Shown: positions 1 to 64,000 of the stretch, piece after piece
How the letters are laid out: every line of letters starts with the position of its first letter
Position numbering within the stretch: position 1 is the first letter of the stretch
NCBI GenBank assembly: GCA_016841765.1
Contig: JAENYN010000025.1
Span: 1 to 64,000 of the forward strand
DNA from: Guptibacillus hwajinpoensis
GTDB lineage: Bacteria > Bacillota > Bacilli > Bacillales > Bacillaceae_O
DNA: 64,000 nt
Direction: 5' to 3'
The notes under the pieces: generated by a model
Database searches by the model: none
What the model saw: the letters and a program-made list of their open reading frames with translations, nothing else
What the model was told of the DNA's origin: nothing
Translations under genes and position numbers: made by a program

Positions 1-457
1 CAATCAGATTGATCGCGTTTGTTATCGCGACAATCCAGAAAATCGTTACCGGAATCGCCCATATGCCAAGATCAAATTTTGCAATAAAAGGTATACTAAT
101 GAAGTCAATTGTCAATCCTGTACTTACAACGATGACTGCTGCTGCAAGCTGACCTAAAAGTTTGACTTTTGCAGACAGTTCATAAATATCATCAAGAATG
201 CCAAGAATAATAATGACAACCGCACCCGTGACAATGCCTGTCACCTTTTCATCATATAAACCGGCTGCAAAAAAACCGGTAATAACACCTAAAAAGATGG
301 CCAGGCCACCAAGCCGTGGCATTACTTTTTGATGAACTTTACGATTATTCGGTTTATCAACTGCTCCGATTTTTATGGCCAATTTTATGACTAACGGAGT
401 TAATACAAGGACAGAGAGAAAGGAAGCTATAAAAGCTGCAACTAATTGGATGTCCAT
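1..457 (-). CDS. tagO: Undecaprenyl-phosphate GlcNAc-1-phosphate transferase (partial)
   Basis: Membrane enzyme of the MraY/WecA family. TagO moves GlcNAc-1-phosphate from UDP-GlcNAc to undecaprenyl phosphate, the first step of wall teichoic acid synthesis. About 152 N-terminal residues are visible; the rest lies beyond the left edge. The protein starts MDIQLVAAFIASFLSVL, a first membrane segment, followed by PRLGGLAIFLG and the acidic motif GILDDIYELSAK, which is typical of the family, and a further conserved TNAINL near the edge. The ATG at 455-457 is preceded by AAGGAG at 465-470. Its position beside CWB2 and LytR genes fits wall polymer synthesis. A teichuronic acid or capsule initiator of the same family cannot be excluded. 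Confidence 0.85.
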   Translation of the reverse strand, partial: MDIQLVAAFIASFLSVLVLTPLVIKLAIKIGAVDKPNNRKVHQKVMPRLGGLAIFLGVITGFFAAGLYDEKVTGIVTGAVVIIILGILDDIYELSAKVKLLGQLAAAVIVVSTGLTIDFISIPFIAKFDLGIWAIPVTIFWIVAITNAINLI

Positions 458-736
458 GATAAATCTCCTTTATGAATAATGATGCTTATTCTCGAATTTC
501 AAACTAAGTTTAGCACATCTGCGGGAAAATACAATCAGTTTTTTCATTGCGGTATAATCAAGGATTTCATTTATTTAGACTTAACTTATCCCTAAAATGT
601 TTCGTTACCCATGTCAATATATAACGGTATTTCCTGAAATATTTGCAGAAAAGACAATAACTGTTTTCATCTTAGATATTCCCGGCAGACTCTAAAATCG
701 AAACATTTAATTGCACCAGCTTCTGGAAAATGAAGA
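458..736. other. Intergenic region between tagO and the CWB2 gene
   Basis: No convincing gene is present. The stretch is AT-rich and should contain the tagO promoter, which reads leftwards. I could not place clear -35 and -10 boxes. Confidence 0.4.
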
Positions 737-765
737 ATCCTGCCCCTCCTTTTAAGGGACAGGAT
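737..765 (-). terminator. Intrinsic terminator after the CWB2/dimethylformamidase-like gene
   Basis: On the minus strand, ATCCTG(T)CCC pairs with GGG(G)CAGGAT around an A-rich loop, and the stem is followed by TCTTCATTTTCC. It lies just past the stop codon at 770. Confidence 0.6.
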
Positions 766-769
766 CATG

Positions 770-2989
770 CTATTGGCGTCTTTTTAACACTTCCATGACA
801 TTGGCGGTCATGATATCAATTTTCTCATTATAGGTGCTTTTTGTTTCATGCCCGTAAGGATCGAGGAACCAATTCCAGTAGAATGTCCCGACAGAGAAAA
901 CTTTCCGGCCTTCAGGATGCCTGTACCAGGCAACATCAGCCACTGTCGGCTTGCCATAAACAACTACAGGTGAGCGGGCGATATGGTCGATATTCTCCGT
1001 AAAATCGGATCTGTCAATTTCACCGCCGACAACTCCTTCGATTTTATCCCCATTTTTTAATCCCGTTCCTTCATATATCCAGTGACTCTCATCCGTAACC
1101 ACAAGCGGCATTGTTTTTTGAGGAATTCCCCGGTACATGGAACCGAAAAGGTTTTCTTCCGGACGGTTTACCGGTGCATCGCGGAATCTTGTCGTCACCC
1201 TGGAAGGATCAATGGTCTGGTACGGGTCTTTTGCTGCGTTCGCCTTGTATCCCACCATTGTACGGAAATCATCCTCGTATCGGACCTGCCAATACCCTAC
1301 ATTAGCTGAAAAAACTCCGATGTTCAACGTTTTATCAGCCTCGACTTGGTCGCGCATCTCTTTTGACCAGTATTCGTTATGACCGGATATAACCAATCCG
1401 TTCACCCGGGCCCTTTCCAGTATCCCTTTATGAAGGTCGGTATCTGTCACATAAGTAAGGCTGTAACCGTTCTTTTCAAGCCAGCGAATCAAATTGTATT
1501 CATAAACGAAAAATTCTCCTGATCCCCACCTGGTCGTGTAAGGCCGGGCAAATGAAACTTTCATTGCAGCTTCATTATACCAGCTGTTATACGTGTATAA
1601 GCTTTTACCGCCCCAATTATTGTAGGCTTGATACGTATTGGTAGAAATAAGGACCAGAAAGTCTGCCTGCGGGTTTGTTTCCCTGACGACAAAATGCATA
1701 TAGCTTGATTTATTTTCATCCGTAACGATTTTGACCAAATATGTGCCAGTTTCCCAATCAGGGGGAATGGTAAACGTTACCGAAGGCTGCCAATTGGCGG
1801 CAAGCGTTTCAGGGTCTTTTACAGCCTCCTGGATATGCCCGTCAAATCCTGTGACAGTCTCCTTCAGTTCGGCGCCTTTCCCACCGTAATATCCCATCCT
1901 GTAAAATTCAAGATGATAACCCGAACTGCTATTTATATAGAAGGTAATCGGCTTGCCTGCTTCTACAGATGTGGCAGAAGCATACCCTTGCAGTCCATAG
2001 CCTCCCCATGTTTCAAGCTCCCAATTTCCGGGCAAATATACAATCCCTTCATTAACCGATCCCGTACCTCCAAGAATGAGAGCATTTGTAATTTCACGTT
2101 CGACGATACTCTCCTTTACCGAATGGGGAACTTTATAAGGCAGCGTCAGAAGCAGCGATGCCTCTTCTTTAGCAGCCAGAACAGAACCAGTAAGAGCATC
2201 CGCAAACGTCATCCCTGTAGCAAGGAAGACTTTTTCGGCTTCAGGATGCAATTCTTCCGAAACATTTTTAGCCACTTCAAAGCGGTCTTTACCGCCAATG
2301 CGCTGAGGTGACGGAAGTTTATTGTACACCTCCACTCCAACACTGCCTTCTCCTCCAACAATCATACTTTTCCTTACATTCCGCTCACGCAGTGAAGACA
2401 TGGTCGCCTCTGGAATGACCTTTTTGTTTGTCAAAAGAATAGGATATCCCTGCCTTGCAGCGAAGGGGGCAATCGCAAGTGCGTCTGGGAAATTCAAGCC
2501 ATAAGCGAACACTGCCATATCGGTAGGCGGCAGCTGCCTGGCAATATTCTTTGCCACTTCAAAACGGTCCTTTCCGCCGATACGAATCACTTTGGAAATT
2601 CCCATACTCCGCAATTGCTCAATTACAATCTCTGATACACTTCCCGTTCCGCCAATAACGATGACCTTCCCGGGCTTCAGCCGCTGTATTTCTGCTTTGG
2701 CGGCATCGGTAAGTTTGTAGGATTGCGTAAGCAGGATCGGCGCATTGTTCAAATAGGCAAGGGGTGTTGCTGTAAGGGCATCTGCATAAGCCTGGTAGTT
2801 CGCCAAAATAACAGTGTCAGCACCTTCAGGCCATCCCCTTTTTGATATGCCTGCCGCTACTTCAAAACGATCCTTACCGTCTATTCTGTCAACAGGTACA
2901 GCAGCTTCCGCACTTTGAGGCAGTATAATGAAAAAAGTGGAAGTGAACAACAGGGCAGCAAAACTGATTATCTTTACTGCTTTTTTCAT
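770..2989 (-). CDS. Secreted CWB2-repeat protein with N,N-dimethylformamidase-like domain
   Basis: 739-residue secreted wall protein. A signal peptide (MKKAVKII, hydrophobic core, AEA-A cleavage) is followed by three cell-wall-binding-2 repeats at about residues 30-315. Each repeat opens with RIxGKDRFEVA and ends with a VIGGTGSVS-type strand; such repeats bind anionic wall polymers. Residues about 320-739 resemble the C-terminal domain of the N,N-dimethylformamidase beta subunit family (FYRMGYYGG, TYQAYNNWGGKSLY, SGHNEYWS). Its substrate here is unknown. I chose ATG at 2989, with GGAGAG upstream, over an in-frame start at 3067 that adds a non-signal-like extension. It follows the amidase gene by 81 bases in the same direction and may be co-transcribed. 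Confidence 0.8.
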   Translation of the reverse strand: MKKAVKIISFAALLFTSTFFIILPQSAEAAVPVDRIDGKDRFEVAAGISKRGWPEGADTVILANYQAYADALTATPLAYLNNAPILLTQSYKLTDAAKAEIQRLKPGKVIVIGGTGSVSEIVIEQLRSMGISKVIRIGGKDRFEVAKNIARQLPPTDMAVFAYGLNFPDALAIAPFAARQGYPILLTNKKVIPEATMSSLRERNVRKSMIVGGEGSVGVEVYNKLPSPQRIGGKDRFEVAKNVSEELHPEAEKVFLATGMTFADALTGSVLAAKEEASLLLTLPYKVPHSVKESIVEREITNALILGGTGSVNEGIVYLPGNWELETWGGYGLQGYASATSVEAGKPITFYINSSSGYHLEFYRMGYYGGKGAELKETVTGFDGHIQEAVKDPETLAANWQPSVTFTIPPDWETGTYLVKIVTDENKSSYMHFVVRETNPQADFLVLISTNTYQAYNNWGGKSLYTYNSWYNEAAMKVSFARPYTTRWGSGEFFVYEYNLIRWLEKNGYSLTYVTDTDLHKGILERARVNGLVISGHNEYWSKEMRDQVEADKTLNIGVFSANVGYWQVRYEDDFRTMVGYKANAAKDPYQTIDPSRVTTRFRDAPVNRPEENLFGSMYRGIPQKTMPLVVTDESHWIYEGTGLKNGDKIEGVVGGEIDRSDFTENIDHIARSPVVVYGKPTVADVAWYRHPEGRKVFSVGTFYWNWFLDPYGHETKSTYNEKIDIMTANVMEVLKRRQ

Positions 2990-3070
2990 GCACAGCTCTC
3001 CGTTCCAATATTTGTTAATAGCCAATAAAAAAAGTGGCCAACAATGGTTTGTCAGCCGTTCACTCATATG

Positions 3071-4573
3071 TTAATTATAGGTTTTGAAATAATTTAATGT
3101 TCCCTGATAAATCGCGGTTGCCGCTTTTTCCCTGAATGTGCTGTCTGCAAGCAACTCTGCATCGCCAGAATTCGTGACAAAGGCGACTTCTACTAGAACG
3201 CTCGGAATTTTTGTATACTTGATAACCTGAAAATTGGCTTGCTTCACTCCACGGTCCCTGGTCCCCAATTCCTGGAGCATCTCTTTCTGGATTGAAGATG
3301 CCAGCGCTTCACTTTCTGCGCTCGAGTAGCTGCTGTTCCAGTATGTTTCAGTCCCTTCAGCTGAAGGTGTATAAGCGTTCATATGGATACTGATGAATGC
3401 GTCAGCCTGGCTGTCATTTGCCAGTTTAACCCGTTCTGAAAGTGTAGGATAATATTTGTTTGTTGTCCTCGTCATCAATACTTCACTGCCAGCAGACAAA
3501 AGTTTGGTCTGCAGGCGCTTACTGATATCCAACGCAAGTTCTTTTTCGACTAAACCATTCCCGGAAGCTCCTGGATCTGTTCCGCCATGCCCGGGATCTA
3601 CGACAATTGTTTTTACGGCGAGCGGACCGGCAACTTTTTCGACTACAGATGAAGATACAGAAGCTGTACCGCCTAGAACGGTGAAGTATTGAATGTCCCG
3701 GTCGTTGATGACATTCATTGTTGCCGCCGGAACCCTGTCTGGCATAGTAAGCAAAATCGGCGCATTCTGTTTCGCTGCCAGAACAGAGCCCGTCAGCGCA
3801 TCTGCAAATGTCAGGCCTGTTGATAAATAGGCTTTATTTGCAGGAAGATTAAGCGTATTGATTATGTTGGCAGCAACTTCGAAACGATCCTTGCCGCCAA
3901 TTCTTTTTGGATTCGGAAGCTGGCTGTATACAGAGCTTCCTATACTGCCTTCTCCACCGACTACAATCGTCGAGCTTGTCCCTCTTTCTGAAAGAGCCTG
4001 CTTTGTTTTGGATGGAAGGACGGATGTGTTTGCAAGCAAAATCGGATATCCGTTACGGGCAGCATACGGTGCGATTGCTAAAGCATCCGGAAAGTTCAGG
4101 CCGTAAGCGATGACAGCCTTGGAGGATGAAGGCATTTCTTTTGCAATCATGTATGCAACCTCAAACCGGTCTTTTCCGCCGATTCGTTTGACAGAGGAAA
4201 TCCCCATACCTCTCAACTCATTAAGAACAGCTTCTGAAACGCTTGCACTTCCGCCCACCACAATGACCTGATTTGGGTTCAATCTATCAATTTCCTGCTT
4301 TGTTGCATAAGTCAACTTATTGGATTGGGTCAACAAAATCGGTGCGTTTTTCTGATAAGCAAGCGGTGATGCAGAAAGGGCATCCGCATATGCATTGTAG
4401 TAAGTGAGAACAACTGTATCAGCACCGCCTGACCAGCCTTTTTTCGAAACATTGACCGCAACCTGGAAACGGTCCTGGCCGTCAATGCGATCAGCTGTCG
4501 TTTCTGCAGATGCAGTACCTGCCATGAAGAAGATGAGCAACGGAAGTAAAACAAGAGCAAGATACTTTTTCAA
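3071..4573 (-). CDS. lytC: N-acetylmuramoyl-L-alanine amidase with three CWB2 repeats
   Basis: 500-residue secreted autolysin. It cuts the amide bond between N-acetylmuramic acid and L-alanine of peptidoglycan. A signal peptide (to about residue 23) is followed by three CWB2 repeats (RIDGQDRFQVA, RIGGKDRFEVA twice) and a C-terminal Amidase_3 domain from about residue 321. Zinc and catalytic residues are visible in VVDPGHGGTDPGA, GLVEKELALD, SIHMNA and LVEVAFVTN. The order and length match B. subtilis LytC. The start codon is TTG at 4571-4573 with GGGGGA upstream. LytC-type enzymes act in cell separation and wall turnover. The neighbouring LytB-like gene is its expected enhancer. Confidence 0.88.
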   Translation of the reverse strand: MKKYLALVLLPLLIFFMAGTASAETTADRIDGQDRFQVAVNVSKKGWSGGADTVVLTYYNAYADALSASPLAYQKNAPILLTQSNKLTYATKQEIDRLNPNQVIVVGGSASVSEAVLNELRGMGISSVKRIGGKDRFEVAYMIAKEMPSSSKAVIAYGLNFPDALAIAPYAARNGYPILLANTSVLPSKTKQALSERGTSSTIVVGGEGSIGSSVYSQLPNPKRIGGKDRFEVAANIINTLNLPANKAYLSTGLTFADALTGSVLAAKQNAPILLTMPDRVPAATMNVINDRDIQYFTVLGGTASVSSSVVEKVAGPLAVKTIVVDPGHGGTDPGASGNGLVEKELALDISKRLQTKLLSAGSEVLMTRTTNKYYPTLSERVKLANDSQADAFISIHMNAYTPSAEGTETYWNSSYSSAESEALASSIQKEMLQELGTRDRGVKQANFQVIKYTKIPSVLVEVAFVTNSGDAELLADSTFREKAATAIYQGTLNYFKTYN

Positions 4574-4653
4574 TTTAAATCCCCCATATTAATTCGTTCG
4601 CAAAAACCCGGGTGCCAAATTTGGAATAATTTTCCCGACATGTGTATAAAAGG

Positions 4654-4680
4654 GGCAGAATCCCTCTGCGGGAATCTGCC
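4654..4680 (-). terminator. Terminator after lytB-like gene
   Basis: GGCAGATTCCC and GGGATTCTGCC form a strong stem around a GCAGAG loop. It is followed by CCTTTTAT on the minus strand, and a T-run also flanks the other side. Confidence 0.7.
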
Positions 4681-4686
4681 GTTTTT

Positions 4687-6873
4687 TTATTTCCCCAGCG
4701 TTGTGTTAGGATAATAGAAATTTAGGATTCGATCATAAGTGTGGCCCTGCTCGGCCCGTTTTTTGGCCCCGTGCTGGCTCATCCCTACACCATGACCGTA
4801 TCCGCGGCCTTTGATTTTTATATAATCTGAACCGCTGCTGTCTGTACCTGTTTCCACCGGATCGAGAAGTGTGCTCTTAAATTTGCTCGTTCCGAAAAGT
4901 GTCCGGAATTCCTTAACACTCATCGGCAGTTCAATGTTAAAACGTTTGATTTCTTTATTCTCGTCATAGATAGGGCCGCTCGCTGTATCCCAAACAAAGT
5001 AATCAAAATTGATCTTTGCATTTATACTCCGTTGCCCGGTGGTTTTCTTAGGATCAACATCATAAGAATTAATCGAAACAATTTTTATATCCGAGTCCGG
5101 ATGGGTGTTCTTCTTCAGCCAGCCTTTAAGACTTGCTGCCACATCAGGGTTTGCTTCAGTAGTTGACCCCCACCAGTGTCCAGGATTTATAAGACTTAAA
5201 TTCGTTGTATCAATCTGCGTTTTTTGCATCGTTATCGACCATGGATTCTTAGGGTCAATTGTATCTTCTTTTGCAGGGAGATACGGAACTGCTGTAGTTC
5301 CCCATGCATTAGCATTCGATTCTGTATAGCCCCCATTACTGGAAGAGAAAACAGCCGAAATCAATCTGCCGTTATACCTAAGCACCTTTCCGGCGGTTTC
5401 TTCAACTGCCTTATTGGTCCTCTGTTCCCAATAACCTGAAACCCATGTCGCACCGCCATACACCTGGTAAGACTGTGTATCAGATACTGTTTTGCCGATA
5501 TCATCAATTGAATATGTCCTGGCGGCAACCGCCTGTGCTTTAAGTGCTTCCTCATGCCAGCTCGCCGGCATTTCATGAGGCACTACACCTTTTAAGTAAT
5601 CTTCAAACGGAATATTCCGGTTGAATGGACGGACATATCTGCCGCTTTCAAGCTGAAATTCCATATTTCCAAGATAATTTTTATTATTTACGCTGATTTG
5701 ATGTTTAGTGCTGTACTGATCGGGTATAAGGGTAAAAGAAGAGGTTCCCAGATCTCTTACACGTTCCGTACCCTTATACAGGGACAGTCTTCCGTTTTCC
5801 ACTTTTACGGAATGGGCTGTTCCCTGTTCAATTTTGAATTCATTAGGCAAAGTGCTTACGACTGATTCACTGACAGAAGCCGGTCCGCCAAGAATTGTGA
5901 AGCTTGATGTGTTTTCTTCAGCAATGACCGTTTTTACCGATTGCGGAATCCACGTCGGGGCCGTCAATAAAAGCGGTGCATTTTGCTTGGCAGCAAGAAC
6001 AGAGCCCGTCAGTGCATCGGCAAAAACCAATCCGTTTGACATGAAAGCAGTATCTGCCTGAAGGTTCAGGTCACGGATGATGTTTGCAGAAACTTCAAAT
6101 CGATCTTTGCCGCCGATTCGCTTTGGTGCAGGAAGCTGAGATGTCACATTCCTGCTTACACTTCCTTCACCACCGATAACAAGGCTGTTCGCCTTCCCCT
6201 GTAACGCCGCTTTTGTATCAGCAGGAAGACGGTCTTTCGTTGACAGCAAGATCGGATATCCTTTTATTGCCGCGTAAGGTGCAATGGACAGTGCATCTGC
6301 GAACACAAGGCCATTCGTGACGACTGCTGTGTCACTATTCCCCAGTAAAGAAGCAATCTTCTTTGAAACTTCAAAACGGTCATTTCCTCCGATTCTGGTA
6401 ACATCGTTTACGATTCCTTTCAACTCCGTACCTACAGAAGCAGAAACGCTTGCAGTACCACCGATTATAATGGCTTTTTCCGCACGCAATTGTTCAATTT
6501 TCAGCTTCGTCTCCGTTGTCAGCCGGTCAGGTGTTGTCAACAAGATCGGTGCATCATATTTGTATGCAAGCGGTGTCGCCGCAAGCGCATCAGCGAATGC
6601 CTTGTAATTGACGACTATTACAGTCGAAGCTGTGTTCCAGCCGCTGGATGCTATATTATTGGCAACTTCAAATCTATCGTTCCCCGAAAATCTGATATTT
6701 CCATTTGCCAGTTTGTAATTTCCCGCCGTTTCTATCGATAAGCTGGATTTATTTCCTATATAGTTTGATAGTTTCACCGAAATCGTTGCAGCCTGCGCTG
6801 ATGATATAAAAGGCGACAAAAACATGGCCACCGAAAGGAAAACGGCAACAATCGGCATCTTCCAAATCCTCAT
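4687..6873 (-). CDS. lytB: SpoIID/LytB-domain amidase enhancer with CWB2 repeats
   Basis: About 728 residues. A signal peptide (MRIWKMPIVAVFL to AQAA) precedes three CWB2 repeats at about residues 60-350 (RFSGNDRFEVA, RIGGNDRFEVS, RIGGKDRFEVS). A SpoIID/LytB domain fills about 400-725 (PHEMPASWHEEALKAQAVAA, SSNGGYTESNANAWG, RGYGHGVGMSQHGAKKRAEQ). LytB modulates the LytC amidase in B. subtilis, and SpoIID relatives are lytic transglycosylases. The ATG at 6873 is best supported, with GGGGTGG five bases upstream. An ATG at 6897 and a GTG at 6912 are also in frame, but the ribosome site overlaps the GTG. It is divergent from lytR across a 280-base promoter region, as in B. subtilis lytR-lytABC. 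Confidence 0.85.
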   Translation of the reverse strand: MRIWKMPIVAVFLSVAMFLSPFISSAQAATISVKLSNYIGNKSSLSIETAGNYKLANGNIRFSGNDRFEVANNIASSGWNTASTVIVVNYKAFADALAATPLAYKYDAPILLTTPDRLTTETKLKIEQLRAEKAIIIGGTASVSASVGTELKGIVNDVTRIGGNDRFEVSKKIASLLGNSDTAVVTNGLVFADALSIAPYAAIKGYPILLSTKDRLPADTKAALQGKANSLVIGGEGSVSRNVTSQLPAPKRIGGKDRFEVSANIIRDLNLQADTAFMSNGLVFADALTGSVLAAKQNAPLLLTAPTWIPQSVKTVIAEENTSSFTILGGPASVSESVVSTLPNEFKIEQGTAHSVKVENGRLSLYKGTERVRDLGTSSFTLIPDQYSTKHQISVNNKNYLGNMEFQLESGRYVRPFNRNIPFEDYLKGVVPHEMPASWHEEALKAQAVAARTYSIDDIGKTVSDTQSYQVYGGATWVSGYWEQRTNKAVEETAGKVLRYNGRLISAVFSSSNGGYTESNANAWGTTAVPYLPAKEDTIDPKNPWSITMQKTQIDTTNLSLINPGHWWGSTTEANPDVAASLKGWLKKNTHPDSDIKIVSINSYDVDPKKTTGQRSINAKINFDYFVWDTASGPIYDENKEIKRFNIELPMSVKEFRTLFGTSKFKSTLLDPVETGTDSSGSDYIKIKGRGYGHGVGMSQHGAKKRAEQGHTYDRILNFYYPNTTLGK

Positions 6874-7085
6874 TAGTTCCACCCCATTTTTTTTCATTTC
6901 CGGCTCATACACCTCCCTGGTAAATTAGTAATTCAGGAACCTAGTTATCCCTAACTAAATTTATCAAAATTTGACAGTTGCGTAAATGGTACAAATGTTG
7001 CTGTTATTTGTCGATTCCTTTAACAACTTGTCAAATCTTTTACTATATTGTTTCAATTTTATCAATCGTAATCGTTTTACCCTGT

Positions 7086-7114
7086 TTGTCAGAATGCAAA
7101 TATTATAGTAAAAT
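7086..7114 (+). promoter_or_regulatory. SigA-type promoter of lytR
   Basis: TTGTCA at 7086-7091 is separated by 17 bases from TAAAAT at 7109-7114, about 40 bases before the lytR start. The spacing is ideal for the housekeeping sigma factor. Confidence 0.5.
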
Positions 7115-7154
7115 CCTGCTGTCAGTATTTAACTAGAAGAAGAGAGGCTGCATT

Positions 7155-8096
7155 ATGGGAAGGCAATCATTCAAGAAAGACAAAAAACGTTCATTGGGAA
7201 GAAGGCTCCTAATCATCTTATCGGTTATTTTTCTTGTTTTTTTAATAGGGGCAGCAGGATTTACGTATTATTTATATGATTCTGCAAAAGACACAGCTAA
7301 AGAAACGTTTGAGCCTATAAAAGAAACCGACAAACGCACACAAAATGTAGATGTTGACAAGGCAGAGCCGATCTCCATTTTATTGATGGGTGTCGATGAA
7401 CGGAAAAATGACCGCGGCCGCTCTGACACACTTATTATGATTACAGTCAATCCAAATAAAAACAGCATGTACATGTTCAATATTCCCCGCGATACCAGGA
7501 CAGAGATTGTCGGGCACGGGACTGTTGATAAAATAAACCATTCCTATGCTTTTGGCGGCACCCAGATGACAATTGATACAGTCGAGCATTTTCTTGATGT
7601 TCCGGTTGATTACTTTGTGAAAGTCAATATGGAGAGCTTTAAAGGTATTGTCGATGCACTCGGCGGAGTCAACGTACAAAACAAATTTGCCTTTGATTAT
7701 GAAGGAGAGAGTTTCCGAAAAGGACAAATCCATTTAAATGGCGATGAAGCATTGAAGTATTCCCGAATGCGTTATGATGATCCAAAAGGGGATTTGGGCA
7801 GGAACGAGAGGCAGCGCCAGATTATCAATGCCGTAATCCAGCAAGGTGCTGATATCGGAACATTAACTAAACTTGATGATATCTTCAATGTACTTGGAGA
7901 TAATATTAAAACGAATATGACGTTTGACGAGATGAAAACCGTTCAGCAAAAATATAAAGGTGCGCGCAATGACCGGAAAACTTTCGAGATTAAAGGTACC
8001 GGCAAAATGATAGACGGTGTCTGGTATTATCTTGTTCCCGATGAAGAACGGAAAAATATATCCGCGCAAATCAAGGACCATCTGGAAATTTCATAA
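7155..8096 (+). CDS. lytR: LytR-CpsA-Psr (LCP) family cell wall polymer ligase
   Basis: 313 residues. A cytoplasmic basic N-terminus and one membrane helix (about 20-45) lead into an extracellular LCP domain. Family residues are visible in LLMGVDERKNDRGRSDTLI, FNIPRDTRTE, VDKINHSYAFGG and RNERQRQIINAV; the Arg/Asp cluster binds polyprenyl pyrophosphate. LCP enzymes attach teichoic acid or related glycopolymers to peptidoglycan. It is divergent from the lytB/lytC block. A second LCP paralogue lies at 47925. The ATG follows AAGAAGAGAGG. Confidence 0.88.
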   Translation: MGRQSFKKDKKRSLGRRLLIILSVIFLVFLIGAAGFTYYLYDSAKDTAKETFEPIKETDKRTQNVDVDKAEPISILLMGVDERKNDRGRSDTLIMITVNPNKNSMYMFNIPRDTRTEIVGHGTVDKINHSYAFGGTQMTIDTVEHFLDVPVDYFVKVNMESFKGIVDALGGVNVQNKFAFDYEGESFRKGQIHLNGDEALKYSRMRYDDPKGDLGRNERQRQIINAVIQQGADIGTLTKLDDIFNVLGDNIKTNMTFDEMKTVQQKYKGARNDRKTFEIKGTGKMIDGVWYYLVPDEERKNISAQIKDHLEIS

Positions 8097-8129
8097 AATA
8101 GGCTATTATAAAGTCCGCTAAGAGACTTA

Positions 8130-8158
8130 ATGACTCTGCCATGTGCAGAGTCATTTTT
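8130..8158 (+). terminator. Terminator of lytR
   Basis: ATGACTCTGC and GCAGAGTCAT form a 10-bp stem with a short loop, followed by TTTTTAT. Confidence 0.85.
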
Positions 8159-8248
8159 ATATGCATTTCTCCACCCATTTCCACACCTTGACAAATTTAC
8201 AATTTTAATAAAAAATTAACATACCATTTACATATCGGGAGTGCAAGA

Positions 8249-10093
8249 ATGAAACTAAAAAACGTGATTTTCTCATACTCTGCTCTTTTCATATTGTCAG
8301 TTTCTATTAAAATGTTCATATTAAGATGGCTGATTTTTAATGAACCAGACTTTTTAACAATCATATCAGCTGAAATCTGGTTTATATTGCCTGCTTTTCT
8401 GCTGGGATCTTTAGTGTTACAAAAAATCAAATGGCTCAATTACATCCTTTTCAGCTTATTGACATCCTTGCTGTTCATCGCAATATTAATCTACCACCGT
8501 TACTTTTTAACCCTTCCCACTTACTATGACTTTTTTCAAATGGACCAGGCTGGAACTGTTTCGGAAAGCATCTGGCTGCTCGTTAATCCCGCATACCTTT
8601 TCTTTTTTATCGATATTGTCATTGTGCCGTTTCTGCTAAAATACCTGGGCAGCAAAGAAGCGGCGTTTTCGAGGTATATGCCCGCCATTCCTGTTTTGCT
8701 TCTGTCACTATTAGCAGCCGTACTCCATGTGCAGGCAAATACCGATGTGAAATTGTATGATGCAAACAATGTGGCGAAGGAAAAAGGCATTTTCACTTAT
8801 GAAGCGCTCCAGTACGTGACAAGCAGCGGCATGGCAGCCACCGCCTCATTACCAGATATATCTGAACAGGAAGCAATCATGGAACTGAAAGGGACAGAAC
8901 CTTCATCAGGTGCTAAAAGGTTCTTCGGCGCAGCAAAGGAAGAAAACTTAATTGTTGTCCAAATTGAATCTTTGCAGGATATGGTTATCAATATGAAGGT
9001 TGACGGAAAAGAAATCACCCCTAACTTAAACAAACTGGTTAACGAAAGTTTTTATTTCACAAATCTATTTCAGCAAATTGGTGCCGGCAACACATCGGAT
9101 GCAGAATTCTTAATGAATACTTCTTTATATCCAGCCGGCCTGAAACCGTCTTCCAAGGCTTATGTGGATAAAGCCCTGCCCAGCCTGCCAAAAAAGTTGA
9201 AAGAACACGGCTACTACTCGGCAACGTTTCATGGTGATGCCGTGACCTACTGGAACAGGATCCAGCTCTACCCGGCCCTTGGATTTGATAAATACTACGA
9301 TATAAAATATTTCGGTAAAAAGGATATGATCGGAATGGGGCCCTCTGATGAGTGGTTCTATAAAAAAACAGCTGAAGCTTTAAAGGAAATCAACAAGGAT
9401 CATCAGCCTTTTTATGCATTTGTCCTATCTTTGACGAGTCACGTCCCGTTTGAACTGCCAGAAGAAAAAATCAAACTGGAATTAAGCAGCAAGTATGATG
9501 ATACGTTGTTTGGCAATTACTTGACCTCGATTCATTACGCTGACTATGCGCTCGGCCTGTTTATAGAAGACTTGAAGGAAAAGGGGCTTTGGGATAATAC
9601 CGTCTTTGCTGTATACGGAGACCACTCCGGATTCCACCTTAAAGTAGGTACCGAAAAAGACAAAAAACTTGCCCAAGAAGTACTCGGCCATCCATACGGA
9701 CTTGCCGACCGATTCAATCTTCCATTTATGATCCGCGTGCCTGGCAAAGAAGGCGGATTATTTTCAAATACTGCCGGACAAATTGATATGATGCCGACTA
9801 TCGCCAACCTTCTCGGTGTATCTTTTGACAATCACCTGCTATTTGGCCAGGACCTGCTAAATTCGAAAAACAACTTGATTGGCATGCGCTATTATGCCCC
9901 TGCCGGCACCTATATCAATGATGATATTTTATTTTACAATACACAGGATAAAGGAATCGTTTATGATCTCAAAACAAAAAGGCGGCTGGAAATCACAGAA
10001 GAAGACAATCAATACGAGGATGACAAAGAACGAATATTAACGATATTAGAGGCTTCTGACACCTATGTAAATGAACTGCCTTCCAGAAAATAA
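8249..10093 (+). CDS. LTA synthase family sulfatase-type membrane enzyme
   Basis: 614 residues. About five N-terminal membrane helices (1-160) are followed by an extracellular phosphatase/sulfatase-fold domain. The catalytic threonine is probably T282 in GNTSDAEF, and metal ligands are suggested by VVQIESLQ (E240), YGDHSGF and the TFHGDAVTYWNR region. LtaS-type enzymes transfer glycerol phosphate from phosphatidylglycerol to growing lipoteichoic acid. B. subtilis has four paralogues (LtaS, YfnI, YqgS, YvgJ), and I cannot tell which one this matches. The ATG at 8249 has CGGGAG upstream. It ends at a bidirectional terminator facing gtaB. Confidence 0.85.
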   Translation: MKLKNVIFSYSALFILSVSIKMFILRWLIFNEPDFLTIISAEIWFILPAFLLGSLVLQKIKWLNYILFSLLTSLLFIAILIYHRYFLTLPTYYDFFQMDQAGTVSESIWLLVNPAYLFFFIDIVIVPFLLKYLGSKEAAFSRYMPAIPVLLLSLLAAVLHVQANTDVKLYDANNVAKEKGIFTYEALQYVTSSGMAATASLPDISEQEAIMELKGTEPSSGAKRFFGAAKEENLIVVQIESLQDMVINMKVDGKEITPNLNKLVNESFYFTNLFQQIGAGNTSDAEFLMNTSLYPAGLKPSSKAYVDKALPSLPKKLKEHGYYSATFHGDAVTYWNRIQLYPALGFDKYYDIKYFGKKDMIGMGPSDEWFYKKTAEALKEINKDHQPFYAFVLSLTSHVPFELPEEKIKLELSSKYDDTLFGNYLTSIHYADYALGLFIEDLKEKGLWDNTVFAVYGDHSGFHLKVGTEKDKKLAQEVLGHPYGLADRFNLPFMIRVPGKEGGLFSNTAGQIDMMPTIANLLGVSFDNHLLFGQDLLNSKNNLIGMRYYAPAGTYINDDILFYNTQDKGIVYDLKTKRRLEITEEDNQYEDDKERILTILEASDTYVNELPSRK

Positions 10094-10105
10094 TAATCAC
10101 AAAAG

Positions 10106-10142
10106 AACCCGCAAAGACGGCATATGAAGTCTTTGCGGGTTT
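10106..10142. terminator. Bidirectional terminator between LTA synthase gene and gtaB
   Basis: AACCCGCAAAGAC and GTCTTTGCGGGTT form a 13-bp stem with T-rich flanks. It separates two convergent genes. Confidence 0.85.
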
Positions 10143-10146
10143 CATT

Positions 10147-11037
10147 TTATAGCACGCTTTTTTTCGTCATTCCTTTTTGCAGGTCCTGCAGAAACACCAA
10201 TAAATCATCGCTGATTTCTTCGTTTTGCAAAGCGAACTCTATTGTCGTTTTTATAAATCCCAGTTTCTCACCTACATCAAACCTTCTGCCTTCAAAATTG
10301 TAGGCAAACACAGGCTGCTTCTCGTTGAGCTTCTGGATAGCATCCGTCAGCTGGATTTCTCCGCCCTTGCCGATTTGCTTCTTGGCAAGAAAATCAAAAA
10401 TCTTCGGTGTCAATATATACCGCCCCATGATTGCGAGGTTTGAAGGAGCGGTTCCCTGTGCCGGCTTTTCCACAAACTTTTCCACCTTATAAAGCCTGTC
10501 CTGCTGTTCAACCGGATCGATTATGCCATACCTGTGCGTCTCCTCTTCAGGAACCTTTTTGACGCCGATAACGGAAGACTGCTTCTCTTCAAATTGCTCG
10601 ATTAATTGTCGTAAGCACGGCTTTTCGGACTGTACAATATCATCCCCCAGAAGAACTGCAAAAGGCTCATTGCCGATGAATTTTCTAGCAGACCAAACCG
10701 CATGGCCCAGTCCAAGCGGCTCTTTTTGCCGGATATAATGGATTTCCGCCAGGCTGGAGGATTGCTGGACAACATCAAGCAATGCCATTTTATCTTTTTC
10801 AAGCAAGTTATTTTCCAGCTCGATTGCCCGGTCAAAATGGTCTTCAATCGCCCTTTTGCCTTTTCCCGTCACGATAATGATATCTTCGATTCCTGAAGCA
10901 ACCGCTTCTTCAATGATGTATTGAATTGTAGGTTTATCGACGATGGGCAGCATTTCCTTTGGCATCGCTTTTGTGGCCGGCAAGAAACGTGTACCAAGGC
11001 CTGCAGCAGGTATTACAGCCTTTTTGATCGTTTGCAA
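10147..11037 (-). CDS. gtaB: UTP-glucose-1-phosphate uridylyltransferase
   Basis: 296 residues, normal length. It makes UDP-glucose from UTP and glucose-1-phosphate. The nucleotide-binding signature [19 protein letters not shown] is at the N-terminus, with VLLGDDIV and [20 protein letters not shown] further on. UDP-glucose feeds glycolipid anchors of lipoteichoic acid, teichoic acid glucosylation and, through the dehydrogenase at 32559, UDP-glucuronate. Phosphoglucomutase (36919) supplies the glucose-1-phosphate. The start is TTG at 11035-11037 with GGAGGG upstream. Confidence 0.93.
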
Positions 11038-11115
11038 AATAATATACCCTCCATGTTAAACATTTTCTGCACCAGAAGTGAAGCTCCGTTTTCGCGGCCG
11101 CTCCCGAGCGTTCCA

Positions 11116-13779
11116 TCACCGGCGTTCAGCCCGCGGGGAAATTGAGTATGCCTGTCTCTTTTGGCGCCTGTACAAGAAAAACAATAAAACAAGACCCCCA
11201 GTCATTGCGAGCACTCCCGGGAAAAATCCTTCAGGAGTGTATCTCAGCTCAACTTCATGGGTTCCGTGATCGACTTCAAACCCAAGGAAAGTCTTGTGAA
11301 CCGGGAATGTTTCAACATCCTTCCCATCCACCGTCACTTTCCAGCCCTTCCGATAAGGAATCGACATGAACATTGTCCCGTCATACGCCGATTCTATGGT
11401 GCCGGTAACCTGATGTCCGTCTACACTAACATTCTTCAGACCGTTTTCCCGGTATTTCTTAATGATTTCTGGATAAGACTCCATCGAATCATTCCATACT
11501 TCAGCTCTTTTAATCCGGTAAGACCCCGGTATTAATTTCACTTGGACCGACTCGATGTCTTTTCCTCTCCCAAGCCTGAACAATACTTCCGGCACGGTGT
11601 TTTTGTAATGATATTGGCTAAGTTTAAAATAATTGCCCGATACATTTTTCCTGAAATCAAACATTTTGTTATCACCATATTGAATTTCAGCTTTTATCCC
11701 TTTATTGGGGTTCAGAGATTCAATATCGAGATAAACATAAAACATGCCCTTCTGATTGGTAAATGGGATTGAGAATGTGATTGGCTTTTTGGAATGAACG
11801 GTTTCCCCTTCACCCTCATACTCGCCGACCAGCTGCAAGTCTTTGAATGTATCTTTGCTGACGTTCTTTTTATTGCTGCTGCCGGTAGTGGCATAATGAA
11901 GCATCAGGCGGTCTCTTTTTATTGCATCTGTCTGTTCAAAAACGGAAGAATCGACAGCTTCTTCATAAACAAAACCCATGGGCAGCCAAAATTGATTTTC
12001 ATAAACCCTTGTGCCGTTCCATTCGCCTGCCTGTTCATATCCGTAAAGACGATACATATTCTGCTTTTCCTGGAATTCAAGATAATACTTGTTTCCGAGA
12101 AGTGAATTTAAGAATGTATCATTTCCGTATCCCCTTAAAAGATTAAGTCCCCTATTACCTCCCATGGCCATATAATCCATCTCGAATTTTTGCAACTCCC
12201 ATGGTGTCAAAGACTGATACGTGAAAAAATCATACACATTGTAAGTAAAAGAAGAATTCACCATCCATTTGCCAGGATAACTTATCACTGTCCTGTAAAA
12301 ACCGCCGTCTCGTTCTTCAAGTCCCTTTAATGTTTCCTGAATGCGATTTGACTGAAAAAGTGACTGATATGACGACTCGGATAAGAGCGGCAGTACTCCC
12401 CATATCCGGCTGTCCGGATTTTTCGGTTCTTCACCCCGGGCTTTAAAAACCAGATCAGTAACGAAGCTGTACTGACTGGCAGCACCATAAAATACCACAG
12501 TTATCAAAACAAATAAAACCGCTGCCATTTTCCATATGGAACCTTTTACGTACTGCCCAATGAGAAACATCGGAATAAACGCAACTGCCGCTGCCATTAG
12601 ATACGGCATATAAGCAGAATACTCCAGGTTGCCGGCTGTCATAATCCACCAAATCAATACAAGGACAAAAAGCGCTGGGTTATATAGCTTCTTCCAGTCC
12701 ACCTCACTCAGAGCAAATGTGGATGATACGAGAAGAAAGGTATGCAGGATGAACAGTCCCCTTATTTCTGCGGGATCACTGAATCCGAATAACAAACTTA
12801 AAAATTCAGGATTCTTTAACAAAAGGATAGAAAATACAGTAAGTCCTGCAAACGGCCAGAGTCGTTTCCCATTTACGAATAACAGCGGCAGGCCTGCCGC
12901 AGCCAAAAAACCCAATCCGCCTTTAATGAATAAGAGTTCGAATACCCCGCTCCAAGAGATGAACGGCTCAACTGAAAGACTGTGGCGAACCTGGGAGTTT
13001 GAATTCAAATAACTGAGTGCGGAAGGCAGGAAAACCGGCATGGCAAGCATAAGACCGAGTAAATAGAAAAGCACCCACTTCAGATGAAACGTGACGAATC
13101 CTTTGATGTTTATAGGCCTCTGAATCGCAAAGAACCTTGCAACAGCATATATACCCAGGCCAAGACTGCTCATAAACATAAAGTAGAAGTTCGAGACAGC
13201 GGATAAAAACACAAGAAAGACAAAGCCCGCGAACTTCTTTGACTGTATAAATCGCTCAAATGTGAAAAGCAGCCAGGGAAAGTACAGAGCTCCATTGACA
13301 AAGAAATAGTGGGTATAAAAATAATCAAAGTGATAGCCAGTAAACGGATACGCTATTCCGCCAAGAGCGGCAACCCACTGTTTAACCCCAAGCTTTCTCA
13401 AAAGATAGAAAACACCAAGTCCCATCAAATTGAGTTTCACAATATCGATTGGGACAAATAGTGCGGGAATGAGTGATGAAGGAAACAGCGAAATCAGCCA
13501 TGCAAACGGATCTCCGAGGACATAGTAGCCAAAATCATTCCAAAAGCTGCCCCCGATCCCGTATTGCCAGGACCAGAAGACACTTTCCCCTTCATAAACG
13601 ATATCGTGCAGCTGGTTAATAAAATGAAGATACTGCTCCCTGACATCGCCTGCTGAAGCCAGAAAGTAAAGTCCATTGGCAGGGATCCGATATAATATCA
13701 ATAGTGAACTCAGCGTAATGATAACACTGAGCACTGCCGGCCATATCATTTTATTTTTTTCTAAAAAGTCGTATTTCAC
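11116..13779 (-). CDS. yfhO: YfhO-like GT-C glycosyltransferase membrane protein
   Basis: 887 residues with about a dozen membrane helices in the N-terminal two thirds, then a large extracellular beta-rich region and one last helix (about 858-875). It matches the YfhO family. In B. subtilis, YfhO is the final transferase of a three-part system (CsbB, GtcA, YfhO) that decorates lipoteichoic acid with GlcNAc from a polyprenyl-phosphate carrier. The first helix is followed by an acidic loop (ASAGDVREQYLHF), as expected for GT-C enzymes. The start overlaps the stop of the GtcA-like gene by four bases, so the genes are probably translationally coupled. Confidence 0.85.
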   Translation of the reverse strand: MKYDFLEKNKMIWPAVLSVIITLSSLLILYRIPANGLYFLASAGDVREQYLHFINQLHDIVYEGESVFWSWQYGIGGSFWNDFGYYVLGDPFAWLISLFPSSLIPALFVPIDIVKLNLMGLGVFYLLRKLGVKQWVAALGGIAYPFTGYHFDYFYTHYFFVNGALYFPWLLFTFERFIQSKKFAGFVFLVFLSAVSNFYFMFMSSLGLGIYAVARFFAIQRPINIKGFVTFHLKWVLFYLLGLMLAMPVFLPSALSYLNSNSQVRHSLSVEPFISWSGVFELLFIKGGLGFLAAAGLPLLFVNGKRLWPFAGLTVFSILLLKNPEFLSLLFGFSDPAEIRGLFILHTFLLVSSTFALSEVDWKKLYNPALFVLVLIWWIMTAGNLEYSAYMPYLMAAAVAFIPMFLIGQYVKGSIWKMAAVLFVLITVVFYGAASQYSFVTDLVFKARGEEPKNPDSRIWGVLPLLSESSYQSLFQSNRIQETLKGLEERDGGFYRTVISYPGKWMVNSSFTYNVYDFFTYQSLTPWELQKFEMDYMAMGGNRGLNLLRGYGNDTFLNSLLGNKYYLEFQEKQNMYRLYGYEQAGEWNGTRVYENQFWLPMGFVYEEAVDSSVFEQTDAIKRDRLMLHYATTGSSNKKNVSKDTFKDLQLVGEYEGEGETVHSKKPITFSIPFTNQKGMFYVYLDIESLNPNKGIKAEIQYGDNKMFDFRKNVSGNYFKLSQYHYKNTVPEVLFRLGRGKDIESVQVKLIPGSYRIKRAEVWNDSMESYPEIIKKYRENGLKNVSVDGHQVTGTIESAYDGTMFMSIPYRKGWKVTVDGKDVETFPVHKTFLGFEVDHGTHEVELRYTPEGFFPGVLAMTGGLVLLFFLYRRQKRQAYSISPRAERR

Positions 13780-14180
13780 CTCTGATCACCCGGCTTTGGC
13801 TTTCGGAATATGAACAATTTGCTTGCAGCATAATTAAAGAGGACGACAAGAACATTTGCAACGACTTTTGCCGCCAGATCATTAGCCTTCAGCCATTCAA
13901 TCAAGATAACCATAGATAGAAGGTCCAGGCCAAGTGATAACGCCCTGAAGAAAATAAAGAAAATAAACTCTTTTAAAAAGAGTTTCATCTGAAAGGATTT
14001 AGACTCAAAGACATACAGCTTGTTGGTGATGAAGGCAAACAAAACGGCAAGGACCCAGGCCAGCACCGTGGCAATAGTGTAATGAAAACCTAATAGGTCA
14101 GTAAATAGAGCATAACTGAGAATATTGATAAGCGTCGTTAAAACACCAAAGACAAGATAACTGAACACTTCTTTTTTCAT
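13776..14180 (-). CDS. gtcA: GtcA-family flippase-like membrane protein
   Basis: 134 residues with four predicted helices; it starts EVFSYLVFGVLTTLINILSY and ends FIFRKPKPGDQR. It belongs to the GtrA/GtcA family, thought to flip polyprenyl-phosphate-linked sugars across the membrane. It overlaps both the upstream glycosyltransferase gene and the downstream yfhO-like gene by four bases. This is the middle gene of a csbB-gtcA-yfhO-type operon. Confidence 0.87.
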   Translation of the reverse strand: MKKEVFSYLVFGVLTTLINILSYALFTDLLGFHYTIATVLAWVLAVLFAFITNKLYVFESKSFQMKLFLKEFIFFIFFRALSLGLDLLSMVILIEWLKANDLAAKVVANVLVVLFNYAASKLFIFRKPKPGDQR

Positions 14181-15148
14181 CTGGCAGTTTCCCTTACTTT
14201 TTCATCATTATATTCATCAACAAAGTAGAGAGGGCGCTGTTTTGTTTCATTGAAGATTCGGCCCAAATATTCCCCTATAATACCCAGCGATAAGAGCTGG
14301 ACTCCTCCAAGGAACAAAATGACTGCCATAGTGGAGGCATACCCCGCCACAGATTCACCAAACACAAGCGTCTTAAAAATAATCCACACCATATAAACAA
14401 ACGCAAAAAACGAAACGGTTATCCCCATAAAAACAGACATTCTCAGCGGAAATATAGTAAAGGATGTAATGCCTTCGATTGCAAGCTCAGTCAGTTTCCC
14501 GTAATTCCATTTCGTTTCACCGGCGGCACGCGGATCCCTGTCAAACAGGATTTCTTTTTTATTGTAGCCAATCCAGCTGAACATCCCTTTCGTATAACGC
14601 TGGGTCTCCCGGAGCTCCCGCAAAGCATTGACAGCTCGCCGGTCAAGCAAGCGGAAATCACCGGTGTTCTCTTGAATCGGAATTCTTGTGCTTTTCTTCA
14701 GAAGCTTATAAAATGTTTTGGCTGTCCATTGTTTGATAAATGACTCACCGCTCCTGGTCCGTCGTTTGGCGTAAACATCATCATACCCTTCTTCCCAGTA
14801 ACTGAGCATATCCGGAATCAATTCGGGAGGATCCTGCAAATCCGCATCAATAATAATGACAGCATCACCTTTTGCATAATCTAGACCGGCAAGCATTGCC
14901 GTCTCTTTCCCGAAATTACGTGACAAGTCTACATAAGAAACCGCAGAGTCAAGGATTCGAAGCCTTTTGATAATGTCGAGGGTCCTATCTTTACTGCCGT
15001 CATTTATAAATAGAATTTCAAAATGATACTCCCCGGCTAACGGGTCTGTGACATATTTCAGCCGATCATAAAGCTGATCAAGCACCTCTTCTTCGTTATA
15101 TGCCGGAACCATGATTGTAACAATTTTCAAAGCAGGCACCTCTTTCAT
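14177..15148 (-). CDS. csbB: CsbB-like polyprenyl-phosphate glycosyltransferase (GT2)
   Basis: 317-323 residues. An N-terminal GT-A domain shows VPAYNEEEVLDQLYD, FINDGSKDRT, the metal site DADLQDPPELI and a QRYTKGMFSWIGY segment, followed by two membrane helices at about 235-300. CsbB loads GlcNAc onto undecaprenyl phosphate for lipoteichoic acid glycosylation. The ATG at 15148 has only a weak ribosome site. An in-frame TTG at 15130 has AAAGAGGTG upstream and would give the usual MKIVTIMVPAYNEE start, so the shorter form may be the real one. It is the first gene of the operon with gtcA and yfhO. Confidence 0.87.
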   Translation of the reverse strand: MKEVPALKIVTIMVPAYNEEEVLDQLYDRLKYVTDPLAGEYHFEILFINDGSKDRTLDIIKRLRILDSAVSYVDLSRNFGKETAMLAGLDYAKGDAVIIIDADLQDPPELIPDMLSYWEEGYDDVYAKRRTRSGESFIKQWTAKTFYKLLKKSTRIPIQENTGDFRLLDRRAVNALRELRETQRYTKGMFSWIGYNKKEILFDRDPRAAGETKWNYGKLTELAIEGITSFTIFPLRMSVFMGITVSFFAFVYMVWIIFKTLVFGESVAGYASTMAVILFLGGVQLLSLGIIGEYLGRIFNETKQRPLYFVDEYNDEKVRETAR

Positions 15149-15256
15149 GACCTAAATCTCTAAGTCTCTCAATCTACACGCAGTATTATCCTAATAATTT
15201 GCTTTCTTTGCAAATATTAGATACTTTAATATGGACAACAGGTAGGAGGATATGAA

Positions 15257-16744
15257 ATGAAAAAGACACTAGTTAAAACAGCCTTGTTCATGCTGCTAGC
15301 TTCAATGATTTTACCCGCACAGGCATTTGCGGATGCGTTCGGCCCTGAGGAATGGACCCAATATCGAATGAATTCGCATAATAATCCAATTTATGAGGGG
15401 AGTCCGGAAAACCCGATAAATCAAACCCTGAAAACAGGTGATGAAGTGAGAGCAACCCCGGTTGTTGTCGGGAATCGCGTTTACGTCGGCAATCATAATT
15501 CAGGCGATTTATTCGCTTTTGATGTTAATACAGGTGAACAAATATGGAAGAGTAAAGCGCCAAACTGGATACACTCCGAAATGATATACAATGATGGGCG
15601 TTTGTTTGTCGGCTATGGAAACCGCTTTTTCCAGGAAAATGGGAACAGAGGGACGGAAGACAGCGGATTGCTGGCACTTGATGCCGAAACAGGCGAGACC
15701 TTATGGGATTTCAAAACAGAAGGCGAGGTCATGCCGACACCTGCGATTTATAAGGAGAATGTTTACATAGCTGCAGGTGACAAACAGGTTCATGCCATTA
15801 ATATGGAAACAGGGGAAGAGTCATGGAAGGTTGACCTGGGCAATGTTGTAAGCATGTCGAGCCCTAATATTCATGATGGCATTTTATATGTCGGAACTGG
15901 CCAACCCCGTCCATACCGGTTTACGGCAGTAGATCTTGAAGAGCAAAAAATCCTGTGGCAGACCGAGTTCCCGGATGTGGTGGCAGGTCTTGATGATGTT
16001 CCCCCGGTTGTCTACGATAACCGCTTTGTCATAACAACCGCTCTGGAATTTGCAAAAAAGGAAAGTGCCCGCACCGGCGGCTCAACTAATTTTTTGGCAG
16101 ACAATCGTGTTTCCGCCGCTGAGATGGCGCAAATGGACCACTTAATGTATGCGCTCGATATCAAAACAGGCGAGATTGCCTGGCAGAAGAGCCTGGGGAC
16201 AGGCACAAATGTTGAAAACAACAAATCCGGCGCCCCTATTATTTATGAAGACCAAATCTTTGTCGGAAGCCCGATCACAAAGAAGTTCTATTCCTATGAG
16301 GCAGAAACCGGTGAGCAAATCTGGTCCTATGACACCAACGTAAACAAAGGCGCGCCTGTGGCTGCGGACGGCAAAGTTTACTTCGGCGATGTCAAAGGCC
16401 TTGTATATGCTTTTGACACTACTAGTGGTGAATTGGTAGGAAAAAAAGAACTAAGTGGCAAACTGGCCCCCGCAGGACCTGTCCTGATAAGCAATCATCT
16501 GGTAGTCGGCAGCCAGGACAGTAACGTGTATATTTTTCCTGTTGATAGTCTTCTAGGCTCAGACAGTGCGGCAGGAGACGAGAAGGCTGCACCTGAAACA
16601 GACAGCGGGCAGGAAAACGCAACGGATACCGAAACAGCTGGTGCCGAAAGCGGTAATGGAAATATGATTTGGATCTTTGCTGCTGCAGCACTTGGTGCCG
16701 GTGCCCTTCTTTTCATTTTCTTCAGAAGGAACAGGGCTGAATAG
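15257..16744 (+). CDS. Secreted PQQ-like beta-propeller repeat protein, membrane anchored
   Basis: 495 residues. A signal peptide (MKKTLVKTALFMLLAS to AFA) is followed by about seven PQQ-like blades with the motif VYVGNHNSGDLFAFDVNTGE or YAFDTTSGELVGK. An acidic linker (about 438-465) leads to a C-terminal membrane helix (MIWIFAAAALGAGALLFIFF) and an RRNRAE tail. The fold is an extracellular propeller held at the membrane. No PQQ ligands can be claimed; many such proteins bind no cofactor and act as scaffolds like BamB. AGGAGG precedes the ATG. Its role in this envelope region is unknown. Confidence 0.8.
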   Translation: MKKTLVKTALFMLLASMILPAQAFADAFGPEEWTQYRMNSHNNPIYEGSPENPINQTLKTGDEVRATPVVVGNRVYVGNHNSGDLFAFDVNTGEQIWKSKAPNWIHSEMIYNDGRLFVGYGNRFFQENGNRGTEDSGLLALDAETGETLWDFKTEGEVMPTPAIYKENVYIAAGDKQVHAINMETGEESWKVDLGNVVSMSSPNIHDGILYVGTGQPRPYRFTAVDLEEQKILWQTEFPDVVAGLDDVPPVVYDNRFVITTALEFAKKESARTGGSTNFLADNRVSAAEMAQMDHLMYALDIKTGEIAWQKSLGTGTNVENNKSGAPIIYEDQIFVGSPITKKFYSYEAETGEQIWSYDTNVNKGAPVAADGKVYFGDVKGLVYAFDTTSGELVGKKELSGKLAPAGPVLISNHLVVGSQDSNVYIFPVDSLLGSDSAAGDEKAAPETDSGQENATDTETAGAESGNGNMIWIFAAAALGAGALLFIFFRRNRAE

Positions 16745-16777
16745 AAACCTTTTTGAATCAGCATACAAACATAAGAA

Positions 16778-16815
16778 AAACCAGGCCCCTTTTTTTGGCG
16801 GCCTGGTTTGTTGTT
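16778..16815. terminator. Bidirectional terminator
   Basis: AAACCAGGCC and GGCCTGGTTT form a 10-bp stem with a T-rich loop and flanks, between convergent genes. Confidence 0.8.
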
Positions 16816-18509
16816 TATTTTATATGATTATAAAGCTGCTGTTTCGCAGTGTCTGATACCGACCCGCTGCCGCCGATGATGTAAATATGGTCCATCTCAC
16901 CGGAATGGTTTGTTAAGAAACTGTTTACTTTGCTCTCGAGCTTTCCGGTAGTTGTCAGCAAAACCGGTGCCATGAAATAGTTTGCGAGCGGGCCTCCCGA
17001 TAAAGCGTCAGGGAATAAATCACCGCGGGTAAATACAAGTGTATTTAATTCCATACCATAGTTGTCAATCCCGTATTGGGCAACATTTATCGCAACTTCA
17101 TAGCGGTCCCTGCCCCCGATCCGCTCAACAAATGCATCGCTTCTCAACTGCCTGATTCTTGTCTTCACAGTGTCGTTGACTGTCGCCGGCCCGCCGACAA
17201 TAATGTAATGCTTTATTTCCGGGTGATTTTTAATATACGTTTCGATCGCCCCTGGAATACGCTCCGGCCTCACCAGCAATACAGGCATGCCGAACGGGCC
17301 GGCTATTGTCGAAGCAGATAACGCATCAGGGAACACCAGGCCGCTGGCAATAATGGCCGTATCTGATCCATATTGGTCAGAAATTTTCTCGGCAGCACCT
17401 GCCGAAACAGCAAATCGGTCACTTCCGCCAATCCGGTCAATATCTGTGACTCCGAGACTGCGGAGCTGGGTCTCTACATTCGGTGAAATCGAACCTGTTC
17501 CTCCTAAAATAATCGCTCGATACGGCTTAATTTCATTGATTTTTTCTTTTACAAACGATGGAAGGAAATTAGTGGCGGACAACAGGACTGGTGCGGCTTC
17601 TGAGGTGGCAAGCGGTCCGCCGGATAAGGCATCCGGGAACATGTCCCCTCTTGCAATCACAACTGTGCCGCTGCTGTACCCCAGGCCTTCCATAGTATCC
17701 CACACATTACCGGACACCTCATATCGGTCTTTCCCGCCGATTCGCGTCACCCCTGGTAATGTAACAGAATAAAAGCTTGTAACAGTGTTGCCGCTTTCTT
17801 TCATGGCGGTGAGGGTGATATCGTTATACCCTCCCGTTAAATAGACGGATTGGCTGAATGTTCCGCCTGAATTCAGAACTGCTTCATTTGTATTATGCAT
17901 GAGAGTAAGACTTACAGAATCCGGAGCATTACCGGAAATGGCATATTTAGATGGTGTCCCTTTCGGCAGCCTTAATTCAGAAGTTGTCGGCTGCGTAACC
18001 TGTAGAACAGGCAGGTCCGGATCCGGCTGTTCAGAAAACGGCCCTTTAAGTGCATAATCGTATGATACGGCTTGTTTACTGAACCCCATCACCATTAGGA
18101 TATAGGAACCTTCAGGCAGTTCAAACGCAGTGCCTGCCACCGAATTAACAACCCTGTCAGTATCCATGCTGTAGATAAGATAATCAACATCCCCAGTCTC
18201 CTGGTGCAGCTGATCAACCGTGAACGAACCGCCGCCGGTTGAAAAATAATACTCATGCAGCTGATAATCATCTATTTGCTGTTGATAGCGAACTTCTGTC
18301 GAAACCGCCTGTACAGTAAAAGATGAAGATTCGCTTTGAATATCCCTTGCGTTTCTTTGCTCAAGCTGTGTTTGTACTTGTTCATCCTTTACCTTGTCTC
18401 CAATTTCAGTTATGGTCTCACCTTCTGCATACACTGAAGTCGCCACCATAGCTGATGAAAAAATTAATGCCGCAGCAAAAGATGAACCTGCTTTCATAAT
18501 ACCTCTCAA
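16815..18509 (-). CDS. Secreted CWB2-repeat protein with N-terminal beta domains, no catalytic domain recognised
   Basis: 564 residues. A signal peptide is followed by a region (about 70-175) resembling a pre-peptidase C-terminal (PPC) fold, a small Ig-like stretch (about 180-260), and three CWB2 repeats at the C-terminus (RIGGKDRYEVSGNVWD, RIGGSDRFAVSAGA, RIGGRDRYEVAINVA). The repeats sit at the opposite end from the other five CWB2 proteins here and use a different subtype (KDRYEV). No enzyme motif is visible. The start is either TTG 18509 (GGGAG, spacing 8) or ATG 18497 (GAGAGG, spacing 4); I cannot decide. Confidence 0.75.
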   Translation of the reverse strand: MRGIMKAGSSFAAALIFSSAMVATSVYAEGETITEIGDKVKDEQVQTQLEQRNARDIQSESSSFTVQAVSTEVRYQQQIDDYQLHEYYFSTGGGSFTVDQLHQETGDVDYLIYSMDTDRVVNSVAGTAFELPEGSYILMVMGFSKQAVSYDYALKGPFSEQPDPDLPVLQVTQPTTSELRLPKGTPSKYAISGNAPDSVSLTLMHNTNEAVLNSGGTFSQSVYLTGGYNDITLTAMKESGNTVTSFYSVTLPGVTRIGGKDRYEVSGNVWDTMEGLGYSSGTVVIARGDMFPDALSGGPLATSEAAPVLLSATNFLPSFVKEKINEIKPYRAIILGGTGSISPNVETQLRSLGVTDIDRIGGSDRFAVSAGAAEKISDQYGSDTAIIASGLVFPDALSASTIAGPFGMPVLLVRPERIPGAIETYIKNHPEIKHYIIVGGPATVNDTVKTRIRQLRSDAFVERIGGRDRYEVAINVAQYGIDNYGMELNTLVFTRGDLFPDALSGGPLANYFMAPVLLTTTGKLESKVNSFLTNHSGEMDHIYIIGGSGSVSDTAKQQLYNHIK

Positions 18510-18630
18510 ATCAACCGCTCCCTGCTAATAAAATGATAGTTAAAACCTAATTTCTATTTTAAGGCCAAGTTTTGGAAAAGCAACGGGTATATTGGCTTAT
18601 AAAATATTAATATCCTTTTCTTTTTAATAG

Positions 18631-18657
18631 AAAAAAGACCCACAATGGCGGGTCTTT
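18631..18657 (-). terminator. Terminator of the second CWB2 amidase gene
   Basis: Reading the minus strand, AAAGACCC and GGGTCTTT pair around GCCATTGT, then T-run. It is just after the stop at 18673. Confidence 0.8.
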
Positions 18658-18672
18658 AAATGAATCAGATTA

Positions 18673-20364
18673 TTATTGCAGATTTTGTACAACAGCTTCT
18701 GCAAGATTTTGTGCCCGCTGATGCTGGATGCTTTCATTTTTCAAGTACTGAATTTCCTTATTATTGGTCATGAAGCCCAGTTCCAGCAAAACAGAAGGCA
18801 TGGTTGTCCAGCGGGTTACGTATAAGTTGTGATCCTTGTTATACCAGAGTCTGATATTGCCTGTTTTAAGGGCCTCACCAAAAACCGGCGCCAACTGCGA
18901 GCTTTTTTTCGCTGCTGAAGAAGGTGTAGGATCATAAGCGATCGGGGCACCTGAGCTGTCATAGTTGACAGATTTTGTGTTCCCGCTTTTATCCTTATAG
19001 TAAAATAGCTGATTATCTGTATCTTCTCTCACAAACTCGTACCTGTAAGAGTCGCCAATATATTTCAAATAAACATCGTTTGTTTCTATTGCTGGACGAT
19101 AACTGCTATAGTGAGAGCTGACGCCGTTTGCAGATGTATTTGTGCTTCCATCATGATGGATACTGATAAACAGATCCGGCTTTTGACTATTTGCCATTTG
19201 CGCCCGGGATTCAAGCGAAATGAATAAATCCTGGCCAGGCTGCCGTGTATAAAGTATGTTTGCACCATAATTCTGAAGCTTGCCGGACAGCTTTGTCACA
19301 AACTGCATGTTTAAAGATTTTTCAGTAATTTTATAAGTATTGTTCACTGCACCAGGGTCGCTTGAGCCGCCATGCCCGGCATCAAGCATGATTGTTTTTC
19401 CTTCAAGTTTTTGTATGAGTATGTTTACTGCGTTTTCCGAAATGGATCCTGTTCCACCCAGTATAACGAATTGTCCGGTATTTTTATCCTCAATAACACC
19501 TTTAATATCGGCAGGAACGTTATCAGGCATTGTCAACAGCATCGGTGCACCCATCTTGGCTGCAAGAACTGAGCCGGTAAGGGCATCCGCAAACTTGAGG
19601 CCGGTAGCCGCAAACGCTTTATCCATCGGCAAGTTCAACTGGCGCACGATGTTTGCCGAAACAGCAAAACGGTCTTTGCCTCCTATTCTCTGGCTGCCAC
19701 TGGGAAGCTGATTATATACGTCCCGGCTGACACTGCCTTCCCCCCCTGAAACGATCACTTTATTTATTCCCTTTTCCTTAATTGCTGTTTTGGTTGAATC
19801 CGGCAGCTTATTAGGCTGTGTCAGTAAGATCGGATAACCTTTGCTTGCTGCATAAGGAGCGATGGAAAGCGCATCCGCAAATACCATGCCGCTTGCCATG
19901 ACAGCAGTTGCGGTGGCATCGAGTTCCCTGGCAATATTAAGGGAAACCTCGAAACGGTCTTGACCGCCGATTCTTTTTACTTCAATTCCCATTTTCCGAA
20001 TTTCGTCTTCGACCTGTTTGGAAACACTGCCTGTTCCGCCGATTATATACACTTTTGAGGGTGTATGCCTGATGATTTCGGTTTTCGTGGCAGAGGTTAA
20101 CTGGTTTGGCTGGGTAAGTAAAATGGGGGCGTTATATTTGGTGCCCAGCGGAGAAGCTGAAAGAGCATCCGCAAATGCAAGGTAATTAGCAATAATTATC
20201 GTGTCGGCATCGCCATCAATAGGCCAGCCTTTCTTTGAAACATTTACAGCTACATCGAAACGATCCTTTCCGTCTACCCTTTCAGAAGTCGCTGCAGCAA
20301 ATGATTGAGCCGGCAAGACAAAAAACAGAGCCAGAAGCAGGCTGACAATGAAAAATTTACGCAA
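18673..20364 (-). CDS. N-acetylmuramoyl-L-alanine amidase with CWB2 repeats (second copy)
   Basis: 563 residues. A signal peptide (to AQSFAA) precedes three CWB2 repeats (RVDGKDRFDVA, RIGGQDRFEVS, RIGGKDRFAVS) at about 27-325 and an Amidase_3 domain at about 330-560. Active-site segments are MLDAGHGGSSDPGA, an E in KITEKSLNMQ, SIHHDGS and LLELGFMTN. The amidase domain is longer than in the lytC-like protein because of an insertion of about 50 residues rich in Tyr, Asp and Lys (around YRPAIETNDVYLKYIGDSY). The start is TTG with GAGAGG upstream. It is the near neighbour of the L,D-transpeptidase gene, whose repeats are very similar, which suggests local duplication with swapped catalytic ends. 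Confidence 0.85.
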   Translation of the reverse strand: MRKFFIVSLLLALFFVLPAQSFAAATSERVDGKDRFDVAVNVSKKGWPIDGDADTIIIANYLAFADALSASPLGTKYNAPILLTQPNQLTSATKTEIIRHTPSKVYIIGGTGSVSKQVEDEIRKMGIEVKRIGGQDRFEVSLNIARELDATATAVMASGMVFADALSIAPYAASKGYPILLTQPNKLPDSTKTAIKEKGINKVIVSGGEGSVSRDVYNQLPSGSQRIGGKDRFAVSANIVRQLNLPMDKAFAATGLKFADALTGSVLAAKMGAPMLLTMPDNVPADIKGVIEDKNTGQFVILGGTGSISENAVNILIQKLEGKTIMLDAGHGGSSDPGAVNNTYKITEKSLNMQFVTKLSGKLQNYGANILYTRQPGQDLFISLESRAQMANSQKPDLFISIHHDGSTNTSANGVSSHYSSYRPAIETNDVYLKYIGDSYRYEFVREDTDNQLFYYKDKSGNTKSVNYDSSGAPIAYDPTPSSAAKKSSQLAPVFGEALKTGNIRLWYNKDHNLYVTRWTTMPSVLLELGFMTNNKEIQYLKNESIQHQRAQNLAEAVVQNLQ

Positions 20365-20599
20365 TATGTACCTCTCCCCTATGGTTTTGAAATGTCATCA
20401 TCTGATATATCAGATAAAAAATGAATGGATTAACTATCAAGTGAACTAGGAAACTAATTTCAAATTTTAGAAAATACTTTTCCTCCCTTTGAACTCCCCC
20501 CTTCATACAACAACTAAGTATAGCAGAGAAAACAGCGGGCAGTAATATGACATTACTACCACTCTGGATCCGTTTCGACATACAGGTTGTTAATGATTA

Positions 20600-22159
20600 C
20601 TAGTACTGTGTACCGAGGATGACGGTTGGTTTTTTATCTTCATCCAGCCAGTTCATCATTTTTAACAAGCCGCTTTCGGGCAGTGCTACGCAGCCTAGAG
20701 TTGGACTGCTAGAGCTTCTCCAGACATGGAAAAAAATCGCACTTCCCTTCCCTTTTATAATCGGATTTTCGTTGTATCGAATCAACACAGCATATTTATA
20801 AAGCGGATGATTCAGCCGTTCAAATGAATTCCAGCGCTGATAAGGGTCACCATAATAACGAACCCAGGTGTTATAGTCCTTTGATTTGGGATCATCAATC
20901 CAGTAATCCACAGCCGTTACGTCCCTGTAATCGATTTTGAGTTTTGCCGGCCGGACAGCTGATCCAAAAGCGTATCCAAGCTCATAAATGCCTGCCGGTG
21001 TTTTACCGTCACCTTCAACTTTATTGGCAGAGAAACCGTTTTTTCCAGCTGCGGCATTCATAGGACCAAAAACTTTTGCCCAGGCTGCATCCCGTTTTTC
21101 ATATGCTTCTACAGTCGCCTGATAACTGGTTGAATTGTCTGTTTTAACAGCTACAGCCTGCTTAACTTCACTTGATAATTTCTCAAATCCGTTTGGCAAG
21201 AAGGATGCAGCTTTTAACAGCGCTATGACCGAATCTGAAACGGAACCGGTACCGCCGAGTGCGATCAAACTGTCTGGATTTTTTTCTTTAACCAATTGAA
21301 AAACATCAGCAGGAACGCGGTCAGGTCTCGTCAGCAGCATCGGAGCGTCCATTTTGGCAGCGAGTACCGAACCTGTAAGCGCATCGGCAAATGTAAGTCC
21401 AGTTGCTGTAAATACCTTCTCACTCGTCATATTCAATTGCCGTACAATATTGGCGGAAACAGCAAAACGGTCCTTCCCACCAATCCGCTGGGGTGCCGGA
21501 AGCTGGCTGAATACAGTTCCATTGATACTCCCTTCCCCGCCGGAGACAATGACTTTTTCAATCCCCTTTTCTTTCAGTGCTGTTTTTGAAGCCGCGGGTA
21601 ATCTTTCAGGGCGTGTTAACAGAATCGGATAGCCTTTCGCCGCTGCATAAGGTGCAATGGAAAGGGCATCGGAAAAAACCAGGCCGCTGGCCAAAACAGC
21701 AGTTTTTGTCTGATCCAGTTCCCTGGCAATATTAAGCGAAACGTCAAAACGATCTTGACCGCCAACTCTGTTTATATTCAATCCCATTTTGGACAGTTCA
21801 GCTTCTACCTGTTCTGAAATACTTCCTGATCCGCCTACTATGTAAATACTTGATGGGGAAAGACGGGTAATTTCCTTTCTAGTTGCATTGTTCAGCCGAC
21901 CAGACTGTGTCAATAAAATAGGAGCGTTATGTTTAACAGCAAGCGGTGCAGCAGAAAGAGCATCAGCAAAAGCAAGATAATTCGCAATAATTACAGTGTC
22001 AGTGTCAGAGGGTTCCGGCCACCCTTTTTTTGATATATTTACAGCTACTTCAAACCGGTCAGCTCCTGCTAATCTTTCTGCATCAGCATCTGCATAAGGA
22101 TGGTGTGGAAACATAAAAATAACAGCCATCACAAAACTGATGAGCAAAATGTGCTTCAT
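20600..22159 (-). CDS. CWB2-repeat protein with L,D-transpeptidase (YkuD) domain
   Basis: 519 residues. A signal peptide precedes three CWB2 repeats (RLAGADRFEVA, RVGGQDRFDVS, RIGGKDRFAVS) and a C-terminal YkuD-type domain at about 345-517. The catalytic pattern HVW then TLGCVALP gives the His and Cys of L,D-transpeptidases, with a Gly and Pro context matching the family. Such enzymes cross-link peptide stems or link proteins to peptidoglycan; some homologues of this subtype (cd YcbB/ErfK-like 'L,D-peptidoglycan transpeptidase YkuD') are carboxypeptidases. The ATG at 22159 is preceded by AAGGGGGGA. It shares first-repeat sequence with the downstream amidase protein. Confidence 0.82.
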   Translation of the reverse strand: MKHILLISFVMAVIFMFPHHPYADADAERLAGADRFEVAVNISKKGWPEPSDTDTVIIANYLAFADALSAAPLAVKHNAPILLTQSGRLNNATRKEITRLSPSSIYIVGGSGSISEQVEAELSKMGLNINRVGGQDRFDVSLNIARELDQTKTAVLASGLVFSDALSIAPYAAAKGYPILLTRPERLPAASKTALKEKGIEKVIVSGGEGSINGTVFSQLPAPQRIGGKDRFAVSANIVRQLNMTSEKVFTATGLTFADALTGSVLAAKMDAPMLLTRPDRVPADVFQLVKEKNPDSLIALGGTGSVSDSVIALLKAASFLPNGFEKLSSEVKQAVAVKTDNSTSYQATVEAYEKRDAAWAKVFGPMNAAAGKNGFSANKVEGDGKTPAGIYELGYAFGSAVRPAKLKIDYRDVTAVDYWIDDPKSKDYNTWVRYYGDPYQRWNSFERLNHPLYKYAVLIRYNENPIIKGKGSAIFFHVWRSSSSPTLGCVALPESGLLKMMNWLDEDKKPTVILGTQY

Positions 22160-22303
22160 GGGGTCCCCCCTTTTCTTATCCTGGCTTTAACTTCACACTT
22201 GATTGCTGACTACAATTCTACCAAATTTTTGAATTCCAGGGAATGAAGTTTATAAAAAATACATTTTACTTTGTTAATTGATGGCAGCATTCATCTTTAA
22301 TGC

Positions 22304-22337
22304 ATATAAAAAATGACCTGCATTGATTAGCAGGTCA
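22304..22337 (-). terminator. Terminator of the 50-aa gene
   Basis: TGACCTGC and GCAGGTCA pair around TAATCAAT, followed on the minus strand by ATTTTTTAT. Confidence 0.8.
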
Positions 22338-22350
22338 ATTGTTTAAAAAA

Positions 22351-22503
22351 TTATTTAACAAACGGTTTTAACTTACCTGTTATTTCCTGGATTAGATCTT
22401 TGGCTGTAACCTGGGCATCATATGTCTGGCCTTTACGGTACATATCCTTCATAATCTTTACCATTTCCTCTTGGTCCAACTGCAATGGCTGGTTTCCATT
22501 CAT
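22351..22503 (-). CDS. Small uncharacterised protein, 50 aa
   Basis: Reads MNGNQPLQLDQEEMVKIMKD and continues to a KLKPFVK end. It is charged, probably helical, and has no membrane segment. AAGGTG lies seven bases before the ATG, and a good terminator follows the stop, so it is likely a real monocistronic gene. I do not recognise the family. Confidence 0.65.
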   Translation of the reverse strand: MNGNQPLQLDQEEMVKIMKDMYRKGQTYDAQVTAKDLIQEITGKLKPFVK

Positions 22504-22736
22504 GTCAGTCACCTTCCTGAACAACTATTCTATTTCGATTTCATAGTTTGTAAATAGACAAATTTCGAAAAACTAAACATTTTTTACTTTGTTAACATGA
22601 AATCTATTATAGGCTGTTTTCTGGAAATAGCTATATTTTTTTATTAAACTCTGGTTTCTCACACTATACAATACGAGGCTGCTTACTAATTCGTTCGATA
22701 AATGGGCAGGTTTTTGTGGGTGGGGCGTTGCGGCGT

Positions 22737-22778
22737 TGCCTGGCAAGTGCGTCGCAAATGCGACGCACTTGCCAGGCA
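22737..22778. repeat. REP-like palindrome, divergent core
   Basis: Perfect inverted repeat with 20-base arms and AA centre. The outer arms TGCCTGGCAA/TTGCCAGGCA match the window's repeat family, but the inner part is GTGCGTCGCA instead of TTGCCTGGGA. Confidence 0.85.
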
Positions 22779-22824
22779 TTTTATGAGCACTTCTTTTTAT
22801 ATTTTCGTGTGCCTGCATAACAAA

Positions 22825-22849
22825 ACCGGGCATCCTGCGGATGCCCGGT
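22825..22849. terminator. Terminator of the MMPL transporter gene
   Basis: ACCGGGCATCC and GGATGCCCGGT form an 11-bp stem with a 3-base loop. A TTTTG run follows on the minus strand and ATTTTTTG on the plus strand. Confidence 0.8.
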
Positions 22850-22864
22850 CCATTTTTTGTGCTT

Positions 22865-25066
22865 TTATACTGATTCCGGTTTTTTGTTTTTATCAGAAGT
22901 AAGTTTCGACGGCCAAAAATTCCATTTCCCGGTCAGCTGCACGATCGCCGGAACGAGGATGCCCCTGACCAGGAACGTATCCATCAAAATGCCGACAGCG
23001 ACAGTGAAGCCGAACAAATACAGTTCCATAATCGGCTGGGTCATGAGTACGCCGAAGGTTGCCGCCAAAATCAAGCCGGCAGACGAGATGACGCCTCCTG
23101 TCATGGACAATCCCTGATGGACAGCCTCTTTTATCGGCAGGCGCCGGGCCTCTTCCTTGATCCGGGAGATGAGCATGATGTTGTAATCGACCCCAAGAGC
23201 GACAAGGAAGACGAATGTATACAGCGGAATCCTGTAGCTGATCTGTTCAATCCCCATCACTTTGTCGAAAATGAACGTGCTCAGTCCCATTGCAGCACTA
23301 TATGAAAGCAAAATAGTCAAAATCATGTAAATCGGTGCAATTAGCGATCGCGTCTGCATCGCCAGCATGACCGTGATGAAAATGGTGATCAGAATGACGG
23401 CAAGCCACGTATCACTTTTATTCATCGCGCGGACATCAGCCTGATGGGCGGTTTCTCCTGCGAATACAAGCTCTGTTGCATCTGGTGAAAAACCGCTCGC
23501 TTCAAGAATATCTGTTTTGTTTTCCCGAAGCTGCACAAGCCGGTCCATTGACACCTTGTCATACGGGCTGTTTTCAAACGTCAGCTGCAGTTTAACGGCC
23601 TCTCCTTTTTCCGACACAGCAGTCGGAACCCGCGGGTTGATTTCCTCCGGTGTGACAGAAGCAACTCCCGGCTGCTCTGCCAGCTCTTCTCTAAGTGCAG
23701 CCGCTTTTTCAAGGTCGACCGCATCCCCGTTTTCAGATGCTATGACAACGTTCGTTGGCGCCAGTTCTCCCTTTGAATACTTTTCTTCCAGCAATTCAAA
23801 CCCCTGCCGTGAACCCATATCCTCCGGGAAGGACTTGATCATGTTAAACGAAAAATCAAGGTTAAACAGGTTGAGTGAAAAAACAAGCAGCATAGCCGCA
23901 ATCACGCCACCTGAAACAACCGGCTTTTTGCCGACAAATCCGGCAACCCGCTTCCAGAAGCTCGTCTTCTTGACTACCTCATCGCCGACTTTCGGGACAA
24001 ACGGCCAGAACGCGCGGCGCCCGAACAGCGCAAACAGTGACGGAATGAGGGTCAGCCCAGCCACCAGGATAATCGCCATAGCGATGGAAAAGACCGGCGC
24101 GAAATTTTCATACGGCTTGTAATCAGTCGCAAGCAGCACAAGCATTGCAACCAACACGGTCGCCCCGCTGAAAAAAATCGGCTCGCCGACATGTTTCATC
24201 GCTTCCTGCATGGCCGCATACTTATCATCTGTTTTCTTCAGCTCTTCACGGAACCGGGAAAAGATGAAAAGCGCATAATCCGTCAGGGCGGCGAACAATA
24301 GAATCATCATGATGGAAAGCGACTGCGTTTCAATTGCGAACCAGTCCTGCGCACCGATCAAGCCAAGCACCCGGTCAACAACCTGATTGACAAGACCGGC
24401 AACGATGATCGGAATAATGGCAAGCAGCGGTGACCGGTAGATGATAATCAACAGAACGAGAATAAGGGCAACGGTCGAAAACAAAAGCACCAAATCGGCA
24501 CTGGCAAAAATCGCGATCGTATCGGAGGCGATGCCGGCCGGACCGGTGATTTTTAACGAAACATCATCCGCGAGCATCTCAGTAGAACGATCTTCAAGTA
24601 AAGTGACCGTATCATTAATTTCAGCCATCTCCAGGTTATCTTTTAAAATGACCGGGAGTACAAGCGTCGTTTTGTCAGCGGAAACAAACCCCTGGCGTGC
24701 GGGTGGCGGCAGCTCATCAAAAGGGACGACTTCTTTTACATGTTCCGGTTTTTCTTCGGTACGGAAATAGGATGCAATTTCTGCTACCTGGCCCAGGTCA
24801 TCCTGTGTCAGCCCGTCCTCATTGTTAAACACAAGCAATGCCGGCATCCCTTCTTCATCCGGAAAATAACTTTGCAGCAGTTTCTCCGCCTGTATGGACT
24901 CGGCACTCTCCGGCAGGTCGCTGCCGCTGACATTGACAGCAAAATCCTTTGCAGGCGACGCAATCATGCTAAGGATGGCAACAAGAATTATCCATGCGGC
25001 CAGGACGGCTTTGGCACCTTTTTTACTGCTTGAAAAAGATGTAATGGCATTAAGCATGCTTTTCAT
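22865..25066 (-). CDS. MMPL/RND-family membrane exporter
   Basis: 733 residues with the RND layout: one helix (about 20-40), a large extracellular domain, a block of helices, then a second repeat of the same plan (helix at about 378-396, extracellular domain, C-terminal helices). It matches MMPL transporters such as B. subtilis YdfJ, which export lipids or small molecules using proton flow. The family motif region ALTDYALFIFSRFREE and its repeat ALGVDYNIMLISRIKEEARR are clear. GAGAGGGAG precedes the ATG. It is downstream of, and co-directional with, a TetR gene, and three similar palindromes lie between them, so substrate-induced derepression is likely. Confidence 0.88.
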   Translation of the reverse strand: MKSMLNAITSFSSSKKGAKAVLAAWIILVAILSMIASPAKDFAVNVSGSDLPESAESIQAEKLLQSYFPDEEGMPALLVFNNEDGLTQDDLGQVAEIASYFRTEEKPEHVKEVVPFDELPPPARQGFVSADKTTLVLPVILKDNLEMAEINDTVTLLEDRSTEMLADDVSLKITGPAGIASDTIAIFASADLVLLFSTVALILVLLIIIYRSPLLAIIPIIVAGLVNQVVDRVLGLIGAQDWFAIETQSLSIMMILLFAALTDYALFIFSRFREELKKTDDKYAAMQEAMKHVGEPIFFSGATVLVAMLVLLATDYKPYENFAPVFSIAMAIILVAGLTLIPSLFALFGRRAFWPFVPKVGDEVVKKTSFWKRVAGFVGKKPVVSGGVIAAMLLVFSLNLFNLDFSFNMIKSFPEDMGSRQGFELLEEKYSKGELAPTNVVIASENGDAVDLEKAAALREELAEQPGVASVTPEEINPRVPTAVSEKGEAVKLQLTFENSPYDKVSMDRLVQLRENKTDILEASGFSPDATELVFAGETAHQADVRAMNKSDTWLAVILITIFITVMLAMQTRSLIAPIYMILTILLSYSAAMGLSTFIFDKVMGIEQISYRIPLYTFVFLVALGVDYNIMLISRIKEEARRLPIKEAVHQGLSMTGGVISSAGLILAATFGVLMTQPIMELYLFGFTVAVGILMDTFLVRGILVPAIVQLTGKWNFWPSKLTSDKNKKPESV

Positions 25067-25097
25067 CTGACTGGCTCCCTCTCTTTTTTTGTGGATT

Positions 25098-25113
25098 CCG
25101 ACACTTATGTCGG
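25098..25113. promoter_or_regulatory. TetR-type operator 1
   Basis: CCGACACTTATGTCGG is an inverted repeat (CCGACA/TGTCGG), 31 bases upstream of the exporter start. Confidence 0.6.
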
Positions 25114-25175
25114 TTCATGCAAATAACTAGCCCGGCTTTATTTTTGGTAGCCGAGCCTTTCTGCTGATTCCTTTT

Positions 25176-25191
25176 CCGACGCATCTGTCGG
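25176..25191. promoter_or_regulatory. TetR-type operator 2
   Basis: CCGACGCATCTGTCGG has the same half-sites as the first operator. Confidence 0.6.
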
Positions 25192-25208
25192 ATTAATTAT
25201 CCTGTATT

Positions 25209-25224
25209 CCGACGTAATCGTCAA
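25209..25224. promoter_or_regulatory. TetR-type operator 3 (degenerate)
   Basis: CCGACGTAATCGTCAA keeps the left half-site and a weaker right half-site. It is just past the end of the tetR gene. Confidence 0.45.
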
Positions 25225-25241
25225 TTCTAATTTTTGTTTTG

Positions 25242-25808
25242 TTATCCTATTCCTTCATGGATAAGTTTGAAAATCATGTCCCCCCATGCAGTATCGTCTG
25301 TTTCCGGGCTTTCGGGGGTCAATTGGATGGCAATGAAAAACATGCTCGCAATCACCTGGCTCGGAAAATCGTTTCGCACTTGCCCATTCATTTTCCCCCG
25401 CTCAATCAAACGAAGCATCGACTGATATAGGATTTTATGGTCGTCCTGCAATTTTCTCAGTGCTAGCTTCACACGCGGTGAGGCGGCAGGATTGATAAGA
25501 GGAATGATCTGGATGATGTGATGAACCTGGGAAAACTTCATGAACGTCTGCAAATGGGCTTTCATTTGTTCCAGCGGATCTTCAATACTGGCATTATCAC
25601 CGATTTCTGCCATCACCCTCTCCATGACATCCAGCATGTATGCGGTCACAAGCTCTTCCTTGTTCGCATAGTACTCGTAAATCGTACTGCGCCCAATGTT
25701 CAACTGTTCGGCCAATTCCTTGAAATGGAAACCATCATACCCCTTCTCAAGCAATAAAGCCTCCGTCTCCTTCATTAACTCCTGATGCCCCAACTTCTTC
25801 CGCGCCAT
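25242..25808 (-). CDS. TetR/AcrR family transcriptional regulator
   Basis: 188 residues. The N-terminal helix-turn-helix is typical (GYDGFHFKELAEQLNIGRSTIYEYYANKEELV), followed by an all-helical ligand domain. The start at 25808 has AAGGTGGAGG just upstream. An ATG at 25832 lacks a ribosome site. It precedes the MMPL exporter by 175 bases containing three CCGAC(A/G)-N-TGTCGG palindromes, so it most likely represses the exporter. The ligand is unknown. Confidence 0.87.
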   Translation of the reverse strand: MARKKLGHQELMKETEALLLEKGYDGFHFKELAEQLNIGRSTIYEYYANKEELVTAYMLDVMERVMAEIGDNASIEDPLEQMKAHLQTFMKFSQVHHIIQIIPLINPAASPRVKLALRKLQDDHKILYQSMLRLIERGKMNGQVRNDFPSQVIASMFFIAIQLTPESPETDDTAWGDMIFKLIHEGIG

Positions 25809-25890
25809 CTGCCTCCACCTTTTCTTCCGCATTTCTTATCTTTTATTCTTTCATATCATGGGGGTTGGCGCAATCATGTAGTGATGATGG

Positions 25891-25936
25891 AGTGCCTGGG
25901 AATTGCCTGGCAGGTGCCAGGCAATTCCCAGGCACT
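25891..25936. repeat. REP-like palindrome, 46 bp
   Basis: Perfect inverted repeat: 22-base arms (starting AGTGCCTGGGAATTGCCTGG) around a GG centre. It lies upstream of the tetR gene. Confidence 0.9.
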
Positions 25937-26151
25937 AAAACAATGCACTTAATTTCAACTTTGTAGCTTTGCATAAACAATGAAACCGAAATCACCATTT
26001 AAAGCGAATTTTTCCTGCATCTTTTGATCAGATTTACAAAATCTTAAGGATATCAAAGAACCCTTTACCGAATCCTTATCCAATTCACCTGAATATTCCG
26101 GTAACATGAAGGTAGGAATCATTCAGTTACTGACAGGAGGGAGAAACCGCG
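25937..26151. other. Intergenic region before the 20-aa peptide
   Basis: AT-rich, no gene seen. It may hold the promoter of the small peptide at 26152. Confidence 0.35.
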
Positions 26152-26214
26152 ATGAATAGGTATATTCTTTATGGATTCTTCTCTGGCCTTGTATCTGCAG
26201 TCATTTTTGTGTAA
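26152..26214 (+). CDS. Possible 20-aa hydrophobic peptide
   Basis: Encodes MNRYILYGFFSGLVSAVIFV, a single hydrophobic helix. The sequence GGAGGGAG lies about eight bases before the ATG. A strong terminator follows at 26387. It could be a membrane micropeptide or a toxin-like peptide. There is no homology evidence and the length alone is weak support. Confidence 0.35.
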   Translation: MNRYILYGFFSGLVSAVIFV

Positions 26215-26386
26215 ATCCTTCTGCTCCTCTGTATTGATGGTTCATGGTTGAATGGGGAGGAGGTCATTACAGTCAGATTAAACCGTTACAGAAACGTAAT
26301 GGGTTTTTTTCGTTTAACATGATTAAAATTCTGTTAGCGTGGAATACATCATATAAGCATGCAACTCCCCCCTCCCTTATATACGG
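26215..26386. other. Untranslated stretch between small peptide and terminator
   Basis: No gene seen in this stretch. It could be the 3' part of a small transcript ending at 26425. Confidence 0.3.
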
Positions 26387-26425
26387 AAAAGGACCAGCGT
26401 TGGTAAGGTTACGCTGGTCCTTTTT
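26387..26425 (+). terminator. Strong intrinsic terminator
   Basis: AAAAGGACCAGCGT pairs with ACGCTGGTCCTTTTT. It ends whatever transcript covers the 20-aa reading frame. Confidence 0.85.
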
Positions 26426-26514
26426 CATGCTCTTAAGGAAAGATTCACTAAACATGGATCGTTCTTGTTTTTTAGGTTCCTAGAATTTTATTTGGTTAAA
26501 GCGACTTATCTTCA

Positions 26515-26534
26515 TGCCAGGCAATTGCGTGGCA
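26515..26534. repeat. REP-like single unit followed by T-run
   Basis: TGCCAGGCAATTGCGTGGCA, then TTTTTTG. It is a short copy with one mismatch pair and can serve as a terminator on the plus strand. Confidence 0.75.
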
Positions 26535-26665
26535 TTTTTTGTTCCCATCTTTTTTGCCAGACCAAAATTTTCATCAACATGCACAAAAACCCCGTTCCTT
26601 ACGTTTCCAGTTATTCTCGGTTATAATAGAGGGATAGACATTTGGGACGTTAGGAGATGTGCATC

Positions 26666-28342
26666 ATGATTGCGGATGAAGTTTCAAGAGAACTGGTCAG
26701 CCACAGCGCGGATAAGATTGGCTATTTGCTCAATCCTGATAACGAAAAGGACCAGCAGTTGATCAAGAACGGGCTGCAGCTGTACCGTAACGGCAACGTA
26801 TATAACATTAAAGCGGACGAAGACATGTTGTACGCGACCGTCCAGGATTTCGCCCCTTACAAGGTCGAATTGAACCTGGATTTCTTCGAACTGAGCGAAT
26901 GTGGATGCCCGACACCGGGAATTTGCGAGCACCAGCTGGGTGCATTTTTTGCGGTATACGTGAACTTTGACAGCCCCGGTGCGCTTGTGGAAGCCTGGCG
27001 CCAGACACCGACTAAAGATAAAGCGCATGGGAACTTTGTTTTCAAAACAAAATCAAACATCCGCAATACAACGGAGCTTCCATTCAACGAGCATGATCCC
27101 GATGAATGGATGGCTTTTTTCGAAAAGGAGCATGAACGGTTCCTCGAGAAAAACCAGGCCGGAGCGCGTTTTACCCGCAGTCCGCACGATATGCTCGGCC
27201 ATATTTATCACAGCTACTATGCAGGGCTTGTCCAGTATCAGCCCACTGATCCGTTCCGGACATCGCTGTACTTGATTCTCGCCGGCATTACCGGCTTCAT
27301 GAAGCTCGTTTCCTTCACCGGTGCGAATTTTTACTCGGAAAGCCAGTATGTCCATGCTCTGCCTTATATAGAAAAAATCCGTGGAGAACTTGAGGGGTTT
27401 ATCGGGAAAGCTGGCACCCTTATCCGTGATGCGGATGAAAATGCTGAAGTTATTTTGGCCAAATGCCTGCCGTACATCGAACAACTGTTAACGTTCGATC
27501 CGGCGTTTGCCGCTGACAGGCTGTGGTTTTACCGACGGATCATGAGCACCTTATATCAAGATCCGCAATGGCTCTCCCGTATCGATACGGAGATGCTGCC
27601 CCGGATCAAGGACAACGTTTTGCAGGCTTCGGAAACGTTCAGCCGTCCGTTCACGTTTGAGTACAACATTGCCCTCGCCCATTTCGCCTACATGTCGGGA
27701 CATGATGATATTGCCTTTGATGTCTTTCATGGACTGAATGCGGATGCCGTGGATTTCACCTTTTACTGGGTAAAGTTGAGCCAGGAAAACGGGGAATGGG
27801 ACCGTTCGAAACGCTGGCTCGATCTCGCCGCTAAACTGGCAGCTTCCTTATTCGAAGCCGGGAATCCCGAGGAAAACGCGGAAAGGACCGAGGTGCTGCT
27901 TGGCTTTTATAAAAAGGTTGCGGAACATAACGGGAAAGATGCAAGTTACGGACGGGCACTCCGGCGGCTGCTCCCCTACAGTTACTCCCATTATTCCGAT
28001 TATCTGGCTGGCATCAGTGATCACCGCCGTTGGGTTGAACTCCAGATTATGATGGGCTTTAACGCTTCTGATTTTAAGAAGCCGCAGATCAAGCATGTTG
28101 AAGAGAATGCACCGGAAATGCTGCTCCCGCTCTTTCATCAGTCAATCACTGCTCTCATCAATAAGAAAAGCCGCCCGGCTTACGAGCAAGCGGCATCAGA
28201 GCTTGAGCAGCTGCGCACCATTTATAAAAAAATCGAACAGAACGGAAAATGGAAAGCCTACATCACCCGGCTTGCTGAACAAACTGCCCGGCTGCGCGCC
28301 TTTCAGCAGGAATTGAAAAGAGGGAACTTGCTCCATGATTAA
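26666..28342 (+). CDS. ywqB: SWIM zinc-finger protein, partner of SNF2 helicase
   Basis: About 558 residues. Near residue 80 is the SWIM signature CGCPTPGICEHQLG (CxC then CxH), a zinc-binding DNA or protein contact module. The rest is helical with no catalytic motif. The start at 26666 is nine bases after TAGGAG; an ATG at 26657 would touch the ribosome site. The stop overlaps the SNF2 start by eight bases, so the two are coupled. The pair corresponds to B. subtilis YwqB and YwqA. Its function is unproven; a role in DNA repair or recombination is inferred. Confidence 0.82.
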   Translation: MIADEVSRELVSHSADKIGYLLNPDNEKDQQLIKNGLQLYRNGNVYNIKADEDMLYATVQDFAPYKVELNLDFFELSECGCPTPGICEHQLGAFFAVYVNFDSPGALVEAWRQTPTKDKAHGNFVFKTKSNIRNTTELPFNEHDPDEWMAFFEKEHERFLEKNQAGARFTRSPHDMLGHIYHSYYAGLVQYQPTDPFRTSLYLILAGITGFMKLVSFTGANFYSESQYVHALPYIEKIRGELEGFIGKAGTLIRDADENAEVILAKCLPYIEQLLTFDPAFAADRLWFYRRIMSTLYQDPQWLSRIDTEMLPRIKDNVLQASETFSRPFTFEYNIALAHFAYMSGHDDIAFDVFHGLNADAVDFTFYWVKLSQENGEWDRSKRWLDLAAKLAASLFEAGNPEENAERTEVLLGFYKKVAEHNGKDASYGRALRRLLPYSYSHYSDYLAGISDHRRWVELQIMMGFNASDFKKPQIKHVEENAPEMLLPLFHQSITALINKKSRPAYEQAASELEQLRTIYKKIEQNGKWKAYITRLAEQTARLRAFQQELKRGNLLHD

Positions 28343-31082
28343 CGCAGAATTTCTACGGATCAATTGCATATGGGATGAAGATTACCGATTTCATGTTCAT
28401 GCCGAGGATGAAACCGGCCAGGCGCTTGAACCAGAAAAATGGAAGAATACCGTTTTCGCCTGGCATGAATCGTCTTTATATGGGACAGAGCTTGTGACCG
28501 AACGGGACCAAGTCATCCTGACAGCAGGAGAAGCACTCGACTTCTTGGTACGGACCAGGCTTCCCTCGCTAATCCCCATCCTCTTCATCGGCGAAGCGGA
28601 CGAAGCGAGGGAAACAGCGGAAAAGCTGGCCCCCATCCTTGAAGAAAAAAAATACAAACCCGACTTCACCGCCTGGCAAAACGGCAAAACCTCATGGACC
28701 GCCGATCAAGATAACCTCGGCAGCTTCGCAACAGGCTGGCTCTCTGCGCTAATAAACGAAAAAGCCACTGAAGACCGGCGTTTGCGGGAAGTTGTAAACC
28801 GTTTGAATGCCTGGCAATTGCCAGGCAACCATGAGTCAAAAGACCTACAATTGCCTGGCAATTCCCAGGCAATTCCCTCACACCTTGATGAGGGGATGTG
28901 GCTTGAAAAAATAGGGTGGCAGGCTGGGGACATGCCGTTTTCGGTTGCCCTTCGGCTGGAGGAGCCGTCGGCCGGCCTGCAGGATTGGAAGCTGGAAACG
29001 ATTTTAATAGACGAGGAAACCGGGCATCATTACGGGCTTGAGGATCATGAACTCCCTGATGGCTGGGAGGATTACCTGCCAAAAGCGGAACAGGAGCGGA
29101 AATACTGGGGACAGCTTGCTGGCAGCACATGGCTGGATGACTACGGGTTGCTGAAAACGCAGATTGATGAACAGGAAGCATGGACTTTTCTGAACGAAAC
29201 GAGCCTCATGCTCGCCCGCGCCGGAGTAACGATTTTGCTTCCATCCTGGTGGGTGAACGAAAACAGGCCGGGAGCGAAATTGAAAGCCGAAGTAACTTCG
29301 CCGTTCATAACCGGCCGCTCATTCGTCGGCCTCAATGCTGTCGTTGATTTTAACTGGAAAGTGGCGATTGGCAATAAAGACTTCACCGAAGATGAATTTG
29401 CAAAATTGATAAAAGACAATCACCGGCTTATACAAGTACAAAATCAATGGTTTGTGCTGGATGATGCCACGATATCCCGTTTGCAAAAGCGGCTTGAAAA
29501 TGAAAAGCAGCATGACCGCAGGGCAATCGAAGTGTTTCAGAATAAACTGGCTGAAGAGGACGGAGACGAAATTCAGTATCATCTGAACGATGATTGGGAA
29601 ACGGCTTTCAGCCGCCTGCTTGAAGCCGATCACCTTCCGGAACAGCCGCTTCCAAACGGACTAGAAGGCACGCTGCGTCCCTATCAGCTCGAAGGATACC
29701 GCTGGCTTGCCTATTTGCGTAAGCTCGGCCTGGGCGCCCTCCTTGCCGATGATATGGGCCTCGGAAAAACGATCCAACTGATCGCTTATCTTTTGTACAT
29801 GAAAAAAGAAGAACAGGTCCGGCGGCCGGCGCTTATCATTGCTCCGACATCCGTAATCGGGAACTGGCAAAAAGAGCTTGAACGCTTCGCTCCTGACTTG
29901 AAAGTCCATCTCCATTACGGGCCGGCCCGAAAAAAAGACACCGATTTTCTATACAAAGCCATGAAAGCAGATATTGTCCTGACGACGTATGGGCTTTCCG
30001 CACAAGACAGGACGACAATCAGCCAGATGATCTGGAGCGCAGTCTGCCTTGATGAGGCGCAAAATATAAAAAATGTCCAGACGAAACAGAGCAAGGCAAT
30101 CCGGAGCCTGAGTGCAGACCACCGCGTGGCGCTGACCGGCACGCCAATGGAAAACCGGCTCTCGGAACTGTGGTCGATTATGGATTTCCTGAACCCCGGT
30201 TATCTTGGCAGCCTGGCATCCTTTAAGAAACGATTTATCTTGCCTGTGGAACGCGACAATGAAACCGGCAAAATCGAACAGCTGCAAAAACTGATTCAGC
30301 CGTTCATCTTGCGGCGCACAAAAACGGACCCGAAAATCGCACTCGATTTACCGGAAAAGCAGGAACAAAAAGAATACTGCCCGCTTTCTGCTGAACAGGC
30401 TTCCCTCTATGAGCAGGTTGTCGACGACACGTTCAACCAGGTGGAAAAACTCGCGGGAATGCAGCGGCGCGGATTGATTCTTTCCTCTCTGAACCGGCTG
30501 AAACAATTGTGTGACCACCCCGCATTGTTTTTGAAGGAGCAGGAAGCGCGGAAACCGGTAAAACGGTCAGCAAAAATGGAAAAAGTCGTCGACCTGGTTG
30601 AAAATATTCTCGACCGGGAGGAGCAATGCCTGATTTTCACCCAGTATGTCGGAATGGGGCATCTGATTGAAAAAGTAATCAAAGAGCAATTCGGAGTGCC
30701 GGTGCTGTTTATGCATGGTGGCATCAGCAAGCAATCCCGCGATGATATGATCAGCCGCTTCCAGGAAAGGGAAGTGCCGGTATTCGTGCTTTCGCTTCGG
30801 GCTGGCGGCACCGGGCTCAACCTGACAGCGGCCAACCACGTCATCCATTATGACCGCTGGTGGAACCCCGCCGTCGAAAACCAGGCCACCGACCGGGCAT
30901 ACCGAATCGGCCAAAACCGGTTCGTACACGTACACAAACTCATCTCACCAGGAACACTCGAAGAACGAATCGACGAAATGCTCCAGACCAAACAAGAACT
31001 CAACGACCAAATCATCAGCAGCGAACAATGGATAACAGAACTCTCCACCGATGAACTCAGAGAACTGTTTGAACTGGGGTAA
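28335..31082 (+). CDS. ywqA: SNF2-family DNA-dependent ATPase
   Basis: 915 residues. A family-specific N-terminal region (1-430) is followed by the two RecA-like lobes. Motifs: I LADDMGLGKTIQL, II CLDEAQNIKN, III ALTGTPMENRLSEL, V SLRAGGTGLNLT, VI QATDRAYRIGQ. SNF2 enzymes translocate on double-stranded DNA and remodel nucleoprotein complexes. Odd point: residues about 159-181 (starting AWQLPGNHESKDLQLPGNSQ) are encoded by an inserted palindromic repeat element in frame, in the region between the N-terminal part and the motor. The reading frame is intact, so the protein is probably tolerant of it. Confidence 0.9.
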   Translation: MINAEFLRINCIWDEDYRFHVHAEDETGQALEPEKWKNTVFAWHESSLYGTELVTERDQVILTAGEALDFLVRTRLPSLIPILFIGEADEARETAEKLAPILEEKKYKPDFTAWQNGKTSWTADQDNLGSFATGWLSALINEKATEDRRLREVVNRLNAWQLPGNHESKDLQLPGNSQAIPSHLDEGMWLEKIGWQAGDMPFSVALRLEEPSAGLQDWKLETILIDEETGHHYGLEDHELPDGWEDYLPKAEQERKYWGQLAGSTWLDDYGLLKTQIDEQEAWTFLNETSLMLARAGVTILLPSWWVNENRPGAKLKAEVTSPFITGRSFVGLNAVVDFNWKVAIGNKDFTEDEFAKLIKDNHRLIQVQNQWFVLDDATISRLQKRLENEKQHDRRAIEVFQNKLAEEDGDEIQYHLNDDWETAFSRLLEADHLPEQPLPNGLEGTLRPYQLEGYRWLAYLRKLGLGALLADDMGLGKTIQLIAYLLYMKKEEQVRRPALIIAPTSVIGNWQKELERFAPDLKVHLHYGPARKKDTDFLYKAMKADIVLTTYGLSAQDRTTISQMIWSAVCLDEAQNIKNVQTKQSKAIRSLSADHRVALTGTPMENRLSELWSIMDFLNPGYLGSLASFKKRFILPVERDNETGKIEQLQKLIQPFILRRTKTDPKIALDLPEKQEQKEYCPLSAEQASLYEQVVDDTFNQVEKLAGMQRRGLILSSLNRLKQLCDHPALFLKEQEARKPVKRSAKMEKVVDLVENILDREEQCLIFTQYVGMGHLIEKVIKEQFGVPVLFMHGGISKQSRDDMISRFQEREVPVFVLSLRAGGTGLNLTAANHVIHYDRWWNPAVENQATDRAYRIGQNRFVHVHKLISPGTLEERIDEMLQTKQELNDQIISSEQWITELSTDELRELFELG
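28808..28827. repeat. REP-like unit inside ywqA, first half
   Basis: Perfect TGCCTGGCAATTGCCAGGCA within the SNF2 coding sequence. It is joined to a second unit by a 20-base linker containing GAGTCAAAAGACCTA. Confidence 0.9.
28849..28874. repeat. REP-like unit inside ywqA, second half
   Basis: Near-palindrome with TTGCCTGGCAATTCCCAGGC as core and AATT ends. The pair with the preceding copy forms a composite element of about 67 bases in frame with the gene. Confidence 0.85.
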
Positions 31083-31099
31083 CGGGAGGAATGCCGGGG

Positions 31100-31125
31100 A
31101 ATTGCCTGGGAACTCCCAGGCAATT
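31100..31125. repeat. REP-like unit after ywqA, first half
   Basis: AATTGCCTGGGA and TCCCAGGCAATT arms with AC centre, 18 bases after the SNF2 stop codon. It has the same two-unit design as the copy inside the gene. Confidence 0.9.
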
Positions 31126-31143
31126 GTGAGTAAAAAGACCTAT

Positions 31144-31169
31144 GATTGCCTGGTAATTGCCAGGCAATC
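31144..31169. repeat. REP-like unit after ywqA, second half
   Basis: GATTGCCTGGTAATTGCCAG continuing to GCAATC, separated from the first unit by GTGAGTAAAAAGACCTAT. Confidence 0.9.
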
Positions 31170-31183
31170 AAAAAGGCAAACCA

Positions 31184-31215
31184 AAAAACCGCCGGATCCT
31201 AATCCGGCGGTTTTT
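31184..31215 (+). terminator. Terminator of ywqB-ywqA
   Basis: AAAAACCGCCGGAT and ATCCGGCGGTTTTT form a long stem with a short loop and a T-run. Confidence 0.85.
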
Positions 31216-31770
31216 CTGTGGAGAGACGGAACTGGGGAAGTTCCGATCTCCGCTTCACTTGCAGGGAACTGCAGGTGAAGTGCCCGTCTGGCGGGCTTGG
31301 TTGTTTGAGAGGTTTCTGTAAGGAGCTTGTGTCAAAGAGGCTCAGAGAGGTGAGAGGAATTACACTGTTCAGTTTATCGGTGTTCTTTTTTGTTGTAAAA
31401 TGGCAAAAATTGAATTTTCAAGGCATTTCATGGTGCGAAAATTGAATTTTTCCTAAGGCATTTTATCATTTTCAAGTACAGATTCTAGAGGAAAATGGAA
31501 TTTTTAGTAGCTGTTTATTTTTTTACAATGAAAATAAATTACTGATCTCATTTCTTTTTCTCTTTCAAATGGCAGCTGTTTATTCAAACCTTGTTATTAG
31601 GGCAGGACTCTCTATCATTCGCTTTTGCTGTATCACCCAACCCAACCTCGATATTTGGCTTTGATCTGCGAACAACTGATATGGCACAAACAGAAAAAGT
31701 CCTCATAACGAAGAGCCCTAACGAATTTCCGAAATTGGTTATGGCTCCTCCCTGCATATTTACTTAAGTT
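31216..31770. other. Gene-free stretch left of the RAYT gene
   Basis: No gene is evident. It contains short inverted repeats: GGAACT/AGTTCC (31228-31244) and CTTCACTTGCAG/CTGCAGGTGAAG (31253-31280). It also contains two copies of AAAATTGAATTTT (31406-31418 and 31438-31450), which occur again near 34.4-34.5 kb. Confidence 0.5.
31406..31450. repeat. Two copies of AAAATTGAATTTT
   Basis: Copies at 31406-31418 and 31438-31450. The 13-mer is palindromic apart from its centre base. Four further copies lie at 34439-34537. Confidence 0.6.
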
Positions 31771-32388
31771 TTATTTCTTCACTTTCATCCGTTCAGGATC
31801 TTGTATCCGCGAATCCCTCCAATCTGGCTTAAGATTTGAAAAGTCGACTGAGAGTTCAGGTTCTTGAAGGAAATCATAATAGGCTTTGCGTTCAGGGGCT
31901 TTGAAATGAGTTAAAAGGGAGGTTGAGGTAAGACGGGGATCGAATGCGCCTGTTACATACGATTTGCAGCTGCTCCAGGGGTAATCTTCCGCGTTTTTCA
32001 CAAGACCTGCTTCGACCGGGTTCAGGTGTATGTATTTTGAAGTCGCCAGTTTGTCGTCAATGCTTGTTATCTGTGTTGCAAAATAAGGTCCCTGAAATAC
32101 ATGGCCGCTTGATTCATGAGTGCGATTGAAGTAGACAGCATAACGATGATTGAGTTTTTGCATGATAGGCCCGAGCGGAGTCTCATCAACTTCAATCAGC
32201 AGATGAACGTGATTGGTCATCAAGCAATAGGCATGGAGTTCAAAAGGGAATACCTGGCGGGTATCACGGAGGAGATCGAAGTATTTCAAACGGTCGCGGT
32301 CGTGAAAAAAGATGGGAGCACGCCGGCTCCCTCTGGAGACAACGTGATACAGGGCACCCGGAAACCAGCCAATCCGGTTTCGAGGCAT
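31771..32388 (-). CDS. REP-associated tyrosine transposase-like protein (RAYT, Y1 family)
   Basis: 205 residues, of the Transposase_17/IS200-like Y1 HUH superfamily in its RAYT branch. The N-terminus has WFPGALYHVVSRGSRRAPIF, the metal-binding HUH motif is NHVHLLIE (H60, H62), a GHVFQGPYFATQI segment follows, and the likely catalytic tyrosine is Y119 in SKYIHLNPVEAGLV. RAYTs process single-stranded hairpins of REP repeats and occur as single host-adapted genes rather than as insertion sequences. REP-like palindromes lie on both sides (31100-31169 and 32539-32558). There are no terminal inverted repeats or target duplications visible at its ends. AAGGAG precedes the ATG. It looks intact. Confidence 0.85.
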   Translation of the reverse strand: MPRNRIGWFPGALYHVVSRGSRRAPIFFHDRDRLKYFDLLRDTRQVFPFELHAYCLMTNHVHLLIEVDETPLGPIMQKLNHRYAVYFNRTHESSGHVFQGPYFATQITSIDDKLATSKYIHLNPVEAGLVKNAEDYPWSSCKSYVTGAFDPRLTSTSLLTHFKAPERKAYYDFLQEPELSVDFSNLKPDWRDSRIQDPERMKVKK

Positions 32389-32491
32389 GTGTCACGCTCC
32401 TTAAAATTTGGTGGAGGGTCAAATCTCGTGTTGTCAATAACTATTTTAACTTTATTTAGAATATTAGTAAAATGAAGATTTCTTCATAACT

Positions 32492-32529
32492 CCACTTTTG
32501 TTAAACTGCCGAAATTGAAATTAAAGTGG
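32492..32529. repeat. Inverted repeat between RAYT and ugd
   Basis: CCACTTT and AAAGTGG are separated by 24 bases. It ends ten bases before the REP-like unit at 32539. Confidence 0.4.
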
Positions 32530-32538
32530 AACAAAAAA

Positions 32539-32558
32539 TGCCTGGCAATTGCGAGGCA
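32539..32558. repeat. REP-like unit abutting the ugd stop codon
   Basis: TGCCTGGCAATTGCGAGGCA lies immediately after the TGA of ugd (minus strand). On that strand it is followed by TTTTTTG, so it can act as the terminator. Confidence 0.85.
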
Positions 32559-33887
32559 TCAAAACGTATTTTCTGTAACGTTCACAACCGGGCGGCGCCC
32601 GATTGAATAATATTCGACCGGGTGTTTTGCCGCTTCCTCAAGGGAATGGCAGTTGCGGCCGTCAAAGATGACAGGTGTCTTCATTAGGGCAGCATAGTTA
32701 TCAAAAGAGATGTCCTTGATTTCTTCCCACTCGGTAACAAGGAATGCCATATCGGTATCCTGTAAAGCTTCTTCTCCGCTCTTTGCATAGTTTATGCGAT
32801 TGCCCAGAATTTCTTTTGTTTTAGGGATGGCTGCCGGATCATAGGCGATAACATCCACCTCTTCAAATAATAGCATGTCAATAAGGACCATAGAGGCCGC
32901 TTCACGTATGTCATCGGTGTTTGGCTTAAAGGAAAGCCCAAGGACCGCCGCCTTTTTCCCTTTTAAATGTTCGAATCGTCCCTTTGCCTTATCAAACAAG
33001 ACGGACTGCTGCCTGTTATTCACTTTGATGACTGACTCAAGCAGTTCGAATTTATGATCGGAATTGCCGGCTATCTGGACAAGCGCCCGTGTATCCTTAG
33101 GAAAACAGGATCCACCGTATCCGATTCCTGCCCGTAAAAACTGGTCACCAATCCGCTTGTCCATCCCCATTCCGGCTGCGACAGACTCGATATCAGCACC
33201 CAGCTTCTCGCAGATACTGGCAATTTCATTGATAAAACTGACTTTTGCGGCCAAAAACGCATTGGATGCATACTTGGTCATTTCAGCACTGCGTAAATCC
33301 GTCCGCAAAATCGGGATTCCAAACGGCTTATTTATCGAAGCCACAACATCTGCTGCCTGCTCAGATTCGGCACCGATGATTATCCGCTCGCCGTGAAACA
33401 TGTCATGAACCGCCGATCCTTCCCGCAAAAACTCAGGATTGGAGACAACCTCCGCCTTCAACCCACGGTCCTTTAATTGCCCGTTAAGCAGTTCGCTGAT
33501 TTTTTCATTCGTTCCAACAGGAACAGTGCTTTTCACTACTACGACAACATTGTTCATAACCGATCGGGCGATTTGTTCCGCAGCTCTGAATAGATAAGAC
33601 AGATCAGCCGAACCATCGGCAGCTTGCGGTGTCGGGACAGCAATATAAATGACTTCAGCCTGCCGGTATGCTTCTTCAGGCAGATCGGTAAAGATGAGCC
33701 GGCCAGCCGCAACATTCTTCTTCAGCAAATTTGGTACCTCAGGTTCATAAAACGGTGATTTTCCTTGCTTCAATTGCTTAACTTTCAAACGATCAATATC
33801 ATAACAGGCCACATCATGGCCGATATCGGCAAGGCAAACACCGGTTACCAGTCCAACATAACCCGTGCCGGCAATGGCAATCCGCAT
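32559..33887 (-). CDS. ugd: UDP-glucose 6-dehydrogenase
   Basis: 442 residues. It oxidises UDP-glucose to UDP-glucuronate with two NAD+. The NAD-binding motif IAGTGYVGLVTGVCLA is at the N-terminus; VSNPEFLREGSA, the catalytic cysteine in GYGGSCFPKDTRAL and GLSFKPNTDDIREA are all present. GtaB supplies the substrate. The product could feed teichuronic acid or another exopolymer (TuaD/YwqF-type); no polymer cluster is visible here. The ATG at 33887 follows AGGGGGA; an upstream start at 33911 is less likely. Confidence 0.92.
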   Translation of the reverse strand: MRIAIAGTGYVGLVTGVCLADIGHDVACYDIDRLKVKQLKQGKSPFYEPEVPNLLKKNVAAGRLIFTDLPEEAYRQAEVIYIAVPTPQAADGSADLSYLFRAAEQIARSVMNNVVVVVKSTVPVGTNEKISELLNGQLKDRGLKAEVVSNPEFLREGSAVHDMFHGERIIIGAESEQAADVVASINKPFGIPILRTDLRSAEMTKYASNAFLAAKVSFINEIASICEKLGADIESVAAGMGMDKRIGDQFLRAGIGYGGSCFPKDTRALVQIAGNSDHKFELLESVIKVNNRQQSVLFDKAKGRFEHLKGKKAAVLGLSFKPNTDDIREAASMVLIDMLLFEEVDVIAYDPAAIPKTKEILGNRINYAKSGEEALQDTDMAFLVTEWEEIKDISFDNYAALMKTPVIFDGRNCHSLEEAAKHPVEYYSIGRRPVVNVTENTF

Positions 33888-34000
33888 TGCGTTTCCCCCT
33901 TTTAATTTCATACTCCATCGATTCCCCTATTATAATTGTTCCCGTTATGCTGTGAAACCCGTTTGCATTTTTTGCGAAAAACAGGAAAATAATTGAGAAC

Positions 34001-34029
34001 AAAAAAACAGCCGCCCGAGTGGACGGCTG
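34001..34029 (-). terminator. Terminator after the 66-aa gene
   Basis: CAGCCG and CGGCTG pair with internal complementarity around CACTC; TTTTTTTG follows on the minus strand. Confidence 0.7.
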
Positions 34030-34171
34030 GTGATCTTACCTCAAGAAATGCAAGGTGGATTTCAAAGGGTTTTGGGTTTGAGTAGGGTGGAACTTCCGAT
34101 TCTATTGAGGGCGTCATCTGGCAAGGGAGTACCATAAGCCCTCAAGTAGAGTGTAGTTGGGTGAAAAAATC

Positions 34172-34372
34172 TTACGAAACCTGATTATTCAATTGTTCAG
34201 TAAAGGGGTGGACCCGTTCGGTATTTTCAGCAACCTGCTGGGATAATGCGTCCATCTTCTTTTCCATCATCTCGATTTCGGCCCTCGTGACAGAATCAGA
34301 TTTCAGCCTCTTCACATCGCTGTATACCTCGGCTAACTTTCGCAGCAGCTCTTCCATATACCGGTCCCGCAA
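34172..34372 (-). CDS. Small coiled-coil protein, 66 aa
   Basis: Highly charged helix with heptad-like spacing (LLRKLAEVYSDVKRLKSDS, EMMEKKMDALSQQVAENTER). It has no membrane segment or signal peptide. The start is TTG at 34370-34372 behind a near-perfect AAAGGAGGT, so it is very likely translated. A terminator follows at 34001. I do not recognise the family. Confidence 0.7.
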   Translation of the reverse strand: MRDRYMEELLRKLAEVYSDVKRLKSDSVTRAEIEMMEKKMDALSQQVAENTERVHPFTEQLNNQVS

Positions 34373-34438
34373 ACGTTGACCTCCTTTCCTTTAGAGTAAA
34401 TTCATCTTACAACAATTCAACCAATATGAAAAAAAGCA

Positions 34439-34537
34439 AAAATTCAATTTTGAAGTGGTTCTTAGGGGTGAAAATTGAATTTTCCCCTGGGAAAAATTCA
34501 ATTTTTCGAAGGCAAACCACCTTGAAAATTCAATTTT
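34439..34537. repeat. Cluster of four AAAATT(C/G)AATTTT copies
   Basis: Copies at 34439-34451, 34471-34483, 34493-34505 and 34525-34537. They sit between the DUF4349 gene and the coiled-coil gene. Together with two copies near 31.4 kb they form a second short palindromic family. Confidence 0.6.
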
Positions 34538-34554
34538 TCATGTTTAAGAAAAAA

Positions 34555-34569
34555 GATTGCCTGGCAATC
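34555..34569. repeat. REP-like half unit
   Basis: GATTGCCTGGCAATC, a 15-base palindrome just after the DUF4349 stop. It looks like a truncated copy of the family. Confidence 0.6.
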
Positions 34570-34579
34570 ATTCCCCGAA

Positions 34580-35488
34580 TTATTTCCCGGCATCTCCTCG
34601 ATTCCGGTTCCTTCGCCTTAGAAGCAGCCAAACAACCGCTCCGATGATCCCCAGCAGAATAAGCACCGGTGAAAAACCTACAATGGCAACGAAAATCCAG
34701 CTCGCAAAAGCACTAAGTCCGTTTAGTGTGGAAATAAACACATCCTTCGTTTTATCCCACGTATTCAGTTCTTCCCTGTTCTGCAGTTTTGGACTGTAGG
34801 ATTCCGAAACATTCATCGTAACAACAGCGTATTCGATCCGGTTATCCAGATATTTCATCCGCCCCTGAAGCTGTTCAATTTCTTCTTGAATACGGCCGAG
34901 GTCATCGGATATTTTCAGCAAGTCTTCTGTTTTTTGGGCTTCCTCCATAAACGCCAGCAGCCTTTCTTCTACTGCCTTCTTGGCTTTCAGGCGGGACTCA
35001 AGATCAACATATTCCTCTGTCACATCCTGTCCGCGCACATTTCTGTTATGGACTTCAGTGCTGTTCTCTTCCACGTATGCCAGGAAATCGTTGAAATGAT
35101 CAGCAGGGACTCTGACAGTCAGATGCGCCCCTCTATGTTCCTCCGATTCCTTGTAAACAGCAGATTCAACCATATAACCGCCGAGCTCGCTTGTTTTCTT
35201 TTCCACCAATGGCAAAAAATCATCCAGCCCCTTTACTTCAAGGGACAAATCGCCTTCATACGCAACCTTTCGTTCGGACTGAACCTGTTTCTTTTCAGAA
35301 GTAACAGCATCATCCGATCCTAATTCCCCGACTTTGTTTTCCTGAACGCTTTCCTCCGATGTTGCCATTTCATTTGTAGGTGCATTGTCCTCTGTTAAAG
35401 CTGATTCTTCACTGCCGTTGCTGCATGCTGCGGTAAATATAAGAAAAACAGCTCCGACAACAGCAAAAATCAAATTTTTCAGTTTCAT
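34580..35488 (-). CDS. DUF4349 domain lipoprotein
   Basis: 302 residues. A lipoprotein signal ends with the lipobox FTAAC at C22. An acidic linker follows, then the DUF4349 domain (SLEVKGLDDFLPLVEKKTSELGG, VRVPADHFNDFLAYVEE, RNVRGQDVTEEYVDLESRL), a long coiled coil (about 165-215) and one membrane helix (about 268-290) with a basic tail (RRRNRNR). DUF4349 proteins are membrane-anchored and of unknown function. AGGAAAGGCGGG precedes the ATG. Confidence 0.82.
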   Translation of the reverse strand: MKLKNLIFAVVGAVFLIFTAACSNGSEESALTEDNAPTNEMATSEESVQENKVGELGSDDAVTSEKKQVQSERKVAYEGDLSLEVKGLDDFLPLVEKKTSELGGYMVESAVYKESEEHRGAHLTVRVPADHFNDFLAYVEENSTEVHNRNVRGQDVTEEYVDLESRLKAKKAVEERLLAFMEEAQKTEDLLKISDDLGRIQEEIEQLQGRMKYLDNRIEYAVVTMNVSESYSPKLQNREELNTWDKTKDVFISTLNGLSAFASWIFVAIVGFSPVLILLGIIGAVVWLLLRRRNRNRGDAGK

Positions 35489-35647
35489 ATTGACCCGCCT
35501 TTCCTGCCTTTTTCTTTCTTTATCGATTAGACGATTTTGCCGGCAGATTTGTTACGGATTCCCGATACTGACTCTCTTCCATTTCATCTCACCTGTTCCA
35601 TCCTTTCGAATACTTTAGTATTAAAGCTATGAAAAGGTGGCATTCAA

Positions 35648-35794
35648 ATGGACGATAAATTTATCGACACAATCCAAAAACAAGTGAAAGAAATCGAAAA
35701 ACAATTCCAGTCCCTTGAAAAAAACATGTCAGACTTCGAAAAAAACATGAAAAACCTCGAAACTGACATCATCAAAAGGCTGGGTGGCCAGTGA
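35648..35794 (+). CDS. Small coiled-coil protein, 48 aa
   Basis: Starts MDDKFIDTIQKQVKEIEKQF and ends KRLGGQ. It is lysine- and glutamate-rich and probably a single amphipathic helix. AAAAGGTGG precedes the ATG. A REP-like palindrome starts 12 bases after its stop. I do not recognise it. Confidence 0.6.
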   Translation: MDDKFIDTIQKQVKEIEKQFQSLEKNMSDFEKNMKNLETDIIKRLGGQ

Positions 35795-35806
35795 GAAATA
35801 ATTAAA

Positions 35807-35848
35807 TGCCTGGCAATTGCCTGGGAGGTCCCAGGCAATTGCCAGGCA
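35807..35848. repeat. REP-like compound palindrome, 42 bp
   Basis: Perfect 20-base arms TGCCTGGCAATTGCCTGGGA and its complement around GG. It is followed by TTATTTGCAACTA, the same flank as in the copy at 36790. Confidence 0.92.
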
Positions 35849-35923
35849 TTATTTGCAACTAAGTGTAACTCCTCCCATTTTGGGTAGAGTAGGAATAAAA
35901 CAGCTGATGGAGGTGTGGATTGT

Positions 35924-36586
35924 ATGAGAACTGCGTTTTCGAATAAAGCTGCAGGCATTTCGATTCTTGCCGGTGCAGCCCTTGTTGCGATATCAACCCT
36001 GCTGCATCCGCCGGTGGTTGACCCCTGGGACGGTTCCCATGCCCTTCAAGGGATCAATGATGATTATATGAGATGGATGTTCGATCACAGTATTATGCTA
36101 ACCGGGATATTTTTATGGCTTCTCGGACTTTCCGGTGCCGAATTTTATTTAAAAGAATCATATATGGGCGCACGAAACGCCTCCCGGTTATTTATAAGCT
36201 CTCTTACCATATGGATCATTGTTCTAGCTGCTGAATTGGTCACATTGCCGATTCTCGCTCCCCCTGCGGAAGAAAATCCCGGTTCACTGGCATTCACTGT
36301 GTACCGTGCTATTTTCGGCCTTGGACTATTAAGCGGATACTTTGCCATTGCGTTAATCTGGATCGGCTCTTCATTATTGAGCAAATCTATGCAGGCAGAT
36401 TTCAAAACGGACTCCTGGTTTACTAAAACAGGTTGGATATCAGGATGGGGCGGCGCAGCCGGCATCATAATTTCAGTTATGTTTCCAGAGACTGCTTTTT
36501 TCATACTTCCCATCACATCAGGCCCGCCGTTTTTATGGACTTGCTTCCTTGGATGGAAAATGGTAAATGAACCAATTATTGATTAA
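35924..36586 (+). CDS. Uncharacterised six-helix membrane protein
   Basis: 220 residues with about six membrane segments (for example GISILAGAALVAISTLL, MLTGIFLWLLGLSGAEF, YFAIALIWIGSSLL, GWGGAAGIIISVMFPE). The ATG at 35924 follows GGAGGTG by eight bases; a GTG at 35915 would be too close to the site. I do not recognise the family, and no catalytic motif is visible. Confidence 0.7.
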   Translation: MRTAFSNKAAGISILAGAALVAISTLLHPPVVDPWDGSHALQGINDDYMRWMFDHSIMLTGIFLWLLGLSGAEFYLKESYMGARNASRLFISSLTIWIIVLAAELVTLPILAPPAEENPGSLAFTVYRAIFGLGLLSGYFAIALIWIGSSLLSKSMQADFKTDSWFTKTGWISGWGGAAGIIISVMFPETAFFILPITSGPPFLWTCFLGWKMVNEPIID

Positions 36587-36639
36587 TTTTTGAATAGACT
36601 GGCTAAAGATATAATGTCCACATAACGCTATTGGCTGGA

Positions 36640-36768
36640 ATGACAATTGAAAATGCCCTGATGGCAGCCTTTATTTCTTCACTGGCACTCGCAGCCGGTG
36701 AATGGTTCTTCCACAAATATATGGCTGATAAAATACTCGAAGATCCGGGCCGCCATGCCTACAACTAA
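36640..36768 (+). pseudogene. Small ORF, possible remnant of a membrane hydroxylase
   Basis: 42 codons (MTIENALMAAFISSLALAAG then EWFFHKYMADKILEDPGRHA). One hydrophobic helix is followed by a GEWFFHKYM motif that recalls the N-terminus of fatty-acid hydroxylase/sterol desaturase-like proteins, but it stops after two further codons. No strong ribosome site (CTGGA) is present. It may be a truncated remnant or a real membrane micropeptide. Confidence 0.35.
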
Positions 36769-36789
36769 TTAATAGGTGGAAAATATAAA

Positions 36790-36831
36790 TGCCTGGCAAT
36801 TGCCTGGGAAGTCCCAGGCAATTGCCAGGCA
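36790..36831. repeat. REP-like compound palindrome, 42 bp
   Basis: Same arms as the copy at 35807, with AG centre and the same downstream flank TTATTTGCAACTA. Confidence 0.92.
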
Positions 36832-36860
36832 TTATTTGCAACTAGCTCCCACGCCAAACA

Positions 36861-36888
36861 AAAACCCGGCCTCCATCGCCGGGTTTTT
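36861..36888. terminator. Bidirectional terminator before pgcA
   Basis: AAACCCGGC and GCCGGGTTT pair around CTCCATC, with T-runs on the plus strand and A/T flanks on the other side. Confidence 0.75.
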
Positions 36889-36918
36889 GAATACTCGCTT
36901 ATTAAGATTAAACCTTAA

Positions 36919-38643
36919 TCAAATCAGCTTCAATACCGCATCTTTAATATCCTGCAGTTTCCGTTTACTACCTTCAAGGGTTGCATCGTTGACGCCGAAG
37001 TAAAATTTGATCTTTGGTTCTGTGCCGGATGGGCGCAGGCAGAACCAGGAACCATCCTCGAGGAAATATTTCAGCACATTGGATTTCGGCAACTCGATTT
37101 CTTTCTTATCACCGGTATCCAGTTCCGTCCGCTCGCTCTTTTGATAGTCCTCCATTGCTGCCACTTTCAGCCCGGCCGCTTCGGCAGGTGGCTGATTGCG
37201 GAATTGGTCCATCATTCCGGCGATCTTTTCGGCCCCTTCTTTTCCTTTCAGTGTCATGGAATGAAGCGCCTCCTGATAGTAACCGTACTTTTCGAAGATA
37301 TCGAGCAGTCCATCGTAAAGGGACTTGCCCTGCGTCTTATAAAAAGCGGCCGTTTCCGCTGCCATCAACGCTGCCTGAACAGCATCTTTGTCGCGGACAA
37401 AATCACCGATCAAATATCCATAACTCTCTTCATACCCAAACTGGAATTCATACTCTCCTGATTGCACATACTCTTTAATTTTTTCGCCGATAAATTTAAA
37501 GCCAGTGAGGGTGTCCTCGGCTGTAATTCCATATTCCGCTGCAATGACCCGGCCGATCTCCGAAGTAACGATCGTCTTGAATACGATTCCGTTGTCCGGA
37601 AGTGCTCCGTTAGCCTTCCGCTGCGAAAGCAAGTACTCCAGCATAAGGGCCCCGGTCTGATTGCCGGTGAGCACAACATATTCCCCTTCCGGATTTTTCA
37701 CCGCTACACCGAGCCGGTCAGCATCCGGATCGGTTGCAAGCAAAATATCGGCATCGATTTCCTTGCCATATTTAATCGCGATTTCAAATGCAGCATGCTC
37801 CTCAGGGTTGGGTGACTTTACAGTTGAAAATTCTGGGTCCGGCAACTCTTGCTCTTTCACGACGGTGACATTGGTAAACCCAAATGCCTCAAGTGCACTG
37901 CGCACCGGCTTATTGGCCGTGCCGTGAAGCGGTGAAAAAACCACTTTTAATTCATTGCCGTGTTCTTTGATCATATCCGGATTGACCCGAATGCCTTTCA
38001 ATTCTTCCAGGTAAGCGTCATCGACTTCTTTACCAATGATCTGAAGCAAGCCTGCTTCTTTCAATTCCTTTTCATCAGCTACTTCAATCAACAATTCATT
38101 TTCTACCCCATTCACCTTTCCAACAAGCTCGCCCGCTTCTTTTGGAGGAAGCTGCCCGCCGTCTTCCCCGTACACTTTAAAGCCGTTATATTCAGGCGGA
38201 TTGTGGCTTGCTGTCAGCACAATGCCTGCCGCACCGTTCAAATGCCGCACCGCAAAAGAAAGTACCGGCGTCGGGCGCAATTCATCAAAAACATAAGCTT
38301 TGATCCCATGCCGGCCAAGCGTCCGGGCCGCTTCCATTGCAAACTCCGGTGACTTGTGGCGGGAATCGTACGCAATTACCACACCGCGGTTTTTATAATC
38401 ATTGCCTGTCTCCTCAAGGTAATTGGCAAGCCCTTCGGACGCTTTCCGCACTGTATACAGATTCATCCGGTTCGTACCGGCACCAATTTCCCCGCGCATG
38501 CCGCCCGTTCCGAACTCCAGCTCTTTGTAAAAACTGTCTTCCATTTTCTTTTCATCACCGGCCATATCATCCATCAGCTGCCGGATTTCCGGATCCAACT
38601 CCGCAAAGTTGTTCCATCGCTCAAACTCATTTTTCCAATCCAT
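36919..38643 (-). CDS. pgcA: Alpha-phosphoglucomutase
   Basis: 574 residues. It interconverts glucose-6-phosphate and glucose-1-phosphate. The phosphoserine loop [20 protein letters not shown], the metal loop [11 protein letters not shown], the sugar loop [18 protein letters not shown] and the phosphate site [12 protein letters not shown] are all present. It works upstream of gtaB, and B. subtilis PgcA mutants lack glucosylated wall polymers. The start at 38643 follows GGGGGAG. It starts 22 bases after manA and is probably in the same operon. Confidence 0.93.
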
Positions 38644-38665
38644 ATAAGCTCCCCCTTGAAGTTTT

Positions 38666-39622
38666 TTATAAATGAGAAACAATTAACTCCAGATCGCCTG
38701 TCAGCACGAATTCTCCTAATTTATGAGGCAATATAAAATGGTCTCCCTTTTTGAGAGAGAATGTTTCGCCGGCTTCATTCGTTAATTTCCCCTGTCCCGC
38801 AATCACACTTCCAAGCATAAACAACTTATCCTGGGTAAGCTTCAGTTCCGTTTTCACTTCCCACTTATAAACCGTGAAAAACTCGTTCTTGACAAGGGTT
38901 GTCACATTCCCGCCGTCCATTTCATCTACCGACTGTTCACTTTTCCCGTCAACATGCGGAACAGTCGTCACATCAATCACCTTATCAAGATGGAGTTCCC
39001 GTTTCTGCCCATCTGCACCAACGCGGTCATAATCATACACACGGTAAGTTGTATCAGAGCTTTGCTGGGTTTCAAGCACAAGCGTCCCTTCACCAATAGC
39101 ATGGATCGTTCCGCTCGGCACATAAAAGAAATCACCCGGCTTAATTTTTACGCGCCGGAGCAGGTCGTCCCATTGCCCGTTTGCAACCATGTCTTCAAGC
39201 TCTTTACGTGTCCTGGCATGATGGCCGTAAATCAACTCAGCATTATCTTTACAGTCAATGATATACCAGCACTCCGTCTTGCCAAGTTCGCCATTCTCAT
39301 GTTCTTTTGCATATGTATCATCCGGGTGAACTTGAACAGAAAGGGCTTTATTTGCATCAAGAATCTTCGTTAATAGCGGGAAAACGTCTCCTGCAGCATT
39401 GCCGAACACCTCAGCCCGATAGGTGTTCCACAATTCTCCAAGGGACATGCCTTCATACTTGCCATTCCTGACCGTACTCTGGCCCTTTGGGTGTGCAGAG
39501 ATAGCCCAGGCTTCTCCGGTTTCATCGGAAGGAATGGAATAACCAAATTCTTCACTTAAAGTTGTTCCACCCCAGATTCGTTCTTTAAAAACAGGATTTA
39601 AAAATATTGGCTGTTTGCCCAC
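38666..39622 (-). CDS. manA: Mannose-6-phosphate isomerase, class I
   Basis: 318 residues with a GTG start at 39620-39622, five bases after GGAGTGAGG. This gives [19 protein letters not shown], which matches the start and length of B. subtilis ManA. Zinc and active-site motifs: [45 protein letters not shown]. It interconverts fructose-6-phosphate and mannose-6-phosphate. Longer in-frame starts up to 39718 add residues unlike the family. It lies just upstream of pgcA. Confidence 0.9.
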
Positions 39623-39776
39623 AGATGCCTCACTCCAAACTCTTTTGTTGTTAGTCGTATAATCAGGTTTATCACTAAAAATATACTTCATTATGAAGAA
39701 ATTTTCTCCCCTAAACATTGAACATTCGATTACATAGAAGAAAACCGGGCAGCGCTGCCCGGATACATTACCAATT

Positions 39777-40454
39777 TTAACATAGATAAAAGCTGTCGGT
39801 TTTTTCTTTATGTTCTGATGGTCCCGGGTCGCCTTCTATAAAATCCAGTAATTGATTAACGAACAGGTCACGCTCATCAGCAACTTCGATGGCAAACCCG
39901 CTTTCTAACCTCTGCATTCCTTTTGCGAGTTCGCTGACATCTGACTCACGAAGCTCACATCCTTCAGGACCGCACATCGTTATACCTGTCATACCCTCTG
40001 ATCCCGAACCACAGTAAATTCCCAATCCTCCAAGAGCCCCAAGATAGTTAACTGCAAAGTTCAAGGCAGCAGGTTCCTCTATTCTCTTAAATAAATACGT
40101 TTTAATTCCATGCTTACCAAGTGTTCGTGCAGCTTCCACAGCAAGCAGCGGAGATTCTTTATGCTGCCCATAAGCAATCACGATCTCGTTTGATGCCGGC
40201 AGCTTCTCTTGGTCTTTAATCATTTTTAAATATAGGGCAATACTTTCCGCAAGTTTTCGTATAGTATACTTATTCAACCGATTCGGGCCCGGGCCTACGT
40301 AACCCTCAATCCCATTTCTTTTGATGAGAAGCGATCCTGTAAAACAGTCAATAAGTTTCTCTGGCTGACCTTCAATTTCTTCGAGCTGTTTTGTCATGGA
40401 TTGATCTGTTATGCTGTTCCGCTTCCATTCCTGATAACTCTTCTGCCATCCCAA
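39777..40454 (-). CDS. Truncated phosphoglucomutase-like protein without catalytic loop
   Basis: 225 residues that align by eye with the first domain of PgcA. Similar landmarks are WxxEFxRW/YQEWKRN, NRLNKYTIRKLAESIALYL, IVIAYGQHKESPLLAVEAAR, TLGKHGIKTYLFKR and the closing EVADERDL. Where PgcA has [14 protein letters not shown], this protein has CGSGSEGMTGITM, so the phosphoserine loop is gone. Domains II-IV are also absent. The ribosome site is AGGGGGAT before GGGATGG. It could be a regulatory or sugar-binding relative of phosphohexomutases. A recently degraded gene is less likely because the frame is clean. Confidence 0.7.
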   Translation of the reverse strand: MGWQKSYQEWKRNSITDQSMTKQLEEIEGQPEKLIDCFTGSLLIKRNGIEGYVGPGPNRLNKYTIRKLAESIALYLKMIKDQEKLPASNEIVIAYGQHKESPLLAVEAARTLGKHGIKTYLFKRIEEPAALNFAVNYLGALGGLGIYCGSGSEGMTGITMCGPEGCELRESDVSELAKGMQRLESGFAIEVADERDLFVNQLLDFIEGDPGPSEHKEKTDSFYLC

Positions 40455-40518
40455 TTTTTGATCCCCCTATCTGAACGTATTTTTCAAACCTTTCTTTCCA
40501 TGGCAGCTGTCCAATACA

Positions 40519-41667
40519 TCAATATTCCTGCAGCTGTGTAAATTCGTAGAGCATCATTGAAGCATAAAGCTGAATTAAATCTTTTAAATCCCTGGGATTC
40601 TTTCCAGTTAGCCGGTGGATTTTTTCCAGCCGGTAGCGTAATGTATTGCGGTGAATGAAAACGGCTTCGGATGCACCTTTCTGATCGCCGTTTTCATTTA
40701 TGTATGCTTTGAAAGTCTCTTGAAGCTCGCCGGTTTTATCCCCCATCACAATTCGGTGGTAAGGTGTAATCAAATCTTCATATTCCTGTTTATCCGAAAC
40801 GTCACCAAGAAGGGTAAAATACGATAGGCTTTCATACGTATATACATTTTTTTCAGGGTACAGTATTTTTCCTGCCTTCAAAGTCATCATCGCAGCTTTA
40901 TATGATTCAGAGGCATGGTCGATACTGTTGAATCGCCTGCCGATGCCGCTTTTCACTTTCACTTCGAACTCTTCTTCAATCCCCGCAATCATCGTTTCGA
41001 TTTCAAACTGGGTTACATTCAAAAAACCGTCTTTTTCGGATATCGGCATATGTTTTAAAACGACAATCATATTCGGCAGCGGTGAAGCTACCAAATCCTG
41101 TTCGGAGAGATTGCGAGACAGAAATGCTGTTATTTTTTTTGCTGCTGTTTGTTTTTTATCTTCTTCCCCCTGCAATGGCAGCACTTCAAACACCGTTGTA
41201 ACCCTGCCATTATTCAAATCAATTTTCAGCTGCCGTGCTTTGTTCCAGGTGACAGCAGGCGTATCTGTCCCAAATATCAATTCCTGTAAAATTTCTTCAC
41301 GGAACCTCCGCTCCATCTCGGATTGCTTTTCCTGGGAGACTTCTAGCAAAGCCGCCTCAAGAGCCACTTTAATCATCATGGCAAACCGCGACACTTTGTG
41401 GGGATACCCTTCCAGCTTGATAAATCCCACCTTTTCATTTTCGAATTCAATAGGCAGGGTTGTGTAGGTTTTGTTCTGTTCCGTTATGTAAGATTTCTGG
41501 GATGCTTCTTTTATTTGGTCGAGAAGTTCGGCCGGTTGATTGATTTTTTTGTTGTCGCTGGCAGCGATAATTTTTCCCGTTAAATCGATGATTTCTATAT
41601 CATGTTCAATAATTCGTGAAGTTTCGGCAACGAGATTCCGGGCCAGCTTCTCGGTTAGTGTCACCAC
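40519..41667 (-). CDS. CdaR/PucR-type sugar diacid regulator
   Basis: 382 residues. The N-terminal sugar-diacid recognition domain starts LARNLVAETSRIIEHDIEIID, a middle GGDEF-like relic domain follows, and a C-terminal helix-turn-helix ends the protein (QKGASEAVFIHRNTLRYRLE, IHRLTGKNPRDLKDLIQLY). CdaR-type proteins usually activate glycerate or glucarate use genes. No such genes are adjacent, so the target is unclear. The start is a GTG (two GTGs in a row at 41662-41667) behind GGGGG. Confidence 0.82.
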   Translation of the reverse strand: MVTLTEKLARNLVAETSRIIEHDIEIIDLTGKIIAASDNKKINQPAELLDQIKEASQKSYITEQNKTYTTLPIEFENEKVGFIKLEGYPHKVSRFAMMIKVALEAALLEVSQEKQSEMERRFREEILQELIFGTDTPAVTWNKARQLKIDLNNGRVTTVFEVLPLQGEEDKKQTAAKKITAFLSRNLSEQDLVASPLPNMIVVLKHMPISEKDGFLNVTQFEIETMIAGIEEEFEVKVKSGIGRRFNSIDHASESYKAAMMTLKAGKILYPEKNVYTYESLSYFTLLGDVSDKQEYEDLITPYHRIVMGDKTGELQETFKAYINENGDQKGASEAVFIHRNTLRYRLEKIHRLTGKNPRDLKDLIQLYASMMLYEFTQLQEY

Positions 41668-41698
41668 TTACACATTTTCCCCCTTTTTATGAAATGGA

Positions 41699-41720
41699 CA
41701 GGGAGCATGAGAGCTCCCTG
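41699..41720 (-). terminator. Stem-loop between ssbB and the CdaR-type gene
   Basis: CAGGGAGC and GCTCCCTG pair around ATGAGA. The following sequence on the minus strand is only weakly T-rich (TCCATTTC), so termination may be weak. Confidence 0.45.
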
Positions 41721-41798
41721 CAGCGTGATTTCTACTTAAGAAGACTTGTTGAAGAAACATGGAGTGTTTAGCGTGAGGTTGTACAGAGGGGTTGGGGT

Positions 41799-42134
41799 TT
41801 AGGCTTTCAAAGAAGCTTTCGGTTCCATAAATTGAACACGATCCGCGACAACTTCAGTGACATAAATCGTTCGCCCTTCATTATTTTCATATTTACGGGA
41901 TTGAATTCTCCCTGTTACACCAACCAGTGACCCTTTCTTGCAATAGTTTGCTGTGTTCTCAGCCGAGTTTTGCCAGACATTGCAATTCACAAAATCCGCT
42001 TCGTATTCCCCATTGCGATTTTTGAAGTTCCGATTAACTGCAAGTGTGAAATTGGAAACAGCTTTGCCTTCTGATGTATAACGGAGTTCTGGGTCTTTCG
42101 TCATTCGTCCCACAAGGATAATTTGATTGATCAA
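41799..42134 (-). CDS. ssbB: Single-stranded DNA-binding protein, SsbB type
   Basis: 111 residues: an OB fold only ([60 protein letters not shown]) without the acidic DDDIPF tail of SsbA. That matches B. subtilis SsbB (YwpH, 113 residues), which protects incoming DNA during transformation. The start is TTG at 42132-42134 with AGGAAGGTG upstream. It is a single gene, probably under competence control; I could not see a clear ComK box. Confidence 0.88.
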
Positions 42135-42444
42135 TTAAACACCTTCCTATTAATAGATTTTTGAAAGCAAGACTATTTTCATACTAAAAAGTAAAAAAAT
42201 AGTAGAAACCACGCTCATTAGTAGTATATAGTTATCTGATAATTGTGTAAATGATTTTTTCAGAAGATTTTACAAAAACCGACGAATCTTCTGATAATTG
42301 ACTTAAAATCTCCTATTATTTACAATGAAATGACAAAGTTATGACTTTATGCCTATTTTATCCGATTTTTTTTGATATACTGTAACCTAATGGAATATCT
42401 TGTATTATAATTTAGTTTAGAAAATATCTTTGCGGAGGAATATG
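42135..42444. other. Divergent promoter region with nested repeats
   Basis: 310 AT-rich bases between ssbB and the DUF5317 gene. They hold an inverted repeat TCAGAAGATT/AATCTTCTGA (42260-42294). A direct repeat TCTGATAATTG occurs at 42235-42245 and 42290-42300. Confidence 0.5.
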
Positions 42445-43011
42445 ATGGTTTTTGACGGAATAATTCTATCTCTGCTTATTGGTTTTTTTAGAGGTGGCAA
42501 CTTAAAAGGTATATCAGATTTGAATCTTAAATTCGGGTGGGTTTTCCCTATTTTACTTGGTATACAACTAATAATTTATTTTACCCAGAATTCTTTTACC
42601 TGGATTGCTGGCTTAAGTTCTGTTTCTTTTATGCTGGTTTATGTTGTAGGGCTTTATTTCCTGTGGGTCAACCGTACTTACGAAGGTTTTGGCATTTTGT
42701 TTTTTGGAGTACTTTTGAATTTTATTGTAATGCTGGTGAATGGCGGAAGAATGCCTGTATCAGCAGAAGCGGCTACAATTTTGGATCCCCATTATATAGA
42801 AGCGTTGAAAAATGGACTTTATGCAAAACACACTATTTTGGACAGTTCTACTAAGCTGGGTTTCTTGGGTGATATTATTGCCCTTCAGCCGCCCTATCCT
42901 CGTACTCAGGTAATCAGCATTGGGGATATCATTATGAATATAGGGGCGTTTATATTTTTACAGCATCTTATGTTAAAACATAGACCGAAAAGAGAAATCA
43001 GGCATGTGTGA
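42445..43011 (+). CDS. DUF5317 membrane protein
   Basis: 188 residues, about five membrane helices. It matches DUF5317: FDGIILSLLIGFFRGGNLKG at the start, NGGRMPVS in the middle and GDIIALQPPYP near the end. The function is unknown. The ATG at 42445 is seven bases after GGAGG; the ATG just before it is also possible. The next two genes are a 28-aa peptide and a c-di-GMP enzyme in the same direction. Confidence 0.8.
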   Translation: MVFDGIILSLLIGFFRGGNLKGISDLNLKFGWVFPILLGIQLIIYFTQNSFTWIAGLSSVSFMLVYVVGLYFLWVNRTYEGFGILFFGVLLNFIVMLVNGGRMPVSAEAATILDPHYIEALKNGLYAKHTILDSSTKLGFLGDIIALQPPYPRTQVISIGDIIMNIGAFIFLQHLMLKHRPKREIRHV

Positions 43012-43030
43012 CAGTAAAGGAGGTGATATA

Positions 43031-43117
43031 ATGAATAAGAAATCGATCTTGATTAATCTAGTCATCATTGCATCAGTTATTATCTCACTTACTTCTGGTT
43101 TCCAGGTGGGACCTTAA
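43031..43117 (+). CDS. 28-aa hydrophobic peptide
   Basis: Encodes MNKKSILINLVIIASVIISL followed by TSGFQVGP. Two positive residues, a hydrophobic core and a short polar tail resemble a signal peptide or small exported peptide. The ribosome site AAAGGAGGTGATATA is nearly perfect. It is only 19 bases after DUF5317 and 61 bases before the GGDEF/HD-GYP start, so all three are likely co-transcribed. It was too short for ordinary gene finding. Confidence 0.65.
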   Translation: MNKKSILINLVIIASVIISLTSGFQVGP

Positions 43118-43178
43118 GTAATCCATTTATGGGGAGGGTCTTTTGAGACCCTTCTCCTTCCGTTTTGGAGGTTTTCGT

Positions 43179-45026
43179 ATGAATAAGAGCTTTTTAAAAG
43201 ATAAAGTTAATTTTTTTAACTTTTATGTTAATTTGGTTATTTTCGGCGGTATCTTTCTTTTACTTTTCAGTCTTAACTACGATATTCCTTCACATAACGA
43301 ATGGATACTAATCTATTTCTTTATAGGGTCAATCCTCATTTTTAGTCACTGGGCGTTTCGCCTTCCTCCTTCCGGCGCATACTTTTCCATGGATTCTTCA
43401 GTGTATCTTGCATCCCTATTCCTTTACGGTTTAAGCTATTCACTTTACCTATTGATATTTTCTATCCTGATAACAGCCTTTGTTAAAAAAGGATTTACGG
43501 TAAAAATGCACCTTTTCAATCTTTCCGTTTATTCCACTGCATTAATTTTTGCATATCAAACCTTTTTATGGACAGGATCTACAATAGGTCCGTTTGATAA
43601 TACAATGTTCTATTCGTATATGGCAGCTCTTGCTGTATATTTTTTAATCAACACAGCATTGGTAATGGCTTACTATTCATTATTAAAATCTGAACCTTTT
43701 CTTTCATTCTATTTAAACGCTTTGAAAGAATCATTGGCAAGTTATATTACTACACTGCTTTTATCAGTGATATTAATGATTTTGGTCAATACACACCATA
43801 TTTTCGGCCTATTCTTATATTCAAGCATCGGAATGCTGGTTGCTGTAACGTTTAAGCAGCACTTCAGGCTTTTTGAAGAGCTTTCTAAAAAAGCTATAAA
43901 AGACTACCTGACCGGTTTATACAACCACGGATTTTTTGAAGAAGAACTTGAGAAAGCATTGCGGTATGCCAGAGAAGGTGAAAAAAAACTCACCCTTTCT
44001 ATGTTTGATATGGACGATTTCAAAAAATATAACGATACACACGGGCATTATAAAGGAGACCAGTTACTGGAGTTTGTGGCTAAAAAGGTCAAGGAAGAAG
44101 TAACAAATGGTGATTGGATTGTTGCACGTTACGGCGGGGAAGAATTTGCAATTTTAATGCCTGACACCTCCCAGGAAGAAGCTATTATATTTATGGATAG
44201 ACTGAGGAAAAAAATAAACGATTCTTATTTCGAAGGCGCTGAGATTTTCCCATTCGGCTGTATCAGTTTTTCGGTCGGAGTTGCCGAATATGAAGAAGGT
44301 ATGCATGACAAATCGCAGATGATTGACCGTGCGGATGAAGCCATGTACCTGGCAAAAGCTAAAGGTAAGAACCAGGTTTTAGCCTTTAATGAAGATACAG
44401 AGCAGTTTCTGATTAGTGATATTGAAAAAGAAATCGATGAACTTGAACAGCCTCTCAGTTTCTTTTTAGCTAAGGATATCAACACATACAAGCATAGTAA
44501 GCGGGTGTTTAAATATGCTGTAGAATTCAGCAGCATGTTAAGTTTGAACCAATATGAAAAACAAACTTTGATACTTGGTGCTTTAATTCATGATATCGGG
44601 AAAATAGAAATCCCTCGCACAATACTCCAGAAAAAAGGGAAGCTCACATCCGATGAGTGGGAGATTGTTAAAAAACATGTCACATGGGGAAAAGATTTAG
44701 TTGAACAGCATAAGCATTTAAAGCACCTGTCCCCTCTTGTAGAGCTGCATCATGAACGATATGACGGCAAAGGGTATCCACACGGCCTGGTTGGAAAAGA
44801 AACCCCGCGACTGGCCCGGATTCTAAGTGTGATTGACGCTTTTGATGCGATGACGACAGAAAGGCCGTACCAGGTCACTAAATCGTTTGAAGAAGCAATC
44901 ATTGAGCTAAGAAGTTGCAGCGGAACCCAATTTGATCCCTTACTAGTAGAGCCGTTTATTGAGTTAATTGAACTGAATTATTTAGAAAAGTCATATACAG
45001 AATGTGATTCCGTAAAGAATGCATAG
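43179..45026 (+). CDS. Membrane c-di-GMP enzyme with GGDEF and HD-GYP domains
   Basis: 615 residues. About seven N-terminal helices (residues 10-240) act as a membrane sensor. The GGDEF domain (about 255-420) has the active-site variant RYGGEEFAIL (GGEEF) and the upstream MFDMDDFKKYND. The HD-GYP domain (about 440-605) has LGALIHDIGKIEIP, HHERYDGKGYPHGL and LSVIDAFDAMTTERPY. Both a cyclase and a hydrolase of c-di-GMP may be active, so its net effect is unclear. The ATG at 43179 follows TTTTGGAGG; an in-frame start at 43143 is less likely. A c-di-GMP riboswitch begins 127 bases after its stop. Confidence 0.9.
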   Translation: MNKSFLKDKVNFFNFYVNLVIFGGIFLLLFSLNYDIPSHNEWILIYFFIGSILIFSHWAFRLPPSGAYFSMDSSVYLASLFLYGLSYSLYLLIFSILITAFVKKGFTVKMHLFNLSVYSTALIFAYQTFLWTGSTIGPFDNTMFYSYMAALAVYFLINTALVMAYYSLLKSEPFLSFYLNALKESLASYITTLLLSVILMILVNTHHIFGLFLYSSIGMLVAVTFKQHFRLFEELSKKAIKDYLTGLYNHGFFEEELEKALRYAREGEKKLTLSMFDMDDFKKYNDTHGHYKGDQLLEFVAKKVKEEVTNGDWIVARYGGEEFAILMPDTSQEEAIIFMDRLRKKINDSYFEGAEIFPFGCISFSVGVAEYEEGMHDKSQMIDRADEAMYLAKAKGKNQVLAFNEDTEQFLISDIEKEIDELEQPLSFFLAKDINTYKHSKRVFKYAVEFSSMLSLNQYEKQTLILGALIHDIGKIEIPRTILQKKGKLTSDEWEIVKKHVTWGKDLVEQHKHLKHLSPLVELHHERYDGKGYPHGLVGKETPRLARILSVIDAFDAMTTERPYQVTKSFEEAIIELRSCSGTQFDPLLVEPFIELIELNYLEKSYTECDSVKNA

Positions 45027-45045
45027 TACTCATGCATTCTTTTTT
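45017..45045 (+). terminator. Terminator of the c-di-GMP enzyme gene
   Basis: GAATGCAT and ATGCATTC pair around AGTACTC; TTTTTT follows. It overlaps the end of the gene. Confidence 0.75.
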
Positions 45046-45152
45046 ATTGAATTTCACTAACTTAGCCCTAATTTCATCGTAACCTTATTGTGTTTTGAAT
45101 AATTATTTCCTATGATAAAGATGAGTCTTTATCTCAAAATTCTACATAAATC

Positions 45153-45243
45153 GTCGAAAAGGCAAAATCATTGAAAAATGATGACGCAAAACTAAAGGGG
45201 CTTCATGATGACATTAAGTGATCATATGCCAGCCAGCTGCCGA
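45153..45243 (+). ncRNA. c-di-GMP-I riboswitch (GEMM) before the 38-aa gene
   Basis: Landmarks of the GEMM-I aptamer are in order: GGCAAA (45161), an ATCAT-(T)GAAAA-ATGAT hairpin with a GNRA-type loop, GACGCAAAACTAAAGGGG (45183-45200) and TATGCCAGCCAGCTGCC (45225-45241). The last block pairs with GGCA at the start to close P1. Downstream, CCTTCTTC (45249-45256) can pair with GAAGGAGG (45267-45274), hiding the ribosome site of the next gene. This suggests translational control. Confidence 0.8.
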
Positions 45244-45248
45244 AACGG

Positions 45249-45274
45249 CCTTCTTCGGTTTATGGTGAAGGAGG
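45249..45274 (+). promoter_or_regulatory. Shine-Dalgarno sequestering hairpin
   Basis: CCTTCTTC at 45249-45256 pairs with GAAGGAGG at 45267-45274 (seven Watson-Crick and one G-U pair), with a ten-base loop. It follows the aptamer directly and covers the ribosome site of the 38-aa gene. Confidence 0.6.
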
Positions 45275-45284
45275 AACAGGAAAC

Positions 45285-45401
45285 ATGGAAGAATCATGGC
45301 TGACTCCAAAGAGGAAGAAACAGCTATTCTACAGCTTCATCGTGTTAGGGGCGGTTATTCTGGGCACTGTTGTTTCAGTCGCTGCAAACGCTGCTTTGTG
45401 A
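45285..45401 (+). CDS. 38-aa single-helix membrane protein under a riboswitch
   Basis: Starts MEESWLTPKRKKQLFYSFIV, then a membrane helix LGAVILGTVVSVAANAAL to the end. The ATG is ten bases after GGAGG. A terminator follows at 45404, so it seems to be the only gene in the transcript and the only target of the c-di-GMP riboswitch. No family was recognised. The positively charged stretch before the helix predicts a cytoplasmic N-terminus. Confidence 0.7.
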   Translation: MEESWLTPKRKKQLFYSFIVLGAVILGTVVSVAANAAL

Positions 45402-45403
45402 AA

Positions 45404-45436
45404 GTGTCGCCTCTAAGTGGGGCGGCTCTTTCTTTT
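45404..45436 (+). terminator. Terminator of the 38-aa gene
   Basis: GTCGCC pairs with GGCGGC (one G-U pair) around TCTAAGTGG, followed by TCTTTCTTTTG. Confidence 0.65.
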
Positions 45437-45556
45437 GCTTCATTATCACACCGGCTTTCCCGATAAGCAAGACCGTACGACTGCTTTTGTGAAGCGGCAT
45501 AACCAAATCTATCAACTTGCACAAAAAAGAAGCAGAAAGTTACTGCTTCCAATGGA

Positions 45557-46363
45557 TTACTTCCGGTTCGTTATTTGGTAAGGTACTTTTCCAATGAAAA
45601 ACGTAGTTGACCTTTCACTGTCCTCTTCAAACAGTCCGACTTTAAACGGAACCTGTCCATAATGATCGATCACTTCCTTAACAGGCCCGTCACCATTCGG
45701 CTCACAGAAAATAAGGTTGCCTCCTTCAAGAAGGACTTGTTTACATTGAGCAGCCAATTCATCTGAATGAAATTCTTCGCCCGGCTGCAGACCAAAAAGA
45801 TCCTCATACTCTGCTGCTGCCGCTTTTCGATTGGATACAGCAATATAAACCGCATCAAGTTTATATCTATCATTCTTTATTTTCAGAAGGCGGTTCAGGC
45901 GTTCCTCTTCAGATTCACCCCATTCAATAAAAAATGGGTACGGACAGGGAGAATCTTCGCGTTCCCTTTCGATGAACAGCATGCTCCATTTCAGCAGGTC
46001 CCCGTTTTCCTGCAGCCGGCTGCCAGGCAAAGGACCAATAGTATTTAATCCTTTTTCTTTCAGCCCCCTGGCTTCCTGTTCTATATCATTCGTTCTCATC
46101 GCAAAAGTTAATAAATGGTCTCCTTTATCCTGTTCAGCTGCCACTTGCTGAATCAATCTATTATCCCGTTCCGTTTCGACCTTGCGGGAATCCCGGATTC
46201 CAATCCATTCAATATATGGAAGGCCGAAAAAAGCAAGTGTGTTATACGTCCCCCATGATTCATGTTCCCCGCCCAAAAAAGCCCGGATTCCATAGCGGCC
46301 GGCTTCTTCCATTGATTGCATCGGATCTAGCGAAAAATGGACAAGATGATCAAATTTCATCAT
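45557..46363 (-). CDS. VOC-superfamily protein (glyoxalase-like domain)
   Basis: 268 residues. It begins MMKFDHLVHFSLDPMQSMEE and has a second half (KLDAVYIAVSNRKAAAAEYE, LFGLQPGEEF) of the same fold, so it is a duplicated VOC module of the glyoxalase-like type. The substrate is unknown. GGAG precedes the ATG pair. A REP-like unit and the VanZ gene lie upstream. Confidence 0.72.
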   Translation of the reverse strand: MMKFDHLVHFSLDPMQSMEEAGRYGIRAFLGGEHESWGTYNTLAFFGLPYIEWIGIRDSRKVETERDNRLIQQVAAEQDKGDHLLTFAMRTNDIEQEARGLKEKGLNTIGPLPGSRLQENGDLLKWSMLFIEREREDSPCPYPFFIEWGESEEERLNRLLKIKNDRYKLDAVYIAVSNRKAAAAEYEDLFGLQPGEEFHSDELAAQCKQVLLEGGNLIFCEPNGDGPVKEVIDHYGQVPFKVGLFEEDSERSTTFFIGKVPYQITNRK

Positions 46364-46454
46364 TTATGCTGCTCCTCTCCCTGGTTTTCTTCCTTGATAA
46401 CTTCTAATTAACTATTGTGCAACCTGCCAAATTTTAAATTTATAGGGTACAAAA

Positions 46455-46478
46455 AGTGCCTGGCAATTGCCAGGCACT
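46455..46478. repeat. REP-like palindrome, 24 bp
   Basis: Perfect palindrome of the core unit with AG and CT ends, between two co-directional genes. Confidence 0.9.
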
Positions 46479-46513
46479 AGGCACTTAAAAAGCCCTCTCA
46501 TGCATCTGCAGCC

Positions 46514-47011
46514 TTACACCTCCCGCTCCTCCCCGGAAGGATGGAAAGAGTGCAGGAAGTTCACAAAGCCGCTTCGCTTCTTCCTGTAATATAGACTATG
46601 CATTATCAGAAACGCAGCTATGACACCAATTGTATCCTTTACAAAATCATTAACTGTAGTTGATCGGTAAGGGACGAAAGATTGATGGATTTCATCGAGC
46701 AATCCATAACTGACGGCTATGAAAACAAGGACAAGTTCAACGGTCAGCGTAAGTTTCCTGAAAGTCAGATAAGCCATTGCCAGCAGTACATACAGAATGC
46801 CGAACTCAATCAAATGGCCAGCTTCATAAATCATCTCTAAATCCAACTGCGGCACTTCATTTCCTTCCTGGCCGAATACAGGAAGGGATATATACTTAAA
46901 TATTTCCGCTAAATTAATGCCGGCTGTGTCTCCCGGGTCAAACTTGGCGGACATCTGCCAAATCATTCCCATGTATAGAAGAGGGAGCATCCTGATAAAC
47001 CACTTAATCAT
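46514..47011 (-). CDS. VanZ-family membrane protein
   Basis: 165 residues with about four helices. It starts MIKWFIRMLPLLYMGMIWQM and carries YEAGHLIEFGILYVLLAMAY and YGLLDEIHQSFVPYRSTTVNDFVKDTIG, the VanZ-like signature. VanZ relatives confer low-level resistance to lipoglycopeptides in some species; here the role is unknown. AAAGGAAG precedes the ATG at 47011. A longer frame to 47092 reads through a REP-like palindrome and is not the likely start. Confidence 0.82.
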   Translation of the reverse strand: MIKWFIRMLPLLYMGMIWQMSAKFDPGDTAGINLAEIFKYISLPVFGQEGNEVPQLDLEMIYEAGHLIEFGILYVLLAMAYLTFRKLTLTVELVLVFIAVSYGLLDEIHQSFVPYRSTTVNDFVKDTIGVIAAFLIMHSLYYRKKRSGFVNFLHSFHPSGEEREV

Positions 47012-47035
47012 AGGAGATCTTCCTTTGTATTCATA

Positions 47036-47068
47036 TTGCCTGGCAATTGCCTCGCAATTGCCAGGCAA
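47036..47068. repeat. REP-like palindrome, 33 bp
   Basis: TTGCCTGGCAATTGC arms around CTC. It lies between the VanZ start and the YczE gene end. Confidence 0.88.
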
Positions 47069-47115
47069 CTTCCTCCAAGCCCAAACCCTCACACCACAAA
47101 ATTTTGTCCAATCGC

Positions 47116-47772
47116 CTAAACCGGCTCCTTCTGCTGCAATTCCGGCTTAGGCGCTGTCACTCGTTCAAATTTCCCGTAGTACCGTTCCATAACCGGATAG
47201 AAAAGCCCGATCACCGGGCCGCTCATGAAGACGACGATAATGGTGCCGAGCCAGATGGGGCCGTCTACAAGCCATGCCAGGATCAAGAACATGACGGATA
47301 ATGCCATTTTTGCCATCCACATCTTCATTTTAAACATTTCCCTCAGCATCAGCATCGATTCATCGAGGGGCATCGGAGCAAACCGTGACTGCAAGTATGT
47401 GGAGATGCCGAAGCCGACGATGACGACTCCTATCAAAAATACCAGCCACTGGCCAAGCATCTCCTCAGGCTGCCATGTATGCCTATAGACGAGCAGCCAT
47501 AAATCAATGCCGGCGCCAGTCAGAAATGCCGTCATCAAGGCAAGCAGGTTCAGTCGTTTCTTCATTATAATCGCATTTATGGTAATTAAACCGAGACCGA
47601 CAAGGAATTCCCAGCTTCCCGGTGTCAGTCCCACATTTTGTGCCATACCGACAAGCAATGCATCAAACGGAGACGTGCCTACGCCCGCTACAATCGTTGA
47701 AGCGATGCCGAGTGTAAGGACTAAAAGCCCTGTTCCGTAAAATGAAAACCGGACCATTGCTTGATTCGCCAT
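47116..47772 (-). CDS. yczE: YczE/YitT-like five-helix membrane protein
   Basis: About 218 residues, five helices (for example FYGTGLLVLTLGIASTIVAG, FLVGLGLITINAIIM, LVFLIGVVIVGFGISTYLQ). It matches the YczE family, which supports lipopeptide or membrane processes in B. subtilis. The assignment is by resemblance only. The start at 47772 has a modest GTGGGA site. Another ATG lies 15 bases downstream. Confidence 0.7.
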   Translation of the reverse strand: MANQAMVRFSFYGTGLLVLTLGIASTIVAGVGTSPFDALLVGMAQNVGLTPGSWEFLVGLGLITINAIIMKKRLNLLALMTAFLTGAGIDLWLLVYRHTWQPEEMLGQWLVFLIGVVIVGFGISTYLQSRFAPMPLDESMLMLREMFKMKMWMAKMALSVMFLILAWLVDGPIWLGTIIVVFMSGPVIGLFYPVMERYYGKFERVTAPKPELQQKEPV

Positions 47773-47860
47773 ATTATCATCCCACTTCTTTTTATTATGC
47801 TTAGATGTGATTTTACCAACTTTCACCGTCTGTGTCTTTGGTTTTAAAGCAAATGTAACA

Positions 47861-47910
47861 TAAAAAATCCGCTGGCTTCCGGCTGATACTGCCAGCTGCC
47901 CAGCGGATTT
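47861..47910 (-). terminator. Terminator of the second LCP gene
   Basis: AAATCCGCTGG and CCAGCGGATTT enclose a second small hairpin, and the minus strand continues TTTTTATG. It lies 14 bases after the stop codon. Confidence 0.75.
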
Positions 47911-47924
47911 CCATTTTCCAGCTT

Positions 47925-48884
47925 TTACTCCAAATTTAAATGCTCCTTCACCTTTTCTGATACCGACTCCCGTTCCTCTTCAGGAACAATGTAATACCAG
48001 ATCCCGTCAATCGTTTCGCCATGGCCGTCGATTTCAAACGACTCCGAGTTTTTCCGGGCATCCGCGTAATGCTTTTGCAGATCTTTCATTTCATCAAACG
48101 TCAAGTTCGTCTTGACATTGTCGCCAAGCACTTTCATGATTTCCCCAAAATTCGTAACGCCAGAAAGGCTGGCACCTTTTTTTATGATTGCCTGGATCAC
48201 CTGGCGCTGGCGTTCATTCCGCCCCATGTCACCCCGGGGATCCTGCTTTCTCATCCTTACATACCCTAATGCCTCATCACCGGTTTCCAGGGTGATTTCA
48301 CCTTTTTCATACGTATGGCCCTTTTTGTAATATCCTTTGTCGGTCCACTCTATTTTGTTATTGACCGTGACACCGCCTACTGCTTCCACAATATCATGGA
48401 ATCCTTCCATATTCACTTTAACGTAGTAATCGATCGGAATATCAAGGAAGTTTTCAACCGTTTCAACCGACATGTCCACTCCGCCGAATGCATACGCATG
48501 GTTAATCTTATCTGTCGTGCCTTTTCCGACAATCTTCGTTCTTGTATCACGCGGGATGTTGAACATCATCATTGAGTTTTTCTGCGGATTGACAGTCAGG
48601 ACAATCATCGTATCGGATCGGCCCCTGTCACCGGCGCGCTCATCCACGCCGAGAAGCAAAATCGATATCGGATCCCTTTGCTCAACGACGACATCCTCCG
48701 CACGTTTGTCGGATTTTTCTTTTTTCAACGGTGCATGCATATCACCAGCTGTGTCTGCAACCTTATCATACAAATAGTAAGCATAGCCGCCGGCAGCCAG
48801 GATAAAAAACGCCAGGATCCCCGCTGTCCAGTACAGCCATCTTCTTTTCTTTTTTGTGCCGCGTTCGCTGCGTGTTTTCGCCAT
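47925..48884 (-). CDS. LytR-CpsA-Psr (LCP) family protein, second copy
   Basis: 319 residues. A basic N-terminus (TRSERGTKKKRRW), one helix (about 16-38) and an LCP domain: LLGVDERAGDRGRSDTMIVL, FNIPRDTRTKI, TDKINHAYAFGGVDM, RNERQRQVIQAI. It is similar to the lytR product at 7155 along its length, with a small insertion near YKKGHTYEKGEITL. It probably attaches secondary wall polymers to peptidoglycan. The ATG at 48884 follows AGAGGAAG; a TTG at 48902 is also in frame but less likely. Confidence 0.87.
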   Translation of the reverse strand: MAKTRSERGTKKKRRWLYWTAGILAFFILAAGGYAYYLYDKVADTAGDMHAPLKKEKSDKRAEDVVVEQRDPISILLLGVDERAGDRGRSDTMIVLTVNPQKNSMMMFNIPRDTRTKIVGKGTTDKINHAYAFGGVDMSVETVENFLDIPIDYYVKVNMEGFHDIVEAVGGVTVNNKIEWTDKGYYKKGHTYEKGEITLETGDEALGYVRMRKQDPRGDMGRNERQRQVIQAIIKKGASLSGVTNFGEIMKVLGDNVKTNLTFDEMKDLQKHYADARKNSESFEIDGHGETIDGIWYYIVPEEERESVSEKVKEHLNLE

Positions 48885-48919
48885 AGTATTCTTCCTCTGC
48901 AAATTGTTGATTGTACTCT

Positions 48920-49303
48920 TTAGCTCTCATACAGTTCGATCGGCAAATCATCCGGATCTTTGAAAAAAGTAAAACGCTTATTCGTGAGAGGATCGACACG
49001 GACGGGTTCACATTCAACTCTGTTTTCTCGCAGGTGATTGATCATTCCATCCAGATCATCTACTTCAAAAGCGAGGTGCCTGAGCCCTGCCGCTTCAGGA
49101 TAACTTGGCCTGACAGGCGGATTTGGAAAAGAAAACAACTCTATCATCGCATTTCCGGCCTGGAGATCAAGTTTATACGAATGGCGCTCTTTCCGATATA
49201 CTTCACTTACCGGTTCCAATCCGAGGATCTCCGTATAAAATACTTTGGATCTTGCATAATCTGAACAAATAATCGCTACATGATGAATCTTTCCTATTTT
49301 CAC
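48920..49303 (-). CDS. VOC family protein, GloA2-like (lactoylglutathione lyase family)
   Basis: 127 residues. IHHVAIICSDYARSKVFYTE, LGLEPVSEVYR, RHLAFEVDDLDGMINHL and TFFKDPDDLPIELYE match small VOC proteins such as B. subtilis YwkD. Metal ligands His and Glu are at the expected ends of the fold. The substrate is unknown. GTG start at 49303 with AGAAGGGAAG upstream. Confidence 0.8.
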   Translation of the reverse strand: MKIGKIHHVAIICSDYARSKVFYTEILGLEPVSEVYRKERHSYKLDLQAGNAMIELFSFPNPPVRPSYPEAAGLRHLAFEVDDLDGMINHLRENRVECEPVRVDPLTNKRFTFFKDPDDLPIELYES

Positions 49304-49357
49304 GCATAACTTCCCTTCTATTTTACCATTTCCTTTTTTATGCCGCCGCAAACAAAT

Positions 49358-49398
49358 AAGAGGAGCCAGAAGGATAGCTCCCCTCTTTGGCTCCTCTT
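49358..49398 (-). terminator. Terminator of the PTS gene
   Basis: AAGAGGAGCCA and TGGCTCCTCTT form a perfect 11-bp stem with a pyrimidine-rich loop, followed by TTATTTG on the minus strand. Confidence 0.75.
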
Positions 49399-49402
49399 TA
49401 GT

Positions 49403-50806
49403 TTACTTATTCTCAAGCATTTTGTCATTCCATCCGAACAGCCATGTCAGGACGAATGCTGTTCCGATGGAAACAAGATTCACCAGGAAGTAGCCCAGCA
49501 GCTGTCCATTCAGATATAGGAGCGTTCCCGGAATGACCGTGATCGCCATACCTGTTGCAGCGAGGCCCATGATCGATGCCAGGAATCCGCCGGCCGCACC
49601 GCCGATGAGTCCCATCACAAACGGTTTCATGTAACGGAGATTGACACCGAAAATGGCCGGTTCGGTAATGCCGAGGAATGCCGATAGTGCAGAAGGAAGG
49701 GCTAGTGCCTTCATCCGCTTCGCCTTTGACTTAAGTCCAACGGCCAGTGCAGCACCGCCCTGGGCGGAAATTGCGGCTGTGATAATGGCGTTGAACGGGT
49801 TTTCCCCAAACTGGTTCAGCAACTGGATTTCAAGCAGATTGAAAATGTGATGGACACCCGTTACGACAATGACCTGGTGCACGGCACCGATCAACAAGCC
49901 GCTCAAGCCCAACGGCCAGTCCAGAACAGCTGTTGTTCCTTCCATGATGATTTGTTCAAGTGTGTGAAAAATCGGTCCGATCAAGAACAATGCCAGCGTG
50001 ATCATAATCAAGAATGTTAAAAATGGCGTTAAAATGAGATCAAGTGCTTCCGGCACGCGCCTGCGGATCCATTTTTCCAGTTTGGCGCCGATTATGCCGG
50101 TGATGAACGCCGGCAGGACTGATCCCTGATATCCAACTACCGGAATGAAGCCCAGGAACATGATCGGTTCCACATCACCGCCGGCTACGCCCCAAGCATT
50201 CGGGAGCGCGGGGCTGACAAGCATGAGCCCTAGGACGATACCGATAATCGGGCTTCCGCCGAACACCCGGAATGTTGACCAGGCGACAAGGGCAGGCAGG
50301 AAGATAAAGGCTGTGTCTGTCAGAACCTGTGTAAATAAAATGAAGTTTTCAGAAACCGTATCAGGTGTAAGCCCGAAAAGTGCCAGGATTTGCTCCTGCA
50401 TGACAAGGCCGCGGAGACCCATGAATAGGCCGGTTGCGACGAGAGCCGGAATGATCGGCACAAACACGTCACCGAACGTGCGGATGGCACGCTGGAACCA
50501 GTTCCCTTGTTTCTTTGCTTCCTCTTTTTGTTCAGCTTTAGTTGAGCCCGACACGCCGAGATTCACGACTTCCTCGTAAATTCGGTTTACCGTTCCAGTC
50601 CCGAGAATCACCTGAAACTGGCCGGAGTTGTAAAAAGCACCCTTTACTTTATCGAGCTTTTCAACACTGTCCGTATCAATCTTTTCTTTGTCTTTCACCA
50701 TAATCCGAAGGCGGGTTGCGCAGTGTGCTGCTGATAAAATATTATCCTGGCCGCCGACTGCCTCAATAATGCCCTGTGCAATTTGACGATTATCCAACTT
50801 GTCCAC
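49403..50806 (-). CDS. PTS system EIIBC, sucrose/trehalose type
   Basis: 467 residues. The EIIB domain has the phosphorylated cysteine in AAHCATRLRIMVKD (C28), followed by a multi-helix EIIC domain (for example GLTPDTVSENFILFTQVLTDTAFIFLPALVAWSTFRVFGG and GVHHIFNLLEIQLLNQ). The length and type match B. subtilis SacP, which takes up sucrose as sucrose-6-phosphate using the glucose EIIA. No EIIA, hydrolase or kinase gene is adjacent, so the sugar is uncertain (sucrose or another disaccharide). A LacI regulator and three operators lie upstream. Confidence 0.85.
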   Translation of the reverse strand: MDKLDNRQIAQGIIEAVGGQDNILSAAHCATRLRIMVKDKEKIDTDSVEKLDKVKGAFYNSGQFQVILGTGTVNRIYEEVVNLGVSGSTKAEQKEEAKKQGNWFQRAIRTFGDVFVPIIPALVATGLFMGLRGLVMQEQILALFGLTPDTVSENFILFTQVLTDTAFIFLPALVAWSTFRVFGGSPIIGIVLGLMLVSPALPNAWGVAGGDVEPIMFLGFIPVVGYQGSVLPAFITGIIGAKLEKWIRRRVPEALDLILTPFLTFLIMITLALFLIGPIFHTLEQIIMEGTTAVLDWPLGLSGLLIGAVHQVIVVTGVHHIFNLLEIQLLNQFGENPFNAIITAAISAQGGAALAVGLKSKAKRMKALALPSALSAFLGITEPAIFGVNLRYMKPFVMGLIGGAAGGFLASIMGLAATGMAITVIPGTLLYLNGQLLGYFLVNLVSIGTAFVLTWLFGWNDKMLENK

Positions 50807-50968
50807 TCCTCCCTTTTAGTTAAGGCTGTTGTCTAGTGCATATGTTGGCTTCCGCTTCACGTGCTCTCCTGGCCATCAGGGACCTTCCCTGCGACCTCTG
50901 AAACGCACAACCTTGTAAAAAATGATAGATGGTTATTATGCCCTATTCTTAAAAAACGACTCAAAAAG

Positions 50969-50983
50969 GTGAATCGATTCCAC
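50969..50983. promoter_or_regulatory. LacI-type operator 1
   Basis: GTGAATCGATTCCAC, a near palindrome centred on CG. Confidence 0.6.
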
Positions 50984-51000
50984 ATGAAACGGAAAAGAAG

Positions 51001-51014
51001 TGTAATCGATTCCA
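51001..51014. promoter_or_regulatory. LacI-type operator 2
   Basis: TGTAATCGATTCCA, same core as operator 1. Confidence 0.6.
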
Positions 51015-51032
51015 CGATGCACATAACACGTA

Positions 51033-51046
51033 TGGAATCGGTTACA
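51033..51046. promoter_or_regulatory. LacI-type operator 3
   Basis: TGGAATCGGTTACA, seven bases past the end of the LacI gene. Confidence 0.55.
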
Positions 51047-51052
51047 TCTTTA

Positions 51053-52042
51053 TCATAAACTATCTTGTTTTATTAGTCTATAAGATAGAACGACTTTTTC
51101 CGCAGAAATTTCGTTGTTTAACACTTTATTCAAAATCAACCGTCCTGCGGTGCGTCCTGCTTCTTCATTCTGGTATGCGACAGTGGTTAAAGAAGGCGTG
51201 ACGTATTTAGACAGCTCTGATGCCCCGATACCAGCGATTGCCACATCGCCGGGAATGTGATAACCGTTCTTTTTTAAATATTCCATAGCTCCGACGGCCA
51301 GGCGATCGGTGACGGCAAAAACAGCAGTCGGTTTTTCCGCATTTGTTTCCATAATGGTTTTCATGGCATCATATCCGGACTCGATTGTGAACCGGCCAGT
51401 TTGAATCCAGGATTCCGTGATCGACATTCCATTTTCAGCAAGCGTGTCAAGAAATGCTTTTTTGCGAAGATAACCGACAGCCCTGTCGGATTCATCAACG
51501 CCGATGAACGCAATTTTTTCATGCCCCTTTTCGATAAACAGCCTCGTTATGTCCCTGGCAGCATGATAATCGTCATACAGGACACTCGATACGTCAGGGA
51601 TGTCCTGGCCGATTGCGACAAACGGCAAATCAAGCTCACGGATTGCGGCTGTAATCGTGTCGCTCACATTGGTGGCAAGCAGGATGATTCCGTCCACCTG
51701 CCTGCTTTTTAAAAGCTTCAGATGCTCGATTTCTTTGGAGCGGTCGAGATTGGTGTTGGCGAGCAAAATTTGATAGCCTGCCGCGGCCAGTTCCTCATCG
51801 ATGCCGTTTACAACCCGGCTTGCTGTTTCTGTACTGATTTTCGGCAAAATCACACCGATGACTTTGGTCTTTTTCGTCCGCAGTGATTTCGCATGCTCAC
51901 TTGGCACATATCCTGTTTCTTCTATAACTTTTTCAATCCGTTTTCGCGCATCCTCACTCACATATCCGCTATTATTCAGTGCTCTTGAGACCGTTGTGCG
52001 GGATACGTTGGCGAGTTTTGCGATTTCTTTGATGGTGATCAT
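51053..52042 (-). CDS. LacI family transcriptional regulator
   Basis: 329 residues. The N-terminal domain reads TIKEIAKLANVSRTTVSRAL and is followed by the usual hinge and a periplasmic-binding-protein-like sugar domain (VIGVILPKISTETASRVVNG, DRLAVGAMEYLKKNGYHIPG). It lies upstream of the PTS gene in the same direction, and three TG-N-AATCGATT-N-CA-type sites separate them, so it most likely represses the PTS gene. The inducer is probably the phosphorylated sugar. ATG start with GGGGGA upstream. Confidence 0.88.
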   Translation of the reverse strand: MITIKEIAKLANVSRTTVSRALNNSGYVSEDARKRIEKVIEETGYVPSEHAKSLRTKKTKVIGVILPKISTETASRVVNGIDEELAAAGYQILLANTNLDRSKEIEHLKLLKSRQVDGIILLATNVSDTITAAIRELDLPFVAIGQDIPDVSSVLYDDYHAARDITRLFIEKGHEKIAFIGVDESDRAVGYLRKKAFLDTLAENGMSITESWIQTGRFTIESGYDAMKTIMETNAEKPTAVFAVTDRLAVGAMEYLKKNGYHIPGDVAIAGIGASELSKYVTPSLTTVAYQNEEAGRTAGRLILNKVLNNEISAEKVVLSYRLIKQDSL

Positions 52043-52301
52043 GAGGATCCCCCGCTTCTTCCTAATTTATGAAATTATTATAGCATAGGCTTTTTATCTA
52101 AAACACATTTTTACGGATACTGGAAAAGGATTGACCCGCCGAAAATTGGGGAATACATCAAAAACAGTATGAGGGAAGTTCGATTCCAACCGGATATGCC
52201 TGATGTTTTATCAATATAAAATTTAACAGGGCTTCAACTGTATCGCAATATAAATGATTATATAAGTCACCGCCGTGTGAATTAAGAAGGGGATAATAGA
52301 T

Positions 52302-54149
52302 ATGATAGATTCATTTTTAGTCGTGCTAATGATCATAGGTGTGCTTGGTGTCGCTTCGCAGTGGGCTGCCTGGCGTTTCAGGTTCCCGGCAATTGTCTTG
52401 ATGTCCGTTGTTGGGCTGCTTGCAGGCCCGGTTTTCGGAATCATTGAGCCGGAAGTCGCTTTTGGAAAACTGTATGAACCGACTATTTCGCTGGCTGTCG
52501 CCATTATCCTGTTTGAAGGAAGCTTGAACCTGGATTTCCGCGAGATTCGAGGGCTGGGAAAACCAGTTTTGCGCATCGTTACGATTGGAGCTGGCCTGGC
52601 ATGGCTCCTCGGTTCCTTGATCGCTCACTATGTTGCCGGCTTGTCCTGGACGGTCGCATTTGTTATTGGAGGGCTGTTCATCGTCACCGGGCCGACTGTC
52701 ATTTTGCCCCTGTTGAGGCAGGCGAGCCTGGAGCCGCGCCCATCAAAAATATTGAAATGGGAAGGCATCATTGTCGATCCTATCGGTGCACTTCTTGCCG
52801 TGTTTGCCTTTGAGACGATAAAATTCATATCCGCACCAGATGGAGATCTTATTTATTTTCTGGCCGCTTCGATTTTTGCAGTATTTTTCGGCTGGGGAGT
52901 CGGCAAGGCGGTCGGCACTTCGTTTACAAAAGGGCTCGTGCCTGAGTATTTGAAGTCTCCGGTTGTCTTCATCCTTGTGCTTGCTTGCTTTATCATTGCG
53001 GATGAAATTGCCCATGAGACCGGACTGCTTGCTGTTACTGCCATGGGCATGACCCTTGCCAACATGAGATTATCGTCGATCGCTGAAATGCGCCATTTCA
53101 AAGAGAATCTGTCCATTTTGCTGACATCGGCAATTTTTATTATGCTGACGGCATCACTGACAACGGAAACGCTCTTTGATATCTTCCATTGGAACATAGT
53201 CATTTTCGTCCTGCTTATGCTCTTTCTTGTCAGGCCGCTTTCCATTTTTCTCGCCACAATTAAAAGCGGCTTGAGCTGGCAGGAAAAAACACTGGTCGGC
53301 TGGATTGCTCCGCGGGGGATTGTGGCCCTGACGGTGTCCGGTTATTTTTCCAGCATCCTGCTTGATTCCGGCTTTGAAGATGCGAATATGCTCAACTCGC
53401 TTACATTTGCCCTCGTGTTTACAACGGTGAGTGTCCATGGTATTTCCCTTGGCTGGCTCGGCCGGAAACTGGGACTGGCAGGCGCAGGGCAGCCAGGGGT
53501 TATGATTGTCGGCGGGAACCGGTTTACAACCGAGCTGGCAGCTGTTTTAAAAGAACTGGATATTCCTGTGCTTATCGTCGATTCTTCCTGGCGCAGGCTA
53601 TACACCGCCAGAAACCGCGATGTCCCTTATTATCACGGCGATATTCTCTCAGAGCAAATTGAGTACAGGCTTGACATGACGCCGCATGAATACTTGATAG
53701 CGGCAACAGAGCATGACGCCTATAACACGCTTGTCTGTACGACCTATGTTCCATCTATGGGCAGGAATAACCTTTATCAGGTAAGGCTCAAGAACAGCGA
53801 AGGGGAAGATATCGAAAATAAACGGAATACGATCGGCGGCCGGGTCCTGTTCAACGGCGGCCCGCCGCTCGAAGATTTGTATACAAAAATCTCCCAGGGC
53901 TTCGGGTTCAGGAGAACGACTCTTTCAGAGGAGTATACCTATGAGCAGTACCTGGAAGAGCGCAGTGAGAATACAATATTAGTCGTCATCGTCAAAGCTT
54001 CCGGGGTCCTGCAGTTCTACACCGATGAAGAAGAAATCGATCTCAAAGGAGAACCCGGCGACACCATCCTCAGCCTCGCTCCGCCGTCGACAAATGGGAA
54101 GAAAAAGAAAGAGAAAAAGTTGCAGAGTATGGAGTCGAGTGAATTGTAA
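52302..54149 (+). CDS. NhaP-type cation:proton antiporter with TrkA-N-like domain
   Basis: 615 residues. About 12-13 helices of a CPA1-type antiporter (residues 1-400), with the ion-site region GGLFIVTGPTVILPLLRQAS and the conserved VDPIGALLAVFA. A Rossmann-type TrkA-N-like domain follows (GVMIVGGNRFTTELAAVLKE, DVPYYHGDILSEQI), then a C-terminal region (about 490-600) that may be TrkA-C-like. It probably expels Na+ or other cations in exchange for H+, with NAD(H) or nucleotide sensing inferred from the added domain. AAGAAGGGG precedes the ATG. Confidence 0.86.
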   Translation: MIDSFLVVLMIIGVLGVASQWAAWRFRFPAIVLMSVVGLLAGPVFGIIEPEVAFGKLYEPTISLAVAIILFEGSLNLDFREIRGLGKPVLRIVTIGAGLAWLLGSLIAHYVAGLSWTVAFVIGGLFIVTGPTVILPLLRQASLEPRPSKILKWEGIIVDPIGALLAVFAFETIKFISAPDGDLIYFLAASIFAVFFGWGVGKAVGTSFTKGLVPEYLKSPVVFILVLACFIIADEIAHETGLLAVTAMGMTLANMRLSSIAEMRHFKENLSILLTSAIFIMLTASLTTETLFDIFHWNIVIFVLLMLFLVRPLSIFLATIKSGLSWQEKTLVGWIAPRGIVALTVSGYFSSILLDSGFEDANMLNSLTFALVFTTVSVHGISLGWLGRKLGLAGAGQPGVMIVGGNRFTTELAAVLKELDIPVLIVDSSWRRLYTARNRDVPYYHGDILSEQIEYRLDMTPHEYLIAATEHDAYNTLVCTTYVPSMGRNNLYQVRLKNSEGEDIENKRNTIGGRVLFNGGPPLEDLYTKISQGFGFRRTTLSEEYTYEQYLEERSENTILVVIVKASGVLQFYTDEEEIDLKGEPGDTILSLAPPSTNGKKKKEKKLQSMESSEL

Positions 54150-54160
54150 AGGTCGGGAGG

Positions 54161-54180
54161 TGCCTGGCAATTGCCAGGCA
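54161..54180. repeat. REP-like single unit
   Basis: Perfect core TGCCTGGCAATTGCCAGGCA, eleven bases after the antiporter stop. Confidence 0.92.
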
Positions 54181-54202
54181 ATCCGTTATGTTATGCAAAT
54201 GC

Positions 54203-54236
54203 AAAGGGATCTCACAGCGGAGATCCCTTTTTTCTT
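54203..54236. terminator. Bidirectional terminator between antiporter and amidase genes
   Basis: AAAGGGATCTC and GAGATCCCTTT around ACAGCG; T-run on the plus side. Confidence 0.8.
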
Positions 54237-55140
54237 ATTCAAATAACTTGATTCCATAAGCATCAAAAACAGACCGCGGGACAAAAAATCTCGCTGTGAC
54301 AAGCGGATCGACGACCTGGCTGATCTGCGTCTGGCCGACAGCGCTCATGAGCATCGTTAAATGAGATAAGGTGAGGCCGGTTTGCGGAAGCAGCAGATCA
54401 ATCATATCTTCGACCGATTTCTTGACTGCATCGTCGAGGGTTTCAGCCGATACGAGCATCGCATAGCCTTCCTCATTTTCCAGAAGCGGAAATTCAAGTT
54501 TATGGCCTTTTATGACATCAAGTGTCACGGTCACTTCGCCCGGCACTTCGATTCCTGACACACATACTTCACCGTCTCCCATTGCGGCATGGAAATCACC
54601 GGTTGCAAACAACGCCCCTTCTGTGAAAACAGGAAAGTAGAGGACGGCTCCCTCTGTCACAAGCTTTGTATCCATGTTCCCGCCATGGGCACCAGGAGTC
54701 CCGCAGGAAACCGGCTCACCTTCTGGCGCAACACCAATGACACCGATCATCGGATTAAGGGGGATTTCCATCTTTTCATCAAAAATTGCCTTATTGTCTT
54801 TGACAGGGACAATTTTCACGTCGAACTCATCGAGACGGTGACCCATTACGCCAAGGTCTTTGCCGGTTGCCATGACACCGCGCTCGCCGATCTTCAGTTC
54901 ATCAATCCGTACTTTCAAAATGTCCCCCGGCTCAGCGCCTTCAACGTAAATCGGGCCCGTCGCCGGATTCACCCTGTTCCAATCAACTGACGTCATCGTT
55001 GTTTTCTCGCTTGTAATCTGATTTTCAAAGCAATCGTATGTTTCAATCGTAACTGACTCTCCGCTCTTCACCCGGCGGACAGGCTCATGGTCTTTACTGA
55101 ATGCAAAAATGGAAGTCTTGCAGGATACCACTTCGCTCAT
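54235..55140 (-). CDS. Acetamidase/formamidase family protein
   Basis: 301 residues. It fits the FmdA/AmdA family: WNRVNPATGPIYVEGAEPGD, HGGNMDTKLVTEGAVLYFPV, ALFATGDFHAAMGDGEVCVS. It hydrolyses acetamide, formamide or related amides to ammonium and acid, probably in the cytoplasm. The substrate is unknown. The ATG at 55140 lies ten bases after GGAGG; the preceding TTG at 55143 is an alternative start. Confidence 0.85.
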   Translation of the reverse strand: MSEVVSCKTSIFAFSKDHEPVRRVKSGESVTIETYDCFENQITSEKTTMTSVDWNRVNPATGPIYVEGAEPGDILKVRIDELKIGERGVMATGKDLGVMGHRLDEFDVKIVPVKDNKAIFDEKMEIPLNPMIGVIGVAPEGEPVSCGTPGAHGGNMDTKLVTEGAVLYFPVFTEGALFATGDFHAAMGDGEVCVSGIEVPGEVTVTLDVIKGHKLEFPLLENEEGYAMLVSAETLDDAVKKSVEDMIDLLLPQTGLTLSHLTMLMSAVGQTQISQVVDPLVTARFFVPRSVFDAYGIKLFE

Positions 55141-55227
55141 CAAATATGTACCTCCTTATGATAGATGTCAGAATAATTGTATCATTCTGCGTGCCGGTCC
55201 CTTGTCACAATTTGTCGGTTCATAGTG

Positions 55228-55262
55228 GTGCCAGGGAATTGCCTGGCAATTGCCAGGCACCT
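55228..55262. repeat. REP-like palindrome with imperfect outer arm
   Basis: GGTGCCAGGGAATTGCCTGG leads into a complete TTGCCTGGCAATTGCCAGGC core. It lies in the divergent region between the amidase gene and the MoaD-like gene. Confidence 0.8.
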
Positions 55263-55343
55263 GCATATTTCGACAAAACTCGGTGAGTGACAGGCACCGC
55301 TTCACACCGTAAGATAGAAGTATGGAAGAAAGGGGCGATAGAT

Positions 55344-55616
55344 TTGATAGTCAAAGTGTTTGCCAATCTCCGTGATATTTGCGGTGGTGACAAAGTAGAG
55401 GTTCAGCCTGATGGCGATCGGGTGATTGATGTATTGAATAAAATGACCGAAACATATCCGGGGCTTGACGAAGAAGTGTTCACAGAAGAAAGGACATTGA
55501 AGCCGTTTGTCCATGTTTTCATTAACGGCAAAAATATCATTCATGCAAACGGGCTGGAAACAACCGTGAAGGAATCGGACCAATTTGCGCTGTTCCCGCC
55601 GGTGGCAGGCGGTTAA
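55344..55616 (+). CDS. MoaD/ThiS-like sulfur carrier protein
   Basis: 90 residues of beta-grasp fold: IVKVFANLRDICGGDKVEV at the start and FALFPPVAGG at the end. The terminal Gly-Gly is the site that is adenylated and thiolated by MoeB-type enzymes. It is expected to deliver sulfur for molybdopterin or tungstopterin. TTG start at 55344 behind AGGGGCG. It ends one base before the next start, so the two genes are coupled. Confidence 0.82.
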   Translation: MIVKVFANLRDICGGDKVEVQPDGDRVIDVLNKMTETYPGLDEEVFTEERTLKPFVHVFINGKNIIHANGLETTVKESDQFALFPPVAGG

Positions 55617-55617
55617 C

Positions 55618-55896
55618 ATGGAAAGCAGAGAGCTTGAATTCCGGGGCATCAACCTTGACCATCTCGGCATGTATTTCGAAGAGCTGGGCGGGCGAAAAAT
55701 GACGGAGACCGACGACTTGCCGCAGATCTATACAGGCGACGGCTGGAGCGGCCAGATCTTAAGGGAAGAAGATGTCACCATCACCAGGACATTCATCGTG
55801 AATGCGGTCCATATCTGTTTCTTGGCGGAATCCGCAGAGATACTTGACGAACTTATAAAAAACTACCGTTTTAAAACGACCCGCATCGGCGGGTAG
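55618..55896 (+). CDS. Small protein ending in Gly-Gly, MoaD-associated domain
   Basis: 92 residues, starting MESRELEFRGINLDHLGMYF and ending FKTTRIGG. It resembles, from memory, the MoaD-associated C-terminal domain (DUF1952 type) found with MoaD-like domains in Thermus proteins; I cannot confirm it. It follows the MoaD-like gene by one base, with AGGCGG as ribosome site. The Gly-Gly end invites the idea of a second carrier, but that is only inference. The AOR gene lies just downstream on the other strand. Confidence 0.6.
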   Translation: MESRELEFRGINLDHLGMYFEELGGRKMTETDDLPQIYTGDGWSGQILREEDVTITRTFIVNAVHICFLAESAEILDELIKNYRFKTTRIGG

Positions 55897-55913
55897 TTAT
55901 AAAGACCTATGAT

Positions 55914-55955
55914 TGCCTGGCAATTGCCTGGGACTTCCCAGGCAATTGCCAGGCA
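55914..55955. repeat. REP-like compound palindrome, 42 bp
   Basis: 20-base arms TGCCTGGCAATTGCCTGGGA around CT. It is preceded by AAAGACCTATGA, the second half of the linker of the two-unit element. Confidence 0.92.
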
Positions 55956-55970
55956 GCCTCTCCCAAAACC

Positions 55971-55999
55971 AAAAGGCTTCCGCACAGCGGAAGCCTTTT
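55971..55999. terminator. Terminator of the AOR gene
   Basis: AAAAGGCTTCCG and CGGAAGCCTTTT around CACAG, usable on both strands. Confidence 0.8.
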
Positions 56000-56020
56000 A
56001 AAATTCACCCGTATCCTATT

Positions 56021-57844
56021 TTACTGCTTAGCCGGTGTAACAATTCCCAGCTCTTTCAGCTTCTCTTCAGTGACGACGCCGTTGTTCCAGCCGCGGACTT
56101 GATAGTAATCATCAAGCATGATATCCATGCGGCTTACGGATCCTTCACTGTTGCCGGAAGCAGGCTCATCGGTGAAGCGCTTCGGCAGGTAGTCGTCTTC
56201 GCGCTTGTCGAAGCCGGCCAGGTTGTTGTAGTAGCGTTCGATATTGTAAATCCGCTCGCCCGCCTTCATGACATCTTCAGCGGTCATCGGAATGCCTGTC
56301 ATGCCGCTGTACTGCTCGGCGTAATGCTCGGCATTTTCAGAGAACGAAGAGAACTTACATATATCCATAGAGTCAGAGAATGCGAGCATATCCTGGAATA
56401 TTTTCAGCAGCTCGCCTTTTCCTTCCGGCACAAGGCGGTCAGTCGGCTCCGGAATGCCGGCGATTTCACTGGCAACCGTATAGCCGCGCAGGTGGCAGGC
56501 ACCGCGGTTGCTTGTCGCATAGCCAAGGCCGATACCCTGGATGCCGCGCGGGTCATAAGCCGGGATGGATTGGCCTTTGACAGACATGGACAATTCCGGC
56601 GCGCCCCAGCTTGCTGTGGCACGGGCAGGCCCTTCCGCCAATACATCGCCGAATCCTTCGCGGAAAGCTACTTTCCTTGTCATTTCGATCATTGTGTCGG
56701 CATCGCCCCAATCGAGCTTCTCGTCGACAAGGCCTTTTTCATACGCCTCCATAGTAGCTGAGAAAGCATTGCCGAGCTCGATTGTATCAATTCCGTACTC
56801 GTTGCAGCGGTCAATCAGGTAGGCAATCGCTTCCGAATCGCTCAAGCCGCTGTTCGTGCCGAGAGCCCAGGAAGATTCGAATTCAAAGCTCTCCACACGG
56901 GTTTTATACTTGCCTTCCTTGACCTCGACTTCAATTTTACATGCAACCGGACAGGCATGGCACGTATTGTTAGCCACCAGAAGATGCTCGTTGACATACT
57001 CGCCGCTGTGCTTTTCAGCTTCATCCCAGTGAGTTAGCTGCGCATTTCTTGTAGGCAGCGCGCCGACTTCGTTGATGATGTTCGTCAGCACGTTTGTGCC
57101 GTATACTGACAGGCCGCCTTTGTTCGGTGCGGTCAGCCCGCCTTCCATGATCGCTTTGACAGCTTTTTTATTCGCTTCTTTGTATTCGTCCTTCAGTTTC
57201 GGCTCAGGCATATTGCCTTTCTGCGATGCTTTGATGACAATCGCCTTCAGGTTTTTATACCCGGCAACGGCTGCTGTGCCGCCGCGTCCCGCCGAACGGT
57301 CATGCTCATTCATGAAACAGGAGTAGCGGACAAGGTGTTCACCGGCCTGTCCGATGGTCATGACACTAAGATCCTTTTCGCCATACTCATCCTGTAAAGC
57401 TTTTACCGTTTCCCTTGTGCTCTTGCCCCACAGGTCCGCCGCTTCATGAAGCTCCGCGTTTCCGTTTTCAATATAAAGATATACAGGCCTGTCACTCTTG
57501 CCTTTGAAAATAATATTGTCGATGCCGGCCCATTTCAGCCTGGCTGCCGTCCAGCCGCCCATATGGGAATCTGTAACGGTACCGGTAAGCGGTGACTTTG
57601 TCACAACCGCAAGCCGGCCGCTCATTGATGTCCTTGATCCGGAAACCGGCCCGGTCATGACACATAAAATATTTTTGTCTGACAGCGGTTCCACATCAGG
57701 CCCATTATCAAAAACGTATTTTACGCCAAGACCGCGTCCGCCAATGTACTTTTTGGCATCCTCTTCATTGATCTCCCTGTAGCCGATGTCGCCGCTCGTC
57801 AAATCCACAAGCACTTCTTTGTTTTTAAACCCGCCGAGATTCAT
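56021..57844 (-). CDS. aor: Aldehyde ferredoxin oxidoreductase family enzyme (W/Mo-pterin)
   Basis: 607 residues. N-terminal AOR domain with GGRGLGVKYVFDN, TGPVSGSRTSMSGRLAV and DRSAGRGGTAAVAGYKNLKA, then the helical domains. The iron-sulfur cysteines appear as CHACPVAC and CKFSS. AOR enzymes oxidise aldehydes to acids with ferredoxin, using tungsten bis-pterin; the natural aldehyde is unknown. It is flanked by a MoaD-like carrier and a GG-ending protein on one side and a MoeB/ThiF gene on the other, the set needed to make its pterin. The ATG at 57844 follows TAGGA and AGAGGTG. Confidence 0.88.
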   Translation of the reverse strand: MNLGGFKNKEVLVDLTSGDIGYREINEEDAKKYIGGRGLGVKYVFDNGPDVEPLSDKNILCVMTGPVSGSRTSMSGRLAVVTKSPLTGTVTDSHMGGWTAARLKWAGIDNIIFKGKSDRPVYLYIENGNAELHEAADLWGKSTRETVKALQDEYGEKDLSVMTIGQAGEHLVRYSCFMNEHDRSAGRGGTAAVAGYKNLKAIVIKASQKGNMPEPKLKDEYKEANKKAVKAIMEGGLTAPNKGGLSVYGTNVLTNIINEVGALPTRNAQLTHWDEAEKHSGEYVNEHLLVANNTCHACPVACKIEVEVKEGKYKTRVESFEFESSWALGTNSGLSDSEAIAYLIDRCNEYGIDTIELGNAFSATMEAYEKGLVDEKLDWGDADTMIEMTRKVAFREGFGDVLAEGPARATASWGAPELSMSVKGQSIPAYDPRGIQGIGLGYATSNRGACHLRGYTVASEIAGIPEPTDRLVPEGKGELLKIFQDMLAFSDSMDICKFSSFSENAEHYAEQYSGMTGIPMTAEDVMKAGERIYNIERYYNNLAGFDKREDDYLPKRFTDEPASGNSEGSVSRMDIMLDDYYQVRGWNNGVVTEEKLKELGIVTPAKQ

Positions 57845-58024
57845 CGATCCTACACACCTCTTTCATTCTTTTTCTCCACCCTAAATTACGGCACAACTAT
57901 TTTATAATTTCGCGTTAATGATCAAAAATCCTTTTTATAAATAGCAATTTTCTCCTTTTTTTATTCAGCCTATCTTAATCTATGCTTTATAATTTAAGTA
58001 AATGTTACAGGAAAGCAGGGATAC

Positions 58025-59059
58025 ATGATGAATGCAGATATGGAACGGTATTCCCGGCAAATCCTTTTCCAGCCGATCGGCGAAGAAGGCCAGCAAAAAT
58101 TGCTGAAAAGCCGGGCGGCGGTTGTGGGAATGGGGGCGCTCGGAACGGTCATCGCCAACCACCTCGTCCGTTCGGGTGTCGGCTTTGTGAGAATAATAGA
58201 CCGGGATTTCGTCGAAAAATCAAATCTGCAGCGACAAACGCTGTTTGATGAGGAGGATGCGGCCGGCCGCCTTCCGAAGGTGATAGCCGCCGAGAAAAAA
58301 CTGGCACGCATCAATTCGGATGTCACGGTCGATCCGGTGCTTGCGGATCTGAATCCCGATAACGCCGGGGAATTGCTCGAGGGGTTTGATGTCATTGTCG
58401 ATGGCACAGATAATTTCATGACGCGATACTTAATCAATGATTCAGCCATCAAGTTCAATACTCCGTGGATTTATGGCGGCGCCGTCAGTGCCCGCGGGAT
58501 GTTTGCTGTCATCGTGCCGGAGGAGACCCCCTGCTACCGCTGCCTGTTTCCCGATCCGCCGGCGGGACTCGGTGAAACATGCGACACGATCGGCGTGATC
58601 TCACCGATTACGGACATCATCGGGTCGTTTGAAGCTGCCGAAGCATTAAAGCTATTGACCGGCAGCCGGCCGAGCCCGAACCTTGAAAAATTCGATATCT
58701 GGCATAATTCGTTTTTCCAGATGGATATCTCACAGGGACGCAATCCGGATTGCCCGGCATGTGTCCATCACCACTACGAGTTTCTCGATCAGGCCGGTAC
58801 GAGCCAGGAAAACTATGCAGCACTGTGCGGCAGGGACACCGTCCAAATCAATCCGCGTTCCCGAATCGATATGGACCTGGATAAAACAGCCCGTCGCCTT
58901 GAAAAAGCAGGGAAAACGGAACGTACTCCATTCCTCGTCCGCTTTTCTCCCGATGACCGCGTCAACATGATTTTCTTTAAAGACGGCCGTGTCCTTATCC
59001 AGGGAGTGGATGATATCACGGAGGCAAAAACGTATTATTCCAGATATGTGGGGAATTGA
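58025..59059 (+). CDS. moeB: MoeB/ThiF-like adenylyltransferase
   Basis: 344 residues. MERYSRQILFQPIGEEGQQK and VVGMGALGTVIANHLVRSGV mark the E1-like fold, with the ATP-binding GMGALG glycine loop and IDRDFVEKSNLQRQTLF. Zinc cysteines are in CYRCLF and CPACVHH. It is expected to activate the Gly-Gly end of the MoaD-like protein at 55344. The C-terminal part (about 250-344) is not the usual rhodanese domain, and an ordinary sulfur donor is not visible. Divergent from aor. ATG 58025 or the next ATG at 58028, behind AGGGATAC. Confidence 0.85.
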   Translation: MMNADMERYSRQILFQPIGEEGQQKLLKSRAAVVGMGALGTVIANHLVRSGVGFVRIIDRDFVEKSNLQRQTLFDEEDAAGRLPKVIAAEKKLARINSDVTVDPVLADLNPDNAGELLEGFDVIVDGTDNFMTRYLINDSAIKFNTPWIYGGAVSARGMFAVIVPEETPCYRCLFPDPPAGLGETCDTIGVISPITDIIGSFEAAEALKLLTGSRPSPNLEKFDIWHNSFFQMDISQGRNPDCPACVHHHYEFLDQAGTSQENYAALCGRDTVQINPRSRIDMDLDKTARRLEKAGKTERTPFLVRFSPDDRVNMIFFKDGRVLIQGVDDITEAKTYYSRYVGN

Positions 59060-59159
59060 CACAAGGAAGTCACGCAGTTTTCGACAAAAACGCCGCTTAA
59101 CAAAGGTGCTTCCAACTTGCCGCTCTATGGTATACTAACCACATATTACAAACAAAGCG

Positions 59160-60395
59160 ATGGTGAAAATAGTGAATTTATGGACCAAATACAAAGAAAC
59201 GTCACTGCTAGTGAAGATGACGGCCGGCTTCTTCCTCGGGATTGCCGCCGGCGTCCTGTTCGGGCCTTCGGTGAGCTTTCTGGAGCCTCTTGGCACGGTT
59301 TTGATCAAATTATTGAACTTGATCGCCGTTCCGGTCGTGTTTCTGACCGTTGTGCTTGCGGTCAACCAGATGAACCCGCTTCAGCTCGGCAGAATGGGCG
59401 GAAAGCTGGTGCTTTATTATATCTCGACAACGGCCGCTGCTGTGTTCATTGGTCTCGGCCTCGCCCTGTTGTTCAATCCAGGCGAGTCGCTGACGCTGCC
59501 TGATGCAGCCGTTGATAAGCCGGAATCGCCTTCATTCGCAGGTGTGCTGCTGAACATGATTCCGGATAACCTGTTTACCGCCTTTTCTTCCGGGAACTTG
59601 ATGGCGATCCTGTTCCTTGCGGTCATCATCGGATTTTCCATTTCGCAGATGCGTTTTTCAAACGATGAAACAATGAACGAATATGGCGAGCTGCTGCAGC
59701 GGTTTTTCCAGGCCGCCAATGAAATGTTTTTCCTTGTTTTAAAAGGAATCTTGCTTTATGCGCCTGTCGGCATCCTGGCGATCACCGCCACATCTTTCGC
59801 GGGGCAGGGCTGGGACACGTTCAATTCGCTGCTTCGCTTCACGGGTGTCTTTTACCTGGGCATTGCGCTGCTCTGGATTCTCGTGTACAGCCTGTTTCTG
59901 AAAAGCTCCAAAATTTCCTTGAAGCAGTTTTACAGCAACACAAAAGACGCCTACACTACGGCTTTCTTTACATCAAGCAGCATCGCATCCCTTCCGGTGG
60001 CGATCGAAGCTGCCAAACGGGCCGGTATTTCCGAACGGACAGCCAACTTCAGCCTCCCGCTCGGCGCCGTGTTCAATTCGGACGGCGGCGCACTCCGAAT
60101 GGGCGTGTCGATTGTGTTCGCCGCCAACGTCACCGGCATCCAGCTTGCGCCTGCTGACCTGTTCATCATCGTCCTGACAGGGACGCTGCTGTCAGTCGGC
60201 ACCGCCGGCATCCCGGCTGCAGGTCTCGTCACGCTATCGGCTGTGCTTTCCCTGTTCAACCTGCCGCTAGAGATTGTAGCGCTTGTTGCCGGCGTCGATG
60301 TCATCATCGGCATGGCCGGTACAGCATCCAACGTCATGGGCGATATCGTCGGGGCGGCCGTCGTCGACCAATCGGAGAAAAAAGCCGCTGCCTGA
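59160..60395 (+). CDS. Dicarboxylate/amino acid:cation symporter (DAACS family)
   Basis: 411 residues, eight helices and two re-entrant loops. Family motifs are AGVLFGPSVSFLEPLGTVLIKLLNL, the serine-rich loop AFFTSSSIASLPVAIEAA, and FSLPLGAVFNSDGGALRMGVS. The pattern IGMAGTASNVMGDIVGA marks the second loop region. The substrate (glutamate, aspartate, or a C4 acid) is uncertain. The ATG at 59160 has a weak ribosome site; a GTG at 59172 with GGTGA upstream would be a shorter alternative. Confidence 0.85.
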   Translation: MVKIVNLWTKYKETSLLVKMTAGFFLGIAAGVLFGPSVSFLEPLGTVLIKLLNLIAVPVVFLTVVLAVNQMNPLQLGRMGGKLVLYYISTTAAAVFIGLGLALLFNPGESLTLPDAAVDKPESPSFAGVLLNMIPDNLFTAFSSGNLMAILFLAVIIGFSISQMRFSNDETMNEYGELLQRFFQAANEMFFLVLKGILLYAPVGILAITATSFAGQGWDTFNSLLRFTGVFYLGIALLWILVYSLFLKSSKISLKQFYSNTKDAYTTAFFTSSSIASLPVAIEAAKRAGISERTANFSLPLGAVFNSDGGALRMGVSIVFAANVTGIQLAPADLFIIVLTGTLLSVGTAGIPAAGLVTLSAVLSLFNLPLEIVALVAGVDVIIGMAGTASNVMGDIVGAAVVDQSEKKAAA

Positions 60396-60410
60396 CCTTG
60401 AAAACATGGA

Positions 60411-60447
60411 AAACCGGTCCGCAATCAAATTGCAGACCGGTTTTTTT
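60411..60447 (+). terminator. Terminator after the symporter
   Basis: AAACCGGTC, with GCAAT/ATTGC inner pairing, and GACCGGTTT, followed by TTTTATT. It also separates the convergent metA gene. Confidence 0.85.
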
Positions 60448-60468
60448 ATTCAACAAATTTTGCACTGT

Positions 60469-61380
60469 CTACTCCCACTCAAACGGAGTTGCCTGGTAAA
60501 CAAAATAATTGAGCCAGTTTGAAAATAACAGATGGGCATGTGAACGCCAGCGGTTCAGCGGCCGCTTCTCCGGATCGTCATCCGGAAAATAGTTGCGCGG
60601 CACTTCGACATCAAGCCCTTTTGCCGTATCGCGCGCATATTCCTCGGCCAGTGTCCCGGTGTCATACTCTAGGTGTCCGGTCACCATCACATGGCGGCCG
60701 TTTTCCGACATCATCAGGAACGGGCCCGCCTCAGGTGAAGAAGCGAGCAGTTTGACTTTACCGGTTTTCTCCAGCTGCTCGAGGTCAATATCGGTAAAAC
60801 GCGAAACCGGCGCCAGAAACTCATCATCAAAACCGCGCAGCAGTTCATTGCCGGGCTCCACCAGCACTTGATGCTCATACACGCCGGAACACTTGCCCGG
60901 AAGGCCGACTTTATCGATCCCGTAATGGTAATAAAGCGCAGCCTGCGCACCCCAGCAAATATGCATCACGGAAGTCACATGCTCCTTCGACCATTCCATG
61001 ATTTCCGTGAGCTCCTGCCAATAATTCACCTGTTCAAACGGCAAATGCTCAATCGGCGCCCCGGTGATGATTAGGCCGTCAAACCGGCGATGCTTGATAT
61101 CATCGAACGAAATATAAAACTGCTCCAAATGCGACTTGCTCACATTCTTCGATTCATGCGTAACCGTCCGCAAAAACGAAATATTGAGCTGCAAAGGCGA
61201 GTTTCCGAGCAGCCGCAGCAGCTGCCCCTCTGTCTTTTCTTTTTCAGGCATAAGATTCAAAATCAATATGTTCAATGGACGGATATCCTGCGTGACCGCC
61301 CTTTCTTCTTCCATGATGAAAATATTCTCTTTCTCCAGCAGTTCCCGGGCTGGCATTAACTTCGGAATATTTATCGGCAC
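60469..61380 (-). CDS. metAA: Homoserine O-acetyltransferase
   Basis: 303 residues. MetA-type enzyme of methionine synthesis. Catalytic Cys142 is in [10 protein letters not shown], with a conserved His/Glu pair in [14 protein letters not shown]. Residue 111 is Glu (GAPIEH); this residue is known to select acetyl-CoA over succinyl-CoA in Bacillus-type enzymes, so acetyl transfer is expected. The start is GTG behind GGGGGAGG. No S-box riboswitch is visible upstream. Confidence 0.9.
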
Positions 61381-61729
61381 CCCACAGGCCTCCCCCGTTA
61401 GAATTTTCAGTAAACATAATTATAAGGGTTGATGGGCAGATACACAACCTTCAACGCTTTATCAAATTAATGCTGTATTGAGTTTAAAAGCTATAATTCT
61501 CAATCAGCATGTAAGGGTTCTCACTTGTGGGTCTTTAATATGGGCGCCAACCACTAGACTTAACAACCTGTATACCGAGGATGCAAAATTCTCCATTATA
61601 TCCACTTTATGAACTTTTTTAGAACCCTTGCCCAATACCCTATTCTTTCCAGGTGCTTTTGCAGTAAAATAGTATCATGACAATATTCACAGGAACTTGT
61701 CAAATTGCACACACCCAGAACACATACAT
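61381..61729. other. Divergent promoter region of metA and cheW operon
   Basis: 349 bases without a gene. It should hold the metA promoter (leftwards) and the promoter of the riboswitch-led operon (rightwards). I could not place boxes with confidence. Confidence 0.35.
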
Positions 61730-61732
61730 ATG

Positions 61733-61813
61733 TTTTCGGCAAACCGGCTGAAAGGCCGGGACGCAAAGCTACAGGGGCTACCTCTATCCCAGATAGACAC
61801 GCCAGCCAGTTGC
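61733..61813 (+). ncRNA. c-di-GMP-I riboswitch (GEMM) before cheW
   Basis: GGCAAACCGGCTGAAAGGCC then GGGACGCAAAGCTACAGGGG and GCCAGCCAGTTGC are the GEMM-I core in order, including a CCGGCT-GAAA-GGCCGG hairpin and closing P1 pairing. An intrinsic terminator follows at 61851, so control is probably by premature termination. Confidence 0.85.
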
Positions 61814-61850
61814 TCTTCTGTTCCAGAAGATTAATTGAGCCTGCTTTTGC

Positions 61851-61880
61851 CTGCCCGAAACCATATCGGGCAGTTTTTTT
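61851..61880 (+). terminator. Leader terminator of the cheW operon
   Basis: CTGCCCGA and TCGGGCAG form a stem with a seven-base loop, followed by seven T. It lies between the aptamer and cheW, the arrangement of a riboswitch-controlled terminator. Confidence 0.85.
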
Positions 61881-61921
61881 ATGGAATGGTGCATTCAGCT
61901 TTTAAAAAAGGGGGAGGAAAA

Positions 61922-62392
61922 ATGATCGATCCAAAACAGGAATCAAAGTATATCATGATTAAGCTCGGCGACGAGGAGTATGCGATCAGCATCAGCCAGG
62001 TCCGGTCGATTGAACATGTAATGGAGTTAACAGCATTACCCGATTCCAGTGATGACGTAATGGGAATCATTCACCTCCGTGGTGAAGTGGTACCAGTCAT
62101 CGATCTGCGGAAACAGCTTTCCGTCTCATCATCGAACATGCCAGATAGTCAGCAGCGCCTTGTCATCGCCATTATAAACGGCACGAATATCGGGTTTCTT
62201 GTCGATTCAGCCAGTGAAGTGCTTGATATTGCAGAAAATGCAATCCAGCCGGCGCCGGCGCTTTTACAAAGCAAGAGTGAGTACATAATGGGTGTTGCCA
62301 GGGTGGAAAACAGGCTGGCCCTCATTCTCGATATCGAAAAACTCACAAACATGGGGGAAGTTGAACAGCTGACTGTATTAGCCAACCAATAA
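61922..62392 (+). CDS. cheW: CheW-like chemotaxis adaptor
   Basis: 156 residues. The CheW fold is shown by [38 protein letters not shown] and [18 protein letters not shown]. CheW couples receptors to the CheA kinase. GGGGGAGG precedes the ATG at 61922; an in-frame start at 61835 lies inside the leader terminator and is not used. The MCP gene starts 20 bases later, so they share a transcript under the c-di-GMP riboswitch. Confidence 0.88.
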
Positions 62393-62412
62393 CAAAAAGG
62401 GGAATCATCCAG

Positions 62413-64000
62413 ATGAATGTTTTAGCGAAATTGAAAATCGGGCACAAAATCAACCTTCTAATTATGACGATCATCATTCTGACGGCGGTCAGTGTTTCAC
62501 TCATCGTCAACACACAGGTCACAAACGGACTGAAAGAATCGGCTGTTGAAAAAGCCAAGTCCGACCTTGCTATGTCTTATCGATACATGGATGAAAAATA
62601 TTCAGGAGATTGGGAAATAAGAGACGAAAATCTATTCAAAGGTGATACCCAGATTAACGGCAATTACGAGATTGTCGATGAAATCGGTGAACTGACAGGC
62701 GATACCGTGACGATTTTCCAGGGCGATACACGGGTAGCCACAAATGTCCAGAAAGATGGTAAGCGCGCCGTCGGGACAACCGTTTCCCAGGAAGTGAACG
62801 ATACCGTATTGAAAAACGGCAAAGTCTTTCTAGGCGAAGCCAATGTCGTCGGCAAAGATTATCAAACAGCTTACATGCCGATCAAAAACGGCAGCGGCGA
62901 TATCATCGGCATTTATTATGTGGGGGCATCACAGGAATTCATCCAGGCAACACTCGGCAGCTTCAACAAAGTTTATTTCGGGGCGCTGGCCGGCATTATT
63001 CTTATTACAAATCTGATTGGGATCTGGTTTGCCCGCAGAATCCGCAAGCGCCTTTCTGCAATCGCTGAAGTTCTTGAACAGGCAGGTGAAGGGGACTTCA
63101 CAGCCGACATCCATGACAGTTCACTTGATGAAATCGGAACAATCGCTGCAAGTTACGAGAATATGAAACAAAAACTGGGGTTGTTGCTGACTGAGGTTTC
63201 GACAGCGTCTGAAAGTGTGGCATCATCATCCGAACAGCTTTCGGCAAGCGCCGACCAAACGACCAGTGCAACCGAGCAGGTTGCTTCAGCAATCGAACAA
63301 ATCGCCGGAAGTGCCGAAAACCAGACGAGCGGGGTTGAAAAAAATACGCTTGCCATTGAAGAAGTATCAGCAGGCATCGCAAAAATAGCCGAAAGCACCA
63401 ATAACGTGTCCGAGTTCGCCCACACAACAGCGGAACAGGCTGAAACCGGGGAACTGTTTGTAAAACAAACAGTCGACCAGATGGAGACAATCGACAAAGC
63501 GGTGGTCGAATCCAACGAAAATATAAAATCGCTCAGTGAACGTTCGAAGGAAATCGGACAGATCAGCGAGGTCATCAGCGGCATTTCCGAACAGACAAAC
63601 TTGCTGGCACTGAACGCAGCGATTGAAGCGGCAAGGGCCGGCGAGCACGGCAAAGGCTTTGCGGTCGTCGCAGACGAAGTCCGGAAGCTTGCCGAACAAT
63701 CAAAAATATCGGCAAAACAGATTTCCGATTTGATTGAAGCCATCCAGCAGGAGACGGAACGATCCGTCACAACAATGGCGGATGTCAGCAATAACGTCAA
63801 AACCGGCATGACAATCGCCGGGGAAACCGCCGGGAAATTCAAAGGAATCGTCGGCGGAATGCGGGAAATCGCGCCGCAAATCGATGAAGTATCGGCAACT
63901 GCCCAGCAAATCACCGCCAGTGTGCAGGAACTTTCCTTAAGTGCGGCTGAACTTGCAGCAATTGCCCGTGAAAATTCGGCATCATCTCAGGAAGTAGCCG
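62413..64000 (+). CDS. Methyl-accepting chemotaxis protein (partial)
   Basis: At least 529 residues; cut by the right edge. A first helix (about 14-36), an extracellular single-Cache-like sensor (about 40-175, containing [14 protein letters not shown] and [20 protein letters not shown]), a second helix (about 184-203), a HAMP region, then the signalling domain. The conserved hairpin tip reads [20 protein letters not shown]. The Cache type suggests sensing of a small ligand such as an organic acid; this is inference. GGGG precedes the ATG. Co-transcribed with cheW. Confidence 0.88.

Follow-up and report, generated by a model that had tools for sequence, protein, structure and literature searches.

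Within the window, i.e., the whole 64,000-nt stretch of DNA that was analysed, a gene for an SNF2-family ATPase carries a doublet of short palindromes inside its reading frame, and a gene resembling those of REP-associated tyrosine transposases (RAYTs) lies 0.7 kb downstream of it. The features of the locus, with their conservation in the congener G001, are as follows:

28335..31082, + strand: SNF2-family ATPase gene (YwqA-like), host of the element, 915 codons (ORF; Pfam SNF2-rel_dom, DUF3670, Helicase_C)
28806..28877, + strand: codons 158-181, encoded by or spanning the element (NAWQLPGNHESKDLQLPGNSQAIP), a predicted disordered loop
28807..28828, no strand assigned: palindromic unit 1, ATGCCTGGCAATTGCCAGGCAA; 21/22 identical in G001
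28829..28850, + strand: linker CCATGAGTCAAAAGACCTACAA, about TTATGAGTNNAAAGACCTATGA in other doublets; 19/22 identical in G001
28851..28872, no strand assigned: palindromic unit 2, TTGCCTGGCAATTCCCAGGCAA; 22/22 identical in G001
31102..31167, + strand: second doublet, similar in type to the first, intergenic, just 3' of the SNF2 gene, in direct orientation relative to the first; conserved in G001
31774..32388, - strand: RAYT-like gene, 205 aa (Pfam Y1_Tnp; NCBIfam NF047646, 78.5 bits against a cut-off of 80); 95% identical in G001
32538..32559, no strand assigned: isolated core of the repeat, lying about 150 nt before the start of the RAYT gene; G001 has a longer copy there

The element in the SNF2 gene consists of two 22-nt palindromes and a 22-nt linker (spacing 44, 66 nt in total). 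The reading frame runs unbroken through it, giving residues about 158-181, in which LPGN is encoded twice (residues 162-165 and 173-176). The original prediction of a REP-like, two-unit element lying in frame in this gene and encoding two LPGN motifs is thereby borne out: the 915-codon ORF is intact and the units match a repeat family. The proposed limits, 28808-28874, are best moved to 28807-28872. The element was also correctly placed outside the ATPase motifs, as the Pfam domains begin at residue 275 (DUF3670, 275-400; SNF2 motors, 450-859) and the element lies N-terminal to them. In an AlphaFold2 model (45 input sequences, mean pLDDT 82), residues 163-179 form the sole stretch of the protein with pLDDT below 50, flanked by helices at 148-159 and 186-192. 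As RNA, the doublet is predicted to form a single long hairpin (-39.2 kcal/mol, z -6.9); an Rfam search with the element gave no match. All six frames of the palindromic core are free of stop codons.

These features raise a key question: does the segment belong to a family of repeats, or is it an ancestral protein loop whose likeness to such a family arose by chance or convergence? A degenerate form of the core matched 41 times in the window compared with none in 100 shuffles, and genome-wide (4.27 Mb) it gave 191 forward matches compared with two for a reversed-pattern control. Each unit is an almost perfect palindrome built from 11-nt modules (TGCCTGGCAAT or a variant of it), and the units are often lengthened into bigger hairpins. 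With at most one mismatch allowed, the two congeners have 56 and 55 copies of the core, and the 395 other genomes searched from the order have none; the family is genus-specific within this set of genomes. This genome has three full doublets whose linker is of the SNF2 type (in the SNF2 gene, at 31102-31167 and on contig C74), and G001 has four. With short palindromes, high copy number and mostly intergenic positions, the family is REP-like in the broad sense, and the SNF2 doublet has the arrangement of a REPIN, in which two inverted units and a spacer give one long hairpin, although such full doublets are few. Of the foot tetranucleotides, GTAG was found in 0 of 94 cores (random control, 1) and GTGG in 3 of 94 (random control, 7), while the CGTC end tag of the REP group that includes RPE-4/6 was found in 0 of 94 (control, 8). 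Because the GTAG and CGTC tags are absent, the family stands outside the GTAG and CGTC superfamilies, though it is similar to them in behaviour. In one subfamily, a conserved flank, ATTATTTGCAACTAG, follows the palindrome on its 3' side (window positions 35807-35860 and 36790-36843; L147:7234; L160:16320; L198:10378; L222:7771-8370); at L222 it occurs several times within 600 nt, G001 aligning to a single copy, and it is possibly a recently mobile form.

The homologues of the host protein bear on the same question. In G001, the sole congener compared, the SNF2 protein is 87% identical and carries the element at the same codons; most simply, therefore, the element is older than the split of the two species. 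Outside the genus, we compared 108 homologue loci of about 50% identity or less, a few of them the same genome fetched twice. The LPGN peptide is absent from all of them, and the loop at this place is unrelated and about 8-12 residues shorter: counted in the alignment from the column of residue 149 to that of residue 186, both congeners have 38 residues and most homologues 26-30. The original prediction of about 23 added codons (159-181) is close to the coded span (24 codons, 158-181) but exceeds the net gain, and because the protein gained fewer residues than the element's 22-24 codons would supply, either the host gave up some codons or its ancestral loop was different. Aligned homologues had been expected to lack the element and to reveal an exact insertion point. 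The former was observed at all 108 loci; the latter was not, as the loop there is shorter and unrelated, and neither G001 nor these loci offer an exact empty site. With the element present in the sole close relative and the loop of the distant homologues shorter and unrelated, a clean insertion looks the same as a replacement, and presence/absence cases among the alignable sites of the two species are too ragged, and not numerous enough, for a target or a duplication to be recognised. The loop region varies in length among homologues by nature, as an ancestral loop might, but the 66 nt fit the family architecture down to the linker common to the intergenic doublets. Together with the empty shuffles and the restriction of LPGN to the genus, this makes an ancestral loop highly improbable, and chance likeness to the repeat family is in practice ruled out.

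Another important question is how often such repeats enter genes. We surveyed stretches picked partly for having repeats, 1.2 Mb in total from this genome and 0.77 Mb from G001. The 1.2 Mb, 79% of which is coding, held 95 sites: 83 intergenic, nine touching ORF edges and three nominally deep in coding DNA, of which the SNF2 site is the sole convincing one. Therefore, coding insertions are strongly depleted relative to the coding share (binomial p about 1e-62), by avoidance or by selective removal, and the idea that insertion generally tolerates coding DNA is not supported. Three other candidates (gene names from reading translations) were rejected. The ORFs of an arginine deiminase (L226) and an MFS transporter (L234) reach too far upstream, beyond the probable start codon, and the match in prmC of G001 reads as ordinary methyltransferase sequence (PSLAIARQNA).

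The comparison with G001 allows the DNA to be considered separately from the protein. Third codon positions are identical in 23 of the 24 element codons and in 558 of 891 codons of the rest of the gene (Fisher p 2.4e-4), which indicates that the DNA is conserved and not the protein alone; such figures are inflated because the repeats were chosen for matching the consensus in this genome, and under a worst-case correction for this ascertainment p is about 0.045. Elsewhere in the gene, every 24-codon window has at most 21 identical third positions. Within the element, the palindromes are identical at 43 of 44 positions with no synonymous change, while the linker has three differences and two of its codons alter the amino acid. 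Thus, as far as one aligned gene pair can tell, palindrome DNA rather than the peptide as such appears to be what was preserved. The same tendency is seen elsewhere, with the same caveat of ascertainment: of 49 orthologous cores, almost all of them between genes, 42 are conserved, with a mean identity of 0.91 against 0.75 in the flanks (p 2.5e-6). Since intergenic copies behave alike, the constancy is probably a property of the repeat and not of the new protein segment. Moreover, 44 of 47 alignable sites carry the core in G001 as well, indicating that the family is old and mostly static.

If template switching rewrites palindromes, arm swaps and gains or losses of modules are to be expected; several copies differ between the species in these ways. 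At window position 55924 and at L150:3397, L197:6190 and L223:4228, the inner hairpin is inverted relative to G001 (TTGCCTCGCAA to TTGCGAGGCAA) or the arms have changed symmetrically, which suggests rewriting of this kind. Selection, self-correction and, in part, ascertainment are all candidate causes of the constancy. One alternative is that the hairpin within the gene is itself selected as nucleic acid, either at the DNA level, as a site for a protein (possibly the RAYT), or at the mRNA level, as a hairpin tuning SNF2 expression, the same DNA serving as code and signal. The contrast between the palindromes and the two altered linker codons speaks for it, as do the strength of the predicted hairpin and the conservation of intergenic copies. 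However, ascertainment weakens the conservation test, which rests on one gene pair, and the hairpin has neither an Rfam match nor a known protein or RNA partner; we regard this alternative as unlikely.

The second doublet, 2.2 kb downstream, suggests a different source: the element could have come from it by local duplication or recombination instead of transposition. Two of the three such doublets of the genome do lie here in the same orientation, but in both species the linker of one copy is consistently distinct from that of the other (CC..ACAA versus TT..ATGA), which implies no recent exchange, and we consider local duplication unlikely as well. Gene conversion between the two doublets was likewise rejected, as their linkers disagree. 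In the SNF2 frame, the downstream linker (31124-31145) would read TAA and TGA, and the SNF2 linker (28829-28850) has sense codons in both species (TCA or CAA, and CAA). Removal of stops from the SNF2 linkers was considered and found not significant, two of five intergenic doublets also being open in that frame.

Repeats surround the RAYT-like gene, with the core about 150 nt on its 5' side and the doublet about 0.6 kb on its 3' side; its NCBIfam score falls 1.5 bits under the cut-off. The 205-aa protein is at most about 53% identical to relatives outside the genus. From this proximity and the shared genus restriction, we infer that the RAYT-like enzyme spread the repeats. A second RAYT-like gene (L200, about 11000-12500; G000:C35, 31.0-32.5 kb) scores 87.2 bits, above the NCBIfam cut-off, and has palindromes of about 45 nt (GTGCCTGACCCC...GGGGTCAGGCACC) on both sides, of a family distinct from the SNF2 one; possibly each RAYT has its own palindrome family. 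In other Bacillales genomes, GGGGTCAGG palindromes lie no more than 600 nt from about one in three of the RAYT relatives retrieved (L247, L248, L249, L250, L258, L262, L264, L268, L270), and several of these relatives have AAAAGTGTCC...GGACACTTTT hairpins as well; these may be undescribed repeat-RAYT pairs.

Overall, we consider it probable that the SNF2 gene acquired its doublet, which stems from an untagged REP-like palindrome family restricted to this genus, in a common ancestor of the two species; the neighbouring RAYT-like transposase is the likely agent. The doublet would have survived by landing in a tolerant loop between two modelled helices, helped by a core free of stops in six frames and a 66-nt length equal to a whole number of codons. 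The outcome would be 24 codons for a loop predicted to be disordered, with the palindrome DNA retained by self-correction during replication or by selection on the hairpin, probably as a property of the repeat.

The element is thus a genuine, ancestral and tolerated intragenic REP-like doublet, apparently new for this lineage though of a kind already described in other phyla; we found no description of such repeats in Bacillales in the literature examined. It offers a clear case of a bacterial repeated palindrome that has become part of a conserved protein and persisted through speciation. Whether peptide or palindrome is preserved, two questions often merged, can here be separated, the answer pointing to the palindrome. 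Moreover, the family provides over 40 orthologous sites aligned between two species, on which self-correction of palindromes can be tested against selection. A bolder reading, which we hold to be doubtful, is that selection has kept the palindromes in the SNF2 frame as a DNA or RNA signal. One stretch would then combine the remains of a mobile repeat with a protein loop and a functional hairpin, and would be linked to a RAYT system of Bacillales that is untagged and confined to the genus.

In-frame intragenic REP dimers of 20-30 residues, from the GTAG and CGTC superfamilies, are known from several species outside Rickettsia, in other phyla (BMC Genomics 2013, PMC3733652). Many lie in DNA synthesis and repair genes, sometimes in the sole decorated gene of a species, and the part of the survey text available to us names no Bacillus case. 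The original remark that such an insertion is unusual in a Bacillus protein has to be qualified, given the dimers documented in several bacteria other than Rickettsia. The SNF2 doublet resembles these dimers in being an in-frame palindrome dimer of 20-30 residues in a lone decorated, DNA-handling gene; it differs in its family's lack of a GTAG or CGTC foot, its Bacillales host and the same-site, DNA-level constancy measured across two species. Rickettsia palindromic elements (RPEs), reported as in-frame insertions in numerous genes of a single genome (PMC10969869), are the extreme case of intragenic palindromes and likewise make new protein segments; the SNF2 family has one convincing site in 95, and the likeness meant here is one of behaviour. 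According to PMC6006769, TIRYT-type Y1 transposases have GGGG[AT][CG]A[CG] inverted repeats. The GTGCCTGACCCC palindromes on both sides of the second RAYT-like gene contain GGGGTCAG, which fits this motif, and several relatives show this arrangement too, whereas the SNF2 family is TGCCTGGCAAT-based and lacks it. From the REPIN-RAYT/TnpA-REP systems (PMC3116915, PMC2817692, PMC6006769), the SNF2 family differs in lacking the GT[AG]G guide tetranucleotide and in its near-perfect palindromes of 11-nt modules; it shares with them the inverted palindrome pair that forms one long hairpin, the high-copy, mostly intergenic repeats and a putative Y1 transposase gene with copies nearby.

Follow-up and report, generated by a model that had tools for sequence, protein, structure and literature searches.

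Few effectors of c-di-GMP are, to our knowledge, known in Gram-positive bacteria. The described systems closest to the locus presented here are the c-di-GMP-I (GEMM-I, Rfam RF01051) riboswitches, of which both ON and OFF types are known (PMC9262584). These include Vc2 of Vibrio cholerae, a translational OFF switch in which, as we propose here, the stability of P1 sets expression at the level of translation (PMC9262584).

Our locus lies in a 64,000-nt stretch of Guptibacillus hwajinpoensis DNA (the window). It shares with RF01051 riboswitches a full-length aptamer, a G at the ligand contact and a translational control region. It departs from them in two ways: a membrane micropeptide is its only target, and the switch relies on a long closing helix, the 3′ strand of which falls within the loop of the hairpin that holds the Shine-Dalgarno (SD) sequence. 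Vc2 is described as OFF (PMC9262584); the window switch is predicted to be ON. A second point of comparison is the epsC/EAR exopolysaccharide operons of Bacillus (RF01735), which encode Wzz, a tyrosine kinase and CpsB. Some members of the micropeptide family that have no linked aptamer precede such operons, whereas the window copy lies outside one.

We propose that the riboswitch is an ON gate for an N-in micropeptide of a Bacillales family that aids the change from motile to sessile life, a reading that we consider evenly balanced between right and wrong. With an unnamed membrane micropeptide as its recurrent target, this riboswitch would offer an output of c-di-GMP that is direct and open to testing in many relatives of Bacillus. 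Since gene finders and family libraries easily overlook proteins this short, riboswitches of this kind may have been recorded as lacking a target.

Layout of the riboswitch unit

The aptamer matches RF01051 from end to end, scoring 71.2 bits where the gathering score is 35 (E = 5.9e-12). A covariance model of our own (R1) gave it 82.2 bits, the window aptamer being among the 23 training sequences of that model. At the ligand-contact position, which we take to be G20, with G marking the c-di-GMP form and A the cAG form, the window carries G. We therefore predict that this aptamer binds c-di-GMP rather than cAG.

Features of the riboswitch unit and its upstream neighbours in window coordinates
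Feature	Position	Strand	Remarks
DUF5317 protein	42430-43011	+	recurrent partner of GGDEF/HD-GYP gene
Membrane GGDEF + HD-GYP protein, 627 aa	43143-45026	+	upstream neighbour
Intrinsic terminator stem of upstream gene	45014-45042	+	11 pairs, then T run; z −4.87, 0/200 shuffles
Extended P1, 5′ strand CATAAATCG	45145-45153	+	overlaps first 3 nt of aptamer model
c-di-GMP-I (GEMM-I) aptamer	45151-45244	+	RF01051, model 1-87/87
Anti-SD strand CCTTCTTC	45249-45256	+	8 pairs with 45267-45274
Extended P1, 3′ strand CGGTTTATG	45256-45264	+	within SD-hairpin loop
SD strand GAAGGAGG	45267-45274	+	from sequence and pairing with anti-SD
38-aa micropeptide frame MEESWLTPKRKKQLFYSFIVLGAVILGTVVSVAANAAL	45285-45401	+	predicted single-pass membrane, N-in
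Intrinsic terminator stem	45406-45426	+	directly 3′ of micropeptide stop codon; z −5.07, 0/200 shuffles

The ATG of the 38-aa frame lies 10 nt past the SD. As the upstream gene ends in its own terminator, the unit probably has a transcript of its own; a search of 44900-45560 revealed no sigma-70-type promoter. Downstream, a glyoxalase-like gene runs towards the unit on the minus strand (45557-46363), and together with the terminators on both sides this convergent arrangement means that the unit carries the micropeptide alone. That a c-di-GMP-class aptamer has a predicted membrane micropeptide as its sole product is thus well supported by the sequence. The original prediction had described this arrangement, consisting of a GEMM-I aptamer, a hairpin sequestering the SD, a 38-aa frame and a terminator. 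The aptamer was confirmed by the full-length Rfam match, the hairpin comprises eight pairs including one G-U, and the terminator stem was outmatched by no shuffle. The proposal that the riboswitch serves one micropeptide is supported both in the window and by 62 further linked copies.

The upstream gene had been named as a GGDEF/HD-GYP enzyme, and its product indeed has GGDEF (5e-39) and HD_5 (2.4e-32) domains in which both signature motifs look intact by eye. Genes for GGDEF/HD-GYP proteins, DUF5317 proteins or both lie within about 1.6 kb of the micropeptide in the window genome (G000), its congener (G001) and two other genomes (G204 and G096), so that 4 of 78 genomes, belonging to three families, share this neighbourhood. 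Since these genes are found both before and after the peptide, it could be a feedback partner of the neighbouring membrane enzyme. We consider this distinctly improbable: the arrangement concerns just 4 of 99 family copies, two of them from congeners, and most copies have other neighbours.

A second small frame lies at this locus. Between the DUF5317 and GGDEF/HD-GYP genes, a strong SD precedes a 28-aa membrane peptide (MNKKSILINLVIIASVIISLTSGFQVGP; 43031-43117, plus strand), and similar peptides of 28-35 aa with a conserved LTSG[FW] end accompany the same genes in G001, G204 and G096. It is possibly a signal peptide of the DUF5317-GGDEF/HD-GYP pair.

Two helices that compete around the SD

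In the window, the 5′ flank of the aptamer can pair with the linker to extend P1 into a long closing helix, and a further GAA (45156-45158) can pair with 45251-45253. This pairing is additional to the features noted in the original prediction. The SD hairpin folds locally with −15.5 kcal/mol (z −1.80); as 15 of 200 shuffles fold as well, the hairpin alone is only mildly unusual. Across linked loci, too, SD-hairpin energies were little better than those of shuffled linkers.

In the long-linker class of platforms, the linker just beyond the anti-SD pairs with the 5′ flank of the aptamer. For 12 genus representatives, pairing of each flank with its own linker summed to −164.2 kcal/mol; when linkers were permuted among the same genera, the mean was −110.8 kcal/mol and 0 of 20000 permutations did as well. 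A CUCC anti-SD occurs in 10 of the 12 representatives (mean in shuffles, 0.97), and the window has the form CUUC. The closing helix and the SD hairpin are mutually exclusive in all 28 unique long-linker platforms, and in 23 of them the closing helix has z < −1.5. (Two linked loci share a sequence, so that 62 of the 63 platforms are unique; constrained folding used 63.) The locus has the feature that defines a translational riboswitch, namely mutually exclusive, covarying helices that control the SD.

We also folded the window RNA with the aptamer enforced. The SD-hairpin and closing-helix states differ little in energy. With the aptamer held in place, the SD hairpin fell from 0.89 to 0.74, while the closing helix rose from 0.11 to 0.25 and SD exposure from 0.17 to 0.30; once the closing helix was formed, the SD was 0.90 unpaired. 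From the exclusion of the SD hairpin by the closing helix and from this shift, we infer that translation is ON with c-di-GMP, a direction that the original prediction did not give. In the proposed mechanism, the anti-SD would pair with the SD when ligand is absent, keeping translation low. Binding of c-di-GMP would fold and hold the aptamer and thereby favour the long closing helix. Because the 3′ strand of that helix lies in the SD-hairpin loop, both helices cannot coexist, and its formation would free the SD so that the peptide is made.

The same parts could also be arranged as an OFF switch, with the closing helix as the default and the SD hairpin in the liganded RNA, such that c-di-GMP lowers translation; both signs are known for GEMM-I switches (PMC9262584). 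Constrained folding of all linked loci, a cruder method, gave no clear direction; among the 29 of the long class, the SD became freer in 2 and less free in 7, which leans toward this alternative. Two points make it unlikely. In the window, enforcing the aptamer raised the closing helix and somewhat exposed the SD, and the closing helix encloses the aptamer, so that ligand would be expected to stabilise it.

The ON mechanism was drawn from platforms with long linkers. In the short-linker class, pairing between flank and linker was unconvincing (median z about 0; 197 of 20000 permutations as good). These riboswitches would work otherwise; at several loci, the 3′ end of the aptamer may pair with the start codon.

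A Bacillales-wide micropeptide family and its link to GEMM-I

Several results indicate that the 38-aa frame, which the original prediction had read as a single-helix protein of no recognised family, is very probably translated. With G001, the nearest relative and the single congener compared, it shares 97% identity as a peptide and 86% as DNA; the changes number 14.0 for 28.3 synonymous sites (pS 0.49) but 2.0 for 82.7 non-synonymous sites (pN 0.02). In the family, pS exceeded pN in all 161 pairs compared, which overlap and are not independent. The window peptide contains one hydrophobic 19-mer (mean 2.34), in keeping with the claimed single helix, and its orientation is predicted to be N-in. 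The peptide was also correctly described as falling into no recognised family: profile searches gave no Pfam or NCBIfam match, and the best PDB hit of the family had E = 1.1, nothing being significant. Among the matches listed in full-text searches of the literature on this topic, none described such a micropeptide family.

Searching 397 genomes of the order with the single sequence yielded matches in 30 (E ≤ 0.1), and a 16-member profile then matched in 96 of the 397 (E ≤ 0.01), some matches being spurious long frames. The final set of 99 copies was drawn from 78 Bacillales-type genomes, which represent 32 genera in 18 families. Because copies within a genus are related, these and later counts overstate independence. 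Approximately 22 profile matches were left out, mostly for E values of about 0.001 or worse, long frames or contig edges; three of them had E near 1e-4. A scan of contigs with named organisms also placed family loci in Anoxybacillus vitaminiphilus, Anoxybacillus calidus, Bacillus tianshenii and Metabacillus iocasae (four loci).

We call the family WLTPEE. Its build is a [WFY]-L-T-P-E-E head, a basic stretch and one helix, with N-in orientation predicted. A single hydrophobic helix whose N side is the more basic one occurs in all 94 distinct peptides, and almost all keep a hydrophilic [WFY]-x-T-P-E-E head; of the peptides with a residue at the position in question, 93 of 93 have the proline of the T-P motif and 65 of 92 the head W. 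The window peptide has the [WFY]-x-T-P head, the basic stretch and the helix, with the first E replaced by K. From its sequence, it is a member of an unnamed family found throughout Bacillales.

Some other resemblances were set aside. Matches of relatives in the Pfam, NCBIfam and PDB searches (ETRAMP, DUF2116, phospholamban and similar) were weak and judged to be chance, and class-wide matches outside the order, also weak and mostly inside longer frames, were read in the same way. The N-terminus of Wzz/EpsA, up to its first membrane helix, likewise has a short basic stretch and then a membrane helix; however, its profile match to the micropeptide was weak (probability 30.9 over 25 columns, 16% identity), which is no evidence of homology, and we rejected this relationship.

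A small, single-helix peptide with basic residues and its own terminator also resembles a type I toxin, here under riboswitch control. This is highly improbable given the hydrophilic head conserved in almost all of the 94 peptides, the strong purifying selection and the envelope and exopolysaccharide neighbours described below.

We scored linkage with the covariance model built from 23 aptamers and with Rfam. Of the 99 copies, 63 have a GEMM-I aptamer 13-60 nt ahead of their start codon and in the same orientation; these linked copies span 62 genomes, 23 genera and 15 families. The remaining 36 copies have no GEMM-I, and 16 genomes have unlinked copies only. Rfam scans found GEMM-I near the peptide in 9 of 20 loci (scanned from 29 newly found) and in 8 of a further 10. 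GEMM-I is itself common, occurring in 351 of the 397 genomes, yet with only a few per genome the 13-60 nt spacing is not expected by chance. The recurrence of this pairing in many Bacillus-like bacteria, which the original prediction did not note, suggests that micropeptides of a so far unnamed family, under control of the signal, take part in the decision between swimming and settling.

Eight of the 63 linked aptamers (L192, L127, L133, L134, L142, L146, L153 and L155) have an A in place of the ligand-contact G. Their sequence makes a cAG or mixed response possible at these loci, but not in the window.

The window genome contains a different micropeptide target as well. At locus L004 (1610-1976), a c-di-GMP-I riboswitch precedes a 34-aa Cys-containing peptide, with a similar 31-aa copy downstream.

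Neighbourhoods, promoters and a possible role

Genes beside family copies cluster into Wzz, tyrosine kinase, CpsB phosphatase, nucleotidyltransferases and sugar transferases, and into LCP (named by reading), VanZ, cell-wall binding and amidase proteins. Of the 99 copies, 14 (8 of 63 linked and 6 of 36 unlinked), from six families, have genes of the exopolysaccharide kinase operon (Wzz, tyrosine kinase, CpsB) no more than about 1.6 kb away, compared to 1 of 45 GEMM-I loci outside the family (p = 0.037 in Fisher's test). Consistent with the epsC/EAR comparison, epsC RNA was present in 3 of 20 loci scanned, a subset of those without linked GEMM-I. Since the only strong CpsB match in the window genome sits on another contig, the exopolysaccharide link comes from relatives. 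In a Pfam scan of 102 of 114 neighbour proteins, the only families shared among the 25 commonest of 136 were parts of two-component systems and transporters, zinc ribbons and HTH domains.

Promoters were scored against TAAA-N14-16-GCCGATAW, taken here as the sigma-D consensus. Sites resembling it (p < 0.05) precede 43 of the 99 copies (24 of 63 linked, 19 of 36 unlinked) but 10 of 43 control GEMM-I loci (p = 0.024; 43 of 45 were scorable). For linked copies alone, the excess was not significant (24 of 63 versus 10 of 43, p = 0.14). By the same consensus, the window copy lacks such a site (score 6 of 12, p = 0.87), as does the congener copy.

In one family, some genomes have at least two copies of the micropeptide gene, one linked to GEMM-I and one with a sigma-D-like promoter only. 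These paralogues are about 0.5-5 kb apart (L125, L139, L141, L168, L176 and related loci).

Because of the neighbourhoods and promoters of its relatives, the micropeptide most likely serves as a small regulator that sits in the membrane and governs the switch from motile to sessile life. At high c-di-GMP, the peptide would act in the membrane to help this change, its target most likely being cell-envelope or exopolysaccharide machinery. The neighbours, including exopolysaccharide kinases, GGDEF/HD-GYP genes and sigma-D-like promoters, suggest where to look for function.

The promoters could instead signify that motile cells make the peptide as c-di-GMP rises and that it acts on the motor, as a flagellar brake or a modulator of chemotaxis. 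A second c-di-GMP-I riboswitch in the window (61728-61817, plus strand; 65.5 bits) precedes CheW-like and chemoreceptor-like genes (named by reading, with no family search), which fits this idea. Nevertheless, no flagellar family is among the 25 commonest Pfam families of the 102 neighbour proteins (111 rarer families were present besides), and with the window copy itself lacking a sigma-D-like site, we regard a role at the motor as improbable.

The preferred role in the motile-to-sessile change can be extended to a general rule for Bacillales, in which c-di-GMP-switched micropeptides would be transcribed when cells are motile, translated only when c-di-GMP is raised, and start matrix production by a direct action on the tyrosine-kinase machinery for exopolysaccharide. 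Although this broad version is doubtful, it would, if true, mean that an RNA-to-micropeptide route replaces a c-di-GMP-binding protein.

Finally, contig C3 of the window genome carries a pair of c-di-GMP-I riboswitches (L005 and L008) that share a strand and are separated by about 700 nt. The second precedes a small SinI-like frame and then a SinR-like repressor, both named by reading only; c-di-GMP control of this biofilm master switch would be notable.
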